Source: Sulfurimonas sp. HSL-1656
GTDB taxonomy: Bacteria > Campylobacterota > Campylobacteria > Campylobacterales > Sulfurimonadaceae
Direction: 5' to 3'
Assembly (NCBI RefSeq): GCF_039645585.1
Contig: NZ_CP147915.1
Coordinates: 930,001-994,000, forward strand
DNA: 64,000 nt
Part shown: positions 1 to 64,000 of the stretch, in pieces
How the letters are laid out: each line of letters starts with the position of its first letter
Numbering within the stretch: position 1 is the first letter of the stretch
Position numbers and translations under genes: made by a program
The notes under the pieces: generated by a model
Told to the model about the DNA's origin: nothing
Databases searched by the model: none
The model's input: the letters and a program-made list of their open reading frames with translations, nothing else

Positions 1-141
1 TTGATCTTCTTCGCCTCCGGTCAGGCGCAGATTCTTCAGCCGATGGCGGTATCGCTGGGGTACGGGATCTTATGGGCAACGGTACTGAACTTGTTCTATG
101 TACCGCTGCTTTATGCCGTCGTCTACCGCATTAAGCGGTAA
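1..141 (+). CDS. RND efflux transporter permease, C-terminal 46 residues (partial)
   Basis: The frame is open from the first base of the window to a TAA at 139-141. The residues include QPMAVSLGYGILWATVL followed by a hydrophobic stretch and a short basic tail. This matches the last transmembrane helix and C-terminus of AcrB/HAE-type RND permeases, which are proton-driven inner-membrane pumps of tripartite efflux systems. Most of the gene lies before the window, so substrate and operon cannot be judged. It is separate from the complete RND system at 38907-44409. Confidence 0.75.
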   Translation: MIFFASGQAQILQPMAVSLGYGILWATVLNLFYVPLLYAVVYRIKR

Positions 142-181
142 AGACGTGCTTTGAAATGAGAGGAGAAAAGGAAGTGCGGTT

Positions 182-207
182 GGGAGGGAAGCCGACACTT
201 CCCTCCC
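182..207 (+). terminator. Strong hairpin behind the RND gene
   Basis: A perfect 10-bp stem (GGGAGGGAAG at 182-191 with CTTCCCTCCC at 198-207) closes a six-base loop about 40 bases after the RND stop codon. It is followed by a pyrimidine-rich but not pure T run. It could serve as a terminator in either direction, including for transcripts coming from the minus-strand riboswitch at 393-477. Confidence 0.55.
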
Positions 208-214
208 TCTGTTT

Positions 215-312
215 GAATTCGGTTACTCATTTGATTACAGACGCCCAGTCCGCACAGACGTCAGCGCCTGCAAGTTGGCATCAGGTTGAGTAGTAAGGAG
301 TGAACCGAATTC
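215..312. other. Long inverted repeat, possible structured RNA
   Basis: GAATTCGGTT at 215-224 pairs with AACCGAATTC at 303-312, and a further four pairs follow after a bulge. In the minus-strand reading, TTAC/GTAA also pair just inside, and the roughly 60 bases within contain smaller complementary blocks (for example GACG/CGTC). No convincing ORF lies here. It sits downstream of the c-di-GMP-type riboswitch on the same (minus) strand, so it may be part of that transcript. Identity unknown. Confidence 0.4.
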
Positions 313-392
313 ACCTTATGTTGAACCGAGAAAAATTGTGTGCTAATTAGTAGAGCGTGTGCAAGACACTCGAGGAGTAGAAGACCTTAGTT

Positions 393-477
393 TTATGTTT
401 AGGCAACCCGGCCGTCTCAGTGAGACCCGTAGGCTTTCCGTCCCCGTTTCGCAACGAGTTTGGCATTATCTACATAA
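393..477 (-). ncRNA. c-di-GMP-I (GEMM-I) type riboswitch aptamer
   Basis: Read on the minus strand, this segment carries the GEMM-I landmarks in order. An outer stem UUAUGU/ACAUAA comes first, then GCCAAAC. A 6-bp hairpin with a GCGA (GNRA) tetraloop follows, then GGGACGGAAAGCC, then a second hairpin (GUCUC/GAGAC), and finally GGCCGGGUUGCC. Compared with the usual GGCAAAC and GACGCAAAGCC, the two differences are G to C and C to G, which looks like a compensatory swap of a paired position. The G expected to contact the ligand appears retained, which favours c-di-GMP over cGAMP. A possible -10 (TATAAC) lies at 495-500 on the minus strand. No minus-strand gene follows before the RND gene end, so the target is unknown. 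Confidence 0.75.
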
Positions 478-494
478 TTAAGCAACAACAGATT

Positions 495-500
495 GTTATA
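495..500 (-). promoter_or_regulatory. Possible -10 box for the riboswitch transcript
   Basis: Reading the minus strand, TATAAC lies about 18 bases before the outer stem of the riboswitch, in an AT-rich tract. Campylobacterota promoters usually have a recognisable -10 and a weak or absent -35, so only this element is called. It is suggestive, not decisive. Confidence 0.35.
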
Positions 501-632
501 AGTTACAGCTTACAGTTTCATTAAAATTTGATTTTTTTCTAGCTTTATTTTTTTATCGGATCGTAAAGTAGCGGCGGGCAAAGTCCGGACGGTGATTATG
601 AGTTGAGGAGATGCACTTAAGCCCAAAAGGGG

Positions 633-638
633 TATAAT
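633..638 (+). promoter_or_regulatory. -10 box of the DUF2018/ispB/hemA operon
   Basis: A consensus TATAAT lies 28 bases upstream of the DUF2018 start codon. It falls inside one arm of a short inverted repeat: GTGATTAT near 592-599 against ATAATCAC at 634-641. This may be an operator for the haem/isoprenoid operon. The rest of 478-632 is AT-rich and I see no gene in it. Confidence 0.55.
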
Positions 639-665
639 CACGAATTATTTTCAAGGTAACACAAG

Positions 666-953
666 ATGTACGAAGCACTTTTTGAAGACGAAGGCGATAT
701 CTTCGGCGGTTCGCCCCGCAGTAAATTCATGGACGTGATCTTCAACGCCAACCGTTCCGTCGCCGAAGGGGAGCTCCAGCGCCTCATCGAGCGCCTGGCG
801 GCGATGGAGAAACTGCTCGGCCAGACCATGGACGATGCGACGATTGACCGGACGATCAAACAGCTTCAGTTCGAAGAAGCGGATGCAGTCAATGACATGG
901 CGAAGGAACTCTATATCGAGTCGATGGGCAACGTCCTCAGTCAAAGCGAATAG
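666..953 (+). CDS. DUF2018 family protein (HP0242-like)
   Basis: This 95-residue acidic helical protein starts MYEALFEDEGDIFGGS and has the length and composition of the DUF2018 family, which is confined to Campylobacterota. From memory, the H. pylori member HP0242 folds as a knotted homodimer; its cellular role is unknown. It stands directly before the polyprenyl synthase, hemA, proS and hemC genes as in H. pylori, so it is probably the first gene of that operon. The gap to the next gene is 15 bases. Confidence 0.85.
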   Translation: MYEALFEDEGDIFGGSPRSKFMDVIFNANRSVAEGELQRLIERLAAMEKLLGQTMDDATIDRTIKQLQFEEADAVNDMAKELYIESMGNVLSQSE

Positions 954-968
954 GGGGAAAACGCCGAG

Positions 969-1859
969 ATGGTCGAAGCGGTAGCGCGCAGAATGCAGGA
1001 GATGGTCGCAGCGGTGGGATACCCGTACGCGACCGGGCTTTTTGAAACACTGTCCGGCGGCAAGCGCCTCCGTGCCCGGCTGATCATGATGATCGCGGGC
1101 GAGAGCGACGCTTCCGTGACACTGGCCGCGGTGATCGAACTGATCCACGCCGCCAGCCTGCTGCACGACGATGTCATCGACGAGGCCCAGCTGCGCCGCG
1201 GCACCCCTTCGGTCAATGCGACCGAGGGAAGCAAACAGGCGGTGATGCTCGGCGACATTCTCTACTCCAAGGCGTTCAGCGAATTGACACAGTTCGATGC
1301 GCAGATCGCAAAGACCGTCGCGGATGCCGTTACGTCGCTCTCGGTCGGCGAGATGATGGATGTGCAGATGGCGAAATCATTCAATGAGGATGATACCCGC
1401 TATCTGCAGATGCTCTATCTCAAGACGGGGGTCCTGATCGAAGCCGCGGCACAAAGTGCCGCCATGCTGGTCGGCAAGAATGCCGAGGCGTATGCACTCT
1501 ACGGCAAAAACCTCGGCGTCGCCTTCCAGATCATCGACGACATCCTCGATATCGTTTCCGATGAAGCGACGCTGGGCAAACCGGCGATGAACGACTTTGT
1601 CGAGGGTAAATGCACCCTGCCGTATATCCACCTCTACCGCACCCTTGAAGGGGAGGGGAGAGAACGCCTCCTTGCCCTTCACGGCAAAACCGCATCTGGC
1701 GAAGAGACCCGCTGGCTCAAGGAGCAGCTGGAGGCAAGCGGTGCGGTCAAGGCCGCCTACGCGCAGGCCCGCCGTCTCAGTGACGAAGCAAAACAGGCGG
1801 TCAGCGGCGACGCGCCGCTCGAAGCGGTCATAGAATCCATGATGCAAAGAACCTTCTGA
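969..1859 (+). CDS. Polyprenyl diphosphate synthase
   Basis: This 296-residue trans-prenyltransferase condenses isopentenyl diphosphate onto allylic diphosphates, probably making the quinone side chain or an undecaprenyl precursor. Both aspartate-rich motifs are present: DDVID at residues 67-71 in the context LLHDDVIDEAQLRRG, and IIDDILD near residue 190. GGKRLRARL near residue 31 is the usual diphosphate-binding segment. Chain length cannot be read with certainty, so ispA or ispB is not assigned. Its TGA overlaps the hemA ATG by one base. Confidence 0.9.
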   Translation: MVEAVARRMQEMVAAVGYPYATGLFETLSGGKRLRARLIMMIAGESDASVTLAAVIELIHAASLLHDDVIDEAQLRRGTPSVNATEGSKQAVMLGDILYSKAFSELTQFDAQIAKTVADAVTSLSVGEMMDVQMAKSFNEDDTRYLQMLYLKTGVLIEAAAQSAAMLVGKNAEAYALYGKNLGVAFQIIDDILDIVSDEATLGKPAMNDFVEGKCTLPYIHLYRTLEGEGRERLLALHGKTASGEETRWLKEQLEASGAVKAAYAQARRLSDEAKQAVSGDAPLEAVIESMMQRTF

Positions 1860-3103
1860 TGCACTACCTCATTCTCAGTTTTACGCACAAAAACACGACG
1901 CTTCCCATCCGGGACAAGCTGGCGTTCAATGATGATAAAACCAAAGAGACGTTTCTTGCCCGTACCCTGGAAGCCCCCTACCTGAACGAAGCCTTCGTCC
2001 TCTCCACCTGTAACCGCATCGAACTGATCAGCAGCTGCAACAACCCCGGCGAAGCGGCCAAACACCTCTTTATGCTCCTGCACGAGCACTCGGGGATCAG
2101 CCTCAACGAGCTTGAGGGGCGGGCGGAACTCTTTGAAGACCAGGGGGCGATCCACCATCTCTTCAGCGTCGCCAGTTCGCTGGATTCGCTCATCGTCGGC
2201 GAAACCCAGATCTCCGGCCAGCTCAAAGACGCCTACCGTTTTGCCCTGGAGCGCAGCTACTGCGGCGACAAACTGACCCGGGCGGTCAACTACGCCTTCA
2301 AGTGCGCGGCTGAAGTCCGCAACCGTACCGATATCTCCTCCAAGCCTGTCTCCGTCGCCAGCGTCGCCGTCGCGGCGGCCCGCCGGGCGTTCGGAACGCT
2401 TTCGGGCAAACGGGCGCTGGTCATCGGTTCGGGCGAAATGTCCGTCATCGCGGCGCGGACCCTGAAAAACCACGGGGCGGAGGTCAGCCTGATGAACCGC
2501 ACGATGGCGAAGGTCGAAGCGCTGGCCGAAGAGGTTAGCGGGACGCTGGTCCCCTTTACACGCCTCAAAGATGTGCTGGCCGAATACGACATGATCTTTA
2601 CGGCCACGAGCGCGGAAGAACCCATCATCGACGGCAAGCTGGGCCTGAAAAAAGAGCGGGAGTGCCACTGGTTCGACATGGCGGTCCCGCGGGACATCGG
2701 CGATATCGACCACGCGATGGTGACGGTGCACCGGGTGGACGACCTGAAAAACACGGTCGACGAGAACATCATGCTGCGCGAAGAGGAGGCAAAAGCTTCT
2801 TTCGCCATCGTCGGCCGCTACACGGCGGAGTTCTACGCCTGGCTGAAATCGCTCAACATCGAACCGCTGATCAAGGAGCTCTACCGCCGTGCGGATACGG
2901 CGGCGGCGACCGAGGCAGCGCGTGTGGTGGGCAAGGGGTACCTGCCCGAAACCTATGAAGCCCAGGCGCAGAAGATGGCCCTGCAGGCGATCAAGCGTTT
3001 CCTGCACCCGCAGGTACAGCAGCTGCGCAAAGCGGCCGACGAAGGCGACATCGACGCCATGATCGATTCGATGGCATTTATTTTAGACATGAGTGAGGAG
3101 TAA
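1859..3103 (+). CDS. hemA: Glutamyl-tRNA reductase
   Basis: Glutamyl-tRNA reductase (414 residues) reduces Glu-tRNA to glutamate-1-semialdehyde, the first committed step of C5-pathway haem synthesis. The catalytic cysteine is Cys51 in STCNRIE. The GETQISGQLK segment and the NADPH-binding region around VIGSGEMSVIAARTL follow, and a C-terminal helical dimerisation domain ends the protein. It sits between a prenyl synthase and proS, with hemC two genes further on. The glutamate- and proline-tRNA genes are therefore embedded in a haem operon, an arrangement shared with H. pylori. Confidence 0.95.
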   Translation: MHYLILSFTHKNTTLPIRDKLAFNDDKTKETFLARTLEAPYLNEAFVLSTCNRIELISSCNNPGEAAKHLFMLLHEHSGISLNELEGRAELFEDQGAIHHLFSVASSLDSLIVGETQISGQLKDAYRFALERSYCGDKLTRAVNYAFKCAAEVRNRTDISSKPVSVASVAVAAARRAFGTLSGKRALVIGSGEMSVIAARTLKNHGAEVSLMNRTMAKVEALAEEVSGTLVPFTRLKDVLAEYDMIFTATSAEEPIIDGKLGLKKERECHWFDMAVPRDIGDIDHAMVTVHRVDDLKNTVDENIMLREEEAKASFAIVGRYTAEFYAWLKSLNIEPLIKELYRRADTAAATEAARVVGKGYLPETYEAQAQKMALQAIKRFLHPQVQQLRKAADEGDIDAMIDSMAFILDMSEE

Positions 3104-3109
3104 CCGACA

Positions 3110-4816
3110 ATGCGTATGTCCCAGGCTTTTATCCCGACGGAGAAGGAGGCACCCAAAGACGCGGTGCTCCCGAGCCACATCTATCTGACCCGGGCCGGGT
3201 TTATCGCCCAGGTCGCCAGCGGACTGTACAACCTGATGCCTTTGGGCAAACGGGTACTGAAAAAGATCGAAACGATCATCAACGAAGAGATGGCCCGTGC
3301 CGGCGCCCAGGAGGTCGAACTCAGTTTCGTCACCCCGGCCGAACTGTGGGAAGAGAGCGGCCGGATCGAGAAGTTCGGCAAGGAGCTCCTGCGTTTCCGT
3401 GACCGCAAAGAGAACCTCTTCGTCCTCGGGCCGACCCACGAGGAGATGATGGTCAACCTCGTACGCAACCGCGTCAACAGCTACAAGCAGCTGCCGCTGA
3501 ACCTCTACCAGATCAAGACGAAGTTCCGCGACGAGGCACGTCCGCGCTTCGGCCTGATGCGCGCCCGCGAGTTCGTCATGAAAGACGGCTACAGCTTCCA
3601 CACCTCTTACGAGGACCTCGACCGCGAATTCGATGCGATGGAAGCGGCCTACAAGCGCGTTCTGGAACGTCTGGGACTTGATTTCCGCATCGTCGAGGCC
3701 GACAGCGGCGCGATCGGCGGATCGGGCTCGAAAGAGCTGATGGTGCTCGCCGACAGCGGTGAAGATACCCTGGCCGTCTGTGACCGCTGTGAATACGGCG
3801 CAAATATTGAAGCTGCGAGACGTTCGGAACGCAGGGAGATCCCTGAGGCACCGGAAGCGGATTTCAACAAGTTTGAGACACCGGGTATCAAGAGCATCGA
3901 GGATCTCGGCGGCTTTTTCCACGTCGACCCTTACTACACGCTCAAGGCTGTGGCAAAGCGGGCGATCTATGAAGAGGGCGATGAGGTTGTCGTCTTCTTC
4001 CTGCGTGGCTGCGACGACCTGCAGGAGGTCAAAGCGGTGAACGCCTGCGGTGCACTGGACCTGGTCGATGTCAACGAAGAGGAGCTCTCCGCTCTGGGCC
4101 TGGTCCCGGGCTTCATCGGGCCGCTGGATCTCGACACCGTGCGCACGATCTTTGATGCGGATGTCAAAGGGGCGGCGAACATGATCTGCGGCGCGAACGA
4201 AACGGACTACCACTATGTCGGCGTCGATCTCTCCGTTTTGCCGGAAGAGGCGCAGTATGCCGCGCTTTACGAGGTCAAAGAGGGCGACGGCTGTCCGGTC
4301 TGTGACGGTAAGCTCTCCTATACGAAAGGGATCGAGGTCGGCCACATCTTTAAACTGGGCACGGTCTACTCAGCACCGCTGGGGGCACAGTTCCTCAACG
4401 AAAACGGCAAAGCGGAGCCCTTCGTCATGGGTACCTACGGGATGGGTGTAAGCCGCCTCATCGCCGCGGTGATCGAACAGCACCATGATGAAAAAGGGTG
4501 TGTCTGGACGAAGGCAACGGCACCGTACCTGGTCAACCTGATGATCTCAAACATCAAAGACGAGGAGCAGGTGGCGCTGGCGGAGAGCCTTTACGCTTCG
4601 CTGCAGGCGGCAGGCGTTGACGTCATCATGGACGACCGCAAGGAGCGTTTCGGCTTCAAGGCGAAAGATGCGGAGCTGGTCGGTTACCCGCTTACCGTCA
4701 TTATCGGCAAGGAGCTTGCGAACGGGATCGTGCAGTTCTTTGACCGTGCCGAAGATACGAAAACCGATGTGCCGTCTTCCGAGGCCTTCGCGCGTATCAT
4801 GGAGTGGATCGGATGA
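3110..4816 (+). CDS. proS: Prolyl-tRNA synthetase, bacterial type
   Basis: ProRS charges tRNA-Pro in the cytoplasm. The 568 residues match the bacterial class II form with an editing (INS) insertion between motifs 2 and 3. Visible landmarks are the early class II region, [17 protein letters not shown] (motif 2), the cysteines in [10 protein letters not shown] and CPVCDGK, and [11 protein letters not shown] (motif 3). A C-terminal anticodon-binding domain follows ([17 protein letters not shown]). ATG at 3116 is an alternative start two codons in. The stop overlaps the next ATG (ATGA). Confidence 0.95.
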
Positions 4817-5232
4817 TCTACTTTCTCCTCTATCTTTTCCTGGAAGTGGTCGTTTCCGTCAATATCGCTTCGGCGATCGGCGGCATCTGGACCTTTGTCG
4901 AGCTGATCGCGAGCGCCCTGGTGGGCATCGTGATCCTGGCAAACTTCCGGGGAACGCTGGCGGAGAACATCAACGCGCTGAACCAGGCGCGTATCGACCC
5001 CTTCGAGTTCCAGCAGCTCAACCTCTTTACCATTCTGGGGGCTTTTTTGCTGATCGCCCCCGGTTTCCTGACCGATATCCTCGGCGTGCTGCTGCAGTTC
5101 AGTGTGATTACGAAGATGTTGGTTAACCGATTTGTGTCACAATCCAAGCACGATTCATCAACTCACTTCACACAAAAGGATGACCATGTCATTGATGTCG
5201 AAATTGTCAGCGACGATGCTGATAAGCGCTAG
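4813..5232 (+). CDS. FxsA family membrane protein
   Basis: This is a small integral membrane protein of about 139 residues. It has hydrophobic segments near residues 1-20, 22-45 and 70-95 and the typical FxsA segment [18 protein letters not shown]. coli FxsA eases phage exclusion when overproduced; its normal role is unclear. I chose ATG 4813, which overlaps the proS stop as ATGA, rather than the GTG at 4804. The polar C-terminal tail overlaps the start of the next gene by 47 bases in another frame. Confidence 0.8.
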
Positions 5233-6025
5233 CGTTTTTGCCGCGACCAACAGCGAAGTCGAAACCTTCCTCAAAAACAACCTCTCTAAAAATCCGGCGA
5301 TTTCGTCACTGACCGTCAAGGTGATTGAACGCAACCCGATTGATGGCATGAAAGGATGGGACAGTTTCATCGTGGCGCTGGACGCCAAAGTCAAGCAGGG
5401 CAAAGAGGAGCGCGAAGTCAAGCAGCGCGTGATCTATTTTGCCAACGACACGGTGATCACCGGCGAATTGACGAATATGAAGACGGGCAAGAGCCTGCGC
5501 GACAGCGTGGCGCCGCAGTTCAAAGCCGACTACTACGCCGAGGCGAATCTCATTTACGGCAACGCGAACGCGAAGCACAAAGTGGCGATCTTCTCCGATC
5601 CGCTCTGCCCCTTCTGCCGCAGCTACGTGCCCAAAGCACTGGAGTATATGAAACAGTACCCGGAGACTTTTGCCGTCTACTACTACCACTTCCCGCTGGA
5701 GCGGCTGCACCCGGCAGCCTCGACGCTGACACGCGCGGCGGTGGCCGCAGAGCTGCAGGGACGCAAGGATGTCACGCTTGCGCTCTACACGGTACCGACG
5801 ACCATTACGCGTGAAACGGACGAGCAGAAGATCCTCGATGCCTTCAATAAAGCCGTCAACACGAACCTCAAAGTCAGCGACCTGCACGCGGCGGCTGTCA
5901 ATGCCCACGTGGATGCGGACAATTCCGTCATCGAATCCCTGATGGTCAGCGGGACGCCGACGGTCTATTTCGACGGCGAAAAAGATGCGACAAAAAACCG
6001 TTACAAGGGAGTCAACGTTAAATGA
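5186..6025 (+). CDS. DsbC/DsbG-like periplasmic thiol:disulfide interchange protein
   Basis: The protein begins [19 protein letters not shown], a clear signal peptide, so it acts in the periplasm. An N-terminal domain is followed by a thioredoxin fold with CPFC at about residues 141-144 and the cis-proline loop SGTPTVYF near the C-terminus. This is the layout of DsbC/DsbG isomerases or reductases that repair disulfides or keep cytochrome c cysteines reduced. ATG 5186 is preferred over upstream codons because AAAGGATG precedes it and the signal peptide starts there. It overlaps FxsA by 47 bases and hemC by 4. Confidence 0.8.
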
Positions 6026-6960
6026 AGAAACTCGTCATCGCAACCCGCGGAAGCAAGCTGGCACTCTGGCAGTCCGAACACATCAAGGCCGTTCTTGAAG
6101 AGCAGAACCCCGGACTGGAAGTGTCGCTTAAAATCGTCGTAACCAGCGGCGACAAGATCCTCGATGTACCGCTGGCAAAGATCGGCGGGAAGGGGCTCTT
6201 TCTCAAAGAGATCGAAGAGACGATGCTGGCGGGCGAAGCCCAGCTCGCCGTCCACTCGCTCAAAGACGTTCCGACACAGATGCCCGACGGGCTCCTGCTC
6301 GCGGCAATCACCGAACGCGAAGACGACCGCGACGCGATGCTGAGCGAAAAATACGCCAGCATCGACGCCCTGCCGCAGGGGGCCGTTGTCGGCACCTCCT
6401 CGCTGCGCCGCCGGATGCAGATCCTCGCCCTTCGCCCCGACCTGACCATCAAGGACCTCCGCGGGAACGTCGATACCCGTATCCGCAAGCTCAAAGAGGG
6501 CGAGTACGATGCGATCATCCTCGCCTCTGCGGGGATCAACCGCCTGGGGCTGCTCGACAGCGTCGAGTACGTCTACCCGATCGCGCTGACCGACATGGTC
6601 CCGGCGATGGGGCAGGGAGCGCTGGGGATCGAGGCGGTCGATAACCCGGAAGTGCTCGCCATCGCGCACGGACTCGAAGACGAAAACACGCGCATCGAGA
6701 CGACGATCGAGCGTGAATTCGTCGACACGCTGCAGGGCGGTTGCCAGGTGCCGATCGGCGTCAATGCCACCGTCCTCGAGAACGGCCAGGTACTCACCCA
6801 GGCGATTGTCGGGCTTCCCGACGGAACGGAAGTGATCGCCGAAACGGTTGAAGTGCCCAAAGCGTCCGTCGGCAATCTCGGCCGCCAGATGGCGGAAACG
6901 TTTATCGAACAGGGTGCCCGGGAACTGCTTGCCAAGGCCGAAGAGATGGCCTTCAAATAG
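6022..6960 (+). CDS. hemC: Porphobilinogen deaminase
   Basis: Hydroxymethylbilane synthase (312 residues) polymerises four porphobilinogens into the linear tetrapyrrole. Family marks are [10 protein letters not shown] at the N-terminus, [10 protein letters not shown] and the arginine-rich [10 protein letters not shown] in the middle. The dipyrromethane cofactor cysteine is in GGCQVPIGV near residue 240. The start overlaps the preceding disulfide gene as ATGA, placing it at the end of the hemA/proS operon. The next gene has its own promoter. Confidence 0.95.
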
Positions 6961-6962
6961 AA

Positions 6963-6980
6963 TGTGACAATATTGTCACA
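6963..6980. promoter_or_regulatory. Perfect 18-bp palindrome, probable operator
   Basis: TGTGACAATATTGTCACA is an exact inverted repeat. It begins three bases after the hemC stop and ends 21 bases before the -10 box of the downstream cytochrome gene, so it would cover the -35 region. The half-site TGTGA resembles CRP/FNR-family sites, but the spacing between half-sites is eight bases, not six. The regulator is not identifiable from sequence. As a hairpin it lacks a T run and is unlikely to be a terminator. Confidence 0.55.
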
Positions 6981-7001
6981 GTTAAGGCTCGCATAATAAT
7001 A

Positions 7002-7007
7002 TATAAT
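7002..7007 (+). promoter_or_regulatory. -10 box of the small cytochrome c gene
   Basis: TATAAT lies within an AT-rich run 34 bases before the start codon of the cytochrome gene, and a GGAG ribosome site follows at 7032-7035. The 18-bp palindrome at 6963-6980 lies just upstream. Confidence 0.6.
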
Positions 7008-7040
7008 GTATTCTTGTGTAACACCTCCCATGGAGAAAGG

Positions 7041-7382
7041 ATGCGGATGAAGAAGGTCGTTTTCCCTGTTCTTTTAGCGGCACTGATGACCGGTGTTGTC
7101 AGCGAAGCCGCCGTTTACAAAGGGCAGCGCGAGTTTCACAAGCAGTGTAAGGCTTGTCATGATGACGGGCAGGATATCGCCTTCACCTTCAAAAGAAGGA
7201 CATGGAAGAAGATGATGAAGAACAGCGGCGAAGGGTTGGCCGAACTTCATCTTAACAACGAGAAAGCGAAGAAATCATGGAAATACTTCAAGAGCAAGAA
7301 GTTCCAGAAGAACTCGAAACATCTCAAGGACTTTATGGTCGAATACGCCAAGGACAGCGGAAACGTTCCCGCCTGTAACTAA
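7041..7382 (+). CDS. Small periplasmic c-type cytochrome
   Basis: This 113-residue protein has a signal peptide (residues 1 to about 23) and one haem c site, CKACH at residues 36-40. The mature part is short and lysine-rich. It is likely a small soluble or weakly membrane-associated electron carrier in the periplasm. No methionine ligand in a standard position is obvious, so the haem coordination is uncertain. ATG 7041 is chosen because GGAG ends five bases upstream; ATG 7047 is an alternative. It has its own promoter and operator-like palindrome, suggesting separate regulation from hemC. Confidence 0.7.
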   Translation: MRMKKVVFPVLLAALMTGVVSEAAVYKGQREFHKQCKACHDDGQDIAFTFKRRTWKKMMKNSGEGLAELHLNNEKAKKSWKYFKSKKFQKNSKHLKDFMVEYAKDSGNVPACN

Positions 7383-7389
7383 AACCCCC

Positions 7390-7406
7390 GGGCCCGAGGG
7401 CCCTTT
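7390..7406 (+). terminator. GC-rich hairpin with short T run
   Basis: Just after the cytochrome stop, GGGC and GCCC arms fold over a short GC-rich loop and TTTCT follows. This is a plausible Rho-independent terminator between the cytochrome gene and argH. Confidence 0.5.
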
Positions 7407-7461
7407 CTGCACTTTAAACCCTATTCGCTAAAATACCGTAATTTATTTTGGAGACAGAGCT

Positions 7462-8850
7462 ATGGAAAAAATGTGGTCCGGCCGTTTCAGCGCCTCAGCC
7501 TCTTCGCTTCTAGACCAGTTTAACGCCTCGATCATGTTCGACCGCGAACTGTACCGGGAAGACATCGAAGGTTCATTGGCACATGCCGCCATGCTGCAGA
7601 GCCGCGGCATCCTCAGCGCGGATGAACTTGAAGCGATCCGCGGGGGACTGGCACAGGTACGTCAAGAGATCGAATCGGGTGAATTCGAGTGGAATATCAG
7701 CGACGAAGACCTGCACATGGCGATTGAAAAACGCCTCACCGCGCTCATCGGCGACGCCGGCAAGAAACTGCATACGGCCCGCAGCCGCAACGACCAGGTG
7801 GCCGTCGACTTCCGCCGCTACGTCCTGCGCAAAAACCTCGAGATCGCCGGTCAGCTTAAAACCCTGATGCAGACCCTCATTGACATTGCCGGCAAGCATA
7901 CGGAAACGCTGCTGCCGGGGATGACACACCTGCAGCATGCCCAGCCGATCAACTTCGGTTTCCACCTGCTGGCGTATGCGAGTATGTTCAAACGCGACAT
8001 CGACCGTCTTCTTTCCAGCCGCCAGCGCAACAATGTCTCCCCGCTGGGGTGTGCCGCACTGGCCGGTACCCCGCACAATATTGACCGCAGCTTTACCGCG
8101 CATGAACTGGGCTTTGACAGCGTCAGCGTCAACTGCCTCGATACGGTCAGCGACCGCGACTTCGCCCTGGAGATCCTCTTTAACATCTCGACGATGATGA
8201 TGCACGTCTCCCGCCTGAGCGAAGAGCTGATCCTCTGGTCGAGCTATGAATTCGGTTTTGTCGAACTCTCCGACGAATACTCGACAGGCTCCTCCATCAT
8301 GCCGCAGAAGAAGAACCCGGACGTCCCGGAACTGCTGCGGGGGAAAACGGGCCGCGTCTACGGCGCGCTGATGGGACTGCTCACGGTGATGAAAGGGCTG
8401 CCGCTCGCCTACAACAAAGATACCCAGGAGGACAAAGAGGGGGTCTTTGACGCCGTGGCTACGGCACATATCTCCCTGGAGATTCTCAACGAAGCGCTTA
8501 AGACGATGACCGTCAAGCCCGAGAACATGCTTGCCGCTTCGAAGAAAGGGCATCTGAGTGCCACCGACCTGGCCGACTACCTCGTCGAGCGCTGCGGGGT
8601 ACCGTTCCGCGAAGCGCACTTCATCACGGGCAAGGCCGTCGCCCGCGCCGAAGTCCTCGGAATAGACCTGAGCGAGATCGCCTTCGGCGAGCTCAAGGCT
8701 ATTGATGAGCGTATCGGCGAAGATGTGATCCCGCATCTTCAGCTGGCACACTCCATGAACGCCCGTACCTCCTCCGGCGGGACGGCGACGGTGCGCACGC
8801 TCGAACAGATCGTGCACTTCGAAAACTACCTCAAGGAGCTTGATTTATGA
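7462..8850 (+). CDS. argH: Argininosuccinate lyase
   Basis: ArgH cleaves argininosuccinate to arginine and fumarate, the last step of arginine synthesis. The 462 residues show the fumarase/aspartase superfamily signature [12 protein letters not shown] near residue 280, the N-terminal MWSGRF, and [14 protein letters not shown] near residue 110. Length is normal. Its TGA overlaps the start of the OsmC-like gene (ATGA), so the two are translationally coupled. Confidence 0.95.
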
Positions 8851-9314
8851 AAGTAACGATTTCCCACCTGGATGAGATGCGTTTCGAAGCGAAAACGGAC
8901 CGCGGGCAGAGCTTTGTCATCGACTGCCCGGTGATCTCGCCGATCGAATATTTCCTTTCCGGCCTCGTCGCCTGTACAACGAGCGACCTCATTGCCATCC
9001 CGAAAAAGCAGGGCAAGACGGTCACGAACCTCAGTGTCGAGGGCGAGGTCGTACGCAACGAAACACCGCCGTGCAAGTTCAACACCCTTCACCTCGACTA
9101 CCGTTTTGACTCCGATGCCGACGATATGACGGCGCTGCGCTGGGTCATGGGCAGCATTGAGACCTACTGCTCGACGATCAACACCGTCCGTGATACGACG
9201 AAGATCAGCTACTCCGTCACGCACAACGGCAACGTACTGCGTGAAAACGAGGAGATTATCAGCGGGCAGGGCGGCAATATCGACTTCGGCGAAATCGAAG
9301 CCTGCCCTAGCTAA
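8847..9314 (+). CDS. OsmC family protein
   Basis: This 155-residue protein carries the two conserved cysteine regions of the OsmC/Ohr superfamily, GLVACTTSD near residue 50 and [10 protein letters not shown] near residue 110. Family members reduce organic or sulfur-containing peroxides with thiol cofactors. Subfamily is not clear; the Ohr signature is not exact. It is coupled to argH through a 4-base overlap, but a metabolic link is not evident. Confidence 0.75.
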
Positions 9315-9600
9315 GCCGAAACTACTCAACACGCCGCAAACCCTTTTTTAGGTCCTTTGTTCCCCTTCTTTTTTGCTTGTCCAAAAAAGAAGCCGAACCG
9401 GGAAGAAAAAAGGACAAAGCGGCTGCCGCATGTAATACACTCACACGCACTTTATCTTCACTATTACGTGGACGTTCCAGACCGAAATTTTTTAAATGTT
9501 TTTGTTTGTATTGAGAGAGAAAGCGCAGTGTATCTGCGCGTGAGCTCTCTGCTGAAGATGTAGTGGAGCGGAATTTCGCAGCTGCGCGAGGACAAACCCA
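9315..9600. other. Convergent intergenic region with nested inverted repeats
   Basis: No believable gene lies in this stretch. At 9366-9391 a perfect 10-bp stem (TTCTTTTTTG/CAAAAAAGAA) closes a six-base loop. An outer pair (CTTTGTTCC at 9355-9363 with GGACAAAG at 9412-9419) surrounds it. The T-rich arms make it a good bidirectional terminator for the OsmC-like gene and possibly for HIT. The remainder up to 9600 is unremarkable. Confidence 0.5.
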
Positions 9601-9637
9601 GTGTTAACGTAGTCGCAGGAGCTTAGCTCCTGCGGCG
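9601..9637 (-). repeat. 37-bp palindromic repeat, copy A, behind the HIT gene
   Basis: In the orientation of the HIT gene, this element starts six bases after its stop codon. It has the form CGC, a hairpin GCAGGAGC/GCTCCTGC, then ACTACGTTAACAC. A second copy with 5 differences in 37 positions lies at 52512-52548, again five bases after a stop codon and in the same orientation relative to the gene. It may be a REP-like element or a standard 3'-end processing/termination structure. Confidence 0.6.
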
Positions 9638-9643
9638 TATGGT

Positions 9644-10000
9644 TTATAAAAAGTCTTTCGGGTCCGCGTCTGCGAAGTGGCCCCAGCGGAGTCTGGCACC
9701 GCCGAGGACGTGGAAGTGGAGGTGCTTGACCTCCTGGCCGCCGTTCTCCCCGATATTGGTAATGACGCGGTAACCGCTCTCTTTCACATCGACCTTTTCG
9801 ACCACTTCCTGGATAAATGCAGTCATAGCGGCCATCATCTCCGGCGTCACGTCGTTGAAGCTGTCAACGTGGGTTTTGGGAATGGCGAGCACATGGACCG
9901 GGGCCTTGGGGTTGATGTCGTGGAAGGCGATAAAATCGTCGCTTTCATGCACCGTGTTGGCACTCAGTTCATTGTTGGCGATTTTGCAGAAAAGACACAT
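9644..10000 (-). CDS. HIT family nucleotide hydrolase/transferase (HinT-like)
   Basis: This 118-residue protein has the histidine triad HLHFH at residues 93-97 followed by VLGG, and CLFCKI at the N-terminus with the zinc-binding-type cysteines found in many bacterial HinT proteins. HinT enzymes hydrolyse adenosine phosphoramidates such as lysyl-AMP. It is divergent from pheS, as in H. pylori HP0404/HP0403. Confidence 0.9.
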   Translation of the reverse strand: MCLFCKIANNELSANTVHESDDFIAFHDINPKAPVHVLAIPKTHVDSFNDVTPEMMAAMTAFIQEVVEKVDVKESGYRVITNIGENGGQEVKHLHFHVLGGARLRWGHFADADPKDFL

Positions 10001-10156
10001 GAATGTTCCTTGAAAGAGCGTTTTTGTGATTGTAGCATAGAAGCCTTTGAGGCTGACAGATAACGGTTAATTCGGCCCATTAGCGGGGCTTTTAAATCTC
10101 TTTGGATACAATACGCGCAAGATACATGGGGGTCTCCCCCCGGGAAGGAGCCACGG

Positions 10157-11149
10157 TTGCAGGAGTGGTATGACGCCATTGCGTCGGCGCAGAGTGTCGA
10201 CAAGCTTGAAGAGATCCGTATTGCGGTGTTCGGGAAAAAAGGGGTGCTCGCGGCTGAGTTCGCGAAGATGAAGTCCGTTCCCAGCGAGGAGAAGGGGGCT
10301 TTTGCCAAGGAGCTGAACGAGCATAAGGCCGGTCTGACCGAGGCCTTCAATGCCCGTAGAGAGATCCTGGCCCTCGAGGCGCTCGAGGCGGGTATGAAAG
10401 CGGAGGCGATCGACGTCACGCTGTTCGGACGCGGGAGCGAACGCGGTGCGCTGCACCCGGTGATGCAGACGATGGACCGCATCGTCGAATATTTTGTCGC
10501 CATGAACTTCTCGGTCAAAACCGGGCCGATGGTCGAAGATGATTTCCACAACTTCGAGGCGCTGAACCTGCCCAAGTACCACCCGGCACGTGACATGCAG
10601 GATACGTTTTATTTCAAAGACGAGATGCTGCTGCGTACCCACACCTCCCCGGTACAGATCCGCACGATGAAGCGCGAGAAGCCGCCGATCCGCATGATCG
10701 CGCCGGGTGCCGTATTCCGCCGCGACTACGACCTGACGCACACCCCGATGTTCCACCAGGTCGAGGGGCTCCTCGTCGACGAAGAGGGCAAGGTCTCCTT
10801 CGCGAACCTGAAGTTCATCCTCGAGGACTTCCTCAAGTACATGTTCGGCGATGTCGAAGTCCGCTTCCGCCCGAGCTTCTTTCCGTTCACGGAACCGTCC
10901 GCGGAAGTCGATATCAGCTGTATCTTCTGCGGCGGCGACGGCTGCCGCGTCTGTTCGAAGACAGGCTGGCTGGAAGTCCTGGGGTGCGGGATCGTCGATC
11001 CCAACGTCTTCAAGGCGGTCGGCTATGAAAACGTCAGCGGCTATGCCTTCGGCCTCGGCGTGGAGCGTTTTGCGATGCTGATCCACCGTATCGGGGATCT
11101 GCGGTCGCTGTTTGAGGGCGATATCAGACTTCTGGAGCAGTTCAAATGA
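10157..11149 (+). CDS. pheS: Phenylalanyl-tRNA synthetase alpha subunit
   Basis: PheS is the catalytic subunit of the alpha2-beta2 PheRS. The 330 residues contain an N-terminal coiled coil, then motif 2 around [34 protein letters not shown], and motif 3 [10 protein letters not shown] near the end. The start is TTG at 10157: AAGGAG ends six bases upstream and no ATG fits the family start. The stop overlaps pheT as ATGA. Confidence 0.95.
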
Positions 11150-13482
11150 TTGTCACACGCCACTGGCTGAACGAATGGATCGACCTTTCCGACATTACGA
11201 CGGAGCAACTGGCCAAGACCTTCAATGCGATCGGTCTGGAAGTCGACAGGGTTGAATCGTTCCGGATCCCCGAAAAGATCGTCGTCGGGCGAGTCGCGGC
11301 ATGCGAAAGACACCCGGACGCGGACAAGCTCAACGTCTGCCAGGTTGATCTGGGCGGTGAAACGCGCCAGATCGTCTGCGGGGCGCCCAACGTTGCTGCG
11401 GGACAGTATGTTCCCGTTGCCGTTGTCGGCGCGGTGATGCCCGGGGGTCTGGAGATCAAACCGGTCAAACTGCGCGGTGTCGATTCGGCGGGGATGATCT
11501 GTTCCGCGACCGAACTGGGGCTGCCGAAAGTGAACGACGGCATCCTCGTGCTTGACGAGAGTATCGGGACCCTCGAGCTCGGCAAACCGCTCTCTGAGTA
11601 CCCGCTGCTCAACGACGACCTGATCGAGATCGAACTGACGGCGAACCGCGGGGACTGTCTGAGCATCCGCGGGGTCGCCCGCGACCTCTGTGCGGCCCTG
11701 GACAAGAGCCTGAAGCCGCGGACCGCCGGCCGTGAAGATGAAAACCGCCTGGGCATCGGGCGCCTGCTGAAACTCGATGTCGAAGGTGACGTCACCGGCA
11801 GTGTCCGTTACCATGCGGTCTCGGTCGAGTTCTTCGACGACTCACTGCTGATGATGCTGCGCCTGGCCATGATCGACGAGAGCCGCACCAACGCCGTCGA
11901 AGGGTGTCTTGAATACGCAATGCACAGTACCGGCGTCATTCTCCGCGCCTACCCGGTCGATTTCTTCCGCGGCAGTGACGACGAGAAACTTGCCGGGATC
12001 GTCATCAAGCGCGATGCGCACGGCCTGAGTGCCGTTTATGGGAAAGAGTGCGCTTCTATCATCGGCATCCGCCAGGAAGATGCCTCCCGGCTCCAGGATG
12101 TCCGCGGCGTCATCGTCATCGAGGCGAGCTATATCGCACCGGATGTCATCTCGCAGAAGATGGCAGAGACGAAACTGAAGAGCGGGCCGCTCTACTACCG
12201 GACCTCGCGCGGCAGCGAACCGGAACTCGCACTCGGAAGCGATTTCCTCTTCAGCTGCATCGAGGCCAAAGGCGAAGGCAAAATCTACGGTGGGACCCTG
12301 GAACATGCCGAAGCCTTCGAACCGAAGAATATCAGTATCGATATGGGGTATGTCAGCCGCATTATCGGTACGGAAATCGACAAGAGCCGTGTGGCGAACA
12401 TCCTGAAAAACCTCGGTTTCGACATTTCGAAGTCGAGCGAGGAGCAGATCGTCGTCAGCGTACCGCGTTTCCGCCACGATATCGTCAACCGCCAGGACCT
12501 GATCGAAGAGATCGTCCGTATCGTCGGCATCGACAATATCCCGGCGAAACCGTTCGTGCTGACCGAGGCGGACCGGATCGATGATGACTATTTCGACTTC
12601 CGCAAAAAGCAGACCTACCGCCAGCGCGCGGCACAGAGCGGCTTTTACGAGAGTGTCCACTTCGTTTTCAACGAACGCGAACAGCTTGATGCCCTCGGCC
12701 TTCCAAGCGTCGCGAAAGAGCTCTCCTTGCTCAACCCGATCGCGGGGACCCTCGATACGCTGCGCCCGACCCTGTTGGCAGGGCTGCTCAATGCTGCGAG
12801 CAGCAACGCCAAGAACGGGCGCAAGCGCATCCCGCTCTTCGAGATCGGTTCGGTCTTTGACGTCCAGCGCCGCGAATCGGTCAAGATGGCGCTGCTCTTT
12901 GCGGGTACCCTGAACGAGGACAGCCTCGACAACAGCGGCAAGCCCGCAACGGTCAGCTTCGAGTCCTTCACCAAGCTGGCAGCGGACGTCCTGGGGGATT
13001 TCACCCTCAAGCCCGTCACACCGGCGCACAAGATGGCCCACCCCTACCAGGCGGCGGCCGTCTACCAGAACGGTGTGAAAATAGGGGAGATGTTTACCCT
13101 GCATCCGACACTGCAGGCGGAGATGGACCTGCCGCGCACCGTCATGTTTGAAGGATCGTTCGACGCGCTGGCCTTTGAACGGGTCGAAGCAAAAGCGTAT
13201 TCGAAATACCAGGCGTCACACCGCGACCTCAGTATCCTGATGCCGCAGGCGATGCCGTACGAGAAGGTTTCGGCCGTTATCGAAAGCAGCCGCAGCGGCG
13301 AGATCGTCCGCTTCTACCCCGTCGACCGTTACACGGACGAGAGCCTGGGCGACCGGATGAGCCTGACACTGCGCTTCGTGCTGCAGTCGCAGGAGAAGAC
13401 CCTGGAAGAAGAGGAGATCACGGCGGCAATGGAAGGGGTTTTGACAGCCCTTCAGAACGATCTCGGGGTAGCACTGCGATGA
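11146..13482 (+). CDS. pheT: Phenylalanyl-tRNA synthetase beta subunit
   Basis: PheT (778 residues) has the expected order of domains. An N-terminal tRNA-binding OB fold comes first ([20 protein letters not shown] near residue 48), then the B3/B4 editing region, the B5 domain and the catalytic-like core. A C-terminal ferredoxin-fold anticodon-binding domain ends the protein ([13 protein letters not shown]). It partners PheS and is coupled to it and to aroA by ATGA overlaps on both sides. Confidence 0.95.
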
Positions 13483-14762
13483 GCCGGGTCCGTATCGCGC
13501 CGGCGGAGACGTTTGCATTCCGCAGCGACAGGATCGCGGCGGATAAATCGATTTCGCACCGCAGCGCGATGTTCGCAACCCTTGCCGAGGGCAAAAGCGT
13601 CGTCCGCAACTTCCTGCGCGGTGAAGATACGATGAACACCCTGCGCATCGTTGAGGCGCTGGGAGCCGAGGTCGAGGATGACGGTGATGTCATTACCATC
13701 GTCTCCCGCGGTATCCAGGAGCCCGGCGACGTTCTGGACTGCGGCAACTCCGGTACGGGGATGCGGCTTTTCTGCGGTCTTCTCGCTTCGGCCGAGGGGC
13801 ATTTCGTCCTTACGGGGGACGAATACCTCCGCCGCCGCCCGATGAAACGGGTGACGGCACCGCTGCGCAGCATCGGCGCGATGCTCGACGGCCGCAATAA
13901 CGGCGACCTGGCACCGCTGAGCGTACGCGGCGGTTCGCTTAAAGCCTTCGATTACAAAAGCCCTGTCGCCTCGGCACAGGTAAAGAGTGCGATGATCCTC
14001 GCCGCACTGCGGGCCGACGGTCCCTGTTATTTCGAAGAGCCGGAGCTCAGCCGCGACCATACCGAGCGTATGCTGAGCGGGATGGGAGCACAGATCACAA
14101 CGGAGCACCTCCGTACGGAAGTGCAGCCCCTCACAGGCCTGCTGCAGCCCCTCGATATCCGGGTGCCGGCCGACCCGTCCAGCGCTTTCTTTTTTGCCGT
14201 TGCCGCGGCAATCACTCCCGGCAGCAGTGGCGTCATCGAGGGCGTGACCCTCAACCCGACCCGTATCGAGGCGTTCAAGGCGCTGGAGCGCATGGGCGCG
14301 GATATCCGCTACGAAGTGACCGATGAACGGTACGAACCCATCGGAAACATCGAGGTGCATTACCGTCCGCTCAAAGCGATCGTCGTCGAGGAGAATATCG
14401 CGTGGCTCATCGACGAACTCCCGGCATTGGCCATTGCAATGGCGACGGCGGAGGGGACGAGCGAAGTGCGTAATGCCGAAGAGCTCCGGGTCAAAGAGAG
14501 CGACCGTATCACGACGGTGATGACGAACCTGCAAAAATGCGGCATTGCCTGTGAAGAGTTCAAAGACGGGTACCGCATCACGGGCGGTGATCTTCAGATG
14601 GCCGGCGTCGACAGTTTCGGGGACCACCGTATCGCGATGAGCTTTATTGTCGCCGGGCTGCGCTGCGGGATGGAAGTGGAGGATGTCGACTGCATCCGGA
14701 CCTCATTCCCCAACTTTTTCGAGCTGATCAATACGATCGGGGAAGTGCACTATGAAAATTGA
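13479..14762 (+). CDS. aroA: 3-phosphoshikimate 1-carboxyvinyltransferase
   Basis: EPSP synthase joins shikimate-3-phosphate and PEP in aromatic amino acid synthesis. The 427 residues show the N-terminal [10 protein letters not shown] lysine/serine motif, GNSGTGMRL near residue 87, RPMKRV, and LRVKESDRI near residue 330. It shares operon position with pheST and ispH, as in H. pylori. Its end overlaps ispH by 11 bases. Confidence 0.95.
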
Positions 14763-15579
14763 ACTGGCTGAGAATTACGGCTTCTGTTTCGGCGTCAAAC
14801 GTGCCATCAAGATCGCTGAGGAGAACCGCAGTTCCGCGACCTACGGGCCGCTGATCCACAATGCCAAGGAGATCGACCGCCTCAAGAAGGATTTCCAGGT
14901 CGCATTGACGGAGAACCTGGACGATTTCAAGGCGGGCGACACGGCGGTCATCCGGACCCACGGCATCCCGAAACAGGAACTGGAGACGCTCTATGCGCGA
15001 GATGTTCACGTCGTTGACGCCACCTGCCCCTATGTGACCAAACCGCAGCAGATCTGCGAGGAGATGAGTGAGCAGGGGTACGACATCGTCATATTCGGCG
15101 ACGAGGCCCACCCGGAGATCCGCGGGGTAAAAAGCTATGCCAAAGAAGGCGCCTATGTCGTCATGAGCGTCGGGGAGCTTGAACAGATCCGCTTCAGAGA
15201 GAAGATCGCCGTCGTGGCGCAGACGACGCGCAAGGTCGAAGAGTTCCTCAAAATCGTCGACTATCTGATCCCGCGCTATAAAGAAGTAAGGGTCTTCAAC
15301 ACGATCTGCAACGCGACCTTCGAAAACCAGGACGCGGTGAGGGACCTCTCGAAAAAAGCCGATGTGATGATTATTATCGGGGGGAAAAACTCCTCGAACA
15401 CGAAACAGCTCCACAGCATCGCCCAGGCGTACTGCCCCGACAGCTACCATATCGAAGGGCCGGATGATATCGACGACAGCTGGTTTGCAGGCAAGGCGTA
15501 TTGCGGTATCAGTGCCGGTGCTTCCACCCCGGACTGGATCATTCAGCAGGTGATCGCGCGGATCAAAAACAGACAATAG
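14752..15579 (+). CDS. ispH: 4-hydroxy-3-methylbut-2-enyl diphosphate reductase
   Basis: IspH (LytB) is the iron-sulfur enzyme that makes IPP and DMAPP in the last MEP-pathway step. The three cluster cysteines are in [11 protein letters not shown] (Cys12), VDATCPYV near residue 96 and [11 protein letters not shown] near residue 185. HGIPKQE and the C-terminal [12 protein letters not shown] are also conserved. Length 275 is normal. It supplies substrate for the prenyl synthase at 969-1859. A weak TTCCCG/CGGGAA hairpin follows near 15590. Confidence 0.95.
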
Positions 15580-15676
15580 AACGCACGGGATTCCCGCTGC
15601 GTTTCGGGAAGATGCTTCTAACCGTAAAAAATCTACCCTCCCACAATATTTCTGCTTCATAAAAGCTTTCTTTCGC

Positions 15677-15682
15677 TATACT
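15677..15682 (+). promoter_or_regulatory. -10 box of rpsA
   Basis: TATACT lies 34 bases before the rpsA start in an AT-richer leader. It allows rpsA to be transcribed independently of the aroA/ispH operon. Confidence 0.45.
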
Positions 15683-15715
15683 CACGAGATTTTATTACGT
15701 AATAAGGGTACAGGT

Positions 15716-17377
15716 ATGGCTTTCGATAACGAAGCATTTGAAGAAGAAAATTTCGCCGAGATGCTGGAGGCTTCTTTCCAGGAGCAAGAATCCAATCGCA
15801 TCACTGAAGGTGAAGTTGTCGCAATCCAAGAAGACGATAATCGCGCGCTCGTCGGAGTTGGAGAAAAACTGGAAGGTATCATCAGTCTTGATGAGATCAG
15901 GGATGAAGCGGGCAATCTGCTTTTCAACGTCGGTGACAAAATCACGGTTATGGTAACGGGACACTACAACGAGCGTCCGAAAATCTCCTACCGCAAAGTT
16001 CTCGAGCAGCAGAAAACGATGGAGTTCGTCGAAGCGCACAAAGAGGATTTCGAAGATGTGATCATCGAAGGGACCGTGACCAAGAAGAACCGCGGCGGCT
16101 ATGTCATCGAAGCGGACGGCGTCAGCTTCTTCATGCCGCGTTCACTCGCAGCGTTCAAAGAGAGCGACAACGTTCTCGGCCGCAAAGTCAAAGCACAGGT
16201 CATCAAGCTTGATCCGGAAGACAACTCCATCGTCGTCTCCCGCCGCAAACTCTTCAACGAAGAGCGCAAGCGCAAGAAAGAGATCATCGACCAGCTCATG
16301 GAAGAGGGTACGGTCGTTGAAGGTGTCATCAAGAAGATCACCAGCTACGGTATGTTTGTAGACGTCGGCGGTGTCGACGGCCTGGTCCACTACAACGAGA
16401 TCAGCTACAAAGGGCCGGTCAACCCGTCCAAGCTCTACAGCGAAGGCGACAAAGTCAACGTTAAAGCCATTGCCTACGATAAAGACAAGCGCCACCTCTC
16501 CCTCTCCATCAAAGCGGTCCAGCCGGATCCGTGGAAAGAGATCGAGGATGAACTCGAAGCGGGCGACACCATCACCGTTACTGTCAGCAACATCGAGCCG
16601 TACGGTGCCTTTGTTGACCTCGGAAACGATATCGAAGGTTTCCTCCATATCTCCGAGATTACCTGGGACAAGAACATCAAGAACCCGAAAGACTACCTCA
16701 CCGTCGGCAGCGACATCGATGTTGAAGTGATCGACGTTGATCCGGACAAGCACAAGCTGCGTGTCTCCCTCAAACGCCTCCTTCCGAAGCCGTTTGACGA
16801 GTTTGCGAAGAAATTCAAAGAGGGTGACATCGTTACCGGTACGGTTACATCCCTGACTGACTTCGGTGCGTTCGTCAAGATCGCCGGCGTCGAAGGCCTC
16901 CTGCACAACCAGGATACGACGTGGGAAAAAGGCGTCAAAGCCAAAGACCTCTTCAAAGCCGGCGACGAAGTCGAAGTCAAGATCGCGAAGATCAACCGCG
17001 ACGATCAGAAGATCTCCCTCAACCGCAAGATGCTCGAAGAGAGCCCGGTTGAGAAGTTCGCCGCTTCCCACCGCGTCAACGACATCGTCAAAGGTACGGT
17101 CCGTGACGTGAAAGATTTCGGTGTCTTCATCTCCCTCGTTGACGGTGTCGACGCGCTGATCCGCAACGAAGACCTCGAGCCGCTCAAGGCCGAAGAACTG
17201 GAAAAAGGGCAGGAGATCGAAGCGGCTATCGTTGCGATCGATGCCAAGCGTGATCGTATCCGCCTCTCTGTCCGCAAACTCGACAGACTGCACGATCAGA
17301 AAATCCTCGACAAGCTCAACGAAGAGGACGGATCCAACAGCCTCGGCGACCTGATCAAAGACCAACTCAAAAAATAA
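15716..17377 (+). CDS. rpsA: 30S ribosomal protein S1
   Basis: S1 binds mRNA leaders on the 30S subunit and aids initiation. The 553-residue protein contains about six consecutive S1 (OB-fold) repeats. The most typical are around residues 195-270 (GVIKKITSYGMFVDVGGVDG), 285-360 (YGAFVDLGNDIEGFLHISEI), 370-445 and 460-530. The first two repeats are divergent, as usual. Codon use is strongly biased, fitting high expression. A promoter precedes it and a hairpin follows. Confidence 0.95.
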   Translation: MAFDNEAFEEENFAEMLEASFQEQESNRITEGEVVAIQEDDNRALVGVGEKLEGIISLDEIRDEAGNLLFNVGDKITVMVTGHYNERPKISYRKVLEQQKTMEFVEAHKEDFEDVIIEGTVTKKNRGGYVIEADGVSFFMPRSLAAFKESDNVLGRKVKAQVIKLDPEDNSIVVSRRKLFNEERKRKKEIIDQLMEEGTVVEGVIKKITSYGMFVDVGGVDGLVHYNEISYKGPVNPSKLYSEGDKVNVKAIAYDKDKRHLSLSIKAVQPDPWKEIEDELEAGDTITVTVSNIEPYGAFVDLGNDIEGFLHISEITWDKNIKNPKDYLTVGSDIDVEVIDVDPDKHKLRVSLKRLLPKPFDEFAKKFKEGDIVTGTVTSLTDFGAFVKIAGVEGLLHNQDTTWEKGVKAKDLFKAGDEVEVKIAKINRDDQKISLNRKMLEESPVEKFAASHRVNDIVKGTVRDVKDFGVFISLVDGVDALIRNEDLEPLKAEELEKGQEIEAAIVAIDAKRDRIRLSVRKLDRLHDQKILDKLNEEDGSNSLGDLIKDQLKK

Positions 17378-17401
17378 CCCCTTTCCGCTGCAGCGGAGGG
17401 G
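17378..17401 (+). terminator. Hairpin after rpsA
   Basis: CCCC and CCGC on one side pair with GCGG and GGGG on the other around a TGCA turn, directly after the rpsA stop. A clear U run is lacking, so it may be a pause or processing structure as well as a terminator. Confidence 0.5.
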
Positions 17402-17479
17402 CTTCCCAAATTTATCAGCAATGCCCTGCATGGCAGGTACTTGTTGATAACATTTTCAATTTCACTTTAGGATTTTAAG

Positions 17480-19066
17480 ATGGAAAAATATAAAGTAGTC
17501 GTATGTGACCACATTCACGAAGCCGGGCTCGAGATGCTTCAGAACGATCCGCAGATCGATTACGTATTTGCTGCCGATGTCGACAAAACGGCGCTGCTTG
17601 ATGTGATTGCGGACGCCGACGTTACGATTACACGTTCCTCAACCGATGTTGACGACAAATTCATCGCTGCCGCCAAGAAGATGAAAGCGATCGTCCGCGC
17701 CGGCGTCGGGGTTGACAACGTCGACATCGACGGCTGCTCCAAAGAGGGGATCATCGTCATGAACGTCCCGACGGCCAACACGATTGCCGCGGTTGAACTG
17801 ACGATGGCCCATATGCTCTCCTGTATGCGTATGTTCCCCTATTCACACGACCATCTTAAAAACCAGCGCATCTGGAAACGCGAGAAGTGGTACGGCTACG
17901 AACTCAAAGGCAAAAAGCTCGGTGTCATCGGCTTCGGTAACATCGGCAGCCGCGTCGGAACGCGCTGTAAGGCATTCGAGATGGACGTCATCGCATACGA
18001 CCCGTATATCCCGGCGTCAAAAGCAACAGACCTCGGCGTGAAATACACCGAGAACTTTGACGACATCCTTGCCTGTGACGTCATTACGATCCACACGCCG
18101 AAAAACCAGGAGACGATCGACATCATCGGCGCCGAAGAGATCGCCAAGATGAAAGACGGCGTCGTGCTGATCAACTGTGCACGCGGCGGCCTGTACAATG
18201 AAGAAGCACTTTACGACGGTCTGAAGTCCGGCAAGATCCGCTTCGCCGGTATCGACGTCTTCAAAAAAGAGCCTGCGACGGACCACCCGCTGCTCGACCT
18301 TGACAACATCGTCGTCTCCCCGCACCTGGGTGCCAACACTTTCGAATCCCAGTACAACATCGGTACCCAGGCGGCCCAGCAGGCGATCGAAGCGGCGAAG
18401 GGTATCGCCTACCCGAACGCCTTCAACCTGCCGATCGACGAGACGAAGATCCCGGCGTTCGTCAAGCCGTTCCTGGAGCTCGGACAGAAGATCGGGTTCA
18501 TGGCCAGCGAGCTCAACCGCGCACCGATCGTTTCCATCAAGGTCAGCGCACAGGGCGATATCGCCGAGTACCTCGATTCGCTGAGCACCTTCGTCACCGT
18601 CGGTGCCCTGGCGGACAAGACGGGGGACACCATCAACTATGTCAACGCCTCTTTCATTGCGGAGCAGAAGGGGATCAAGATCGAGACCTCTGCGGAACTC
18701 TCCAGCAGCGCCTACAAGAACCTTATTTCCGTCAAGGTGACGACGGACAAGCGCGTCGTCGACATCGACGCGACGATCTTCGAAGAGGGCGTTCAGCGCA
18801 TCGTCGAGGTCAACGGTTTCGACCTCGACGTCGAGCCGAAGGGGAACTTTACCCTCTTCAAGAACACCGACGTCCCGGGCGTTATCGGCAAAGTGGGATC
18901 GTTGCTGGCGCGTAACGGCGTCAACATCGGCGACTTCCGCCTGGGCCGTAACAGCAACGGCGAAGCCCTTGCCGTCATTATCACCGACACGCCGGTCAAA
19001 GACGCAGCACTTTCAGAGCTCTCCGCCCTTGAAGAGTGCATCAGCGTCGACACCGTCCGCCTCTAA
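17480..19066 (+). CDS. serA: D-3-phosphoglycerate dehydrogenase
   Basis: SerA oxidises 3-phosphoglycerate at the start of serine synthesis. The 528 residues match the long form. A substrate/NAD core comes first (GVIGFGNIGSRVG near residue 152, NCARGGLYNEEAL near 232, and the catalytic His in VSPHLGANT near 282). An intervening ASB-like domain follows, and a C-terminal ACT domain (DVPGVIGKVGSLLARNGVNI) completes it. ACT domains usually mediate serine feedback. It follows rpsA as in H. pylori. Confidence 0.95.
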   Translation: MEKYKVVVCDHIHEAGLEMLQNDPQIDYVFAADVDKTALLDVIADADVTITRSSTDVDDKFIAAAKKMKAIVRAGVGVDNVDIDGCSKEGIIVMNVPTANTIAAVELTMAHMLSCMRMFPYSHDHLKNQRIWKREKWYGYELKGKKLGVIGFGNIGSRVGTRCKAFEMDVIAYDPYIPASKATDLGVKYTENFDDILACDVITIHTPKNQETIDIIGAEEIAKMKDGVVLINCARGGLYNEEALYDGLKSGKIRFAGIDVFKKEPATDHPLLDLDNIVVSPHLGANTFESQYNIGTQAAQQAIEAAKGIAYPNAFNLPIDETKIPAFVKPFLELGQKIGFMASELNRAPIVSIKVSAQGDIAEYLDSLSTFVTVGALADKTGDTINYVNASFIAEQKGIKIETSAELSSSAYKNLISVKVTTDKRVVDIDATIFEEGVQRIVEVNGFDLDVEPKGNFTLFKNTDVPGVIGKVGSLLARNGVNIGDFRLGRNSNGEALAVIITDTPVKDAALSELSALEECISVDTVRL

Positions 19067-19087
19067 AGAGACCATCGGAGCCTTCCG

Positions 19088-19780
19088 GTGTTCTCGCACT
19101 TCCCCGCAGGAACCCTCCCTTTTTTAGCCGAACTCCAGCACAATAACACCAAAGCATGGTTCGACGCCAACAAGATGCTTTACCAGGAGCTTGTGCTCGA
19201 ACCCAGCCGCGCATTCGTCGAGGAGATGGGCGAACACCTCATGGCCCTCGTGCCGACGATCAATGCCGTTCCGAAAGTCAACGGTTCGCTTTTCCGTATC
19301 TACCGCGACCAGCGTTTCCACTTCGACGAACCGCCGCTCAAGGACCACATTGGGATCGTTTTCTGGCAGGGCAGCGGCAAGCGGATGCAGAGCAGCGCCT
19401 TTTACCTCCATTTCGATCCGAGAACGCTCTTCGTCGCGACGGGACTGCGCCGTTTCAAACCGGCGATGCTCTCAGCCTACCGTGCCTACCTCAAATCGGA
19501 ACCGCGGCGCCGCGAACTGCAGCAGATCCTTGACGGGTTGACGAAGAAGGGCTACCGCCTTCCCGAGAAGCGCTATAAACGTTTCCCGGCAGGTTTCGAC
19601 AAGCAGATGCCGTTTGCGGAGCTTTCCCTTTACGATTCGCTGTACGCCTATACGGAGACCGATGCCGCGCTGATCACTTCCGACACACTGCTCGATACCC
19701 TCTACGCCCATTACGAAGCGATGCTCCCGCTGCAGCAGTGGGTGTACGAACTGACGCTCTATGCGGCGGAAAACGGCTGA
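19088..19780 (+). CDS. DUF2461 (TIGR02453) family protein
   Basis: This 230-residue cytosolic protein of unknown function matches the family of that name. FLAELQHNNTKAWFDANK is near the N-terminus and RIYRDQRF is near residue 70. It starts at GTG 19088, 21 bases after serA, so it is probably cotranscribed. The protein is rich in Arg and aromatic residues. No catalytic role is established for the family. Confidence 0.75.
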   Translation: MFSHFPAGTLPFLAELQHNNTKAWFDANKMLYQELVLEPSRAFVEEMGEHLMALVPTINAVPKVNGSLFRIYRDQRFHFDEPPLKDHIGIVFWQGSGKRMQSSAFYLHFDPRTLFVATGLRRFKPAMLSAYRAYLKSEPRRRELQQILDGLTKKGYRLPEKRYKRFPAGFDKQMPFAELSLYDSLYAYTETDAALITSDTLLDTLYAHYEAMLPLQQWVYELTLYAAENG

Positions 19781-19782
19781 TA

Positions 19783-20736
19783 TTACCTTTTTTTGCCCGG
19801 CATCAGCGCAGGGTACTCAATCCGGTTCCTCAAACGGTACTCCTTCGGACAGATCCCTTCGTGGTTTTTGAAAAAGCGTCCCAGCTGTGAGGGGCTTTCG
19901 AAGTTGAGGGCGTAGGCGATCTGCTTGATCGACATATTACCGAAGCAGAGCAGGTACTGGATCTCCTTGATGATGCGCAGGTGGATGTAGGAGAGCGCCG
20001 AATGTTTCAGGGTCGCCTTGACGGTTTCGCTGAGATGCTTGGGCGTGATCCCCATGAGCTCGGCATAGGACTGCACGCTTTTACGCTGCCAAAAGTGCTC
20101 TTCGATCAGAACCAGGAATTCGGCGCTGAGCTGTTCGGCCCGCGTCAGGTTCTGGGGCAGGCCCGCGTTCTGCTTCTCACGCCTTAGCAGGAAGAGCAGT
20201 TGGGTAATGAGCATCTTGGCCATACTCTTGAAATCCTCTTTTTTCTGCCGCAGTTCGTAACTGAGCTGTTCGAAGAGTGCGAGGACCTGGGCGTAGCTCG
20301 AGGTGTCGAGTACGACGTCATTCTGGTGGATGCGGTGAAAAGCGAAAAGGGGTTCCAGGGTCTCTGAAGAGAGGTTCTCCTCTTCAATGAATGCCTTGTC
20401 GAACAGCAGTACATAGGTTTTCGACTCTTCCGAGATGTCCCTGAAGGCGTAGATGGAGCCGGGGGAGACGAGTTGCAGCGCCTGCGGTTGGATGGTATAG
20501 TCGAAGTGGTTGACGGTCCGGATCGTCTCTCCTTTCAGCCGGAGAAAGAGCGCGTAGTAGTCGAAACGCAGCGGGATACCGTGGCTCGGGGCGATGTCGT
20601 CGAGCAGCAGCACGACATCCCTGGCTTCGAAGTCCTCGGCGTAGAAATCCATTCCGAAGGTCGGGTTGGGTTTGAAAAGATATTTGTAGGTATTGATCGT
20701 CTGTTCGATCGTATAAAGCGGAAGCGGGGCTCCCAT
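19783..20736 (-). CDS. AraC family transcriptional regulator
   Basis: The protein has 317 residues. An N-terminal cupin-like sensor region (about 1-190) is followed by a C-terminal pair of helix-turn-helix motifs. The second includes SIKQIAYALNFESPSQLGRFFKNHEG, the AraC signature. The layout is typical of regulators responding to small molecules. It is divergent from a secreted cupin gene at 20920, whose expression it may control across the 183-bp shared region. GGTGA upstream of the ATG can act as ribosome site. Confidence 0.85.
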   Translation of the reverse strand: MGAPLPLYTIEQTINTYKYLFKPNPTFGMDFYAEDFEARDVVLLLDDIAPSHGIPLRFDYYALFLRLKGETIRTVNHFDYTIQPQALQLVSPGSIYAFRDISEESKTYVLLFDKAFIEEENLSSETLEPLFAFHRIHQNDVVLDTSSYAQVLALFEQLSYELRQKKEDFKSMAKMLITQLLFLLRREKQNAGLPQNLTRAEQLSAEFLVLIEEHFWQRKSVQSYAELMGITPKHLSETVKATLKHSALSYIHLRIIKEIQYLLCFGNMSIKQIAYALNFESPSQLGRFFKNHEGICPKEYRLRNRIEYPALMPGKKR

Positions 20737-20919
20737 GATGTCACCTTTCGTCTTTTGCCTATTATAGTGTCACATCAAGTATAGAAAAATCAAATATTCC
20801 GACAAATTGTATTGTTAAGCGAACATTGGCTCTTTTCAACGGCAGGGCGTAGTGTTAAGATGTTTTCGTGGTACTGCAAATACGAAGCGTAAGCACTGTC
20901 TTACACCAAAGGAATCATT

Positions 20920-21381
20920 ATGACGACCTCTATGCGAACGGTGACGGCGATGCTGCTGGTATCTGCCGTAACGGGCCTCTTTTCGGTTGCGACGGCCGGC
21001 GAACCGGCATTGGCTTATAAATATGACGACAAACAGCTGCAGTGGGGCCCCTGTCCCGCTTTTTTGGGAGAGGGCTGCAGTATTGCGGTCCTGCACGGCG
21101 ATCCGGCGACACCGCGGACCGACGTTTTTTTCAAAGTACCGGGCGATTACAAGATCCCGCACCACTGGCATACGTCAGCGGAACGGATGATCCTCGTTTC
21201 GGGCAATATGACGGTCCAGTATGATGGCCAGAAACCCGTGCTGATTGAAACCGGCATGTACGCATTCGGTCCTGAGAAACATCCTCATGTCGCCTACTGC
21301 GAAAAAGGGGACCCCTGCGTGCTCTTTATCGCGTTCAACGAACCGATTGATGCGTTTGAGATTATGAAGCCCTCTGAATAG
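20920..21381 (+). CDS. Secreted cupin-domain protein
   Basis: This 153-residue protein has an N-terminal signal peptide (residues 1 to about 26) and a single cupin barrel. The metal-binding histidines are recognisable in HHWHTSAERMI and in EKHPHVAYC. Two cysteine pairs could form periplasmic disulfides. Substrate is unknown. The divergent AraC-type gene is the likely regulator. Confidence 0.7.
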   Translation: MTTSMRTVTAMLLVSAVTGLFSVATAGEPALAYKYDDKQLQWGPCPAFLGEGCSIAVLHGDPATPRTDVFFKVPGDYKIPHHWHTSAERMILVSGNMTVQYDGQKPVLIETGMYAFGPEKHPHVAYCEKGDPCVLFIAFNEPIDAFEIMKPSE

Positions 21382-21395
21382 GGGGTGTGCTTCGG

Positions 21396-22142
21396 CTACT
21401 TCCGACGGCGCTGCCGCCAGAGCCGCATCAGGGCGTTCTCGCCTAGTGGAAGCTTATGCTTGACCCGGAAGCTGTGCATCCACTCCCGGCCGAAATCCTT
21501 CTGCAGGGCGGCGTTGATGGCCGCGGTCAGGATCATGGCGAGGAGGGCGCCGATCGTCGCCAGCAGCATATCCTTGTGGGCATCCCAGACGTCCCCCTGC
21601 GTGCCGAGGTAGGCCATACCGAGGTCACCGCCGAAATAGACGGCGGCCCCCCATTCGACCAGCTCGTACAGCATGGAACTGGCCATCGTGACCAGGAGTG
21701 GGAAAAAGTAGCCCCAGAACCCCTTGACGTCGACGACCCGCAAAAAAAACTCCCGCAGCGGATACGCCAGCAGCAGCCCGTAGAGAAAATGGACGACCCG
21801 GTCGAAGTTGTTGCGTTCCCATCCGAAGAGCCCGTTCAGCGAAATGCCGAAGAGGGATTGCCCCCACGCCTCGTAGGGGACCTCCGCGTAGGTGTAGTGG
21901 GCACCGACTTCGTGCAGATAGAGAAATAGAAAAATCAGGGTCAGCGAGATGCGCGAGAGAGGGAAGGTTTTGTAGGTCGTGGCAAAAAAGAGCACGGCCA
22001 GCAGGACCAGGACATTTTCCAAGATCCAGTCGTGCCGGTCGAAGGGGGTAAATGCCAGGAGGATGAACTCCAGTGCGAAGAGCAGGGAGAGGAGCAGAAG
22101 GTAGCGGTTGTGGGCGTAGCTGTACTCCTTATCCCGTGGCAT
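21396..22142 (-). CDS. DUF2238 family integral membrane protein
   Basis: This 248-residue protein has about six membrane helices. It carries the DUF2238 landmarks HYTYAEVPY near residue 82, DRVVHFLYG near 113, ELVEW near 160 and GTQGDVWDAHKDM near 183. Function is unknown. A second, shorter relative lies at 50564-51184 and shares HYTYAEVPY and GTQG-x-x-WD. It is downstream of the bactofilin on the same strand, with a 20-base gap, so cotranscription is likely. Confidence 0.8.
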   Translation of the reverse strand: MPRDKEYSYAHNRYLLLLSLLFALEFILLAFTPFDRHDWILENVLVLLAVLFFATTYKTFPLSRISLTLIFLFLYLHEVGAHYTYAEVPYEAWGQSLFGISLNGLFGWERNNFDRVVHFLYGLLLAYPLREFFLRVVDVKGFWGYFFPLLVTMASSMLYELVEWGAAVYFGGDLGMAYLGTQGDVWDAHKDMLLATIGALLAMILTAAINAALQKDFGREWMHSFRVKHKLPLGENALMRLWRQRRRK

Positions 22143-22162
22143 TCAGGCTCCTTGTGTTCCGA

Positions 22163-22600
22163 TCAGCTCTTCTTTTCGGCAGGTTTTTCGGCTGCGGCTT
22201 CCTGGACAGGTTTGGCCGCGGTTTGGGTTGTTTTGCGATGGCTTTCGCCTTCGAAGATCCCTTTGGACTCGATGACCATCTCTTTGGAAGAGATGATCCC
22301 TCCGACATAGCCGTTCTCTTTGATCTCGACACGGTCGACATCGACGGTCCCTTCGATGCGGCCGCGGACGATCAGGTGCGGTGCCTTGACCTCGCCGACG
22401 ATCACGCCGTTCTGTCCGACGGTAATGACCCCCTTGGAATGCATCGTTCCCTCCACGCGGCCGTCAAAAAAGACGTCGCACTCCAGCGTTATTTCGCCTT
22501 TGAGTAAAGCGCCAGCTGTGATGATGGTGGTACTGGTGTTGGTGACGGGAGCTTTTGCAGGTTTTGATTCCGTGTTATTGTTGCTACCAAAGATTGCCAT
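22163..22600 (-). CDS. Bactofilin (polymer-forming cytoskeletal protein, CcmA-like)
   Basis: The 145-residue protein has a central right-handed beta-helix typical of bactofilins (ALLKGEITLECDVFFDGRVE, then valine/glycine-rich rungs) flanked by disordered tails rich in Lys, Ala and Thr. Bactofilins polymerise without nucleotide and localise wall hydrolases. The gene begins inside the 3' end of an M23 peptidase gene, overlapping by 112 bases in a different frame. The H. pylori ccmA/csd shape genes are similarly packed. Confidence 0.9.
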   Translation of the reverse strand: MAIFGSNNNTESKPAKAPVTNTSTTIITAGALLKGEITLECDVFFDGRVEGTMHSKGVITVGQNGVIVGEVKAPHLIVRGRIEGTVDVDRVEIKENGYVGGIISSKEMVIESKGIFEGESHRKTTQTAAKPVQEAAAEKPAEKKS

Positions 22601-23442
22601 GGTACTTTTTTCTCCTTTTCAAAGATGGTGGCATAGTGTTCGAGATCCCACTTGATAAACCAGTAGGGGTTGAGTTTGCGCTGGATAAAACGCACTTCGT
22701 AATGCAGGTGCGGACCGTTGCTCATCCCGGTATTGCCGCTGTAGCCGATCAGATCGCCTTTTTTGACGTACTGGCCGGACTTGACGCCGATCTTGTTGAG
22801 ATGGCCGAAATAGGTTTTGAAGCCGTAGTTGTTATCGATGATGACCAGGCGCCCGTAACCGCTGCTGCTGTGCATCCCGGCGTACTCGATGACACCGTCC
22901 GCCGTAGCATGGACAGGAGTGTTCATCGGGGCGCGGAGGTCGCTGCCGGGGTGGAACTCTTTACGGTTCAGGGTGGGGTGGGTGCGGTAGCCGAACTTGC
23001 TCGTAATGCCGCGGTACTCTACGGGTGAACCGTTGGGGATGTGCTGCAGAAGTGCCGCCCGCTGTACGGAGTTCATCTGGGCAATTTCCACCCGTTCGAG
23101 CAGGCTGCTCTCCGTTTCCGTATCCGGCGCCAGACCGATCAGCGTCTCGATGCCCTCAAGGCGGTCAGAGACCGTGGTGAGTTCCGTCTGTTTGGCGGCG
23201 AGTTCCTGCTCCGCAGCGGTAATAGAGCTCTTCAGCTCGACGTTGTGCGCTTCAAGCTGGGCTTTTTTCTCGTCGATCTCGTTGAGCGAAGCGTTGAGAA
23301 AGAGAATAAATGCGAGCCCGGCGGCGATAAGCGTAACGAGGCCGGCCCCTGCGTACAGAAGGACTTTTTTGACGATATTGTGCAGGCTGTACTGCCGCAC
23401 GCCGTCAAGGTCATGGATCGTGACAGTGAAGCGTTGATTCAT
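22489..23442 (-). CDS. M23 family metallopeptidase, membrane-anchored
   Basis: This 317-residue cell-wall endopeptidase has a short cytoplasmic N-terminus, one membrane helix (about 25-50) and a coiled coil (about 55-100). A periplasmic M23 domain follows, with the zinc ligands in EFHPGSDLRAP and in GPHLHYEV. Such enzymes trim peptidoglycan crosslinks; with a bactofilin they set cell curvature. AGGAG precedes the ATG. The C-terminal tail rich in Pro and Ser is encoded by the region shared with the bactofilin gene. Confidence 0.9.
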   Translation of the reverse strand: MNQRFTVTIHDLDGVRQYSLHNIVKKVLLYAGAGLVTLIAAGLAFILFLNASLNEIDEKKAQLEAHNVELKSSITAAEQELAAKQTELTTVSDRLEGIETLIGLAPDTETESSLLERVEIAQMNSVQRAALLQHIPNGSPVEYRGITSKFGYRTHPTLNRKEFHPGSDLRAPMNTPVHATADGVIEYAGMHSSSGYGRLVIIDNNYGFKTYFGHLNKIGVKSGQYVKKGDLIGYSGNTGMSNGPHLHYEVRFIQRKLNPYWFIKWDLEHYATIFEKEKKVPWQSLVATITRNQNLQKLPSPTPVPPSSQLALYSKAK

Positions 23443-23764
23443 CCGTTCGCGTCTCCTCGGTACTGCCGGAACAGCCCTGCTTTCTTTACGTTTGAAGATA
23501 GAATTATTATCTAGATTAAATAGAATGTTTATAGGACATTATACCTTTTCGGTATCGACCCTGTTTGGAAAAACAGGTCATATTTTAGGCCATCACAAAA
23601 TTTATATAATTTTTTTAAATATCGCGCCCATTGTACATCGTGAATCTTAAGAAAATTATAAAGTGTCTGTTTGATGTTTTTATCTGTTTTATTATAATTT
23701 AAACAATGTGGATTTATTCTCTGCCCATAGCATTTTTGGCCAATAGATTACCGAGAAAACGGTG
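23443..23764. other. AT-rich intergenic region upstream of the M23 gene
   Basis: No gene is visible. The part nearest the M23 gene has AT-rich -10-like motifs on the minus strand (near 23500-23520). A hairpin CCTGTTT/AAACAGG lies near 23570-23587 without a U run. The rest is AT-rich filler between the GNAT stop and the M23 promoter. Confidence 0.4.
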
Positions 23765-24256
23765 TTATCGCACCATATCTGCGATATCACATTTCAGCTT
23801 CCGTCCGCCGGAAATTTCGAAGGCATTACGTTCATAAAACGCGAGTGTATTATCAAACTGGGGCAGGGGCGGCGTCGTGACTTCCAGCCGTTTCCACCCC
23901 TTGGCGACGGCAAAATCCCTTGCCTGCTGCAGCAACTGCCTCCCGACGCCTTTGGAGCGGTAGGGCGGGCGGACATAGAGTTCGGGGATGGTGCCGTAGG
24001 CGCCTTCGGCGTAGAGCGCATAACTTTCATAGAGCGAGAGGAACCCGACCGCTTCGCCGGATTCGGAATCCTCGGCGAGAAAGACGTAATAAACGCCCCT
24101 GGAGAGAAGCTTCCTTGCCCTCTCCTCCGTCTCTTTCGGGTTGAAACGAAAAGCTTTGATAGCGATACGCTCCATGATCTCGTGCAGCAGTTCGCCTGTC
24201 AGCACGGAGATGGGCCGGGCATCTTCGGGTGTCGCCTGGATGATAACGGGTGTCAT
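23765..24256 (-). CDS. GNAT family N-acetyltransferase
   Basis: The 163-residue protein has the GNAT core. Beta strands around ESGEAVGFLSLYES come first, then ELYVRPPYRSKGVGRQLLQQA, which contains the acetyl-CoA pyrophosphate loop (R/Q-x-x-G-x-G/A), and NTLAFYERNAFEI at the end. Substrate is unknown. ATG 24256 overlaps the stop of the upstream gene. Confidence 0.85.
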   Translation of the reverse strand: MTPVIIQATPEDARPISVLTGELLHEIMERIAIKAFRFNPKETEERARKLLSRGVYYVFLAEDSESGEAVGFLSLYESYALYAEGAYGTIPELYVRPPYRSKGVGRQLLQQARDFAVAKGWKRLEVTTPPLPQFDNTLAFYERNAFEISGGRKLKCDIADMVR

Positions 24257-25857
24257 GGGTCTTCTCTCCTTTTTTCGCGTTGTACCGGGGCCTCCATGCC
24301 GCTGTTATAGAGGTTGATATAGCCGTTGACGCCGTGGCAGACGGCATCGGTCCGGACCTCCTCCCGTGTATAGCTCCTGATAAGGCCGCCGATCGCTTTG
24401 TCAGGTGCTTTCAAAAAGTAGGTGTTTGCTTCGGTGTAGGTGTTCTGCATCAGCCACCGCACCATTTTCAGCATAGACTCCTTGTAGGTCATACAGCCCG
24501 TCCAGTGCTCTTTTTGACATGTCAGGTACACCTCCGAGGTGACCTCGTTTATCCATCCGTTGCCGCTTGTATTCTGCCCGGTACCGATCCTGCCGTAATT
24601 TTTCATATCGTCCGGATCATTTTTCTGCCGTTTCAAAATCTCGCCGAGACAGCGGCGAAGAACTTCCTTATAGAGGTCGTTACCGCTGATCTTGTAAAAA
24701 TCGAGCAGGCTCATCACGCCCCAGCTTGTCGGCACGGCATCCGTCGGCGAACGGTAGTCGTCCGTCAGAAAATAGGCATCGCGCTCGGCCCTTTTGCGAA
24801 AATTATCCGCCAGAATTTGAGCGGCCTCGAAGTAGCGGCTGTCCGAAGTGGCTGCGTACATCCTGGAGAGGGCTGAGAGCACCTCGCCCGTATAGAGGTT
24901 CGAGTAGCGCCTGTCAAAAACCGGTTGTCCGTTTTCGAGTTGCACCTGGTTGATCACACTGCCGTCGGGATTGCGCATGCTGAGCAGCCAGTCGGCGGCC
25001 GACCTGGCGGCATCCAGGTACCTAATGTCGTTTGTCCTTCTATAGAGTTCCAGCAGGGTAAAAATGGTTTTCGAAGTCGTTCCGACGACGAAACGATAGT
25101 CTTTTTCGCCGCTTTCCAGGGAAAGGGAGTAGTGAAACGCCCCCTTGTAGGGACCTTCGCGAAGTTGCATAGAGAGGATGAAATCGGCGATAAGGGGGAT
25201 CAGTCTGGCAATGTTCCCGTCCCGCTCCAGATCATTGAGTTTTAACAGGCTGTAGAGCGCGGAGGAGGAGTAGGTGGTGAGGACACGGCGGTCAAAGGTG
25301 CCGTTTTCGGCCGTATAGAGCTTATGAAAACCGTGCGTCTTTTCGTCCATTGCGCGCAGGAGGTACGCTTTGGCCGCCATGATCTTGGCGTAGATCATCT
25401 CCCTGTCCACGTGCCGAACGGTCACGACGTCGCCAATCAGCTCTTCGGCATTGCCCCTGTACTCGATCAGTGCATTATCCTCCGTGCCGGGCCGGGAAAA
25501 AGCGATCAGAAGACGTGAATCCCTGATAGCCTCTTCATCTGGATGTCGATCGCCGGACGTTGAAAGGACCCCACCGACGGCATCGATAACGGCCCGGTAG
25601 AGCAGGTGGCTTTGCCCGGTACCGGTACCGAGGGGGCCGCCGTGGAGATAGGGGGTGACCGAGACGGTCCAGTTGCCATCGAGCACGATGGATGCCGGCA
25701 GCGCTACCGGTGTGCCCGTAAAATGCGATTGCGCAAGCGAACGCGCAAAATGGAGCAGATCGTTTCTGAGACGATCATCGGCGGTACGGTCGGTGGAAGC
25801 GTATGCCGCCCCGATCATCCACAGCAGTACGATGAGGTAACGGTAGATTTTGATCAT
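24253..25857 (-). CDS. Exported helical-repeat (alpha/alpha-toroid-like) protein of unknown function
   Basis: The start at 25857 gives MIKIYRYLIVLLWMIGAAYA, a signal peptide or anchor, with AGGA upstream; an in-frame ATG at 25899 has no ribosome site. The remaining ~515 residues contain repeated helix pairs (GEVLSALSRMYAATSDSRY, TIFTLLELYRRTNDIRYLD, WGVMSLLDFYKISGNDLY). These resemble the six-hairpin toroid of glycoside hydrolases, polysaccharide lyases and epimerases. An N-terminal beta-rich section (about 50-150) precedes it. No catalytic residues can be assigned. It is coupled to the GNAT gene. Confidence 0.6.
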   Translation of the reverse strand: MIKIYRYLIVLLWMIGAAYASTDRTADDRLRNDLLHFARSLAQSHFTGTPVALPASIVLDGNWTVSVTPYLHGGPLGTGTGQSHLLYRAVIDAVGGVLSTSGDRHPDEEAIRDSRLLIAFSRPGTEDNALIEYRGNAEELIGDVVTVRHVDREMIYAKIMAAKAYLLRAMDEKTHGFHKLYTAENGTFDRRVLTTYSSSALYSLLKLNDLERDGNIARLIPLIADFILSMQLREGPYKGAFHYSLSLESGEKDYRFVVGTTSKTIFTLLELYRRTNDIRYLDAARSAADWLLSMRNPDGSVINQVQLENGQPVFDRRYSNLYTGEVLSALSRMYAATSDSRYFEAAQILADNFRKRAERDAYFLTDDYRSPTDAVPTSWGVMSLLDFYKISGNDLYKEVLRRCLGEILKRQKNDPDDMKNYGRIGTGQNTSGNGWINEVTSEVYLTCQKEHWTGCMTYKESMLKMVRWLMQNTYTEANTYFLKAPDKAIGGLIRSYTREEVRTDAVCHGVNGYINLYNSGMEAPVQREKRREDP

Positions 25858-25911
25858 TTTCCTTGCATGAACCTCTTTGGCAATGTTGGAAATGGACACG
25901 CAAAAAATTGT

Positions 25912-26385
25912 TTATCGCTCCAGTTTCTTTTTCACGGTTGCGATCGCCCGGTCGAGGACCGACTTGATGTCACTGAAGCGCGTTTCTTGATTCGCGTTGA
26001 AGTCGATAAGCCTGTGCTTGCTCCACCGTTCCCGGTACAGATCGTCGATCGCAAACCGCACCTCCTGCAGGGCAGGCTGACGGTGGACATACCTGCCCGT
26101 GACATCGACGGAAGCCTGCTGAAGGGCACAGTAAAGGTCCAGCTTTGGGGAGAGGGAACAGTCCGAAAGGTGCTCTTTCCGCCATGAACCCTCATCTGCC
26201 AGCAGCGTATCTGCCCTGACCAGGATCTCCAGATCGACCTGGGAAACATGAATGCTTCTTTTTTCATAATCCGGAAGTCCCAGCACGATACCGTTTTCGG
26301 TTTGATAAACACCTATGACTCCAAAAACGATAAAGGCGCCCAGTGACAGCAGCGCCAACAGTATAAAGGCTATTTTTCTCTTCAC
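25912..26385 (-). CDS. Membrane-anchored protein of unknown function
   Basis: The 157-residue protein starts MKRKIAFILLALLSLG, a single membrane anchor through about residue 25, followed by a helical extracytoplasmic domain with two cysteines (in LSDCSL and LYCALQ) that could form a disulfide. No family is recognised. It lies between the toroid-like gene and a frameshifted membrane gene, all on the same strand. Confidence 0.6.
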   Translation of the reverse strand: MKRKIAFILLALLSLGAFIVFGVIGVYQTENGIVLGLPDYEKRSIHVSQVDLEILVRADTLLADEGSWRKEHLSDCSLSPKLDLYCALQQASVDVTGRYVHRQPALQEVRFAIDDLYRERWSKHRLIDFNANQETRFSDIKSVLDRAIATVKKKLER

Positions 26386-26414
26386 TGCGTGATCCTAAAA
26401 ATCTCCGTGCGGTT

Positions 26415-26790
26415 TCACTCCGTCTGCCGCGTGACAAGATCCCGCGCATATGCGGCGATGAAGGTCAGGTTGGCGAGCATGAACGTCAATAGTACCATAA
26501 GGAAGAGAAACACGGCTGCACCGTGTTTGGTGTGGAGATACTTAAGGGGCCGCACGATGAACGCAAGGCTGACCAGGACGGCAGTTGTCCCGGTGGCGAG
26601 AAAGTTGGGGATGACGGTAAATGCCCCCTCCGTTCCGTTGAGCCGGTAACGGCGTGATTCGCCTCATGGTTTCGATAAAAAAGCCACGGCTGGGGGTATT
26701 GCGCTGAAGGATCTCTAACAGCCCGTGGTTGATCATGCCGCCCAGCGCGGATGCGGTGATCCTGGCGTGCCGATTGATTCGTTCAGGCAT
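26415..26790 (-). pseudogene. Frameshifted small membrane protein gene
   Basis: The 5' part reads MPERINRHARITASALGGM from ATG 26790. From about 26665 coding character moves to another frame, reading RYRLNGTEGAFTVIPNFLA and then two hydrophobic helices, and ending at TGA 26415-26417. The downstream frame has an in-frame stop just above the join and no good start codon, so a one- or two-base indel in one ~120-residue gene fits best. A sequencing error is possible. Family not recognised. Confidence 0.55.
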
Positions 26791-26793
26791 CTA

Positions 26794-27093
26794 CTATTTC
26801 GTATACCTTTTCGTCAATCGGCAGAAATCGTAAAAATCGCTCAGCATCAGGTAGCGGATCTCTACGTCTTCAAACTTCTTCTGCAGGATCGGGTGGCCCT
26901 GCAGATAGAGTTTGACATCGTTCTGGAACTCTTTGGGGTATTCAAGCTTTTCCGCCTGCAGGGAAGAGAAACAGTCTAAAAAATCAAAAAAAAGTTTTGT
27001 CACGATCTTCTCTTTCTCCTGCGATCGGTTCGAAAGAAAATCCGTTGTCTCCTCAAACGTTTTGCATATATTCAACAAACACTCGTTCATCAT
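26794..27093 (-). CDS. Small helical protein of unknown function
   Basis: About 99 residues starting MMNECLLNICKTFEE; ATG 27093 or 27090 has a purine-rich GGAG-containing stretch upstream. Base composition is clearly more AT-rich than the neighbours, suggesting foreign origin. The frame stays open upstream through an unrelated SRPBCC fragment, so the longer 146-codon reading (to 27234) is probably a chance fusion. It ends directly before the frameshifted gene. No family recognised. Confidence 0.45.
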   Translation of the reverse strand: MMNECLLNICKTFEETTDFLSNRSQEKEKIVTKLFFDFLDCFSSLQAEKLEYPKEFQNDVKLYLQGHPILQKKFEDVEIRYLMLSDFYDFCRLTKRYTK

Positions 27094-27153
27094 ACTCTCT
27101 TTACTCCGGTGGGTTTGACGGTGATATACAAAAATTATACCTGCAATCGAGAC

Positions 27154-27234
27154 GGCGAAATCCTCAAGGATCTCCCATACCCGTTCGGCGGGTGCGTCGA
27201 TTTCGATTTCTGTATGGAGCTCATGAGTAGCCAT
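27154..27234 (-). pseudogene. N-terminal remnant of an SRPBCC (START-like) protein
   Basis: The first 27 codons, beginning MATHELHTEIEIDAPAERVW, match the first strand and helix of SRPBCC-domain proteins (usually 140-160 residues). After EILEDF the similarity stops and AT-rich sequence takes over in the same frame. This looks like a deletion or insertion scar. Confidence 0.5.
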
Positions 27235-27325
27235 CGGTTTTCTTTGTTTATGGAGTCAAAAAATTGAAACACACCACTATGCGCTCCGAGGGCGGAGTCT
27301 GTTGCGGCAGTGCGCGAAGTCCATG

Positions 27326-27697
27326 TTACCTCTTTGTGGCAGACTGGCTCGGAAAGGAGATCTCGAGAATGATGACATCCCCCTCGGCAATGAAGGGGCC
27401 GTGGACCTCGTGCGGCGGCCTGCTGGCATAACAGCCGGGTTCCAGCCACATGTTGAAGGCCATATCGTAAAGCCGCCCCTGGACGACATAGATCTCTTCG
27501 GGGTAGTCGTGGCTTTTCGCTCCGAAGGCTTTGGTCGAATAACCGTCTTTAAATCGCGTCAGGCGGGTATAGTCACCGCTGTCACTATCCAGGGCGATTG
27601 TGAGTTGTTGAAGGTTGCCGTCTGAACCGGGAATATCCTCCCACATATTGTCGTTCGCCAAATCCAATGGATTCCAGTAAGTTCGCGTTGACTTCAA
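27326..27697 (-). CDS. Cupin domain-containing protein
   Basis: The 123-residue single-domain cupin has YPEEIYVVQGRLYDMAF and GCYASRPPHEVHGPF, giving candidate metal ligands (Glu, His). No signal peptide, so cytosolic. TTG at 27697 is the start: AAAGGAGG lies six bases upstream. Enzymes of this type act on sugars or small acids; no substrate can be inferred. Confidence 0.7.
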   Translation of the reverse strand: MKSTRTYWNPLDLANDNMWEDIPGSDGNLQQLTIALDSDSGDYTRLTRFKDGYSTKAFGAKSHDYPEEIYVVQGRLYDMAFNMWLEPGCYASRPPHEVHGPFIAEGDVIILEISFPSQSATKR

Positions 27698-27829
27698 TTT
27701 CTGCCTCCTTTAAAAGGGTGCCTGTATGTTGGATTCAATATGATGTGGTGTATCGCAACTGACGGTCTGCTGTGTTCAGTCGTCTTGTTGAACAAAGATT
27801 GCAGGAGAAAGAAGCTCTCCTGCAGCATA

Positions 27830-28222
27830 TTATTGCATCGCGCCGACCCGTTCTCCCGTTGTCTTCAGGAGCAGTACAAACATGAGGACTGCGGCAACAA
27901 AAACCGCAACAGAGCTCATGGCAAGCACCGGGTCAATCGTTTCGAGCGGTACAAAATTGCCGTACAACAGGAACAGGCCTCCTGAGATGACTGAAGCTCC
28001 GATCAAATGCATGTAGTATTGGACTTTTGCCAGTATCCCGATAGGTCCGTTTAACCAGAGCTTGTGGCATAGCGCATATAAAAATGAAAGCAAGAATCCG
28101 ATCAGCATGATGTGTGCGTGCGTTGTAAATTGTACATGGTCTTTGGAAGCGGCCATGAAAATACCGAGGCCTAAACCGACAATTGCATAAGCAAAACCTA
28201 CAATTAGAAATTTTCTGTCCAT
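27830..28222 (-). CDS. Four-helix membrane protein related to haem-copper oxidase subunit I
   Basis: The 130-residue protein has four membrane helices. The second begins with THAHIMLIGFLLSFLYALCHKLW, which recalls the haem-ligand helix of NorB/cbb3 subunit I and of small stand-alone relatives. Whether it binds haem is unknown. It is divergent from a MarR-type gene, and two MarR-like operator palindromes lie upstream of it, so it is a likely target of that regulator. Confidence 0.55.
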   Translation of the reverse strand: MDRKFLIVGFAYAIVGLGLGIFMAASKDHVQFTTHAHIMLIGFLLSFLYALCHKLWLNGPIGILAKVQYYMHLIGASVISGGLFLLYGNFVPLETIDPVLAMSSVAVFVAAVLMFVLLLKTTGERVGAMQ

Positions 28223-28288
28223 TGCATTACTCCAGTGTTGAATTTGGATCTCGTCCCTTAAGCAACCTGATCTGGTATGCTCAATTTA

Positions 28289-28325
28289 GTAAGGCAACCT
28301 GACAATTTTAGTAAGTTAACCTTAC
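28289..28325. promoter_or_regulatory. Two tandem 15-bp palindromic operators
   Basis: GTAAGGCAACCTGAC at 28289-28303 and GTAAGTTAACCTTAC at 28311-28325 share the dyad GTAAG-N5-CTTAC (the first copy is imperfect). Their centres are 22 bases apart, two helical turns. They sit between the divergent membrane-protein and MarR genes, a normal place for MarR-dimer sites. A degenerate half-copy lies near 28260. Confidence 0.6.
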
Positions 28326-28486
28326 TTTTATCTGAAAAAAATGATACTGTTACAGATAGAATATTTAACGCCGTGCTTACACAGGCCATAGAAGCGTCTG
28401 CATACCAATGCTGCGGATAGGCCGGCCCATGCAGCGGAAAAGCTGTCTTTGCCAGGCGTTATTACATTGACCGAGGAGTCATCAGC

Positions 28487-28957
28487 ATGCCCGAAGAACC
28501 TTTGCCAGAAAACAGCGACTCTGTGCTGGAACATACCCTTGGCGCGATGTTGCGCCGGATGTACAGTGCGCTTTCGGAACAGGTTTACGGTCGTCTTGAA
28601 GAAGCTGGGTATGCGGATATCCGCCCCATGCATAGTAAAGTGATGCGCCATCTGACCGGCCGGGGTGCACGGGTAACGACCCTGGCCGAACAGGCTCAGA
28701 TCACCAAGCAGAGTATGTCTGCCATAGTCGAAGAACTTATTACGCTCGGCTACCTTGAAAAAAGAGCCGATCCCAGTGACGGTAGAGCATCGCTGGTGAT
28801 GTTCACACCGCGCGGCAAAGCGTTGCAGGCGACATTAATCCGTCTCAGTGCCGAGGCTGAAAAAGTGCTCGCGAAAAATATCGGTGAGCAGAAATATGCG
28901 CAGTTCAGGGCCCTATTGATGGAGTGGACAAATGTGGAAAACAACCGGATAACGTGA
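28487..28957 (+). CDS. MarR family transcriptional regulator
   Basis: The 156-residue protein carries the winged-helix core. The recognition region is TTLAEQAQITKQSMSAIVEEL, followed by the wing (KRADPSDGRASLVMFTPRG) and flanking dimerisation helices. MarR proteins usually repress their own gene and a divergent neighbour and are released by phenolic or oxidant ligands. Tandem operators lie upstream. Confidence 0.85.
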   Translation: MPEEPLPENSDSVLEHTLGAMLRRMYSALSEQVYGRLEEAGYADIRPMHSKVMRHLTGRGARVTTLAEQAQITKQSMSAIVEELITLGYLEKRADPSDGRASLVMFTPRGKALQATLIRLSAEAEKVLAKNIGEQKYAQFRALLMEWTNVENNRIT

Positions 28958-29059
28958 ACGTTGAGGCCTCGCTCACCTGCAAATTGGAGCGTGGCGAGTC
29001 ATTTGTACGAAGGAATCGATGGAACGTCCGGAATATCCCTGGACATCTCCGTCCGCGGG

Positions 29060-31000
29060 TCAGTATGAAAATTTCTCCCGAATGGTGTCGGCGATTTCCA
29101 CCGGTGTTTTCAACTGTGCGAAACAGCTCTGTGTCCCGCAGAGCATATAGTTTTTGTTATGGGTGGCTTTGACGCGAACGTAGGGGTAGGTGACTTCCGC
29201 CAGGGAAGGCGCGGCCATAGCCAGTTTGTCGGCATTGGCCTTGACGAGCAGGTCTTCGAAGCGGTAGCGGATCGCCTGGTTGAAGAGGTGGGGGTAGCTG
29301 ATAGGTGCTTTCACCAGTTTGGCGGAGTAGAACTGCAGGGTAGAGAAGGCGAACTGCCGGTAGCTGTCATCCTGGAGCATGCCGAGGCTCAGCAGCAGAT
29401 CGACGATCACGCCGATGGAACCGGGATAAAGCGCGTCTGCCGGGTCCGCCTCCGTCGTGAACTCCCCGCGACTCAGATACCAGCGTCCGTTCTCATAGAA
29501 CTCCTCCAGCGCGAAGTCGGCCATCCGCTGCGCCTGCATGAGCCAGACGTTTTCATAAGTGGCTTCATACGCTTTGATAAACGCGGTACCGAGGTAGGCG
29601 TAATCTTCCAAAAAGGCGCCGACCTTCGGGGTGCTGTGAATGAGGCCCGAGTGAAAGAGCGCTCCCTGGGGCATCACAAAATCCATAAGTGCCTCCAGCG
29701 CATCGACGGCCTTTTGGGTGTAGATGGGGTCGGATTTCCCCAGCTCGAAGAGGCCGCGGATCATCATCGCGCTCCACGAGGTCTGCACCTTTTTGTCGAT
29801 AAAGGGGTACTCGCGCGCTTGTCTCAGGGAGATAAGCACCTCCCGTACGGCGTCGAACCACTCCGGACGGTCGGCGGGCGACTCGAGCCAGACGATGTTG
29901 CGGCCCATGAAGTTGCCCTCCGGCGTTATATGCAGGGCGGCGAGGATGGTATCCGTGTCGTCCGCGCCGAACCCTTGTTCGAGCAGTGCGGTTTTGGCCG
30001 TGTCGTAGTCAAAAGTGTAGTAGATGCCCTGCTTGCCATCGGTGTCGGCATCGCTGGCGGAGTAGAAGAGGCCGTCTTCCTGCATTTTCCCGCTCATAAA
30101 GTCGGCGATCTCTTTGGCAATGAGGGTATAGCTCGCGTCATCCAGCATCCGTCCGGCACGGGCGTAGAGCTCGCAGTGCAGCCCGTTGTCGAAGGTCATC
30201 TTCTCAAAACGGGGCACCAGCCAATTCACGTCGGTACTGTAGCGGCAGAAGCCGCCGTCGATGAGGTCGTACATGCCGCCCCGGTGCATCGTAGAGAGCG
30301 TCTGCGTCAGCATCTTCTCGGCATCGGGATTGTCCTGCAGCAGCACGATGTCCAGCAGCGCGTTGAGGGTGTAGATCTGCGGGAATTTCAGATCATTCGA
30401 AAAGCCGCCGCTGTTCGGCTCGAAAATGCGCAGCGCCTGTTTGACGAAGCGCTGGATCAGGGTGGCATTGAGCTGTTTGACCTCTACTGCCTGCGGGGCA
30501 GGTTTGTCCAGATAGGCCTGAATCTCGTCTGCGCTTTTGAACAGGCTTTTATCTTTTTGCGCCACTTTGGCCGCAATGAGTTTAGAGAGCTCCGTGAAAC
30601 CGATCTTCTCCCCGCGGGACTCCGGCGTGATGTAGGTACCGGCAAAGATGGGCCGGTTGTCCGGCGTGCAGAAGACGGAAGTGGGCCATCCGCTCGGTTT
30701 GCGGTTCAGCAGGTGGTGGACCTCCTGGTAGTATTTGTCGATTTCCGGGCGCTCTTCGCGGTCAACTTTGATGCAGATATAGTGTTCGTTCAGGATCGCG
30801 GCGATCTTTTCATTGCTGAACACGTCGCGCTCCATGGCGTGGCACCAGTGGCAGGTGCTGTAGCCTATAGAGATGAAAAGGGGGCGTGCTTCCGTGCGGG
30901 CACGTTCGAACGCTTCGTCGCACCAGGGGTACCACTCTATGGGGTTGTCTTTGTGTTGCTGCAGATAGGGCGAGTCTTCGAGTTCGAGTCTGTTGGGCAT
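29060..31000 (-). CDS. DUF255 thioredoxin-domain protein (YyaL/SSP411 family)
   Basis: About 646 residues. The N-terminal thioredoxin-like domain contains STCHWCHAMERD with the CHWC pair near residue 48, preceded by NRLELEDSPYLQQH, the family start. The rest is an (alpha/alpha)6 toroid resembling N-acylglucosamine epimerases. Function is uncertain. ATG 31000 fits the family start; a TTG at 31036 extends it without support. Confidence 0.85.
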   Translation of the reverse strand: MPNRLELEDSPYLQQHKDNPIEWYPWCDEAFERARTEARPLFISIGYSTCHWCHAMERDVFSNEKIAAILNEHYICIKVDREERPEIDKYYQEVHHLLNRKPSGWPTSVFCTPDNRPIFAGTYITPESRGEKIGFTELSKLIAAKVAQKDKSLFKSADEIQAYLDKPAPQAVEVKQLNATLIQRFVKQALRIFEPNSGGFSNDLKFPQIYTLNALLDIVLLQDNPDAEKMLTQTLSTMHRGGMYDLIDGGFCRYSTDVNWLVPRFEKMTFDNGLHCELYARAGRMLDDASYTLIAKEIADFMSGKMQEDGLFYSASDADTDGKQGIYYTFDYDTAKTALLEQGFGADDTDTILAALHITPEGNFMGRNIVWLESPADRPEWFDAVREVLISLRQAREYPFIDKKVQTSWSAMMIRGLFELGKSDPIYTQKAVDALEALMDFVMPQGALFHSGLIHSTPKVGAFLEDYAYLGTAFIKAYEATYENVWLMQAQRMADFALEEFYENGRWYLSRGEFTTEADPADALYPGSIGVIVDLLLSLGMLQDDSYRQFAFSTLQFYSAKLVKAPISYPHLFNQAIRYRFEDLLVKANADKLAMAAPSLAEVTYPYVRVKATHNKNYMLCGTQSCFAQLKTPVEIADTIREKFSY

Positions 31001-31167
31001 GGGTTTCCGATCTGTTTTGGGAAAGGACTTTAACAAACGAATCTATGTTCGCGCCGAGCGTATCGCGAATTCAGCGATAGTCCTTTGTTTTTGTTCGATA
31101 TGCAAGATCCGCTCTTTTGGTCTTAACGTCCTTTTTTCGATTCGGCTACATATGCGTAAGACACTAA

Positions 31168-31488
31168 TCAATGCGATAAGTGATGTTGTTCGATGATCTC
31201 GGTAAAGGCCGCCTGGAGCACTGCTTCGTCCGGGAGCTCGCCGCGCGCTGCTTTGCCCCGAAGATCGTAGAGCTCGAAAAGACGCGCAACATCTTCTTGC
31301 TTCAGTTCAAAGCCTTTTGCTTCGATTGACCGCAGGAGTCCTTCGCTGACAGCAATTTGGTGCTCTTTATTTGCCACTGTCCACGCTTCACCCATGTACC
31401 AGTAGACCACCATGTCAGTGACCGGATAATGTCCTTTTTTGATGTAGGTGTAGTCATTGAAATAGCGTTCCAGTCTGTCCAATTGCAT
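31168..31488 (-). CDS. Small cytosolic protein of unknown function
   Basis: A 106-residue charged, helical protein starting MQLDRLERYFNDYTY. ATG 31488 is preferred because GGAGG ends six bases upstream, while ATG 31494 would touch it. No family recognised. It stands alone between the DUF255 gene and thioredoxin 2 on the same strand. Confidence 0.55.
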   Translation of the reverse strand: MQLDRLERYFNDYTYIKKGHYPVTDMVVYWYMGEAWTVANKEHQIAVSEGLLRSIEAKGFELKQEDVARLFELYDLRGKAARGELPDEAVLQAAFTEIIEQHHLSH

Positions 31489-31546
31489 CAGCATCCTCCT
31501 GACTCATATAACAGGAGGTATGCAATAGTCGCTCCCGACTGCTTTG

Positions 31547-32017
31547 TCAGCGACTGTCTGCATCCTGACGGTAGGCGTTACATTTGGCGATGTACTTCCC
31601 GGTCCACTTTTGGAGCTCTTCCACGCTCATCGCCCTGGCCCTCCGGTTGATCTCATACCCGTTTTTAAAGAGAATCAGCGTCGGGACGGAGCGGATGTTA
31701 TAACGTGCAGCAAGCAGCTTTTGCGCATCAGTATCGACTTTGAGGAATCGGGCTTTCATCGGCAGGGCTGCGGCCGCCTCTTCGAATGCCGGGGCCATCG
31801 TGCGGCAGGGACCGCACCAGGGCGCCCAGAAATCGACGACCACTATGATGTCACTGTTCCAGATATGCTTCATAAAGGCCGCATCATCCACGCCGACCGG
31901 TTTCGTCTCCAGCAGCGAAGCCTTGCAGTGCGTGCAGTCGGCTTCGCTGTAATGCTCCTGTACGGGAATGGTGTTGATCTCACTGCAATGGGGACAGACC
32001 ACTCTTTGTTCATCCAT
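31547..32017 (-). CDS. trxC: Thioredoxin 2
   Basis: The 156-residue protein has an N-terminal zinc-binding segment with two CxxC pairs (CPHC at 8-11, CTHC near 28) and a thioredoxin domain with WAPWCGPC near residue 65. This is the TrxC arrangement, a cytosolic oxidative-stress thioredoxin whose zinc centre responds to redox state. GGAGG precedes the ATG. Confidence 0.9.
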   Translation of the reverse strand: MDEQRVVCPHCSEINTIPVQEHYSEADCTHCKASLLETKPVGVDDAAFMKHIWNSDIIVVVDFWAPWCGPCRTMAPAFEEAAAALPMKARFLKVDTDAQKLLAARYNIRSVPTLILFKNGYEINRRARAMSVEELQKWTGKYIAKCNAYRQDADSR

Positions 32018-32185
32018 AACGCTGTGCCTCCGGGTCTCGATCTCTTTCTGCCCCGGGCGCGGTGGGATTTTACGCTGTCATGCAGCATGAAAAAATCAGC
32101 TTTGACCCATGGAACTACAATCTCTCGTGCAAGTTTCAAACTATGAAAGGGTGCTTTGTTCTTTTGGTTGCTCTCCTCCGGGTTG

Positions 32186-32878
32186 TTAGGCAGTACCGGA
32201 TATGTCATCCTCACCCCGTGAGCGCCTTCGTATACCTATCAGTACCAGATTCAAACCCAGAGCAGCTGCCGTTATGATCAGCCATTCCATCGCAAGCGTG
32301 TTCCGATCAATGACGAGCATGGGATATTGCCGACTCGCGTCCAAATCACTGTCGAGAATGAAAGCCACTTTCGGGAGAATCGTATCGGGGCCTTCCATCT
32401 CAAGTGTTGAAGCCGGACCGTAAATGGGCCTTTTGACCGGCGGCAGTAGTGTCGTAAACATTATGAGGGCCATCGCTGCGATAATGACGCTCATCGTTCG
32501 CCTTAACGATTTGGGTATTTCAGAGCGTGTAGCGGCGAGATCGAGGATAGTCATACTCAAGAGAACGGCAAATAGCTGAAGCAATGCGGCGATAAAAAGC
32601 ACGAACATTGAAAAACCGTTCATCAGGAGGAGTATATAGAGTGAAATCCATATAAATACGTAAACGAACCACTTGAGTGCAGCGTGAAAATCAATCTTGT
32701 CTTCTTTGATGCTGACGCTGTAAAGTTTCCAAAGGGCAGTGGAAAAAAAACCGATAGGCCCGGTGACGAACAGGCCGAGGACGATCCCCAAACCTCCTGG
32801 AATGAAGATGCTGATGGCAAATAAAACAGCACCTACCATAAGGGCAGGGACGAAGACGCGAGAAGTAAAGTCCGTCAT
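32186..32878 (-). CDS. Polytopic membrane protein of unknown function
   Basis: This 230-residue protein has about six hydrophobic segments and a loop near residues 150-190 between the last two. No family recognised. GGGAGT lies upstream of the ATG. GC content is intermediate between the core genome and the cassette array that begins about 60 bases beyond its start. Confidence 0.55.
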   Translation of the reverse strand: MTDFTSRVFVPALMVGAVLFAISIFIPGGLGIVLGLFVTGPIGFFSTALWKLYSVSIKEDKIDFHAALKWFVYVFIWISLYILLLMNGFSMFVLFIAALLQLFAVLLSMTILDLAATRSEIPKSLRRTMSVIIAAMALIMFTTLLPPVKRPIYGPASTLEMEGPDTILPKVAFILDSDLDASRQYPMLVIDRNTLAMEWLIITAAALGLNLVLIGIRRRSRGEDDISGTA

Positions 32879-32941
32879 GAAAATGACTCCCTTATCCGTT
32901 TTTATTTTTATGGGGTGACATGTGGTTAGTCTCCGCGATAT

Positions 32942-33226
32942 CTACTTGCTGTTCTGCTTCAAAGCTTCCTCGATTTCGTGGATTCTTCGATCGGCATAAT
33001 CTTCAAATCTTTCATTCGTCGTGGCGTTTGAATCTTTTGGCTTTTGCTGTTTGGGAACGAGCATAGCAACAAGCAAAACCGGTATAAAAATAAATATGAA
33101 GCTTAAGAGGCAGATGATTAATTCCGGAAGTCTGTCTCTTCCGCCAAATTGAAAACTAATTCCCCAGAGGATATAAAAAATAAAAACTGCAAAAAGAACT
33201 TTGGATATGTCAATCGAACTTTTCAT
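32942..33226 (-). CDS. Small two-helix membrane protein, distal to the last attC
   Basis: 94 residues with hydrophobic segments at about 8-28 and 35-58 and a charged coiled tail. It follows attC 33238-33306 in the array orientation, so it may be the last cassette gene, but I find no attC behind it (32880-32941). It could be the array edge or a cassette whose attC has decayed. Confidence 0.5.
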   Translation of the reverse strand: MKSSIDISKVLFAVFIFYILWGISFQFGGRDRLPELIICLLSFIFIFIPVLLVAMLVPKQQKPKDSNATTNERFEDYADRRIHEIEEALKQNSK

Positions 33227-33237
33227 CTTTTCCCACT

Positions 33238-33306
33238 GGATAACGTTTAAAATGAGAAATATTTGGGCCGCAGGGTCAAATATTTCTCTCCAATGTTTTG
33301 TTATGG
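33238..33306 (-). repeat. attC site 1 (array end)
   Basis: The site runs from GGATAAC (33238-33244) to GTTATGG (33300-33306) with the conserved TAACGTTTAAAATGAG arm and a long imperfect palindrome (AATATTTG/CAAATATT). It terminates the cassette of the lipoprotein gene. It is more divergent than the sites further up and its terminal cores match each other only partly. Confidence 0.75.
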
Positions 33307-33336
33307 CTTATATTTCTGTAAAGCCTCAACTATTAT

Positions 33337-33720
33337 TTATTCTATTGTTAAGTCAAAAGTTTCTTTATTTTTTCTTTCTTCACAAGTACCATATTCTACG
33401 GAATTATTTAATGTGAATGTACAACTCAGATAGCCACCTTTTGAACCTCTTTGCTTTAATATTCCACCACTTGTTGATGAACCACTTATTAAAGCCGTGC
33501 TATTTCCAACCATTGCTGTTCCGTAACTTGAAGTTTTAATTCTTGACCAATGCCCTTTATAATTTTCATCTCTTATTGTAATATCAAAGGTGTCGCTAAA
33601 ATCATTAAATGTTCCATAATGAATTGAATTGTCTTTTTGTGAAACTAATTCTGCTTTGTATGTACATCCACTAAGTAAGACAATCCCGCATACAATTAGG
33701 ATTGAGTTTTTGGTTTGCAT
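33337..33720 (-). CDS. Cassette gene: small lipoprotein
   Basis: 127 residues with a lipoprotein signal peptide ending LLSGC (lipobox Cys at about 19), followed by a beta-rich, Ser/Thr/Gly-rich domain with a further cysteine pair. AT-rich composition differs from the core genome. Located between attC sites at 33238 and 33733. Function unknown. Confidence 0.65.
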   Translation of the reverse strand: MQTKNSILIVCGIVLLSGCTYKAELVSQKDNSIHYGTFNDFSDTFDITIRDENYKGHWSRIKTSSYGTAMVGNSTALISGSSTSGGILKQRGSKGGYLSCTFTLNNSVEYGTCEERKNKETFDLTIE

Positions 33721-33732
33721 TTTAACTCCTTT

Positions 33733-33804
33733 TTATAACGTTTAAACTCACCAATATGAGGCCCGCATGTGGGCCTCATATTGGTGTGCAGAGATTTGTT
33801 AGAT
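33733..33804 (-). repeat. attC site 2
   Basis: From TTATAAC (33733-33739) to GTTAGAT (33798-33804). The inner palindrome CCAATATGAGGCCC/GGGCCTCATATTGG is nearly perfect. The stop codon of the HNH gene lies inside the right core, as expected for a compact gene cassette. The GTTAGAT core equals the complement of the core at the other end of the HNH cassette (34241-34247). Confidence 0.85.
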
Positions 33805-34242
33805 GTGGACTGCATCATATATCGCTTTTGCTATCTCATAGTCAATTTCGTGTTTTCCATGCGGAGTAGCCTTAACAAAACGGCCTATTTCCTCAGGCGA
33901 GAATGAAAAATCCTTAGGCAAAGATAGTTTTCTTTTGGCTGCCCCATCTGCTGAATTGCATTGATCACAAATTACTGTTTGAGGGAATCTGCCATTATTC
34001 AAAGATAAATAACCTTGTGAATGATCATGATGCTTATGCAGTATAGCAACCCAGTCGTAAAATGCATTAGGTGAATTCGGAAATCGTTTAGCCCACCTCA
34101 TTATTTGATACTTGTTTCTTTTACACGAAGGACATATCCAGTAATCACCTACCATAGCCCAAAGTCTGTGACAATGCAGCCCATCATAATTTTCAAAATC
34201 TTCTTGTGTAGGTACTTTTAGTTTCATGTTATTCATCTTCAT
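33799..34242 (-). CDS. Cassette gene: HNH-type zinc-finger nuclease-like protein
   Basis: 147 residues with CPSC near 38-41 and CDQCN near 92-95, and a histidine cluster (ILHKHHDHSQGY) between them. This fits an HNH endonuclease with a structural zinc site, or a related zinc-ribbon protein. The ATG at 34242 overlaps the attC core; in-frame ATGs at 34236 and 34227 are alternatives and none has a ribosome site. Substrate unknown; it might be a defence or mobility nuclease. Confidence 0.6.
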   Translation of the reverse strand: MKMNNMKLKVPTQEDFENYDGLHCHRLWAMVGDYWICPSCKRNKYQIMRWAKRFPNSPNAFYDWVAILHKHHDHSQGYLSLNNGRFPQTVICDQCNSADGAAKRKLSLPKDFSFSPEEIGRFVKATPHGKHEIDYEIAKAIYDAVHI

Positions 34243-34312
34243 CTAACGTTTAAAATGAGCAATCAAAAAGCCGCCCGCGGGTTTTTGATTGGTCTCCTTT
34301 GATTTGTTAGAT
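34241..34312 (-). repeat. attC site 3
   Basis: From ATCTAAC (34241-34247) to GTTAGAT (34306-34312). The palindromic centre is CAATCAAAAAGCC against GGGTTTTTGATTG. The 72-bp site is nearly identical to those at 34625 and 35340. The upstream gene's stop codon lies within the right core. Confidence 0.9.
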
Positions 34313-34615
34313 GCTATTCGCATGCTTAATTTCCTCCTGCTCTTCTGCTGGTACATTTGACCACAAAACGTTTTTCGCAAGTTTCAGCTCAATGTCTAAA
34401 CTAGACTGAACAACATCGCAAATTTGTTTGTACCATTGAGAACAACTCCATTCTTTCAATGGCGTTGATTTGAATCCATGTCGTTCTTGATCCCAATAAA
34501 CACCGGCAGCATCTCGGTACACATATTGGTATTCCGGTTTGCCTTGGCTTTCAAGGCCAAGTAGCAACTCACCGGTATCAAGCAGTTCAATTCTCTTTAT
34601 TGTTTCGTGCCTCAT
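34307..34615 (-). CDS. Cassette gene: hypothetical protein
   Basis: 102-residue cytosolic protein starting MRHETIKRIELLDTGELLLG. No family recognised. AT-rich, bounded by nearly identical attC sites whose GTTAGAT/ATCTAAC cores are exact complements, so the gene is one intact cassette of about 380 bp. Confidence 0.6.
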   Translation of the reverse strand: MRHETIKRIELLDTGELLLGLESQGKPEYQYVYRDAAGVYWDQERHGFKSTPLKEWSCSQWYKQICDVVQSSLDIELKLAKNVLWSNVPAEEQEEIKHANSI

Positions 34616-34624
34616 TTGCTTACC

Positions 34625-34696
34625 ATCTAACGTTTAAAATGAGCAATCAAAAAGCCGCCCGCGGGTTTTTGATTGGTCTCCTTTGGTTTGTTAACC
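34625..34696 (-). repeat. attC site 4
   Basis: From ATCTAAC (34625-34631) to GTTAACC (34690-34696), with the same internal palindrome as site 3. The GTTAACC core is complementary to GGTTAAC at 35340-35346, the other end of the same cassette. The stop of the 34691-35323 gene is inside the core. Confidence 0.9.
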
Positions 34697-35323
34697 TTTT
34701 TTGCTGACATGAGGTCGTAACCATTTTTCAAATTTAGCAATAGCTTCATTGATTTCTGGAGTAAATTTGTCATACTCGGAATCTTCACCACCGTAATAAA
34801 GAACAGATCTTTCATTAGCTCTTTCTTCCCGTGTAGTAGCTTGATTAAACTCCGGATCTTTTTTTCGTTCAAGCATTTGTTGAATTGCAATTTGAAGCGT
34901 TACTCTACAAGATCGAAGTCCGGTTATGACGTCTTGAAACTTTGAGCCCCATTCAACCTGTGCATTCAAGTGATGTTCTTCAAGTTCCTTAAATGCAGCA
35001 TGCATAATTTCCCATCGTTTTTCGTAGACATGTGCTGTGCCTTCATAGTTGTACTCACGCTTTAAATGACCGTGATAATCTGTCATATCTTCTGGGTATT
35101 CATATTGATAAATCGCAGGATTTCTAACATGTTTAAAAGCTTCTCGTACTTTATATACTGACTTCAAAACATCTTTTGCAAGCTGATATTCTGCTTTTCC
35201 CTTGAGCTCTTTTTTCCATGCACTTAGTCCTAAGTATGCAAATATAGTGGCAGTGACAGCTGATAAACCTACAAGTGAATCTTTGGCAGCAGATATCCAT
35301 GGACCAAGTTCTGATATTTCCAA
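34691..35323 (-). CDS. Cassette gene: membrane-anchored helical protein
   Basis: 210 residues. An N-terminal amphipathic/hydrophobic segment (SLVGLSAVTATIFAYLGLSAW, about 17-37) probably anchors it in the membrane. The remainder is helical, charged and cytosolic or periplasmic. No family recognised. AT-rich and flanked by attC sites. Confidence 0.6.
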   Translation of the reverse strand: MEISELGPWISAAKDSLVGLSAVTATIFAYLGLSAWKKELKGKAEYQLAKDVLKSVYKVREAFKHVRNPAIYQYEYPEDMTDYHGHLKREYNYEGTAHVYEKRWEIMHAAFKELEEHHLNAQVEWGSKFQDVITGLRSCRVTLQIAIQQMLERKKDPEFNQATTREERANERSVLYYGGEDSEYDKFTPEINEAIAKFEKWLRPHVSKKG

Positions 35324-35339
35324 TTGTTTTTCCTTTGAA

Positions 35340-35411
35340 GGTTAACGTTTAAAATGAGCAATCAAAAAGCCGCGCGCGGGTTTTTGATTGGTCTCCTTTG
35401 ATTTGTTATAC
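35340..35411 (-). repeat. attC site 5
   Basis: From GGTTAAC (35340-35346) to GTTATAC (35405-35411). It differs from sites 3 and 4 at only a few bases (for example GCGCGCGG in the centre). The GTTATAC core is complementary to GTATAAC at 36227-36233, marking the far end of the DUF6602 cassette. Confidence 0.9.
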
Positions 35412-35414
35412 CTT

Positions 35415-36212
35415 CTATACAATGCGAACATTTCCAAATTGCACGTTTTGAATATAAGGAATTGCGTTTAGCCATGCTCCTTGAATATTGTTACAAGCCT
35501 CTTGTAGTGCTAAAAACATCATTAGTAAGTTGCCATTTGGGTTGTCAGCTATAATGTGAGTTCCTGGCAAAGGAGCTTGAGGGTTATTTAGTGTCAACGG
35601 TGAATTATCTAATTTTACAAAGCCCTTGTTCAGCAATACAACACCATCTAGAGCTGTACCTGGAGTAGATGTACGATTTGGTTGGTTCCATGTTGGAAGC
35701 GGAATATTATTATTGGCATGACTATTCATAATCCAATTATGTACAGTACTCATTTGAGCTGGACCATCATAGGCAACTACATAATTGATAACTTTTGGTG
35801 GAACCCAACCACTGCTAAAACTTCGTGTAACATTAGGAGATAAACTCTTCGCATTGTAGGCAGCTCTGACAGATTGATCTATAGCTGACTGATCCAACAA
35901 GGATTTCACCTCAATAGTGGCAACAACCGACTCGACTAGAAAACCGTTGACACCACCACCAAAGTCGAGCTTTGGATAATTGTTTTTGTAGATGACGATG
36001 TCATATTGATTTCTCTGAGCTCTAGGTTGTGAATTTGAATCGATAATTTCGCCTGTTCCTATTGCAACATTTGCACTTAGATGCCCTTCCAAGAATTCTT
36101 TAATGAATGCTTCTCTTGGCGTACCACGATGTAAAGTGTGGCCAGCATTAGCAGGAATTTGTGAGATGCTTACGAGATGATTCTCAATTGCATCTATGTG
36201 TGACTTAAGCAT
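35415..36212 (-). CDS. Cassette gene: DUF6602 protein, nuclease-like
   Basis: 265 residues, starting with HRGTPREAFIKEFLEGHL near residue 27. GTGEIID, NQYDIVIY and VVATIEVKSLL follow. The D and E-x-K spacing resembles the PD-(D/E)xK nuclease fold; I recall the name DUF6602 for this pattern. Such proteins occur in integrons and defence islands. It is the first cassette in the array, next to the putative integration point. Confidence 0.65.
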   Translation of the reverse strand: MLKSHIDAIENHLVSISQIPANAGHTLHRGTPREAFIKEFLEGHLSANVAIGTGEIIDSNSQPRAQRNQYDIVIYKNNYPKLDFGGGVNGFLVESVVATIEVKSLLDQSAIDQSVRAAYNAKSLSPNVTRSFSSGWVPPKVINYVVAYDGPAQMSTVHNWIMNSHANNNIPLPTWNQPNRTSTPGTALDGVVLLNKGFVKLDNSPLTLNNPQAPLPGTHIIADNPNGNLLMMFLALQEACNNIQGAWLNAIPYIQNVQFGNVRIV

Positions 36213-36226
36213 CTAGTTTCCTTAGT

Positions 36227-36233
36227 GTATAAC
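36227..36233 (-). other. Outer boundary of the first gene cassette
   Basis: GTATAAC here reads GTTATAC on the minus strand, complementary to the R'' core of attC site 5. Complementary ends define a cassette, so integration occurred at this G/TTATAC. The sequence beyond (36234-36416) is where attI and an integrase gene would be expected; it is AT-rich, has no ORF and no attC-like palindrome. Confidence 0.55.
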
Positions 36234-36416
36234 TATTTATTCATTCCCAAACTGTGTCATATTGCTGGAACATCCATAGATATTTGGAACTCATGAGTGT
36301 CCTAATATTGGATATTTAATCGCAATATTAAACAAATTGAAATATATCTGTTAATACTACGCTTTTTTTCTTAAAATTATTTCTGTTTGAACGTTCTCGG
36401 TATTTTGATATTCGGA

Positions 36417-36462
36417 CAAAGTGTCTGTCTATCATTGATATATGTGCTTATTGGACACTTTG
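36417..36462. repeat. 9-bp inverted repeat after the acyl-CoA dehydrogenase-like gene
   Basis: CAAAGTGTC at 36417-36425 pairs with GACACTTTG at 36454-36462 over a 28-base spacer, five bases past the stop of the minus-strand gene. It may be a terminator or the trace of a mobile-element end at the array border. Confidence 0.4.
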
Positions 36463-36466
36463 ACTT

Positions 36467-37471
36467 TTAATGTGTGGATTCTAGTGCTGAGAAAAAAGCT
36501 TGTTTATGCAGACGTTTGAGCGCGTTGTTGAGCCCGTTGGCGTTGAACATGACGAGTTCGCGGTAGTAGCGCTGGAGCCGTTCAGTTGAGAGGACGGAGC
36601 GGCCGCCGTAGAGGATCATTCCGGTGGTGACTATTTGCTGGACGAGTTCGAAGAGCTCGATGCGGAGCCTGTCGAGTTCCTCACCGTTTTTCGTGGCGAG
36701 AAAGGCGGTTTTCACGGCTTCCAGTCTCGCTCCGGCGGCGCAGCGAACCTCCTCGTCTTCCAGGACATCCACGGCGCCGAGGCCGATGCCGTAGAGGGCG
36801 TAGTGGATGGTCTTGGAGACGGATTTGTTTTTCGTGTAAGTGCCGAGGGGGTGCGAGGCGACGATGTGTTCCTGCGGCACTTCATAATTGTCGAGGACGA
36901 CATCGACCGTGTGCATGGCGTTGCCGACAAACGTTTCGGTCGGGGTGCCCAGGGTGAAGCCCTCGCGGGGTTCAAAAGGAACCACCGCCTGAAACTCCTG
37001 CCCTTCGCAATGGAAGCCGACGACGAGGGTGTCAAAAATGCCGTAGCCGCTTGCCCACGTCAGGCGGCCGTTCAGGCGGTAGGCGCCGTTTTGTTGCGTG
37101 GCCGATACCACCGTGACGGGGGCGCGCAGGTGGTTGATGGCGATCCCGCAGCGTTTGGCCAGGTAGGTATCTAGCTGGGTGAAACGGTTGACGTGCATGA
37201 TCTTGTTGGCCGCGAGGATCTGGATGGCCAGGAAGGCGAGGCTGCCCGAGCGGGGGGCGAGGGTCGTGAAAAGCCGGAACTTCATCGTCTCATGCAGGTC
37301 GGAAGCGTAGCGGTGAAAGGCAAAAACGCCCGCATCGTAGACAAGGTCGAAGGCCTCTTTGAGCATGGAAGTTTCCGTGTCGAGGCGGTGGAGGGGGAGG
37401 GCGTCCAGGCGGGCGGCTGCCGCTTCGAGCTGTGCGCTATAGTGCTCCAGGTCCGCTGTTGCTTCGGTCAT
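36467..37471 (-). CDS. Acyl-CoA dehydrogenase-like flavoprotein
   Basis: 334 residues from ATG 37471, which follows GGAGAAG; a longer upstream reading only re-reads the neighbouring gene. The central region RLNGRLTWASGYGIFDTLVVGF and the helical C-terminal half (LYGIGLGAVDVLEDE) resemble the acyl-CoA dehydrogenase/DszC-like flavin fold. The canonical catalytic Glu is not evident, so a monooxygenase or inactive relative is possible. Coupled to a GNAT gene by ATGA. Confidence 0.6.
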   Translation of the reverse strand: MTEATADLEHYSAQLEAAAARLDALPLHRLDTETSMLKEAFDLVYDAGVFAFHRYASDLHETMKFRLFTTLAPRSGSLAFLAIQILAANKIMHVNRFTQLDTYLAKRCGIAINHLRAPVTVVSATQQNGAYRLNGRLTWASGYGIFDTLVVGFHCEGQEFQAVVPFEPREGFTLGTPTETFVGNAMHTVDVVLDNYEVPQEHIVASHPLGTYTKNKSVSKTIHYALYGIGLGAVDVLEDEEVRCAAGARLEAVKTAFLATKNGEELDRLRIELFELVQQIVTTGMILYGGRSVLSTERLQRYYRELVMFNANGLNNALKRLHKQAFFSALESTH

Positions 37472-37965
37472 ACTTCTCCCGTATCGATATTTTTGGTGGC
37501 GATGACCCGCAGCGGTTCGAACCCCAGGCGTTCCCAGGCGCTGCGGGCACTCTCGTTCGCCGCCATATAGCTCAGTTCGACGGTGCCGATGGACTTCGAC
37601 GCGAACCACTCTTCCATCGCACCGTACAGCTGTGCACACTGCTCACGGCCCCGGTGGGCTTCGTCCACGTAGCACAGGCCGATCCACCCCACAAGCCCGA
37701 TATCGGCCGCCCCGATCTGCGACGGGGCGATCTTGCCCATGATGCAGCCGATCGCTTCGCCGTTGTGCTGCAGAATGAGGGTCTTCGCCTTCCGTGTGTC
37801 GAGGTACTCGAGGGCATAGGCCTCCATCGCGTCGACGGAGAGGGCGGCAAACCCTTCGTAATAGGGTCCCTCTGCGCACCTGGAGAGGAAGAGAAAAGTC
37901 TTATGGAGGGCTTCAACCAGGAAAAGGAGGTCCTCTTCACCCGCGCTGCGCAGTTCGGTGTCCAT
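37468..37965 (-). CDS. GNAT family N-acetyltransferase
   Basis: 165 residues from ATG 37965, preceded by AAGGAG. The acetyl-CoA binding region is IGLCYVDEAHRGREQCAQLY, with VELSYMAANESARSAWERLGF as the C-terminal strand and helix. The loop lacks the usual second glycine (R-G-R-E-Q-C), so activity is not certain. Substrate unknown. Its stop overlaps the downstream start. Confidence 0.75.
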   Translation of the reverse strand: MDTELRSAGEEDLLFLVEALHKTFLFLSRCAEGPYYEGFAALSVDAMEAYALEYLDTRKAKTLILQHNGEAIGCIMGKIAPSQIGAADIGLVGWIGLCYVDEAHRGREQCAQLYGAMEEWFASKSIGTVELSYMAANESARSAWERLGFEPLRVIATKNIDTGEV

Positions 37966-38082
37966 ATCGCTCCTTGCCGTTTGCATGCTGCATTCTACAG
38001 TCAGTCGGGTTAAAGCGGGTGAAGGGGGAGCGCCCGCGGTATGACGGGCGCGGAGTGTCAGATACGTTCGGTTTGTCGATGC

Positions 38083-38694
38083 TTATGGTGCCAGCCCGAT
38101 CTGCTGCATGAAGGCGCCGTTGTCCCAGAAAAGGAACTCTTCGAACATGATGCCGTCCCTGTTCCAGTGGCCTATGGTTGCCATCGGAATGCGGTAAGCC
38201 TTGCCCGTGGGCTGGATGACCGTGCCGTCGGCGAGCACCATGGGTTTGGTAAAGGTGCCTTCGAGCCAGCCGGTCACGGCGGTCCACTGGCCGTCTGCGG
38301 TACCGAAGCGGACCGGGTGCTCCTTGATCCGGTTGTCGGGCGCAAAGGTGAACATGTACTTCAGGTCTTCGATGTGCTTCTCAATGCCTTTGGTCACATG
38401 GCCGTCGGGCCAGTGGACGATGACATCCTTGGTATGGCTCTTGTGCAGATCCTGCCACTCCTGGCCGGTGTAGACGCGGAAATCCAGGTCATCAAAATTC
38501 GCAAGGTTCTGGGAAAGGACCGGCGGTACGCCTTTCATCTTCGGTGCGGGCTCACCTGCCACGGTCCCGGGCCACATCGCTTTTTCTGCGGCAGCGGCAG
38601 TGCCTATGAGAATGGCCCCAAAGGCAGCAGGAACGATCCAACGCTGCATCGAGGCCAATGTTCTTGTCCATTTGGTAAGGGTTTCTGTGTTCAT
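38083..38694 (-). CDS. Exported SnoaL-like (NTF2 fold) protein
   Basis: 203 residues with a signal peptide (hydrophobic stretch about 18-36 ending AAA). The mature domain has the ester-cyclase/SnoaL pattern (DVIVHWPDGHVTKGIEKHI, then WTAVTGWLEGTFTKP and MATIGHWNRDGIMFEEFLFWD). These small alpha+beta barrels bind hydrophobic ligands. Periplasmic role unknown. GGAGAGA precedes the ATG. Confidence 0.7.
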   Translation of the reverse strand: MNTETLTKWTRTLASMQRWIVPAAFGAILIGTAAAAEKAMWPGTVAGEPAPKMKGVPPVLSQNLANFDDLDFRVYTGQEWQDLHKSHTKDVIVHWPDGHVTKGIEKHIEDLKYMFTFAPDNRIKEHPVRFGTADGQWTAVTGWLEGTFTKPMVLADGTVIQPTGKAYRIPMATIGHWNRDGIMFEEFLFWDNGAFMQQIGLAP

Positions 38695-38877
38695 GGGTCT
38701 CTCCTCATGATGGTTACATAGTAATCAGGCCGTGCCGTTCACAGCCACGCTTAGTCTCTTAGTTATCCATCATATTTGGTTTGAACTTTTGTCTGTATTT
38801 CCGTTGAGTATTAATTAAAAAAAGTTATGTAATGAAGTGTGGGTATCGCAGTCGGGATGCATTGATGATTGAAGGGT

Positions 38878-38896
38878 GTGTGCCGCAGGGGCACAC
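38878..38896 (-). terminator. Terminator-like hairpin after the RND operon
   Basis: GTGTGCC at 38878-38884 pairs perfectly with GGCACAC at 38890-38896 across a five-base loop, 10 bases beyond the RND stop on the minus strand. A short pyrimidine stretch follows. Confidence 0.55.
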
Positions 38897-38906
38897 GGCA
38901 TGAGGC

Positions 38907-40622
38907 CTACGGTTCGTAGACGGAGACGGCTTTGCGCTCTTTGAAGCCGAAGTGGCGTTCAAGGTCGGCGTTGTGCAGCAGGACCGGCACGACGAGCAGC
39001 GACGCGGCGACGGCGGCGATGGTGCCGAAGATGAGCGCGACACCGAGCCCGCCGAAGACGGCGTCGCTGGCGAGCAGGGTCGAGGCGAGGATGATCGCCG
39101 TCGCGGTCAGGAAGATCGGCTTGGCACGGGTGGCGGCGGCGTAGGCGAGCGCTTCCGTCTTGTGCATCCCTTTCTCGTGCATCAGCGACTTGGTAAAGTC
39201 GATGAGCAGCAGCGAGTTGCGCGAACTGATCCCGATCAGGGCGATGAAGCCGATCAGCGACGTCGCGGTCAGGAAGAAGGTGTCGGCGCTGAAGAGGTCC
39301 ATGATCCAGTGGCCCACGATGACCCCAATGATGGAGAGGAAGCTTCCCAGCAGGACGATGCCGCTGAGCGTAAAGCTCTTGTAGTAGACGACCATCAGCA
39401 GGAAAATGAGCACGAGCGCAGCGATGAAGGCCCCGCCCAGGTCCCGGAAGGTGTCGAGGGTGACTTCCATCTCGCCGTCCCAGTGCAGCTCGTAATGGCT
39501 CCCCGTCTTTTTGTCCGTGAGGGAGAGGTCGAAGAGGCCCGTCTTCTCGATGTCATACTGCTCCGAGAGGGTGTCGAGGATCGTATGGCGTGCGTCCATC
39601 AGCGGGTAGACCTGGGAGACCATGTCCGTTTCGGCGACGACGTTGACCATCTGGTGCAGGTCCTTGCTCATGATCATAGGGTTTGCCTGCGTCGGGATGA
39701 TGTCGACGACCTCGGTCAGCGGCACGAGCAGGCCGTTGCTGTTCATCAGGCGCAGTCCCGAGAGCTTCTGTTCGAGGGCGCGCTTGTCCTTGCGGCTGAA
39801 GACCTTCGACTCCGGGCTCAGCGTCAGGAAGATCGGGATCTGCTCGTTGATCGTTTCGCTGTTCTTGACGGCGATGTCCATCCCCTCGAAGGCGAGGTAG
39901 ATGATGTCGTTGACCTGCTTGATGGTGAGGCCCGAACGGGTGATCTTCGTGCTGTTGACCTTGAGGTCGAAGCGGTCGTAGATCTCGTCGGCCATGACGT
40001 CGATGTCGACGAGCCCCGCCGTCTGGTGGAAGATCGCGGCGACCTTGCCGGCGAGGTCACGGATACCCGCGGTGTCGCTGCCGTAGATCTCGGCGACGAT
40101 GGCGGCCAGGGTCGGCGGTCCCGCCGGCGGTTCGACGAACTTGATGTTCGTGCCGGCGACGACGGGCTGGCACGCATCCTGGATCAGGGGGCGCATCCGC
40201 TGGACCATCAGGTAGGAGGGTTCGTCGCGGTCATGCTTCTTGGTCAGGTTGACGACGATCTCGGAGACGTTCTCCGCGTTTTTGAAATGGCTGCCTTTGA
40301 TGAGGCCGGCGAAATCGAGCGGTGCACCCATACCGAGGAAGGTCTCGGTGTCGAGCACCTCCTGCTCTTTTTGGATAAAGGAGGTGACGCACTGGCTTAC
40401 CGCCGTCGTCTGGCGCAGGGAAGAGCCGTTGGGCAGATCGACGTAGACGGTGAAGGTGTCATTGTTCTTGCCCGGCAGCATCTTGGCCTTGACGATCTCG
40501 GTCGGCGCGATCATCAGCACCGAGATAATAAAGGCGACGAGGGTCACGATCAGGATCATTTTCTTCTGGCTTCTGCTCTGCAGCAGCGCCGCGATGAAGG
40601 CTTCGAACTTCTGGAAGATCAT
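38907..40622 (-). CDS. RND efflux permease, C-terminal half (separate gene)
   Basis: 571 residues corresponding to the second half of an RND permease. TM7 (ILIVTLVAFIISVLMIAPTE) begins near residue 23, the second porter/docking loop follows, and then TM8-12 (GISSRNSLLLIDFTKSL, GGLGVALIFGTIAAVAASLL). The start has its own AAGGAGG seven bases upstream, and the stop of the first-half gene overlaps (ATGA). Normal RND permeases are one ~1,050-residue chain, so this is a split protein that must pair with its partner. Confidence 0.85.
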   Translation of the reverse strand: MIFQKFEAFIAALLQSRSQKKMILIVTLVAFIISVLMIAPTEIVKAKMLPGKNNDTFTVYVDLPNGSSLRQTTAVSQCVTSFIQKEQEVLDTETFLGMGAPLDFAGLIKGSHFKNAENVSEIVVNLTKKHDRDEPSYLMVQRMRPLIQDACQPVVAGTNIKFVEPPAGPPTLAAIVAEIYGSDTAGIRDLAGKVAAIFHQTAGLVDIDVMADEIYDRFDLKVNSTKITRSGLTIKQVNDIIYLAFEGMDIAVKNSETINEQIPIFLTLSPESKVFSRKDKRALEQKLSGLRLMNSNGLLVPLTEVVDIIPTQANPMIMSKDLHQMVNVVAETDMVSQVYPLMDARHTILDTLSEQYDIEKTGLFDLSLTDKKTGSHYELHWDGEMEVTLDTFRDLGGAFIAALVLIFLLMVVYYKSFTLSGIVLLGSFLSIIGVIVGHWIMDLFSADTFFLTATSLIGFIALIGISSRNSLLLIDFTKSLMHEKGMHKTEALAYAAATRAKPIFLTATAIILASTLLASDAVFGGLGVALIFGTIAAVAASLLVVPVLLHNADLERHFGFKERKAVSVYEP

Positions 40623-42217
40623 TTATGGCCTCCTTGGTGTTTCGCATGGTCGGGGCGGTGCATCATCCGCTTGGCGAAGTAGGGGGTGAAGATATAGGCG
40701 ACAAAGAGCGACGCGATCAGCGCCACGGGGACGTTGGCCGGAATCGGCTTCATGAACTGCCCCATCATGCCGCCGACAAAGGCCATAGGGACCATGGTGA
40801 GGATGATGGCGAAGGTCGCGATGTTCGTCGGCGGCCCGATCTCGTCGGTCGCCTCGACGAGCAGATCGTCCTTGGGCATGTCCGCCGACTCTACCGAGTG
40901 GAAGTGGCGGTGGATATTCTCGATGACGATGATGGCCGCATCGACCAGGAGCCCCAGCGAGAGCAGGAAGGCAAAGAGCGTGATCCGGTTGATCGTCTGC
41001 CCGGTGATATAGGCGATAAAGAGGGTGATCGCCAGGATGGCCGGGACGGTGAAGGTGACGATGAGCGACTCGCGCCACCCCAGGACGAAGACGAGCAGGA
41101 TCGCGATGATGACGATGGAGATGATGAGGTGGAACACCAGCTCGTTGACCGCCTCGTTGGCGCGTTCGCCGTCGTTGCGGGTGATGGAGTATTTGATCCC
41201 CGCTTTTTCGAGAATCGGCTTGTAGTTCTCGAGGGCCTCTTTGACCTCGTCGGCGATGACGACGGCATTGGTCCCCTTGAGCTTGGAGATCGTCAGCGTG
41301 ACCTGGTCCTGAAGCGGGGAGAAGGCGTCGCCGTCGCGGACGCTGATGCTGGCGGAACGGAAGTTCTGGATATCGTAGCCGTCCTCGACCTTGGCGACGT
41401 CGCGCAGGTGGATCGGCGCCCCCATGTACTGGGCGACGATAATGTCCTCAACGTCCTGGACGCTTTCGATGGCGTTCTTGACGCCCATGATGACGATCTC
41501 GCCCTCTTTGGTGCGGTTCTTGACTGCCGGGACGTTGTAGGCGAGGGCCTGGACCGCCTGGGTGATCTGCCCCAGCGAGAGGTTGTAGCCGGAGAGCTTG
41601 TTCAGGTCGACGAGGATGTTGTACTGGTGCTTATGCCCCCCTTTGAGCGCCGTGACGGCGACGTTGGGCAGGCCGTTGATGGCGTGCTGCAGGTTCTTGA
41701 CCGCATCGTAGAGCTGGGTGTCGTCCATCTTGGCCGGGTCTTTGGCGTAGAAAGCGACGGAGACGATCGGGATGTCGACGTCGATGTCGAGCGGCTTGAT
41801 CACCGGCTGCATGGCATTTTCGGGGAAGATGTCGGCGTTCTGCATGATCTTGTCGTAGACCTTCAGGTTCGAATCCTCTTTCTCCTCGCCGATGTAGAAG
41901 GCGGCGTTGACGATGCCGACGTTGTCCATCGCCATCCCCATGATGTGCTCGATGCCGAGCACCTCTTTCATCTTGCGCTCGAGGGGGCGGACGATGACGT
42001 TCTCGACCTCCTTGGCCGTGGCGCCGGGCAGGGCGATGATGACAGTAGAACCGCTGACGACCATCTGGGGGTTCTCCTCGCGGGGCATGATCATCAGCGA
42101 GAGGTAGCCGATGGCGAGCAGGGTGATCCCCAGGATCATCGTCAGGGGGCTGTTGATGAAGTAGCGGGCGAGTTTACCCGCGTAGTCCTTGGGGGTGTAG
42201 GGTTTGTGTGTCTGCAT
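40619..42217 (-). CDS. RND efflux permease, N-terminal half (separate gene)
   Basis: 532 residues covering TM1 (TMILGITLLAIGYLSLMIM), the first periplasmic porter loop and TM2-6. The TM4 motif is GLLVDAAIIVIENIHRH; it has one of the two aspartates typical of HAE pumps and resembles CusA-type VDAAIVMIENA. The protein ends soon after TM6. ATG 42217 is preferred because AAGGAG is five bases upstream. Part of a tolC-like/adaptor/permease operon. Confidence 0.85.
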   Translation of the reverse strand: MQTHKPYTPKDYAGKLARYFINSPLTMILGITLLAIGYLSLMIMPREENPQMVVSGSTVIIALPGATAKEVENVIVRPLERKMKEVLGIEHIMGMAMDNVGIVNAAFYIGEEKEDSNLKVYDKIMQNADIFPENAMQPVIKPLDIDVDIPIVSVAFYAKDPAKMDDTQLYDAVKNLQHAINGLPNVAVTALKGGHKHQYNILVDLNKLSGYNLSLGQITQAVQALAYNVPAVKNRTKEGEIVIMGVKNAIESVQDVEDIIVAQYMGAPIHLRDVAKVEDGYDIQNFRSASISVRDGDAFSPLQDQVTLTISKLKGTNAVVIADEVKEALENYKPILEKAGIKYSITRNDGERANEAVNELVFHLIISIVIIAILLVFVLGWRESLIVTFTVPAILAITLFIAYITGQTINRITLFAFLLSLGLLVDAAIIVIENIHRHFHSVESADMPKDDLLVEATDEIGPPTNIATFAIILTMVPMAFVGGMMGQFMKPIPANVPVALIASLFVAYIFTPYFAKRMMHRPDHAKHQGGHK

Positions 42218-42226
42218 CTGCACTCC

Positions 42227-43021
42227 TTACGGGATCGTGACCGTAGCGTACATTCCCGGGTAGATCGGGGCCTTGGAGGTCGTTTTAAAGGCGATCTTGA
42301 CGCGGAAAGTGTGCGTCATCGGGTTGGAGCTGGGGATGATGGCGCTGACGGTGCCGGTTGTCAGCAGCCCCACGGAAGGAACCTCGACGGCGACCTTGGT
42401 ACCGTAGGGGACCTTGGAGAGGTCGCTTTCGGCGACTTCGATGGCGATCTTGAGGTCGCTCAGGTCCGCCAGGACGAACGCCGGCATCCCCGGCATCGCC
42501 ATCTCGCCGACTTTGATGTTCTTGGCGATGATGACGCCGTTGTTCGGGGCCTTGATGCGGAGGTACTTGTACTGGTTGTAGACTTCGGAGAGCTGCGCCT
42601 GGGCCTGTTCCACCTGCTTTTTGCTGATGGCGACCATGTCCTCCATATTCTTCGCGGCGAGTTCAAGGTTCTCGACCTCGTACTGGCTCACCATGTTCTT
42701 TTCCAGGAGGCGCTTGTAGCGTGCCAGGTTGAGACGGACGTTGCTCAGCTGGTTCTGGTTCATCTGCAGGGCGAGTTCGGCCTGGGAGATCCCCAGCTCG
42801 ACGCGCGCTTTCGCGCTGTCGACCTCTTTGGAGTCGATGGTGTAGAGCAGCTGCCCCTTCTTGACGCGTTCGCCCTCAGCGGCACCGACTTCGGTGACGA
42901 AGCCCATGTAGCGGCTCGTGATCATCTTCTGGTTGTCGGAGATGACGCTCCCGGCGACGGTCAGCCCGTCGGCATAGAGTGCCGCCGCACCGAGGATAAA
43001 AGTGAGAAGCAGTTTTTTCAT
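42227..43021 (-). CDS. RND periplasmic adaptor (membrane fusion protein)
   Basis: 264 residues with a signal peptide (1 to about 17), a lipoyl/barrel-sandwich half (VGAAEGERVKKGQLLYTID), a coiled-coil hairpin (about 65-150), and the returning lipoyl and beta-barrel segments (RIKAPNNGVIIAKNIKVGEM). It bridges the permease and outer-membrane channel. Shorter than the ~380 residues of AcrA, apparently lacking the C-terminal membrane-proximal domain. Coupled to the TolC-like gene by ATGA. Confidence 0.85.
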   Translation of the reverse strand: MKKLLLTFILGAAALYADGLTVAGSVISDNQKMITSRYMGFVTEVGAAEGERVKKGQLLYTIDSKEVDSAKARVELGISQAELALQMNQNQLSNVRLNLARYKRLLEKNMVSQYEVENLELAAKNMEDMVAISKKQVEQAQAQLSEVYNQYKYLRIKAPNNGVIIAKNIKVGEMAMPGMPAFVLADLSDLKIAIEVAESDLSKVPYGTKVAVEVPSVGLLTTGTVSAIIPSSNPMTHTFRVKIAFKTTSKAPIYPGMYATVTIP

Positions 43022-44409
43022 TGTGTGACTCCGTTGGCAAGTTTTTCGAGGGCAAAGACCCGTTCGGTCCGTTTGTTCTTGACTTCCAGCAGGGCGAGGA
43101 CCTTCTCAAGCTGCTGGGACTGTTTGATGACGACGTCGCTCATGGAAGCGATCTGCTCGCGGTAGCGCGCTTCGTAGCTGGCGTAGATCTCGTTGGCGAG
43201 GGCCAGCTCTTTGGAGAGGGCGTCGATCTCGTAGTCGAGAGATTTGATCTCGGTGTGGATCTTGTCGACCTGGAGGGCGATCCCTTTTTTGGCGAGGTCG
43301 ATCTGGGTCTTGGTCTTGAGGGTCTCGATACGGGCCTCTTCATAGGCGGCATAGTCGCTGCCGCCGGCGAAGAGGTTCCACTTGAGCTGGACGCCGACGG
43401 TGTAGGAGCCTTTGTCGGCGGCATAATGCTCGAAACTGTCGGCGGCCGTTTGGACATCGGCCTGAAGGCCGACCATCGGCAGGTAGTCCGACAGGGCGAC
43501 ATCCTGCATGCTTTCGCGGATTTTCAGACCCGTCTGCGCCCGCTTGACGTCGATGTTGGCGGCGATGACGTCCGCCGTCTCGAGCGGCGGCAGGGGAACG
43601 TCGGAGCCGGGCAGGGTGATGGCGCTGACGGGCTGGTCGAGCAGGAAGCTGAGGTAGTGGTAGAGCAGCGCCTCGTTCGCTTCCATCTGGTGGATGGAGC
43701 GCGCGACGTTTGATTTTTTCGCCTGGACCTCAAGCAGGTCGGTGCGTTTGGCATACCCCTCCTTGATCATCGACTCCGTCATCGCTTCAAGGGTACCGAT
43801 GTTGTCGTAGATCGTCTTCAGGTTGGAAAGCGCCTCGTCAAGCAGGCGCATGTCGTAGTACGCCTTGCGGGTTTCGTAGATCTTCTCGTTGAGCAGCTTC
43901 GTTTTGTCCAGGCGCTTGAGGCGTTCCATTCCCTCGGCCGCTTCGACGTAGGCACTGATCTTCCCGCCGACGTAAAGGGGCAGGGTGTACTGCAGTTTGC
44001 TCTGGAAGAAGTTGCGGTCGGCGGGGTAGTTCAGCGCTTCCGGCGGCTGGGTATACATGGCGTCACAGGCGCTCAAATCACCGCCCTGGCAGGCGGCAAA
44101 GTTCCCCATGAACTCTTCGGCACCGAAATCGCCGAAATTCGCTTCGCGCCCGGTCAGTTTGAAGCCGAAGACGTTGCCGGCATCGTCGGAGCGGGCGATG
44201 TTCTGGATGAAGTCGAGGGAACCCCAGTGCTGTCCCCCGGCCTGGGAAGCGCGCTCATGCGCACTCTGTACGTCGTAGGTCGCGGCTTTGATCTCGAGGT
44301 TCTGTGCCTTGAGCAGGTCGATGGCTTCGTCCAATGCCAGGCCCCCGTTTTGGGCCGTCGCAGCCGCGAGGCTGAGGGCCGTAGCGCAGAGCAGAGTTGC
44401 CAGTTTCAT
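43018..44409 (-). CDS. TolC family outer-membrane efflux channel
   Basis: 463 residues from ATG 44409, which follows AAGGAG and begins a signal peptide (MKLATLLCATALSLAAATA). Two OEP repeats rich in long helices (LDEAIDLLKAQNLEIKAA at the start; GVQLKWNLFAGGSDYAAYEEA in the second half) match TolC-type trimeric channels. First gene of the efflux operon; the promoter lies in 44410-44676. Confidence 0.9.
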   Translation of the reverse strand: MKLATLLCATALSLAAATAQNGGLALDEAIDLLKAQNLEIKAATYDVQSAHERASQAGGQHWGSLDFIQNIARSDDAGNVFGFKLTGREANFGDFGAEEFMGNFAACQGGDLSACDAMYTQPPEALNYPADRNFFQSKLQYTLPLYVGGKISAYVEAAEGMERLKRLDKTKLLNEKIYETRKAYYDMRLLDEALSNLKTIYDNIGTLEAMTESMIKEGYAKRTDLLEVQAKKSNVARSIHQMEANEALLYHYLSFLLDQPVSAITLPGSDVPLPPLETADVIAANIDVKRAQTGLKIRESMQDVALSDYLPMVGLQADVQTAADSFEHYAADKGSYTVGVQLKWNLFAGGSDYAAYEEARIETLKTKTQIDLAKKGIALQVDKIHTEIKSLDYEIDALSKELALANEIYASYEARYREQIASMSDVVIKQSQQLEKVLALLEVKNKRTERVFALEKLANGVTQ

Positions 44410-44676
44410 GATAGCGGTCTCCTTGTTTTTTGCGAATGTTATAAAAAAGTTATAAAAATTATGAGCTTGCATTATACACTACACGATCTTAATAATTGTA
44501 AACACGCCAGCAGAGTATTGCAGCTGAGAGCATAGGAAAATCTTATCACAATATTCACAAGCTTTCCATTGAAACGACCCGCCCCCATGCCCGTTACCGT
44601 CTTTTTACTCTATTTAAGCTACACTTGCACCATCTTACGGAAACGCCCATTTGGGCGGTGTATCAGAGGAGTGCGG

Positions 44677-45273
44677 GTGAGTCTCAAAGAGAATATCACG
44701 ATGGTCAAGGAGGAGCTGAGCACGGAGGAGCAGTTCTTCGAGCAGGCAGTGAAGACCGAACGGTTCGTCAAAAAGTACAAGAAACCGCTGATCGCGGCGG
44801 TCGCGGCGGTGGCCCTCGCCGTCGTCGGTACGGCGGCGTATGATGCGTATGCCGCTTCCAAACGCGATGCGGCGAACGCTGCTTATATGACCCTGCAGTC
44901 CGACCCGGCCAATGCGGCGGCACAGCAGACTCTCAAGGCCAACGCTCCGATGCTGTATGACGCGTGGAGCATGTCCGAGGCGATCAAGAGCGGCGACGTC
45001 AAGACGCTGCAGGCGCTTGCGTCCTCCCCGGCGGCGGAAGTCTCCGACGTCAGCAGCTACGAAGCGGCGGCGATTGCCGGCGACGCCAAGGCCCTGGGAA
45101 GCTACGGCTACCGCCAGGGTGCGCTCTATAAAGAGATGGCGCTGATCGATGAGGCCGTCTTGCTGATGCAGTCGGGCAAAACAGACGAAGCACACCGCCG
45201 CCTGCAGATGATCGGGGATCAGTCTCCGCTCGCCCCGCTGGCGGAAGCGCTCTCGCACTACGGCGTGAAATGA
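44677..45273 (+). CDS. YfgM-like membrane-anchored TPR protein
   Basis: 198 residues from GTG 44677, seven bases after a GGAG. A cytosolic N-terminus (about 40 residues) precedes one membrane helix (PLIAAVAAVALAVVGTAAYD), then a periplasmic helical repeat region of TPR type. In E. coli, YfgM sits next to bamB and assists SecYEG clients. Here a BamB-like gene follows with a 4-base overlap, supporting the assignment. The function is by analogy. Confidence 0.7.
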   Translation: MSLKENITMVKEELSTEEQFFEQAVKTERFVKKYKKPLIAAVAAVALAVVGTAAYDAYAASKRDAANAAYMTLQSDPANAAAQQTLKANAPMLYDAWSMSEAIKSGDVKTLQALASSPAAEVSDVSSYEAAAIAGDAKALGSYGYRQGALYKEMALIDEAVLLMQSGKTDEAHRRLQMIGDQSPLAPLAEALSHYGVK

Positions 45274-46343
45274 TCAAGCAGGCTTCTCTCCTTCTCGTCG
45301 GTGCGATGCTCGCTTTTTCGGGCTGCAGCAACAAGGAGTACTACACGCCGGAGCAGACGGTCAACGACTGGCCGGTCTGTAAAACACCGAACAATTCGGC
45401 GGAAGCCATTGTCGGTGAACGGCCGAAAGTCGACGACGTCCCGGCCTGGCCGACCTGTAAGCGCGCCGGCGTCCAGCTGGTTTCCAAAGGGGCGCATGGG
45501 GCCGTGGCGCGCCAGGGCCAGGTCGTCGAAAAAAGCGGTGTCAGCGGCTACAAGGTCCCCGACGGCGAGCGTTTCCTCGGCAGCAGCGGCGGCTGGTTCC
45601 TCTCGACCGGCATCGACGGCAACGTCACGCTGCACAGCGCTGAGGGCAACGAGACGAAACGTCTGGCACTGGAGAAGACCGTGGCCGCTGCCGCCGTGGA
45701 AGGCGACTACCTGGCCGTGCTCTTCTCCAGCAACGACCTGGGGATCTACCGCCTCTCGACCGGCAAGAGCTACTACAAGCTCCCCGGGACGCCCGCGACG
45801 GCGGTCGATGTCCGCATCGCCAACCCCTATTTCCTCGGGAACCTTGTCGTCTTCCCGACGCTCGACGGGCGCCTGGTCGTCGTCAACTACGAGCAGAAGG
45901 AGCTGCTGCGCTCGACGGTGGTCAGCACCGAGACCTATTTTGACAACGTCTTCTATTTTAAAGTCATCGGCGATACGATGGTCGCGGCGACCCCGAACCG
46001 CCTTTTCTGCCTGAGCGACAAAGAGCGGCGCGAAAAGCTCGACCTCCGCGACGTTGTCTTTGACGAATCGGGCATCTGGGCGGCCACGAAAGAGGGCGAT
46101 GTGATCCACCTTACGACGGCACTGCAGCCGGTGGCCAAGCAGAAATTCCCGTTTGCGCACTTCCTGGGAATGATCGTGGGCAAAGAGAAGCTCTACCTCC
46201 TGGAAAAAGAGGGCTACCTGATCGTCATGGACAAGGCGATGACGCAGACGGAGGTCTACAGCATCGCCCTGGACGACGGCATCAGCTTCACGGGCGAGAA
46301 AGCCTTCTACGTCCGCGACAAGATCATCTCCGTCGAGGAGTAG
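45270..46343 (+). CDS. BamB-like beta-propeller lipoprotein
   Basis: 357 residues with a lipoprotein signal peptide (lipobox FSGC, Cys at about 19). The mature protein is all beta with repeated blades (GWFLSTGIDGNVTLHSAEGN, GNLVVFPTLDGRLVVVNY, IWAATKEGDVIHLTT), resembling PQQ-like propellers. In BamB-type proteins this binds BamA in the outer-membrane assembly machine. Sequence is divergent; the neighbouring YfgM-like gene is the main support. Confidence 0.65.
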   Translation: MIKQASLLLVGAMLAFSGCSNKEYYTPEQTVNDWPVCKTPNNSAEAIVGERPKVDDVPAWPTCKRAGVQLVSKGAHGAVARQGQVVEKSGVSGYKVPDGERFLGSSGGWFLSTGIDGNVTLHSAEGNETKRLALEKTVAAAAVEGDYLAVLFSSNDLGIYRLSTGKSYYKLPGTPATAVDVRIANPYFLGNLVVFPTLDGRLVVVNYEQKELLRSTVVSTETYFDNVFYFKVIGDTMVAATPNRLFCLSDKERREKLDLRDVVFDESGIWAATKEGDVIHLTTALQPVAKQKFPFAHFLGMIVGKEKLYLLEKEGYLIVMDKAMTQTEVYSIALDDGISFTGEKAFYVRDKIISVEE

Positions 46344-46350
46344 CATCGGC

Positions 46351-47172
46351 GTGTCCGGTCCGCTCGAAGCCTTTATCGAATACATCACCGTTACAAAGGC
46401 CCTCAGCAAGCGGACGGTCGAGGCTTACCGCTCCGACCTCGAACAGCTCGAGAAGGCGGCGGAACGTCCGCTGCTCTCCCTGGAGACCGCCGATGTTCTG
46501 AAACTGCTCGGCGGGATAGCCAACAAACGTACCCTCAACCGCAAACTCTCCTCGCTCAACGCCTTTTTCGCTTTTTGTCATTCGCGCCGCTTTACGGCGG
46601 AGGCGGAGAAGTTCGCACTGGCGAAGATCCCCAAGCAGCTGCCGAAGTTTCTCAGTTACGATGCGATCGAACAGGGGGTTGCGGCCATCGGTACCGAGAA
46701 GTGGACGGACCTGCGCGACCGGGCGCTGATCCTGTTCCTCTACGCGACGGGGGTGCGCATCAGCGAGGCACTGGCCGTCGAGCCCAGCGATTTCGAAGGG
46801 GAGTGGCTGCGGGTACGCCACGGCAAGGGGGAAAAAGAGCGGCTGGTCCCCGTTGCCGAGGCGGCACGCCGCCTGATCGACCGCTACCTCGAAGCGGTAC
46901 CCTTTGAGCGCAACCAACTCTGGCTGAACCACAGGGGCAAGCCGCTCAGCCGCGTTTCCGCCTACAAGATTACCCAGAAATACCTCGGCGTCTCGCCCCA
47001 CGTCCTGCGCCACTCCTATGCGACGGCATTGATCATCGGCGGGGCGGACCTGCGGGTCGTCCAGGAGCTGCTGGGGCACGCTTCGCTGCTGACGACGCAG
47101 GTCTATACTCATGTCCAGAAACAGAACCTCAAAGAGACCGTCCTGCGTTACCACCCCTACAGCAAATCCTGA
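46351..47172 (+). CDS. Xer-type tyrosine recombinase
   Basis: 273 residues from GTG 46351. The N-terminal SAM-like DNA-binding domain (FIEYITVTKALSKRTVEAYR) precedes the catalytic domain with Arg in TGVRISEAL, Lys in HGKGEKER, HVLRHSYA (His-x-x-Arg), the second His in LLGHASLLTTQ and Tyr in VYTHVQ. Length fits XerC/XerD-like chromosome-dimer resolvases. It lacks the extra helix and length of integron integrases, so it is not the missing IntI of the cassette array. Confidence 0.85.
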   Translation: MSGPLEAFIEYITVTKALSKRTVEAYRSDLEQLEKAAERPLLSLETADVLKLLGGIANKRTLNRKLSSLNAFFAFCHSRRFTAEAEKFALAKIPKQLPKFLSYDAIEQGVAAIGTEKWTDLRDRALILFLYATGVRISEALAVEPSDFEGEWLRVRHGKGEKERLVPVAEAARRLIDRYLEAVPFERNQLWLNHRGKPLSRVSAYKITQKYLGVSPHVLRHSYATALIIGGADLRVVQELLGHASLLTTQVYTHVQKQNLKETVLRYHPYSKS

Positions 47173-47186
47173 CGGTCACGCCCGCA

Positions 47187-47858
47187 CTAGCGGACGGGAA
47201 AATCGAAATAGCGCCCGGGGAAGGGTTCATTCACAAGCGTAAAGTGCCACCACTCCTCTTGAAGCGGCCGGAACCCGGCGCGGGTCATCACGCCGCGCAG
47301 AAGCAACCGGTTTGCACGCTGCTGTGCGTTCACCGCCAGACTACCGGGCCAGGACTCCGGCCCGAAAAAATCGAACCCCGTGCCCATGTCCAGTTCCCTG
47401 CCGCTTTCACGGTCGATCAGGGTCAGGTCGACCGTGCTGCCGCGCGAATGCCCCGAACGGGCCGCGATATACCCCTCTTTGAAGAGCACGCTTTTGGCGA
47501 CGCGCGGATAGTAGCGCGCCTTCATTTTCGTATCACCCAGATCCTTGGCCCAGCGTACGAAGTGGTCGACGGCGCGCTGGGGACGGTAGCAGTCGAACAC
47601 TTTAAGGCCGAGGCCGAAGGGGGCAAGGGCGGCATCGGCATTTGAGAGGGCCGCTGCCGCCGGGCGGGTCAGGTAGCAGCGGGGGGCTTCGTAGCCGTCG
47701 ATCCGCGTGCCGACGAAGTTGTCGGTCGTGAAGTAGCGTGCCTCGACGGCGATTCCGGGGGCGGCACTGTCGATCGCGACGAACGCCTCGGGCATCTCGT
47801 CCGCCCGCAGGGGAAGGGTGAGAAACATCGCCAGGAACAGCCGGGGGAGGGATGCCAT
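47187..47858 (-). CDS. D-alanyl-D-alanine dipeptidase (M15D, VanX/DdpX-like)
   Basis: 223 residues with a signal peptide (1 to about 19), so periplasmic. The zinc site motifs are SGHSRGSTVDLTL near residue 134 and EEWWHF near 202, and DCYRPQRAVDHF is the conserved arginine region. Such enzymes hydrolyse D-Ala-D-Ala; outside resistance clusters they recycle wall peptides. Nothing else of a van cluster is nearby. Confidence 0.85.
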   Translation of the reverse strand: MASLPRLFLAMFLTLPLRADEMPEAFVAIDSAAPGIAVEARYFTTDNFVGTRIDGYEAPRCYLTRPAAAALSNADAALAPFGLGLKVFDCYRPQRAVDHFVRWAKDLGDTKMKARYYPRVAKSVLFKEGYIAARSGHSRGSTVDLTLIDRESGRELDMGTGFDFFGPESWPGSLAVNAQQRANRLLLRGVMTRAGFRPLQEEWWHFTLVNEPFPGRYFDFPVR

Positions 47859-48017
47859 GCGTCAAACCTTTTTCGGCCATTATAACAGCTCTTTTGCATG
47901 CATGAAGCAGCCTCCGTGGTGCCATTATGAATAATTCAAACTAATATCCACGTCCCGCACTGATTAAGAAAGACGGGAATATAATGGATACTTATCACAT
48001 TTTTGTAAGGAATTTCC

Positions 48018-48512
48018 ATGCACTGCTCAGGATTGAAACATGGAGCCGCCTTTGCCGTCTCCATACTGGTATTGGGTGCCTGGCCGCTCGCTGCTGAAGG
48101 GGGAAAAGCCGACATCGAACGCGGACGCTACGTGGCAACGATGATGGGGTGCAATGACTGCCATACCCCCAATTACATCATGGCCGAGGGGAAGGTGCCC
48201 GAAGCCCTCTGGCTGACGGGGAGCCCGTTCGGGTGGCGCGGCCCCTGGGGGACGACCTACGCGACGAATCTCCGCATGCGCCTGGCGGGGATGACGGAGG
48301 ATGAATGGGTGGCCAAAGCGAAACAGCTCAAAGCACGCCCGCCGATGCCGTGGTTCAACCTGAACCAGATGAAAGAGGAGGATATGCGGGCGTTTTACCG
48401 CTATGTCAGGCACCTGGGAGCCGCCGGGGCGGAAGCACCGGCCTACGTGCCGCCGAATGAAGAACCCAATCCGCCTTACGCGACTTTCCCGTCGCCGCCG
48501 CCGGCAAAGTGA
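48018..48512 (+). CDS. Periplasmic c-type cytochrome
   Basis: 164 residues with a signal peptide (about 1-26) and one haem site, CNDCH near residue 45. The following WLTGSPFGWRGPWGTTYATNL resembles cytochrome subunits of membrane dehydrogenases. The C-terminus is rich in Pro. A TATAAT-like -10 lies near 47974 and AGGA upstream. The gene ends 117 bases before a cysteine-free peptide gene and a radical SAM gene on the same strand, which may form one operon. Confidence 0.8.
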   Translation: MHCSGLKHGAAFAVSILVLGAWPLAAEGGKADIERGRYVATMMGCNDCHTPNYIMAEGKVPEALWLTGSPFGWRGPWGTTYATNLRMRLAGMTEDEWVAKAKQLKARPPMPWFNLNQMKEEDMRAFYRYVRHLGAAGAEAPAYVPPNEEPNPPYATFPSPPPAK

Positions 48513-48629
48513 GTGTGGCAGCTAAGCGAACAGAAAATGCATACGAGCGTGCGGAAAAATCCGGGGAAAAGGGGGGCAATGGTCCCGCGGCTCCCCGGTT
48601 CCCAAAATTATCAAAGAAGAGGGTCGTAA

Positions 48630-48820
48630 TGTCTCAGAAAGTGCAAATCACAATCGCGGGTCTTCCGGAGGGTGCCGTCAGCGCCGAAACCATGCAGAAA
48701 AAGATCTTGAAAAACATCGTTGCCGAGATCAAGTCAGCCAACATGGACGGTCTGAACCCCTTTGACCTGGATATTGATGCCGGTCTGGATGTCGCAGTCG
48801 AAATGACACCGGGCGCCTGA
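48630..48820 (+). CDS. Cysteine-free 63-residue peptide, candidate RiPP precursor
   Basis: From ATG 48630, preceded by AAGAGG. The peptide has a helical, lysine-containing N-terminal part (leader-like) and an acidic C-terminal part NPFDLDIDAGLDVAVEM ending PGA. It contains no Cys, Trp, Tyr or His and a single Phe (45). It stands 40 bases before a radical SAM/SPASM-like gene. A longer reading from GTG 48509 overlaps the cytochrome stop but has no ribosome site. Its role as substrate is inferred from position only. Confidence 0.55.
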
Positions 48821-48860
48821 AAACGTTTGCTGCAGCCTCCCGCGGGAGGCTAAAGACGCC

Positions 48861-49949
48861 ATGATCGCCACGCTTGTACTGAAACTGACCGAAACGTGCA
48901 ACCTCGACTGCACCTACTGCTACATGTTCAACTCCGAAGACAAGACCTATACGCGTGTCCCGAAGTATCTGCCGCTCGAGACAGGTCTGCAGGTCCTTGA
49001 CCATATCGGCGCCTACCTGTGGCGTCACCCCGGACACCGGATCCGCCTGGTACTGCACGGCGGCGAGCCCTCCCTGTGGCCCGAATCGTCCATGACGCCT
49101 TTCCTTGAAGCCGTCGCCGCGCTGCGCAATGAGACGCAGCGGCTCAGCCTCGGGTTCCAGACCAATCTGTACGACTACGATGCGGGGCTGCTCTCACGCG
49201 TCGCGGCGGCGGGCGGTTCCATCGGGGTGAGTCTCGACGGGCCGGGGCGCTACAACGACCGGCGGCGGGTGACGAAGGGCGGCAGCGGGAGCTATGCCCG
49301 GGTTGCGGAAAACCTGCGCCGCCTCGAAGCCGACGGATTGCTGGACGCTTTCGGCGGGGTGCTCAGTGTCGCGGACCCGGAGATCCCGCCCGAAACCTAC
49401 CTGGAGTGGGTCAGGACACTGCCGAAAAAACGGGTCAGCGTCCTCTGGCCTATCCACTACAACCACGACGCGCCGCCGCAGCACGACTACGGGGCGTGGT
49501 ACGCCGAACTTTTCCGGCGCTGGAGCGAGGCGGACGACCCGTCGATCGATATCCGGATCTTCCGGGACGCCATCAAACGGATGCTGGGCTCGGCACACCA
49601 CGGCGACGGCGTCGGCGGCGACCGTCTCAACAGCATCGTCGTCAATACCGACGGGCAGTATGAACGCCATGACTACCTGCGCTATTTTGCCGACGGGGCG
49701 GTGCGGACGGCGTATAACGTCCGGGAACACGGCCTGGAAACGGCAGAAAACGATGCGGTCATCCGCCGCTGCGCCGACCTGCGCGATGCGCTGCCGGAGG
49801 AGTGCAGGATCTGTGAGCACTCCGAGGTGTGCGGCGGCGGCTTTGTCGCCAACAGGCTCGGCGGTGCGGGGGTCGATTTTTCGCGCAAATCGGTGATGTG
49901 CGGCGACCATCGGCGTTTTTTCGACGCGGTACGCTCCTATCTCGGGTGA
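48861..49949 (+). CDS. Radical SAM enzyme with SPASM-like C-terminus
   Basis: 362 residues. The [4Fe-4S]/SAM site is CNLDCTYCYMF (Cys13, 17, 20), followed by VLHGGEPSLWP near 62 and GVSLDGPGRYNDRRR. The C-terminal part has clustered cysteines (CADL, CRICEHSEVCGGG, VMCGDHRRF, about 300-350) for auxiliary clusters. This pattern resembles peptide-modifying maturases of the FxsB/GrrM/HxsB kind, some of which form three-residue cyclophanes. A candidate substrate peptide is encoded directly upstream. Confidence 0.8.
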   Translation: MIATLVLKLTETCNLDCTYCYMFNSEDKTYTRVPKYLPLETGLQVLDHIGAYLWRHPGHRIRLVLHGGEPSLWPESSMTPFLEAVAALRNETQRLSLGFQTNLYDYDAGLLSRVAAAGGSIGVSLDGPGRYNDRRRVTKGGSGSYARVAENLRRLEADGLLDAFGGVLSVADPEIPPETYLEWVRTLPKKRVSVLWPIHYNHDAPPQHDYGAWYAELFRRWSEADDPSIDIRIFRDAIKRMLGSAHHGDGVGGDRLNSIVVNTDGQYERHDYLRYFADGAVRTAYNVREHGLETAENDAVIRRCADLRDALPEECRICEHSEVCGGGFVANRLGGAGVDFSRKSVMCGDHRRFFDAVRSYLG

Positions 49950-49988
49950 AGTCCGTCGGCAGCAGAGGGATACACCACGTTTCTACAG

Positions 49989-49994
49989 TATAAT
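49989..49994 (+). promoter_or_regulatory. -10 box of the PEBP gene
   Basis: TATAAT lies 35 bases before the PEBP start codon; AAAGGAG is the ribosome site. This separates the PEBP/DUF2238/GGDEF unit from the radical SAM operon. Confidence 0.55.
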
Positions 49995-50028
49995 GGATGA
50001 CGTCTGAACTACTGTCAAAGGAGTCATC

Positions 50029-50562
50029 ATGAAAGTATTGACGGGTCTATTGCTGTTGGCCGCGACATGGCTGTATGCGGGGAATTTCACGCTCAAAAGC
50101 AGTGATCTGCAGGGGCAGCTGACCATGAAAGAGGTCTTTAACGGATTCGGGTGCAGCGGACAGAACGTTTCACCGTCCCTGAACTGGGAAGGTGCCCCCG
50201 ATGGCACGAAGAGTTTCGCCGTGACCGTTTACGACCCGGACGCGCCGACGGGCAGCGGCTGGTGGCACTGGGTCGTTTTCAACCTTCCCGCTGCCGTCAC
50301 CTCCCTGCCTTCCGGGGCCGGGAACGACGCCAAGGGGCTGCCGAAAGGTGCCGTGCAGAGCATGACGAGCTTCGGGCAGGCCGGCTTCGGCGGCGCCTGC
50401 CCGCCGGTCGGCGACCGGCCGCACCGCTACGTTTTCACGGTCTATGCCCTCGACGTCGCCGCACTCGACCTTGACGCTTCGGCGATGCCGGCGCTGGTCG
50501 GTTATATGCTCAATGCCCATGCGATCGCCAAGGCATCGCTGATGGCTTACTACGGCCGTTAG
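50029..50562 (+). CDS. PEBP family (YbhB/YbcL-like) exported protein
   Basis: 177 residues with a signal peptide (about 1-17). Ligand-pocket motifs of phosphatidylethanolamine-binding proteins are present: YDPDAPTGSGWWHWVVFNLP near residue 68, GGACPPVGDRPHRYVF near 122. The bacterial family binds small anionic ligands; function is not settled. It has its own promoter and is followed two bases later by a DUF2238 gene. Confidence 0.85.
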   Translation: MKVLTGLLLLAATWLYAGNFTLKSSDLQGQLTMKEVFNGFGCSGQNVSPSLNWEGAPDGTKSFAVTVYDPDAPTGSGWWHWVVFNLPAAVTSLPSGAGNDAKGLPKGAVQSMTSFGQAGFGGACPPVGDRPHRYVFTVYALDVAALDLDASAMPALVGYMLNAHAIAKASLMAYYGR

Positions 50563-50563
50563 T

Positions 50564-51184
50564 ATGGGGCGCCGTGCGGGGGCGGTATGGATCGCGGTGT
50601 TTGCCGCTGTCCTGCTCTGGTCCGGGATCGCACCGAAAGACCGCCTGACCTGGGTACTGGAAGTGGCTCCGGCGCTCATCGGTTTCTTCGTACTGGCGGC
50701 AACCTACCGCCGTTTCCCTTTGACGCCGCTGCTTTACTGGCTGATCCTCGTCCACTGTATCATCCTCATGGTCGGCGGCCACTACACCTATGCGGAAGTC
50801 CCGTATTTCGACGGGTTCTTGCAGAGCGCGCGCAACAACTACGACAAGCTCGGCCATTTCGCGCAGGGGTTCGTTCCGGCGCTGATCGCACGGGAAGTGA
50901 TCGTCCGCCGGGAGGTGATCCGGGGCGAGAGGTGGCAATTTTTCTTCATTATCGCTTTCTGCCTCGGACTGAGCGCATTTTATGAACTCATCGAGTGGTG
51001 GGTCGCGCTGCTCAGCGATGAGGCTGCCGATGCCTTCCTGGGGACGCAGGGCTATATCTGGGATACGCAATCGGATATGGGGTATGCCCTTTTCGGGGCG
51101 CTCTCTGCTCTGCTGTTCCTGCGCCGTTGGCACGACCGTCAGCTGCAGCAATACATTTTCGGCAGAGGGGTGATAGGTGGTTGA
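50564..51184 (+). CDS. DUF2238 family integral membrane protein (second copy)
   Basis: 206 residues with about six membrane helices, conserved HYTYAEVPY near residue 72, NNYDKLGHFAQGF, ELIEWW and GTQGYIWDTQSDM. It is a shorter relative of the protein at 21396-22142. The start immediately follows the PEBP stop, and the end overlaps the diguanylate cyclase by 8 bases, so all three genes are probably one unit. Confidence 0.8.
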   Translation: MGRRAGAVWIAVFAAVLLWSGIAPKDRLTWVLEVAPALIGFFVLAATYRRFPLTPLLYWLILVHCIILMVGGHYTYAEVPYFDGFLQSARNNYDKLGHFAQGFVPALIAREVIVRREVIRGERWQFFFIIAFCLGLSAFYELIEWWVALLSDEAADAFLGTQGYIWDTQSDMGYALFGALSALLFLRRWHDRQLQQYIFGRGVIGG

Positions 51185-52112
51185 CAAGGCGCAGCTTCAT
51201 ACGCAGGTTTTCCACTCCCTCAACGAGCAGATCGCCGTGATCGACAGCCGCGGGACGATCCTGGAGGTCAATGCCGCCTGGGAGCGCTTCGGGAAGCAAA
51301 ACGGTCTATCTGATACCTTCGCCTCCGTCGGGTGCAGCTACCTCTCTGTGCTGGAGACCTCGATCCTATCCGGCGATACCCTGGCCATCGAGGCTTCCGC
51401 GGGGATCATGGATGTCGTCATGGGGCGGCGGGAGGAGTTCCGGTACGAATACCCCTGCCACAGTCCGGAGCAGAAGCGCTGGTTCATGATGCATGTCTCC
51501 CCGCTGTACGGAAGTGAAACGACGATGTTCGTGATCGCGCATTACGATATTACGCAGCGCTACCTGGCCGAGGAGCATGCCGCATTTCTTTCGCAGCACG
51601 ATCCGCTGACGGGGCTGGCAAACCGGCGGCGTTTCAGCGAATTTGTCCAGGAGGCGATCCGGCGGGACGCGCGCAGCGGGCAGTCGGTAACGCTGCTGGA
51701 GCTGGATCTGGACAATTTCAAATCCTTCAACGATGCGCTGGGGCACCCCGCCGGTGACGACTGCCTGGTGCAGGTTGCCGCGGTGCTTAAAGAACACACC
51801 CGCCGACCGGATGACCTGGCGGTGCGCCTGGGCGGGGACGAGTTTGCCATTGTTCTGGGCGGGGACAATACCGACGCCCACCAAGAGATCGCCGAGACGA
51901 TCCGCAGCGAGATCGAGGCGCTGGAGCTGCTGTTTGACAACGGCAGCAGAAGTGTCACGGCGAGCATCGGGGGCGTTGCATCGCATCCGGCGCCGGGCGA
52001 GCGGGTCGAAACCCTGCTGGCAGCGGCCGACCGGATGCTCTACCGGGCCAAAACTCAGGGGCGGAACCGGGTCGTCTTCGAACGGCTGCCGCAATGGCAT
52101 GCCGACAGCTGA
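51177..52112 (+). CDS. Diguanylate cyclase with PAS domain
   Basis: 311 residues from GTG 51177. An N-terminal PAS sensor (LNEQIAVIDSRGTILEVN, about 10-125) is followed by a GGDEF domain (SQHDPLTGLANRRRF near 140; LGGDEFAIVLGG near 220). The intact GGDEF signature predicts synthesis of c-di-GMP from GTP. It has no membrane helices. An RxxD inhibitory site is not clear. It may supply the ligand of the riboswitch at 393-477. Confidence 0.9.
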   Translation: MVDKAQLHTQVFHSLNEQIAVIDSRGTILEVNAAWERFGKQNGLSDTFASVGCSYLSVLETSILSGDTLAIEASAGIMDVVMGRREEFRYEYPCHSPEQKRWFMMHVSPLYGSETTMFVIAHYDITQRYLAEEHAAFLSQHDPLTGLANRRRFSEFVQEAIRRDARSGQSVTLLELDLDNFKSFNDALGHPAGDDCLVQVAAVLKEHTRRPDDLAVRLGGDEFAIVLGGDNTDAHQEIAETIRSEIEALELLFDNGSRSVTASIGGVASHPAPGERVETLLAAADRMLYRAKTQGRNRVVFERLPQWHADS

Positions 52113-52137
52113 TACGATTTTGCAACGCTTCATGCGC

Positions 52138-52143
52138 TATAAT
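52138..52143 (+). promoter_or_regulatory. -10 box that decides the next start codon
   Basis: TATAAT here would start transcription near 52150, so an ATG at 52150 would be leaderless. The next in-frame ATG at 52183 has a normal leader and is preferred. Confidence 0.5.
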
Positions 52144-52182
52144 GGCGCTATGAAAATGCTCCATTTCGAAGAGACACGCACC

Positions 52183-52506
52183 ATGTTCAAACCCATTATC
52201 GACCGCCTTAACGCCAAAGGACTCATCTATAAAAAACTGGATGAAGTACCGCCCAAAGCGCTGGGGATACGCAACCAGATCCGTCTCTTCAACGCCACGG
52301 ACCGCCAGGGGTATTACACCGCGATCTTCGTCGTCGCCCAGAAGAGCCGGGTCGTAATGAAAGATGTCGAGAAGTTCGAAATCATCCTGCGCAAGCTGGA
52401 ACTCTACGTCGACCATGCCTTCAAACAGCGGGTCCTGATGCTCGACGCACCGCTCTGCTCCAAAGCCGAAGCCGCCTTCAAGCAGCAGGGGTGGAAGCTT
52501 ATTTAA
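52183..52506 (+). CDS. Small conserved-looking protein of unknown function
   Basis: 107 residues starting MFKPIIDRLNAKGLIYKKLD. It is a compact alpha/beta protein with one cysteine (DAPLCSKAEAAF). No family recognised. The start is chosen from the promoter position. A 37-bp palindromic repeat follows five bases after its stop, as behind the HIT gene. Confidence 0.6.
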   Translation: MFKPIIDRLNAKGLIYKKLDEVPPKALGIRNQIRLFNATDRQGYYTAIFVVAQKSRVVMKDVEKFEIILRKLELYVDHAFKQRVLMLDAPLCSKAEAAFKQQGWKLI

Positions 52507-52511
52507 TGATA

Positions 52512-52548
52512 CGCTGCAGGAGCGAAGCCCCTGCAACTACGTTGACAC
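52512..52548 (+). repeat. 37-bp palindromic repeat, copy B
   Basis: CGC, then a hairpin GCAGGAGC/GCCCCTGC, then ACTACGTTGACAC, starting five bases after a stop codon. It matches the element at 9601-9637 (minus strand) at 32 of 37 positions and has the same orientation relative to the gene it follows. Confidence 0.6.
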
Positions 52549-52623
52549 TCCGTCCGCTTCGGCAGCGGGCCCTTGCGCCATTGGCGCTTTATTCGCTCCA
52601 TTGAGTTAAGGTGGAATCTAACA

Positions 52624-53247
52624 ATGCTTTTATGTGATATCGGCAACACCTCTTTCCATTTTTACGACGAAGAAAACGGGCGTGACTATAGAGAACCCGC
52701 CGCCACGTTTGACCCCGCCGAAGTGACCGTTCCCGTCTATTACATCAACGTCAACGCCGCGCTGCAGCCCCGCCTTGACGGGCTGGAAAACTGGACCGAC
52801 CTGCGCACCTCGATTGCGTGGGAAGATTACTATGCGACGATGGGCATCGACCGCGTCGCGGCCTGCGAAGCGGTGGAAGAGGGGGTCATCGTCGACACGG
52901 GCAGCGCCATCACGGTGGACGTCGTACGCGGCGGTCGTTTCGAGGGGGGATTCATCTACCCGGGCGTTTCGGCGCTTTCAGAGACCTACCGCCGCATCTC
53001 GCCGCGGCTGGACAGCTCATTCAATTTTGATATGCAATTGGATAAAATGCCGAAAAATACGAAAGATGCGATCAGTTACGGCGCACTGGGACTGCTGGCC
53101 CGCGAAGTGCGTACATACGGCCTGCCGGTCTACCTCACCGGCGGGGACGCATTGAAGCTCATGCCGCTGTTCGGCGCGCCGAACCATGAACCGCTGCTGC
53201 TGTTTTCGGGCATGAAAAAGATCATACAAAAGGCTGGACTATGTTGA
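52624..53247 (+). CDS. coaX: Type III pantothenate kinase
   Basis: CoaX phosphorylates pantothenate in coenzyme A synthesis. The 207 residues start MLLCDIGNTSFHFYD (phosphate-binding DIGNT) and contain VDTGSAITVDVVRGGRFEGGF near residue 95, the catalytic Asp and metal region. It is shorter than the ~255 residues of many CoaX proteins. ATG 52624 is preferred because DIGN starts the family. The end overlaps hisG by 7 bases. Confidence 0.85.
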   Translation: MLLCDIGNTSFHFYDEENGRDYREPAATFDPAEVTVPVYYINVNAALQPRLDGLENWTDLRTSIAWEDYYATMGIDRVAACEAVEEGVIVDTGSAITVDVVRGGRFEGGFIYPGVSALSETYRRISPRLDSSFNFDMQLDKMPKNTKDAISYGALGLLAREVRTYGLPVYLTGGDALKLMPLFGAPNHEPLLLFSGMKKIIQKAGLC

Positions 53248-53858
53248 CCGTCGCGCTGCCCAAGGGCAGAATCGCCAAAGAGACCCTCGAGATTTTCGAG
53301 ACGATTTTCGGAGAGAAGTTCGCCTTCGACGACCGCAAGCTGATCCTCGACACACCGAATTTCCGTTTCCTGCTGGTACGCAACCAGGATGTGGCGACAT
53401 ACGTCTACCACCAGGCCGCCGATATCGGCGTCGTAGGGCTGGACACGCTTGAAGAGCAGGGCCTCGATGTCATCCGCCTGCTGGACCTCGGACGCGGCTA
53501 CTGCCGGGTCGCCATCGGGATGAAACAGGGCGAAAAACTCGACCTCACCAAGCCCGAGATCAAGGTCGCGACGAAGATGGTCAATATCACCAAGCGCTAC
53601 TTTGCCGAACGCGCCGTTGCCGCCGATGTGATCAAGCTCTACGGCTCCATCGAATTGGCCCCGCTGGTCGGACTGGCGGATATGATCGTCGATATCGTCG
53701 AAACGGGAACGACGATGAAGCAGAACGGCCTGGAGGTCGTCGAGGAGATCATGGAATCGACGACGCACCTGATCGCGAACAAGAACAGCTACTTCGAGAA
53801 AAAAGCGGAGATCCTCGACATCTACGAGAAGATCAACAAGGTGATCAGTGAGTCTTGA
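53241..53858 (+). CDS. hisG: ATP phosphoribosyltransferase, short form
   Basis: HisG begins histidine synthesis by joining ATP and PRPP. The 205 residues have the N-terminal VALPKGRIAKE, ADIGVVGLDTL and the PRPP loop VDIVETGTTMKQNGL. The C-terminal regulatory domain of long HisG is absent, so this HisG(S) form is expected to need a HisZ partner, which is not in the window. Confidence 0.9.
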   Translation: MLTVALPKGRIAKETLEIFETIFGEKFAFDDRKLILDTPNFRFLLVRNQDVATYVYHQAADIGVVGLDTLEEQGLDVIRLLDLGRGYCRVAIGMKQGEKLDLTKPEIKVATKMVNITKRYFAERAVAADVIKLYGSIELAPLVGLADMIVDIVETGTTMKQNGLEVVEEIMESTTHLIANKNSYFEKKAEILDIYEKINKVISES

Positions 53859-54528
53859 CCTCTACGCGAAAGCGGAACACCTGCTCGGCATCGAGGAGTC
53901 GACCGAGCGGCTGCACGACCTCTATATCCAGACCCTGAAAAAGTACCCGGTAAAAACACTGCTCGACATCGGCTGCGGCCGTGGTTTCCTGATGGAAAAA
54001 GTGCAGGAGCTCGGCATGGTCTGCACCGGCATCGACCAGAGCGCGGTGATGGTCGACGCTGCGGCGGCCAAAGGATTGACGGCCGCGAAAAAAGGGATTT
54101 GTGAAGTCGAAGGGAGCTACGACGCGGCGGTGGCTGTTTTTGATGTGCTCAACTTCCTGGACAAGGACGGACTCTTCATCTTTTTGCAGTGTGTGGCACA
54201 GCGGCTCAACCCCGGCGGGATCTTTATTGCCGATATCAATACCCTGCACGGCTTCACGGATGTCGCCGAGGGGACGATGACCAACGAGGATGAGAACCAT
54301 TTCCTGACCGTCGACGCCTATTTCGAATCCGAGGAACTGCACACCGAATTCACCCTCTTTACGAAATCGTCGCCGGAGTGCTGGGTGAAAGAACAGTCGG
54401 AGATCGTGCAGTGGTTCCATCCGCTCAAACGCTTCCGCAATGTCCCGAACCTCAAACTGACCCACTACAAAAATATCTCACTCTACGACACGAACGACAA
54501 AATGCTGCTGGTGTTCCAGGCGGTCTGA
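53848..54528 (+). CDS. Class I SAM-dependent methyltransferase
   Basis: 226 residues from GTG 53848, overlapping hisG by 11 bases. Motif I is LLDIGCGRGFLMEK near residue 38, with the acidic motif II in CTGIDQSAVMVDAA and FDVLNFLDKDGLF as post-motif region. Substrate unknown. The family includes small-molecule methyltransferases. Confidence 0.8.
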   Translation: MSLDLYAKAEHLLGIEESTERLHDLYIQTLKKYPVKTLLDIGCGRGFLMEKVQELGMVCTGIDQSAVMVDAAAAKGLTAAKKGICEVEGSYDAAVAVFDVLNFLDKDGLFIFLQCVAQRLNPGGIFIADINTLHGFTDVAEGTMTNEDENHFLTVDAYFESEELHTEFTLFTKSSPECWVKEQSEIVQWFHPLKRFRNVPNLKLTHYKNISLYDTNDKMLLVFQAV

Positions 54529-54572
54529 ACCGCCCCTGCGTGAAAACGGCGCCGTAATGTTATACTCTTGGC

Positions 54573-55769
54573 ATGAAAATGCCGGGGCACGTTAACCTTT
54601 TTCTGTTTCTCATCGTGGCGCTGTTCCTGTCTGCAGAGGAGGAGCCGTCCTCTTTTCCGTCCGTCTTTGACGCCCCCGTTCCCGAATGCAACTGCTCCGC
54701 GCTCGTCAATGAAGTCAATGTCCGCCGTGCGATCCATATGCATTTATGGAGAGAGCGTCTGGATGAGAATAAAGGGTGGCTGGAGAGCGGCATGGAGTAT
54801 GTTGACGCGTTCCATGCGGATGTGACCCAGAAAGTGCATGTGCTCTCGGCCAATGCAGATGTTCAGATTCTCAGCTGGAGCGGCGGCGAAACGAAAAAAA
54901 AGCGCCACAGAGTCCCGCGGGACGGTAATGCCAGTGAAGGACTCTCGGGCTACTTCAACCGGCTGTTTCATGATGACACCTACCTCTACAGCAATGAAGG
55001 GAGTTACCTGATTCTGCGCGGAGGGCTTGAGTACAACGAGAAGGCGGGTGAATCGTTTCTCAACAGTATCCGGTTCGCGATAAAACTGCCCCGTACCCAG
55101 GATAGGCTGCAGATCTTTATCGGGGATCCGTTGGCGGATAAAGACAAAGATGTCGTTTCCGAAAACGGGCAGGTCGACGAGACAACCGGGGTGGGAGCGC
55201 GCTACTTCATCCCGGATGCCGTCAAGAACCTGAAATCAAGCGTTTCCGCCGGTTTTCGGGGGGTGACAAACCCTTTCGTTCAGTGGCGCGTCGAATACCC
55301 TATGAACTTTTATGACTGGCTCATCCGGCCGGTACAGTATGTGGACTACTCCGTCAAACGAAAGTTTTACGAAGAGAGCGACCTCTATTTCGACCGGCGG
55401 ATCTCAAGAGAAGAGATGGTACGTCTGCAGCTGCAGCGCTCCACCGAGACCGACAAGGTCGGCATGGGATATATGGGGGCGATCTCCTACTTCAAGACCC
55501 GGCGCTTCGGCGCGGGGTTCCGGACCTATGTGTCCGCATCGGGGCGCACGGAGGTTGATACTGCACTGAGCAGTGACACGAACAGCAGCGCCGCCCAGAT
55601 GACACCGGGCATTTACCGGTACAGCATCGGGGTCGGCTGGAAACAGTCGATCCTGCGGACATGGCTCTTTTATGAGATCAACCCCCGGATCGATTACGAT
55701 ATGCAGTATAACTGGGGACCGAACTACGTCTGCCGGTTCTGGCTGGAGATCTATTTCGGCGATACCTGA
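54573..55769 (+). CDS. Exported, probably outer-membrane protein of unknown function
   Basis: 398 residues with a signal peptide (about 1-21). The C-terminal half alternates polar and apolar residues and ends WLEIYFGDT, as many beta-barrel proteins end in aromatic strands. A conserved-looking pair of cysteines (ECNCS) follows the signal peptide. TATACT at 54561-54566 would place the transcript start almost at the ATG, so translation may be leaderless or start at a later codon. No family recognised. Confidence 0.55.
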   Translation: MKMPGHVNLFLFLIVALFLSAEEEPSSFPSVFDAPVPECNCSALVNEVNVRRAIHMHLWRERLDENKGWLESGMEYVDAFHADVTQKVHVLSANADVQILSWSGGETKKKRHRVPRDGNASEGLSGYFNRLFHDDTYLYSNEGSYLILRGGLEYNEKAGESFLNSIRFAIKLPRTQDRLQIFIGDPLADKDKDVVSENGQVDETTGVGARYFIPDAVKNLKSSVSAGFRGVTNPFVQWRVEYPMNFYDWLIRPVQYVDYSVKRKFYEESDLYFDRRISREEMVRLQLQRSTETDKVGMGYMGAISYFKTRRFGAGFRTYVSASGRTEVDTALSSDTNSSAAQMTPGIYRYSIGVGWKQSILRTWLFYEINPRIDYDMQYNWGPNYVCRFWLEIYFGDT

Positions 55770-56581
55770 GCCAGCAGTTTTTTCATCAGTTCGATATGGT
55801 AGCTCTCCTGGAAGTTGATGAAGTCGAAAAAGGCGGATAGTTCCCCATCTTTGACCGCCTCGGCGAGGGAACGGCACTGCTCCTTTGCATTCTCCTCTTC
55901 ACTGATGCCGTTTCGGATAAACGCCTCGATGTCGGTGATCTTGTAGGTCTGTTCATGCAGGGGACGGGGCAGGGCGAGGATCCCCATCTTCGCCATCATA
56001 TTCCCGAACGATTTGAGGTGGAACTGGGATTCGTCGATAAGGTCCTGGTAGATGTCGCGCTCCAGAAGATCACGGCTTTCATTCTGCATATAGGCGTAAA
56101 TAAGAATCAGTTCGTACTCTTTGTAGGACTCCTCGAACAGGAAAAGGGTAAGGGCATCGGTCTGCGCGGAATCAAGCGTTTTGCCCGGCAGGGTACGGTG
56201 GCGGTCGAAGGCCGTAATGGGCGTATTGCTGCCGGGACGCGCACGCAGTGCTTCCAGCCTGGCGATGAGGTATTCGTCGTCGGTGGTCATCCGTGCCGAA
56301 AGCGGCGAATCGGGATAGAGGGCCATGGTCGATTTGACGGCGGCAATGAGGGTGTACAGGGCATCGGCACTGTCGGCGGGGCGGCCCAGATCGATGTCGC
56401 GGTCATAAGTGTAGGCGGTACCGTTCTCGGCCAGGTCGCGTGCGATCCAGCGCAGGTGCCTGAAGGCGATCTGGGCGTGGTCGTAGAGTTCGGATTTGAC
56501 CGCCTCGTCTTCGATCATAAAGGAGCTGAAAAGCACGTTGAGCCAGAGGGCGTGTTTGCGTTCGAAGATCGCCGGGGTCAT
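55751..56581 (-). CDS. Ferritin-like helical protein
   Basis: 276 residues, largely helical. Segments EESYKEYELILIYAYMQ, DLIDESQFHLKSFG and INFQESYHIELMKKL look like helices of a diiron ferritin-like bundle; ESYH is E-x-x-H. The first H motif is spaced one residue longer (E-S-Q-F-H), so the metal site is uncertain. It overlaps the IscU-like gene by ATGA, suggesting an iron or Fe-S role, and its 3' end overlaps the convergent gene by 19 bases. Confidence 0.55.
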   Translation of the reverse strand: MTPAIFERKHALWLNVLFSSFMIEDEAVKSELYDHAQIAFRHLRWIARDLAENGTAYTYDRDIDLGRPADSADALYTLIAAVKSTMALYPDSPLSARMTTDDEYLIARLEALRARPGSNTPITAFDRHRTLPGKTLDSAQTDALTLFLFEESYKEYELILIYAYMQNESRDLLERDIYQDLIDESQFHLKSFGNMMAKMGILALPRPLHEQTYKITDIEAFIRNGISEEENAKEQCRSLAEAVKDGELSAFFDFINFQESYHIELMKKLLAQVSPK

Positions 56582-57009
56582 TCCTCCTCCTCCGTCGCAC
56601 AGCTGCTGGTGATGGGGAGTTTGTGAAGCTCCTCTTCCCCTCCGGCCGCACGGTGGGCAAGGTTCTGCAGGGCGGCTTTGAACGCGGTGAGCACGAGTTC
56701 GGAGCAGGCCCGCTGTTTTTCGGGGGCCCCGGCGACCTGCTCCTCCATGCTGTGCATGATACGGATCGCCTCGTCGACGCTCGCGCCCTTGACCATTTCG
56801 GTGAAAACGGAACCGAGCACGACGGTATCCTGGCAGCCGTTGGTCGCGAAGGCGATCTCGCCGACGGTTTTGGGATCCTGCCCGAGGTAGAGGATGACGT
56901 ACTCGCCGCTGCGGTCGTCATAGCCGAGGCCGACCCCGCCCGGTGTCTCCAGTTTGCCGTAGTTTTTCGGCTGCATCATATGTTCGATAATCTCTTCGCT
57001 GAGTTCCAT
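56578..57009 (-). CDS. IscU/NifU-N-like Fe-S scaffold, divergent
   Basis: 143 residues with the NifU-N fold: EEIIEHMMQPKNYGKLE at the start, ATNGCQDTVVLGSV near residue 56 and RACSELVLTAFKAAL near 101. IscU uses three cysteines; here the first (in the VG-x-x-x-CGD loop) is replaced: the loop reads VGLGYDDRSGEY. The other two remain. It may be a specialised carrier. It is coupled to the ferritin-like gene and divergent from ygiQ. Confidence 0.75.
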   Translation of the reverse strand: MELSEEIIEHMMQPKNYGKLETPGGVGLGYDDRSGEYVILYLGQDPKTVGEIAFATNGCQDTVVLGSVFTEMVKGASVDEAIRIMHSMEEQVAGAPEKQRACSELVLTAFKAALQNLAHRAAGGEEELHKLPITSSCATEEEE

Positions 57010-57101
57010 CCGCGCCCCCTGTGTACACTTCTTGTGCTATTATTCTAACCTTAAATACTTAGAGGGAGCGCCGTACAGGACGCTTCTGCCAAGGAGATGC
57101 C

Positions 57102-58862
57102 CTGAGCCGCCGCAAACCCGTCCAAGATAACGGTTTTACTGCCAAAGATTTTCTGGTGACGACCCCCGAGGAGATGCAACGCCGCGGATGGGAACAGCTG
57201 GACGTCATCCTGGTCAGCGGGGATGCCTATATCGACTCGCCCTTTATCGGCGTGGCGATGGTGGGGCGTATTCTCGAGCGCGAGGGGTACCGGGTCGGCA
57301 TCATCGGCCAGCCGGACATTGAAAGCGCCGACGACATCGCCCGTCTCGGCGAGCCCCGGCTCTTCTGGGGCGTGAGCGGCGGCAGCGTCGACTCGATGGT
57401 CTCCAATTACACGGCGACGAAGAAGTTCCGCAACAGCGACGACTACACACCCGGCGGCAAAAACGACAGGCGTCCCGACCGCGCGACCCTGGTCTATACG
57501 AACCTGATCCGCCGCCATTTCAAAAATACGGCCCCGATCGTCCTGGGGGGCATCGAAGCGAGCCTGCGCCGCATCACCCACTACGACTACTGGAGCAACA
57601 AGCTGCGTAAACCGATCCTCTTCGATGCCAAAGCGGATTACCTGATCTACGGGATGGGCGAGATCGCGCTGCTGGACCTGGTCCACGCCCTGGAAAAAGG
57701 GGAAGAGCCAACGAAGGTGCGCGGGGTCTGTTACGTTTCCAAAACGCCGGAACCCGATTACATTCAGCTTCCCTCCCACGCCGAGTGTCTGAAGGAGAAG
57801 GAGCGTTATATCGATATGTTCCAGTACTTTTACGACAACAACGATCCCATCTCCGCCAAAGGGCTCTGCGAGGAGGTCGACGGCCGCTACCTGATCCAGA
57901 ACCCGCCCTGCGACTACCTCAGCGAGCCGGAGATGGACGGCCTCTCGGCCATGCCATTTACACGGGAACTGCACCCCTTCCACCGGAAAGCGGGGGAGGT
58001 GAAGTGCCTCGAGACGATCAAGTTTTCCATCATGACGCACCAGGGGTGCTGGGGGGAATGCAACTTCTGCGCTATCGGCGTGCACCAGGGACGCACCATC
58101 CGCACCCGTTCGGAAGCCTCCATCGTCGGCGAGGCGAAGGCCTTCACCGAGTATAAGGATTTCAAGGGGATCATCTCCGACGTCGGCGGGCCGACGGCGA
58201 ATATGTACGGCTACGAGTGCAACAAGAAGCTCAAACTCGGCACCTGCGACCACCAGCGCTGCGTCGATTCGCGCCACCTCTGTTCGTCGATGAAGGTGGA
58301 CCACTCCCGCAACATCAACCTCCTGCGTCAGGTGCGTGACGTGCCGGGGATCAAAAAGGCCTTTGTCGCTTCGGGCATCCGGTACGACCTGATCAACGAG
58401 GACAAACGCCACGGTTACGACTACCTCAAAGAGCTTGTCCGCCACCATATTTCCGGGCAGATGAAAGTGGCGCCGGAGCACACGCAGCAGCATGTTCTGG
58501 ACCTCATGGGCAAGCCGGGGAAACAGACGCTGATCGATTTTAAAAAGCTTTATGATAAACTTAACGCAGATGAGGGGAAAAAGCAGTTTTTAACGTACTA
58601 TCTTATTGCGGCACATCCGGGCTGTACCGAAGCGGACATGCATGAGCTCAAGCGCTTTACGTCCGAAGAGCTCAAGATGAATCCGGAGCAGGCACAGGTG
58701 TTCACGCCGACGCCGGGGACGTGGTCGTCGGTGATGTATTACACGGAGCTGGATCCGGTGACGCGCAAACGTATCTTTGTTGAGAAAGATACGCGCCGTA
58801 AAGAGAAACAAAAAGAGATAGTCGTCAAAAAGCAGCAGTTTAGGAGCGGTTTCGCCAGTTAA
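57102..58862 (+). CDS. ygiQ: YgiQ family radical SAM protein, probable CTG start
   Basis: YgiQ proteins are large radical SAM enzymes of unknown substrate. CWGECNFCAIG near residue 310 is the cluster site (C-x3-C-x2-C). GGIEASLRRITHYDYWS and the N-terminal DVILVSGDAYIDSPFIG are family signatures. The first ATG/GTG/TTG in frame is GTG 57156, without ribosome site. CTG 57102 has AAGGAG five bases upstream and adds SRRKPVQDNGFTAKDFL, matching the family's upstream region. The frame is open only back to 57063. The protein is then 586 residues. Confidence 0.85.
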   Translation: MSRRKPVQDNGFTAKDFLVTTPEEMQRRGWEQLDVILVSGDAYIDSPFIGVAMVGRILEREGYRVGIIGQPDIESADDIARLGEPRLFWGVSGGSVDSMVSNYTATKKFRNSDDYTPGGKNDRRPDRATLVYTNLIRRHFKNTAPIVLGGIEASLRRITHYDYWSNKLRKPILFDAKADYLIYGMGEIALLDLVHALEKGEEPTKVRGVCYVSKTPEPDYIQLPSHAECLKEKERYIDMFQYFYDNNDPISAKGLCEEVDGRYLIQNPPCDYLSEPEMDGLSAMPFTRELHPFHRKAGEVKCLETIKFSIMTHQGCWGECNFCAIGVHQGRTIRTRSEASIVGEAKAFTEYKDFKGIISDVGGPTANMYGYECNKKLKLGTCDHQRCVDSRHLCSSMKVDHSRNINLLRQVRDVPGIKKAFVASGIRYDLINEDKRHGYDYLKELVRHHISGQMKVAPEHTQQHVLDLMGKPGKQTLIDFKKLYDKLNADEGKKQFLTYYLIAAHPGCTEADMHELKRFTSEELKMNPEQAQVFTPTPGTWSSVMYYTELDPVTRKRIFVEKDTRRKEKQKEIVVKKQQFRSGFAS

Positions 58863-58872
58863 AGGAGTCCAA

Positions 58873-60405
58873 TTGGCACTATTTGGAAAGCTATTCAAGA
58901 AAAAAGAGACGTCGAGGCCCCAGGAGATCGCCTCGGTCGAGGAGGTTGAACTTCAAGACGCTCCGTTCAACCTCAATGATACCCTGCGCGATGTCGCGAA
59001 TATCCTCTCCCTCGATGCGCAGGAGAAGCGCATCTCCATTGTCTACCGCATGAAAAAGAACGTCCCTTCCGCCGTGATCGGTGACCGTTACAAGCTCTCC
59101 CGTCTTTTGACCGACATTATCGGGAATGCCATCGATTTCACCGACAAACGTGAAGACGTGGTCGTGCAGATCAGCCGGAATGAAAACAATGAAGAGGCTC
59201 TGGAGCTTCATTTCGAAGTGATCGACTACGGCGTCGGCATGGACGAAACCGTGGTGGAAAAGCGGCTGATGCCGATGCTGACCAGCGACAGCCCGGCGGG
59301 CGCGTTCGAGATCCGAGGCAGCGGGCTGCAGCGCGCGCGGGATATCGTGCATGCGATGCAGGGGAGTATCCGTCTGACCAGCCGGCCGAAAAAAGGGACG
59401 CGTGTCAACTTCCACCTGCTGCTCTCCGCCGAAGACCTTACGGAGAAACGGCACTACCGTCTGCCCAATAAAGAGGGAGTCGGGCGCTCGACCCTGGTCG
59501 TTGATAACGATATCGGCAGTGCGAAAGCGGTCGTTCCGATGCTGGAGTATTTCCGTCATGACGTCACCGTCGGTAAAACCGCCGACCTGGCGTTCATGGA
59601 GTCGTACGACATCGTCATGGTCTCCTCCGAGTACTGGAGTGACGAACTGCATGCGGATATCCAGAAGCTGGGAGAAGCGTGTCCCAAAATCGTCATGATC
59701 GAAAGCATGATCAAACACCAGGATGTCGAGGACCGTGCCCTGGAGTACGTCGACTGGTTGATCTACAAGCCTTTCACCCAGCAGTTCGTTTTCGAAATGC
59801 TGGTCGCCCTCTACTCCGATGCCCTTGGCACCGAAGCGGAAGAAGAAACCGAGGCGGAAACGGAAACGGCCGAACCTGCGGCGGAAGCAGCGGCACCGGA
59901 AGCGCCCGTCGAGGAGACGGTGCCGGCGGTAGCCGAACCGGCCAAAACAAAAGTGCTATCAACCGTTGAAGCTTTCCTCAGCGGAAGGGCGCTTGAGAGC
60001 CGGGGTGCCGGGGAGAAGAACGAACACGGTGTCTTCTGCAAATCGTCCCATCAGTTCTTCGTTGCCGCGGACGGCCTGGCCAACTGCGGCAACGATTACG
60101 CCTCCTTCGTCGAGAAGCTTAAAGAGGCGATCTGGAAATATGTCAAGGCGGACCGCGTGATCATAGGAATGATCGACCAGGGGCAGCTTGGCGAGGCTGC
60201 GGAGTACTGTTCCAAGATGAAGCAGCCCCTCGCCGAGCTCGGCGTCTACAAGCTCGCCTGCCTGGCGGACCTGCTCGAAGAAGCGTGCCGGGAGTGGCGG
60301 GCCGAGGACATCACCGCGTTGGCGAATGCCATTGGGTTCATTCTCAAACAGACGATTGCGTCGCTTGATCAGTTCATCGAGCAATCGAAATACAAAATCC
60401 GTTAG
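58873..60405 (+). CDS. Pseudo-sensor kinase: HATPase, degenerate receiver and Hpt-like domains
   Basis: 510 residues from TTG 58873 (AGGAG six bases upstream), soluble. An HATPase_c domain (about 30-180, N-box DIIGNAIDFT, VIDYGVGMD) lacks a preceding histidine helix. A receiver-like domain (about 208-318) has its phospho-acceptor Asp replaced (YDIVMVSSEYW) but keeps the Lys in YKPF. A Pro/Glu linker leads to a helical Hpt-like end (about 390-510) without the usual His. It resembles its downstream neighbour, sharing the linker EKRHYRLP. Confidence 0.7.
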   Translation: MALFGKLFKKKETSRPQEIASVEEVELQDAPFNLNDTLRDVANILSLDAQEKRISIVYRMKKNVPSAVIGDRYKLSRLLTDIIGNAIDFTDKREDVVVQISRNENNEEALELHFEVIDYGVGMDETVVEKRLMPMLTSDSPAGAFEIRGSGLQRARDIVHAMQGSIRLTSRPKKGTRVNFHLLLSAEDLTEKRHYRLPNKEGVGRSTLVVDNDIGSAKAVVPMLEYFRHDVTVGKTADLAFMESYDIVMVSSEYWSDELHADIQKLGEACPKIVMIESMIKHQDVEDRALEYVDWLIYKPFTQQFVFEMLVALYSDALGTEAEEETEAETETAEPAAEAAAPEAPVEETVPAVAEPAKTKVLSTVEAFLSGRALESRGAGEKNEHGVFCKSSHQFFVAADGLANCGNDYASFVEKLKEAIWKYVKADRVIIGMIDQGQLGEAAEYCSKMKQPLAELGVYKLACLADLLEEACREWRAEDITALANAIGFILKQTIASLDQFIEQSKYKIR

Positions 60406-60415
60406 GGGGTAGCGG

Positions 60416-63010
60416 ATGCATATTGTACGTTTGATTACGGTGGCGATGATCGCCGCCGCATCGCTCGCCGTCATGGCAGCGGAACCCTATATGAACATCG
60501 TTGTCGCCGCGGGCAACAGCAAGTCGGAAATGGACATCTATGTCCATACCCTGCAACGGAAATTTGCCGAAGACCCCTATGTGGTCAAAGCGCAGGCCCG
60601 TGAGCATTTCGAGGTTGTCAGCCGCCGTTCGGGGCGCCACTATATCACCAGTATCGAGCCGATCCGCGACAGCGAAGTCGTTTCCAAAATGCTGGAAAAG
60701 ACCCACCGCTACTTCCCGGATGCCTACGTCTATACCCACCGCGGGGACGAAGCGGCGGCATCCGAACCGGAACCGAAAGTGGAGGTGCGAACGGTCTACG
60801 TTCCGGCCGAACCGGAAGTGAAGACCGTCTATATCCCGGCGGAGCCGGAGGTAAAGACCGTCTATGTCGACAGGCCTGCAAAAGGGATCGCGTCCGAGAA
60901 GATACTGATCGCACTGGCGGTATTGGTACTGCTCCTGTTCCTGCTCGTCGTCTTCAGCCTGTATCAGAGGTACAAGCTCTTCAAGATCAGCAAAGTGCTC
61001 AAAAAAGAGCACGAGGATCTTGAACAAATGCTCGAGCACCAGGAAGATATCATGGTCAACGTCGGTGAGAAGATCCGGCAGCCGGCCAAGGAGATCGGCA
61101 GCAGCAGCGAAAAGATCCTGCAGACGAAACTCGACCCGGAGCAGAGCCGCGAGCTTGAAAAAATCAAGCACTCCGATGAACTGCTCCTGGACATTACCAA
61201 TGACCTGATCGACTTTCTGAACCTCAAGTCCAACAAGGTCAATCTGCGCCATGAGCTGTTCAACATCAACAACGTCCTCGACGAGATGGCGGGGACGGTC
61301 AGTAACCGTGCGCGCGGCAGCAACATCGAATTCATCTTTGACATCGAGAAGGGGGTCCCTGCCAAATTCATCGGGGATTCGCTGCGGCTGGGGCAGGTGC
61401 TTACCAACCTGATGAGCAACGCCATGAAGTTCACCGTGGACGGGGAGGTGCGGCTGCATATCCGCCGCCTGGAGGACAAGGGCGGGAAGGTGATGCTCGA
61501 GTTCGTCATCTCCGACACGGGCGTCGGTATCGATCCGAAGCGTTTCAACGACATCTTCGAGCCCTTCTCATCGGCCAACGATCTCAAAGAGACGGGCCTG
61601 GGGCTCTACATCTCCCGTGCACTGATCGATATGATGGGCGGTTCCATCGAGATCAAAAGCGTCATGAACAAGGGAAGCGACTTTATTCTGACGATCCCGT
61701 TCGATGTGCCTGACGTCAATGAAAAACGCCACTACCGTCTCCCGGCCAAGGCCTTTACGGGGCACAGCTTCGTGATCGTCGAGGTCCAGCCGACGGCGGC
61801 GGACGCGCTCAAAAAGATGCTGGAGTACTTCAAAAACGACGTCAGCGTCCGCTCGCTGGGGGCGATCCGCAACAAAAGCGATATCCTCTTCGAAAGCGAA
61901 GTCGTCATTATCGCCGAGGATGCTTTCACGCCGGACGTGCAGGCCCTGATCAAGCGGGTTAAGAGTGAAACGAACAACAAGGTCGTCCTGGCGGGGAGTA
62001 TGATCAACGAACCGCATGATGTTTCGTCGCTCAAATCGCTCATCGACGCACGCATCATGAAACCGCTGAACCTGCAGCGTATCTACGACCTGATCGTCGA
62101 CCTTTTCGAAGACAGTATCAAAGAGGTCGATACCGAGAACGTGACGCCGCGGCACACGTCGCCGAAGGCGTTTACGGAACCGCAGCATTACGAGGATGTC
62201 CCGGAAACACCGAACATCACGAAACAGAGTTTCGGCGTCTTCGCCGGGGCGTCCGTCCTGATCGTTGAAGACAACCTGATCAACCAGAAGGTCCTGCTGA
62301 GCCTCTTCAACGGCAGCGGCATCAAGGTGACCGTCGCCGGTGACGGCGTGGAAGCGCTCGAAGCGGTGCAGAATCCGAAGAACCGTTTCGACCTGGTCCT
62401 CATGGATATCAACATGCCGGTCATGGACGGCTACGAGGCGACGCGCCATATCCGTGCCGACGCACAATACGATGATATGCCGATCGTCTCGCTGACCGGT
62501 CTCGGGCTGCCCGAAGAGATCGCGAAGATGTACGCGATCGGCATGAACGCCCACCTGACCAAACCGGTGCAGGTCGGACGGCTCTACACGGTGTTCAGCC
62601 GCTTTATCAAGTCGGTTGCGCCGACCGTCAAGAAGGCACAGTCGCCGCTCAAGGAGACGCCGTTCGTCAACACGGAAGTCCTGGCGGCGAAGGACGGTCT
62701 GATGCGTGCCAGCGGGGATGCGGAGCTTTACGGCGAAATCCTCGAAGAGTACGTCAAGCTCTACGCCAGTGCCGACCAGACGCTGGAGATCTTCATGAAG
62801 ACCGGGAATACGGACGCCGCCAAAAAACTGGCGCACGATATCAAAGGGGTCAGCGCGAACATCGGTGCGAACCACATGGTACAGGTGTGCGAGGCCCTGA
62901 ACGTCGGTCTGTCACGGAACTTGGAGAACAGCAAGCTGCAGGCGTTGAAGCATGAATTCGACCGCCATCTGCATGATGTCCTGAAAGAGGCGAGAAAGTA
63001 TCTGCCGTAA
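60416..63010 (+). CDS. Hybrid sensor kinase with SPOR-like periplasmic domain
   Basis: 864 residues. Signal peptide or anchor (1-22); a periplasmic SPOR-like domain (about 24-110); three VYVPAEPEVKT-type repeats (about 124-151); one membrane helix (162-183). Then a kinase core in which the H-box reads NVGEKIRQP (Glu218 where the phospho-His is expected), an intact ATPase (NLMSNAMKFT, DTGVGID, ETGLGLYISR) and a degenerate receiver. An intact receiver (LVLMDINMP) and an Hpt domain with AHDIKGVSANIG complete it. How phosphate would flow is unclear. Confidence 0.8.
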   Translation: MHIVRLITVAMIAAASLAVMAAEPYMNIVVAAGNSKSEMDIYVHTLQRKFAEDPYVVKAQAREHFEVVSRRSGRHYITSIEPIRDSEVVSKMLEKTHRYFPDAYVYTHRGDEAAASEPEPKVEVRTVYVPAEPEVKTVYIPAEPEVKTVYVDRPAKGIASEKILIALAVLVLLLFLLVVFSLYQRYKLFKISKVLKKEHEDLEQMLEHQEDIMVNVGEKIRQPAKEIGSSSEKILQTKLDPEQSRELEKIKHSDELLLDITNDLIDFLNLKSNKVNLRHELFNINNVLDEMAGTVSNRARGSNIEFIFDIEKGVPAKFIGDSLRLGQVLTNLMSNAMKFTVDGEVRLHIRRLEDKGGKVMLEFVISDTGVGIDPKRFNDIFEPFSSANDLKETGLGLYISRALIDMMGGSIEIKSVMNKGSDFILTIPFDVPDVNEKRHYRLPAKAFTGHSFVIVEVQPTAADALKKMLEYFKNDVSVRSLGAIRNKSDILFESEVVIIAEDAFTPDVQALIKRVKSETNNKVVLAGSMINEPHDVSSLKSLIDARIMKPLNLQRIYDLIVDLFEDSIKEVDTENVTPRHTSPKAFTEPQHYEDVPETPNITKQSFGVFAGASVLIVEDNLINQKVLLSLFNGSGIKVTVAGDGVEALEAVQNPKNRFDLVLMDINMPVMDGYEATRHIRADAQYDDMPIVSLTGLGLPEEIAKMYAIGMNAHLTKPVQVGRLYTVFSRFIKSVAPTVKKAQSPLKETPFVNTEVLAAKDGLMRASGDAELYGEILEEYVKLYASADQTLEIFMKTGNTDAAKKLAHDIKGVSANIGANHMVQVCEALNVGLSRNLENSKLQALKHEFDRHLHDVLKEARKYLP

Positions 63011-63045
63011 CGGCGGATTTAGTAATCATTCCCTACAATTACCGC

Positions 63046-63294
63046 ATGAGAATAGACAAATTTCTGAATGCGGTCAATATCACGAAGCGCCGCACCGTGG
63101 CGCAGGACATGCTCGCCAACGGGGTCGTCAGCATCAACGGCCAGAGCGTCAAGCCGAGCAAGAACGTCGCGGTGGGGGATGTCATCGCCATCGCCTACCT
63201 CAAGGGCGAGAAGCGCTACGAAGTGCTGCAGATCCCGACCACGAAATCCACGCCCAAATCGATGCAAAGCGAATACGTAAAGGAACTGAATTGA
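63046..63294 (+). CDS. S4 domain RNA-binding protein
   Basis: 82 residues starting MRIDKFLNAVNITKRRTVA, the S4 fold of Hsp15/RqcP-type proteins, with SINGQSVKPSKNVAVGDVI as the second strand pair. These bind rRNA or peptidyl-tRNA on large subunits. The stop overlaps the trpD start. Confidence 0.85.
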   Translation: MRIDKFLNAVNITKRRTVAQDMLANGVVSINGQSVKPSKNVAVGDVIAIAYLKGEKRYEVLQIPTTKSTPKSMQSEYVKELN

Positions 63295-64000
63295 CCTACA
63301 GCGAAGCCAAGGCCGCCTTTGAACGCCTTTTCCGGCATGAGATGAACGATGCGCAGATGCGCGATTTCCTGCTCTCCATGAAACTGGACGAGACGATGCC
63401 GGTCGAGGTGCTGGCCGCTGCGGCGTCCGTCATGCGCGCCAACGCCATCGCCCTGCCGGTGGACGAAACGCTGCGCCCGGAGCTGATCGATATCGTCGGC
63501 ACCGGCGGGGACAAGATCGGCAGTTTCAATATCTCTTCGACGGTGGCGCTGCTCTGCGCCTCGATGGGCTCCTACGTCGCCAAGCACGGCAGCCGTTCCG
63601 TCACCTCCAAATCCGGTAGCGCCGATATGTTCGAAGCGCTGGGCGTGCGCCTGGACCTGAGCATCGAACAGAGCGCGCGCCTGCTCGAGGAGACGGGCTT
63701 TACTTTCATGTTCGCCCAGAACCACCACCCGGCCATGAAGTTCATTATGCCGGTGCGCAAAAGCATCCCCGAAAAGACGATCTTCAATGTCCTTGGCCCG
63801 TTGACGAACCCCGCCGGCGTCGGGAAGATCATGCTCGGCGTCTTCGATAAAAGTTTCGTGCCGAAGATCGCGGAGGCGCTGATGATCAACGAGGTGAAGT
63901 CGGCGATCGTCGTCAGTTCGAAAGAGCGGATGGACGAGATCAGTATCTCCGATATCACCTACGCGGCCCGCGTCGATGCCGGCGGCATGACGGAGTACGA
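63291..64000 (+). CDS. trpD: Anthranilate phosphoribosyltransferase (N-terminal part)
   Basis: The frame opens at TTG 63291, overlapping the S4 stop, and runs off the window. Residues MTYSEAKAAFERLFRHEMND start the helical domain. DIVGTGGDKIGSFNISS near residue 65 is the PRPP-binding glycine loop, KHGSRSVTSKSGSAD near 90 and NVLGPLTNPAG near 165 are further signatures. TrpD joins anthranilate and PRPP in tryptophan synthesis. Confidence 0.9.
   Translation, partial: MTYSEAKAAFERLFRHEMNDAQMRDFLLSMKLDETMPVEVLAAAASVMRANAIALPVDETLRPELIDIVGTGGDKIGSFNISSTVALLCASMGSYVAKHGSRSVTSKSGSADMFEALGVRLDLSIEQSARLLEETGFTFMFAQNHHPAMKFIMPVRKSIPEKTIFNVLGPLTNPAGVGKIMLGVFDKSFVPKIAEALMINEVKSAIVVSSKERMDEISISDITYAARVDAGGMTEY

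What the first reader, a model, noticed from the sequence alone, without database searches (positions are those of the whole stretch)
33238..36233. Integron gene-cassette array with five attC sites in a Campylobacterota genome
Five 69-72 bp imperfect palindromes with RYYYAAC/GTTRRRY-like ends separate AT-rich single-gene cassettes, all on the minus strand. Three are nearly identical, as in chromosomal integrons. Several stop codons lie inside the attC core. This matches known attC architecture and is clearly distinct from the GC-rich host.
Basis: partly seen in the sequence, partly recalled or inferred. Interest (0 to 1): 0.8.

Follow-up and report, generated by a model that had tools for sequence, protein, structure and literature searches.

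The report
Integron cassette array missing its integrase
Five mobile gene cassettes sit in a bacterial chromosome at a true integron landing site, but the integrase gene that captured them has been cleanly deleted, and the same loss has happened repeatedly in related bacteria.

Summary
Five attC sites on the minus strand end five single-gene cassettes. A covariance model built only from other genera finds all five (68.9-86.7 bits), and the first four cassettes show the exact R'/R'' complementarity of an excisable unit. The array has no integrase, and neither does the complete 2.56 Mb genome, which holds 15 such attC at six places. A congener (G007) has the intact integron at the same chromosomal position. 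Comparison shows that here attI and the intI upstream region survive (36230-36462), while the intI frame (~980 bp) is gone except for its last two codons and stop. The element is a chromosomal integron that decayed into an attI-headed CALIN. A second integron locus in this genome, and further loci in three congeners, lost intI with other breakpoints (at least three independent events). One cassette is 91.7% identical to a cassette in a Sulfurovum MAG, so cassettes move between families. By-product: a phylum-wide attI consensus, TGAATAAATA|GTTA, which also heads integrase-less arrays in other genera and on an Aliarcobacter plasmid. Known kind of element; the anatomy and its recurrence are the new part.

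The parts
36230..36243 (-). attI core TGAATAAATA|GTTA; crossover between attI and first cassette at GTT (36231-36233)
   Evidence: First-cassette boundary defined by R'/R'' complementarity; the exact 14-mer occurs only twice in the genome, here and at the second integron locus
36234..36462 (-). retained attI upstream part and former intI upstream (PintI) region
   Evidence: 89.3% identical to L075:11108-11340 of G007, which lies between the array and an intact intI
36459..36472 (+). deletion scar: intI removed (about 980 bp), GACTTTTAA (last two codons and stop) retained
   Evidence: Window 36459 onward matches L075:12320 onward, i.e. the 3' end of intI and its downstream flank
35343..35408 (-). 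attC 1
   Evidence: R1 hold-out covariance model 85.9 bits
34628..34693 (-). attC 2
   Evidence: R1 85.4 bits
34244..34309 (-). attC 3
   Evidence: R1 86.7 bits
33736..33801 (-). attC 4 (different hairpin sequence)
   Evidence: R1 72.8 bits
33241..33303 (-). attC 5 (different hairpin sequence, distal end of array)
   Evidence: R1 68.9 bits
35345..36233 (-). cassette 1: 265-aa protein (35415-36212), DUF6602, PD-(D/E)xK/NucC-like nuclease domain; R'/R'' GTTATAC/GTATAAC
   Evidence: Pfam PF20247 78.9 bits, PADLOC PD_DExK 1.5e-22 and NucC 2.4e-9, boundaries
34630..35345 (-). cassette 2: 210-aa protein of unknown function (34691-35323); R'/R'' GTTAACC/GGTTAAC; shared with Sulfurovum sp. UBA7648
   Evidence: 91.7% nucleotide identity over 719 bp, one cassette unit, with L112 (= L093)
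34246..34630 (-). cassette 3: 102-aa protein (34307-34615), relative of integron cassette protein Hfx_Cass5; R'/R'' GTTAGAT/ATCTAAC
   Evidence: PF18287 29.6 bits, cut-off 25; PDB 3if4 E 2.9e-12
33738..34246 (-). cassette 4: 147-aa protein with two CxxC pairs and an HxHHDH-like motif (33799-34242), possible HNH-type nuclease (reading by eye)
   Evidence: Up to 61% identity to proteins encoded on plasmids of Polaromonas, Sphingomonas and Rhizobium; R'/R'' GTTAGAT/ATCTAAC
33243..33738 (-). cassette 5: 127-aa putative lipoprotein (33337-33720)
   Evidence: ORF with LLSGC lipobox-like start; no family match; R'/R'' only partly complementary

Best explanation
This is the cassette array and attI site of a sedentary chromosomal integron that has lost its integrase gene: a CALIN with attI still in place, formed by intI deletion in situ. 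Shown by comparison: an IntI-type integron stood at this position, cassettes were inserted at the attI GTT in the order now read from 36233 down to 33241, and the intI frame was then removed by a deletion from just upstream of its start to its last three codons. Inferred from established integron biology: IntI recombined the folded bottom strand of attC (the plus strand of the window) with attI, and each cassette was captured as a circle through that reaction. Also inferred: the array is now frozen in this genome unless an IntI is supplied in trans, and proximal cassettes may still be transcribed from a promoter at or near attI.
For: Hold-out covariance model 5/5 on the minus strand, opposite strand at most 26.7 bits. 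In the training set of other genera, hairpin columns show 72 double-sided compensatory cells against 24 in shuffles, and 89% of cells paired against at most 43% when slid. R'/R'' 7-mers are perfectly complementary in cassettes 1-4. A cassette-encoded protein matches the solved integron cassette protein Hfx_Cass5. Synteny with G007: flanks 92% (left) and 77% (right), attI region 89%, intact 320-aa intI over the TIGR02249 cut-off (420.9 bits) present there and missing here, with the junction at 36459-36462. No intI over the cut-off anywhere in the complete genome, best 59 bits against 265. Cassettes differ completely from those of G005 at the same site although the flanks are 94-96% identical. 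Horizontal cassette shared with Sulfurovum.
Against: No recombination, expression or excision was tested. The training sites of the model were chosen by a pattern taken from these ends, so the invariance of the outer R boxes is by construction (the inside of the site was left free). Cassette 5 has imperfect R'/R'' complementarity. The 1.1 kb between the conserved left flank (32149) and attC 5 is not explained by the cassette model. The pre-deletion sequence of this very lineage is not available; G007 stands in for it.
Confidence: 0.93

Rival explanations
1. The array arose by off-target insertion of cassettes at a secondary (attG) site by an integrase encoded elsewhere, and never had its own intI.
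For: The genome has another attC cluster without a recognisable attI (G000 1468930-1470665), and off-target insertion is one of three published routes to a CALIN (PMC8618304).
Against: The intI upstream region and the last codons of intI are still there, in the same order as in the intact G007 locus.
Confidence: 0.03
2. The palindromes are ordinary intrinsic terminators or another dispersed palindromic repeat (REP, MITE).
For: They are hairpins at the 3' ends of genes, and the cores contain short T runs.
Against: Only 15 in 2.56 Mb and at six places; conserved R'' and R' ends outside the stem; each of cassettes 1-4 begins with the complement of its own R'' box; covariation across genera; sites next to intI in relatives.
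Confidence: 0.01
3. The array is still active: an IntI delivered on a mobile element, or by another cell, works on it in trans, so intI loss is not the end of its activity. (This is compatible with the best explanation and differs only on what happens now.)
For: attI and attC cores are intact; cassette content has turned over completely relative to G005; related genomes hold several attI-headed arrays with one intI (G087, G091). Trans mobilisation of CALINs is accepted in the literature (PMC12444791).
Against: No intact intI in this genome; the turnover could all predate the loss.
Confidence: 0.25

Closest known systems
[quoted passage not shown] Cury et al., IntegronFinder; PMC9024848, PMC8618304)
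   Same: At least two attC, cassettes, no intI
   Different: attI and a deletion scar of intI are still recognisable, so the route of formation is visible rather than guessed
Xanthomonas chromosomal integrons at ilvD with inactivated intI (PMC12444791)
   Same: Fixed chromosomal place, recurrent lineage-specific intI loss, arrays retained
   Different: Here two platforms per genome, deletion boundaries mapped against an intact congener, different phylum
Integrons of Campylobacterota (phylum listed in PMC8618304; In0 and CALIN reported for Sulfurimonas autotrophica in PMC10295459)
   Same: Same phylum; integrase and attC elements already known to occur there
   Different: No attI consensus, attC type or synteny of this kind was found in the papers read here
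Sedentary chromosomal integron of Vibrio cholerae (from general knowledge)
   Same: Chromosomal array, near-identical attC, mostly unknown cassette genes
   Different: Small arrays (five cassettes here), no intI, several arrays dispersed in one genome

Membership tests
Integron attC site | R''/R' ends RYYYAAC and GTTRRRY | tested here: met
   ATCTAAC...GTTAGAT and variants; cassettes 1-4 perfectly complementary between unit ends
Integron attC site | Conserved hairpin structure with variable sequence | tested here: met
   Covariation on 25 sites of other genera; hold-out model finds 5/5; single-strand folds
Integron attC site | Strand asymmetry (extrahelical bases on the L'' arm) | tested here: met
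   Model scores 69-87 bits on the minus strand and at most 26.7 on plus; unpaired AC in the L'' arm GAG-AC-CAATC of the three alike sites
Integron attC site | Recombined by IntI | not testable with these tools
   Needs a recombination assay
Gene cassette | Single ORF ending at attC, same orientation | tested here: met
   Five ORFs, all minus; three stop inside the R'' box
Gene cassette | Moves as a unit between genomes | tested here: met
   Cassette 2 shared with a Sulfurovum MAG, match ends at the cassette boundaries; not shown for the other four
Complete integron | intI gene adjacent to the array | tested here: not met
   No intI at the locus or in the genome; deletion scar at 36459-36472
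Complete integron | attI site | tested here: met
   Conserved core at the first-cassette junction, shared with intI-bearing loci of other genera; function not tested
CALIN | Two or more attC without neighbouring intI | tested here: met
   Five attC, no intI
Sedentary chromosomal integron (origin) | Chromosomal, same place in related species | tested here: met
   Same flanks in G004, G005, G007

The most novel reading that the evidence does not exclude
Campylobacterota share one cassette economy: a nearly invariant attI and attC pair lets cassettes pass between families, and many arrays are attI-headed but integrase-less, so that one IntI (or a visiting one) may serve several arrays in trans. 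Repeated integrase loss would then be a stable way of life rather than decay.
Probability: 0.25. Interest if true: 0.65.

Novelty: new member of a known kind. Interest (0 to 1): 0.48.

Why it matters
CALINs are about as common as complete integrons in public genomes (PMC9024848), and how they form is usually inferred. Here the intact platform, the deletion scar and the surviving attI can be lined up between congeners, and the same loss recurs with other breakpoints. The phylum-wide attI consensus gives a sequence handle for finding integrons and their remains outside class 1, where attI is poorly described (PMC9024848), and the shared attC type marks cassettes that circulate among sulfur-oxidising Campylobacterota and Arcobacter plasmids.

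Tried and rejected
Rfam has no match at the array. The viral contig collection has no exact match to the attC pattern, so phage carriage of this attC type was not supported. RNAalifold on the MAFFT alignment found only five pairs because gaps fall in the loop; the structure was therefore named by hand and tested against shuffles. Most TIGR02249 hits in the own genome outside the integron loci are ordinary Xer-type recombinases (59 bits or less against a 265-bit cut-off); one weak hit (843447-843536) is the intI 3' remnant of the second integron locus. A simple sigma-70 scan at attI gave only weak matches (4 against 1.8 in shuffles), so no Pc is claimed for this locus. ORF 32186-32878 has no relative in 59 related genomes. 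A Polaromonas plasmid relative of cassette 4 showed no attC with this model. No structure predictions were run, because the cassette proteins are not what decides the question.

Full report
WHAT IS THERE. The five repeats are real, and they are attC sites. In canonical orientation (minus strand) each reads TAACAAA-(L'')-hairpin-(L')-ACGTTA. They lie at 35343-35408, 34628-34693, 34244-34309, 33736-33801 and 33241-33303. Three share one hairpin sequence (93-99% identical) and two have different hairpins that still pair. All fold well as single-stranded DNA (z -3.0 to -7.7). The genes (265, 210, 102, 147 and 127 aa) lie on the same strand as the attC orientation, and three stop in the R'' TAA. 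The array has 37.7% GC in a window that is otherwise 57.2% GC.

INDEPENDENT TEST OF attC IDENTITY. I took 25 sites from other genera, found by the pattern TAACAAA-N-ACGTTA, which leaves the interior free. On a named hairpin structure, 89% of cells pair against 72% in shuffles and at most 43% when the partner is slid. There are 72 compensatory double changes against 24 in shuffles. The outer four pairs are invariant by construction and count for nothing. A covariance model from these 25, without any site of this genome or genus, finds all five window sites at 68.9-86.7 bits (E 2e-12 to 3e-16, rough) on the minus strand, while the opposite strand scores at most 26.7. A second test does not use the hairpin at all. 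In a true cassette, the first seven bases (GTTRRRY) are complementary to the cassette's own R''. This holds perfectly for cassettes 1-4 (GTTATAC/GTATAAC, GTTAACC/GGTTAAC, GTTAGAT/ATCTAAC twice) and only partly for cassette 5. Terminators would not show this.

NUMBER IN THE GENOME. The complete genome (2,556,179 bp, one contig) has 15 attC at six places: 525393, 841104-842208, 963241-965408 (this array), 1209313, 1468930-1470665 and 1715759-1718195. No integron integrase passes the TIGR02249 cut-off of 265 bits anywhere; the best is 59 bits, a Xer-type recombinase.

WHERE THE INTEGRASE WENT. Congener G007 has a complete integron at the same position. It has a left flank 92% identical, an attI region 89% identical, an intI of 320 aa scoring 420.9 bits against TIGR02249 with the usual tyrosine recombinase motifs by eye, and attC of the same type. 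Window 36230-36462 matches G007 L075:11108-11340, which lies between the first cassette and intI. Window 36459 onward matches L075:12320 onward, which is the last codons of intI and its downstream flank. So about 980 bp, the whole intI frame except GAC TTT TAA, is missing here. This is a visible intI deletion with attI left in place.

RECURRENCE. A second integron locus about 125 kb away (G000 842 kb) keeps attI, the first ~15 codons and the last ~31 codons of intI. At the same locus, G005 keeps attI and the last ~27 codons, and G007 and G004 only the 3' end. At the first locus, G004 keeps attI and the first codons of intI but not its end, and G005 keeps neither a recognisable intI nor the conserved attI. 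Of eight loci in four complete genomes, one has an intact intI. Because some deletions could be nested, the minimum is three independent losses: the G000 and G004 breakpoints at locus 1 exclude each other, plus one at locus 2. The same state, attI plus the intI upstream region but no intI, is seen in other genera, for example G091 L122 beside the intI-bearing L043 of the same genome, and G087 L119 and L120 beside L058.

attI. The first-cassette junction here is ...TTTGGGAATGAATAAATA|GTTATAC. The core AATAAATA|GTTA lies about 160-350 bp upstream of intI in most intI-bearing Campylobacterales loci examined that have enough upstream sequence, often preceded by TATATAATG. The exact 14-mer TGAATAAATAGTTA occurs 54 times in this genome and 120 relatives, against 4 for the reversed control. 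Thirty of the 54 lie directly upstream of an attC array (within 3.6 kb) or of intI (within 350 bp) in the right orientation, a lower limit because many contigs are short. In this genus all five occurrences sit at integron or CALIN loci, two of them in this genome. The core also heads an array on Aliarcobacter plasmid pCNAC48 (one mismatch) and one just after an rRNA operon in a Sulfurovum MAG. The TATAAT suggests that a cassette promoter may overlap attI, but it is not clear in the window's own site. This is inference.

CASSETTES. Cassette 1 encodes a DUF6602 protein with PD-(D/E)xK/NucC similarity, so a role in phage defence is plausible but untested. Cassette 2 is of unknown function; its nucleotide sequence is 91.7% identical over one cassette unit to a cassette in L112, which has the same sites and flank as L093, Sulfurovum sp. 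UBA7648. This shows exchange between families. Cassette 3 is related to the solved integron cassette protein Hfx_Cass5 (3if4, E 2.9e-12). Cassette 4 has relatives on proteobacterial plasmids (up to 61% identity) and, by eye, zinc-binding pairs and an HNH-like motif. Cassette 5 looks like a lipoprotein. None of the cassettes is shared with G005 at this place, although the flanks are 94-96% identical.

DISTRIBUTION. The same attC type is found by exact pattern in MAGs named Sulfurimonas, Sulfuricurvum, Sulfurospirillum, Sulfurovum and Arcobacter, in Acidithiobacillus marinus, and by similarity on Aliarcobacter and Arcobacter plasmids, but not in the viral contigs.

LITERATURE. Integrons and CALINs are known in Campylobacterota (PMC8618304, PMC10295459). 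Recurrent intI loss with retained arrays is known in Xanthomonas (PMC12444791). attI outside class 1 is described as poorly known (PMC9024848). No description of this attI consensus was found in the papers searched, which is an open-access subset only.

MECHANISM, WITH STATUS. Shown: attC identity, cassette units, attI position, former presence and deletion of intI at this position by synteny, and horizontal sharing of one cassette. Inferred from known integron biology: capture of circular cassettes by IntI on folded bottom strands, freezing after intI loss, and possible rescue in trans. Not tested: activity and expression.

Noticed in passing
32150-33237: About 1.1 kb with two minus-strand ORFs (230 and 94 aa) separates the conserved left flank from attC 5; congeners have attC almost directly at the flank. 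No attC here, and the 230-aa ORF has no relative in 59 related genomes. Possibly old cassettes that lost attC, or an unrelated insertion.
   Followed up: partly
L112 (= L093):500-1300: In Sulfurovum sp. UBA7648 the shared cassette is the first of an attI-headed array right after 23S-5S rRNA, with no intI seen.
   Followed up: partly
L116 (Aliarcobacter plasmid pCNAC48):3476-6066: attI-like site and two attC of the same type on a 162 kb plasmid, with no integrase within the 12 kb read.
   Followed up: partly
L095 (Acidithiobacillus marinus):524-589: The same attC type in Acidithiobacillus, outside Campylobacterota: possible cross-phylum cassette transfer.
   Followed up: no
G000 842 kb (L068:9164-9397) against window 36228-36462: The attI regions of the two loci in one genome are 93.6% identical, more alike than either is to the G007 attI (88-89%); gene conversion or recent duplication.
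   Followed up: no
398-473: c-di-GMP-I riboswitch (RF03167) on the minus strand.
   Followed up: no
46391-47128: Xer-type tyrosine recombinase (weak TIGR02249 match, 59 bits), at a similar distance from the array in G005.
   Followed up: no
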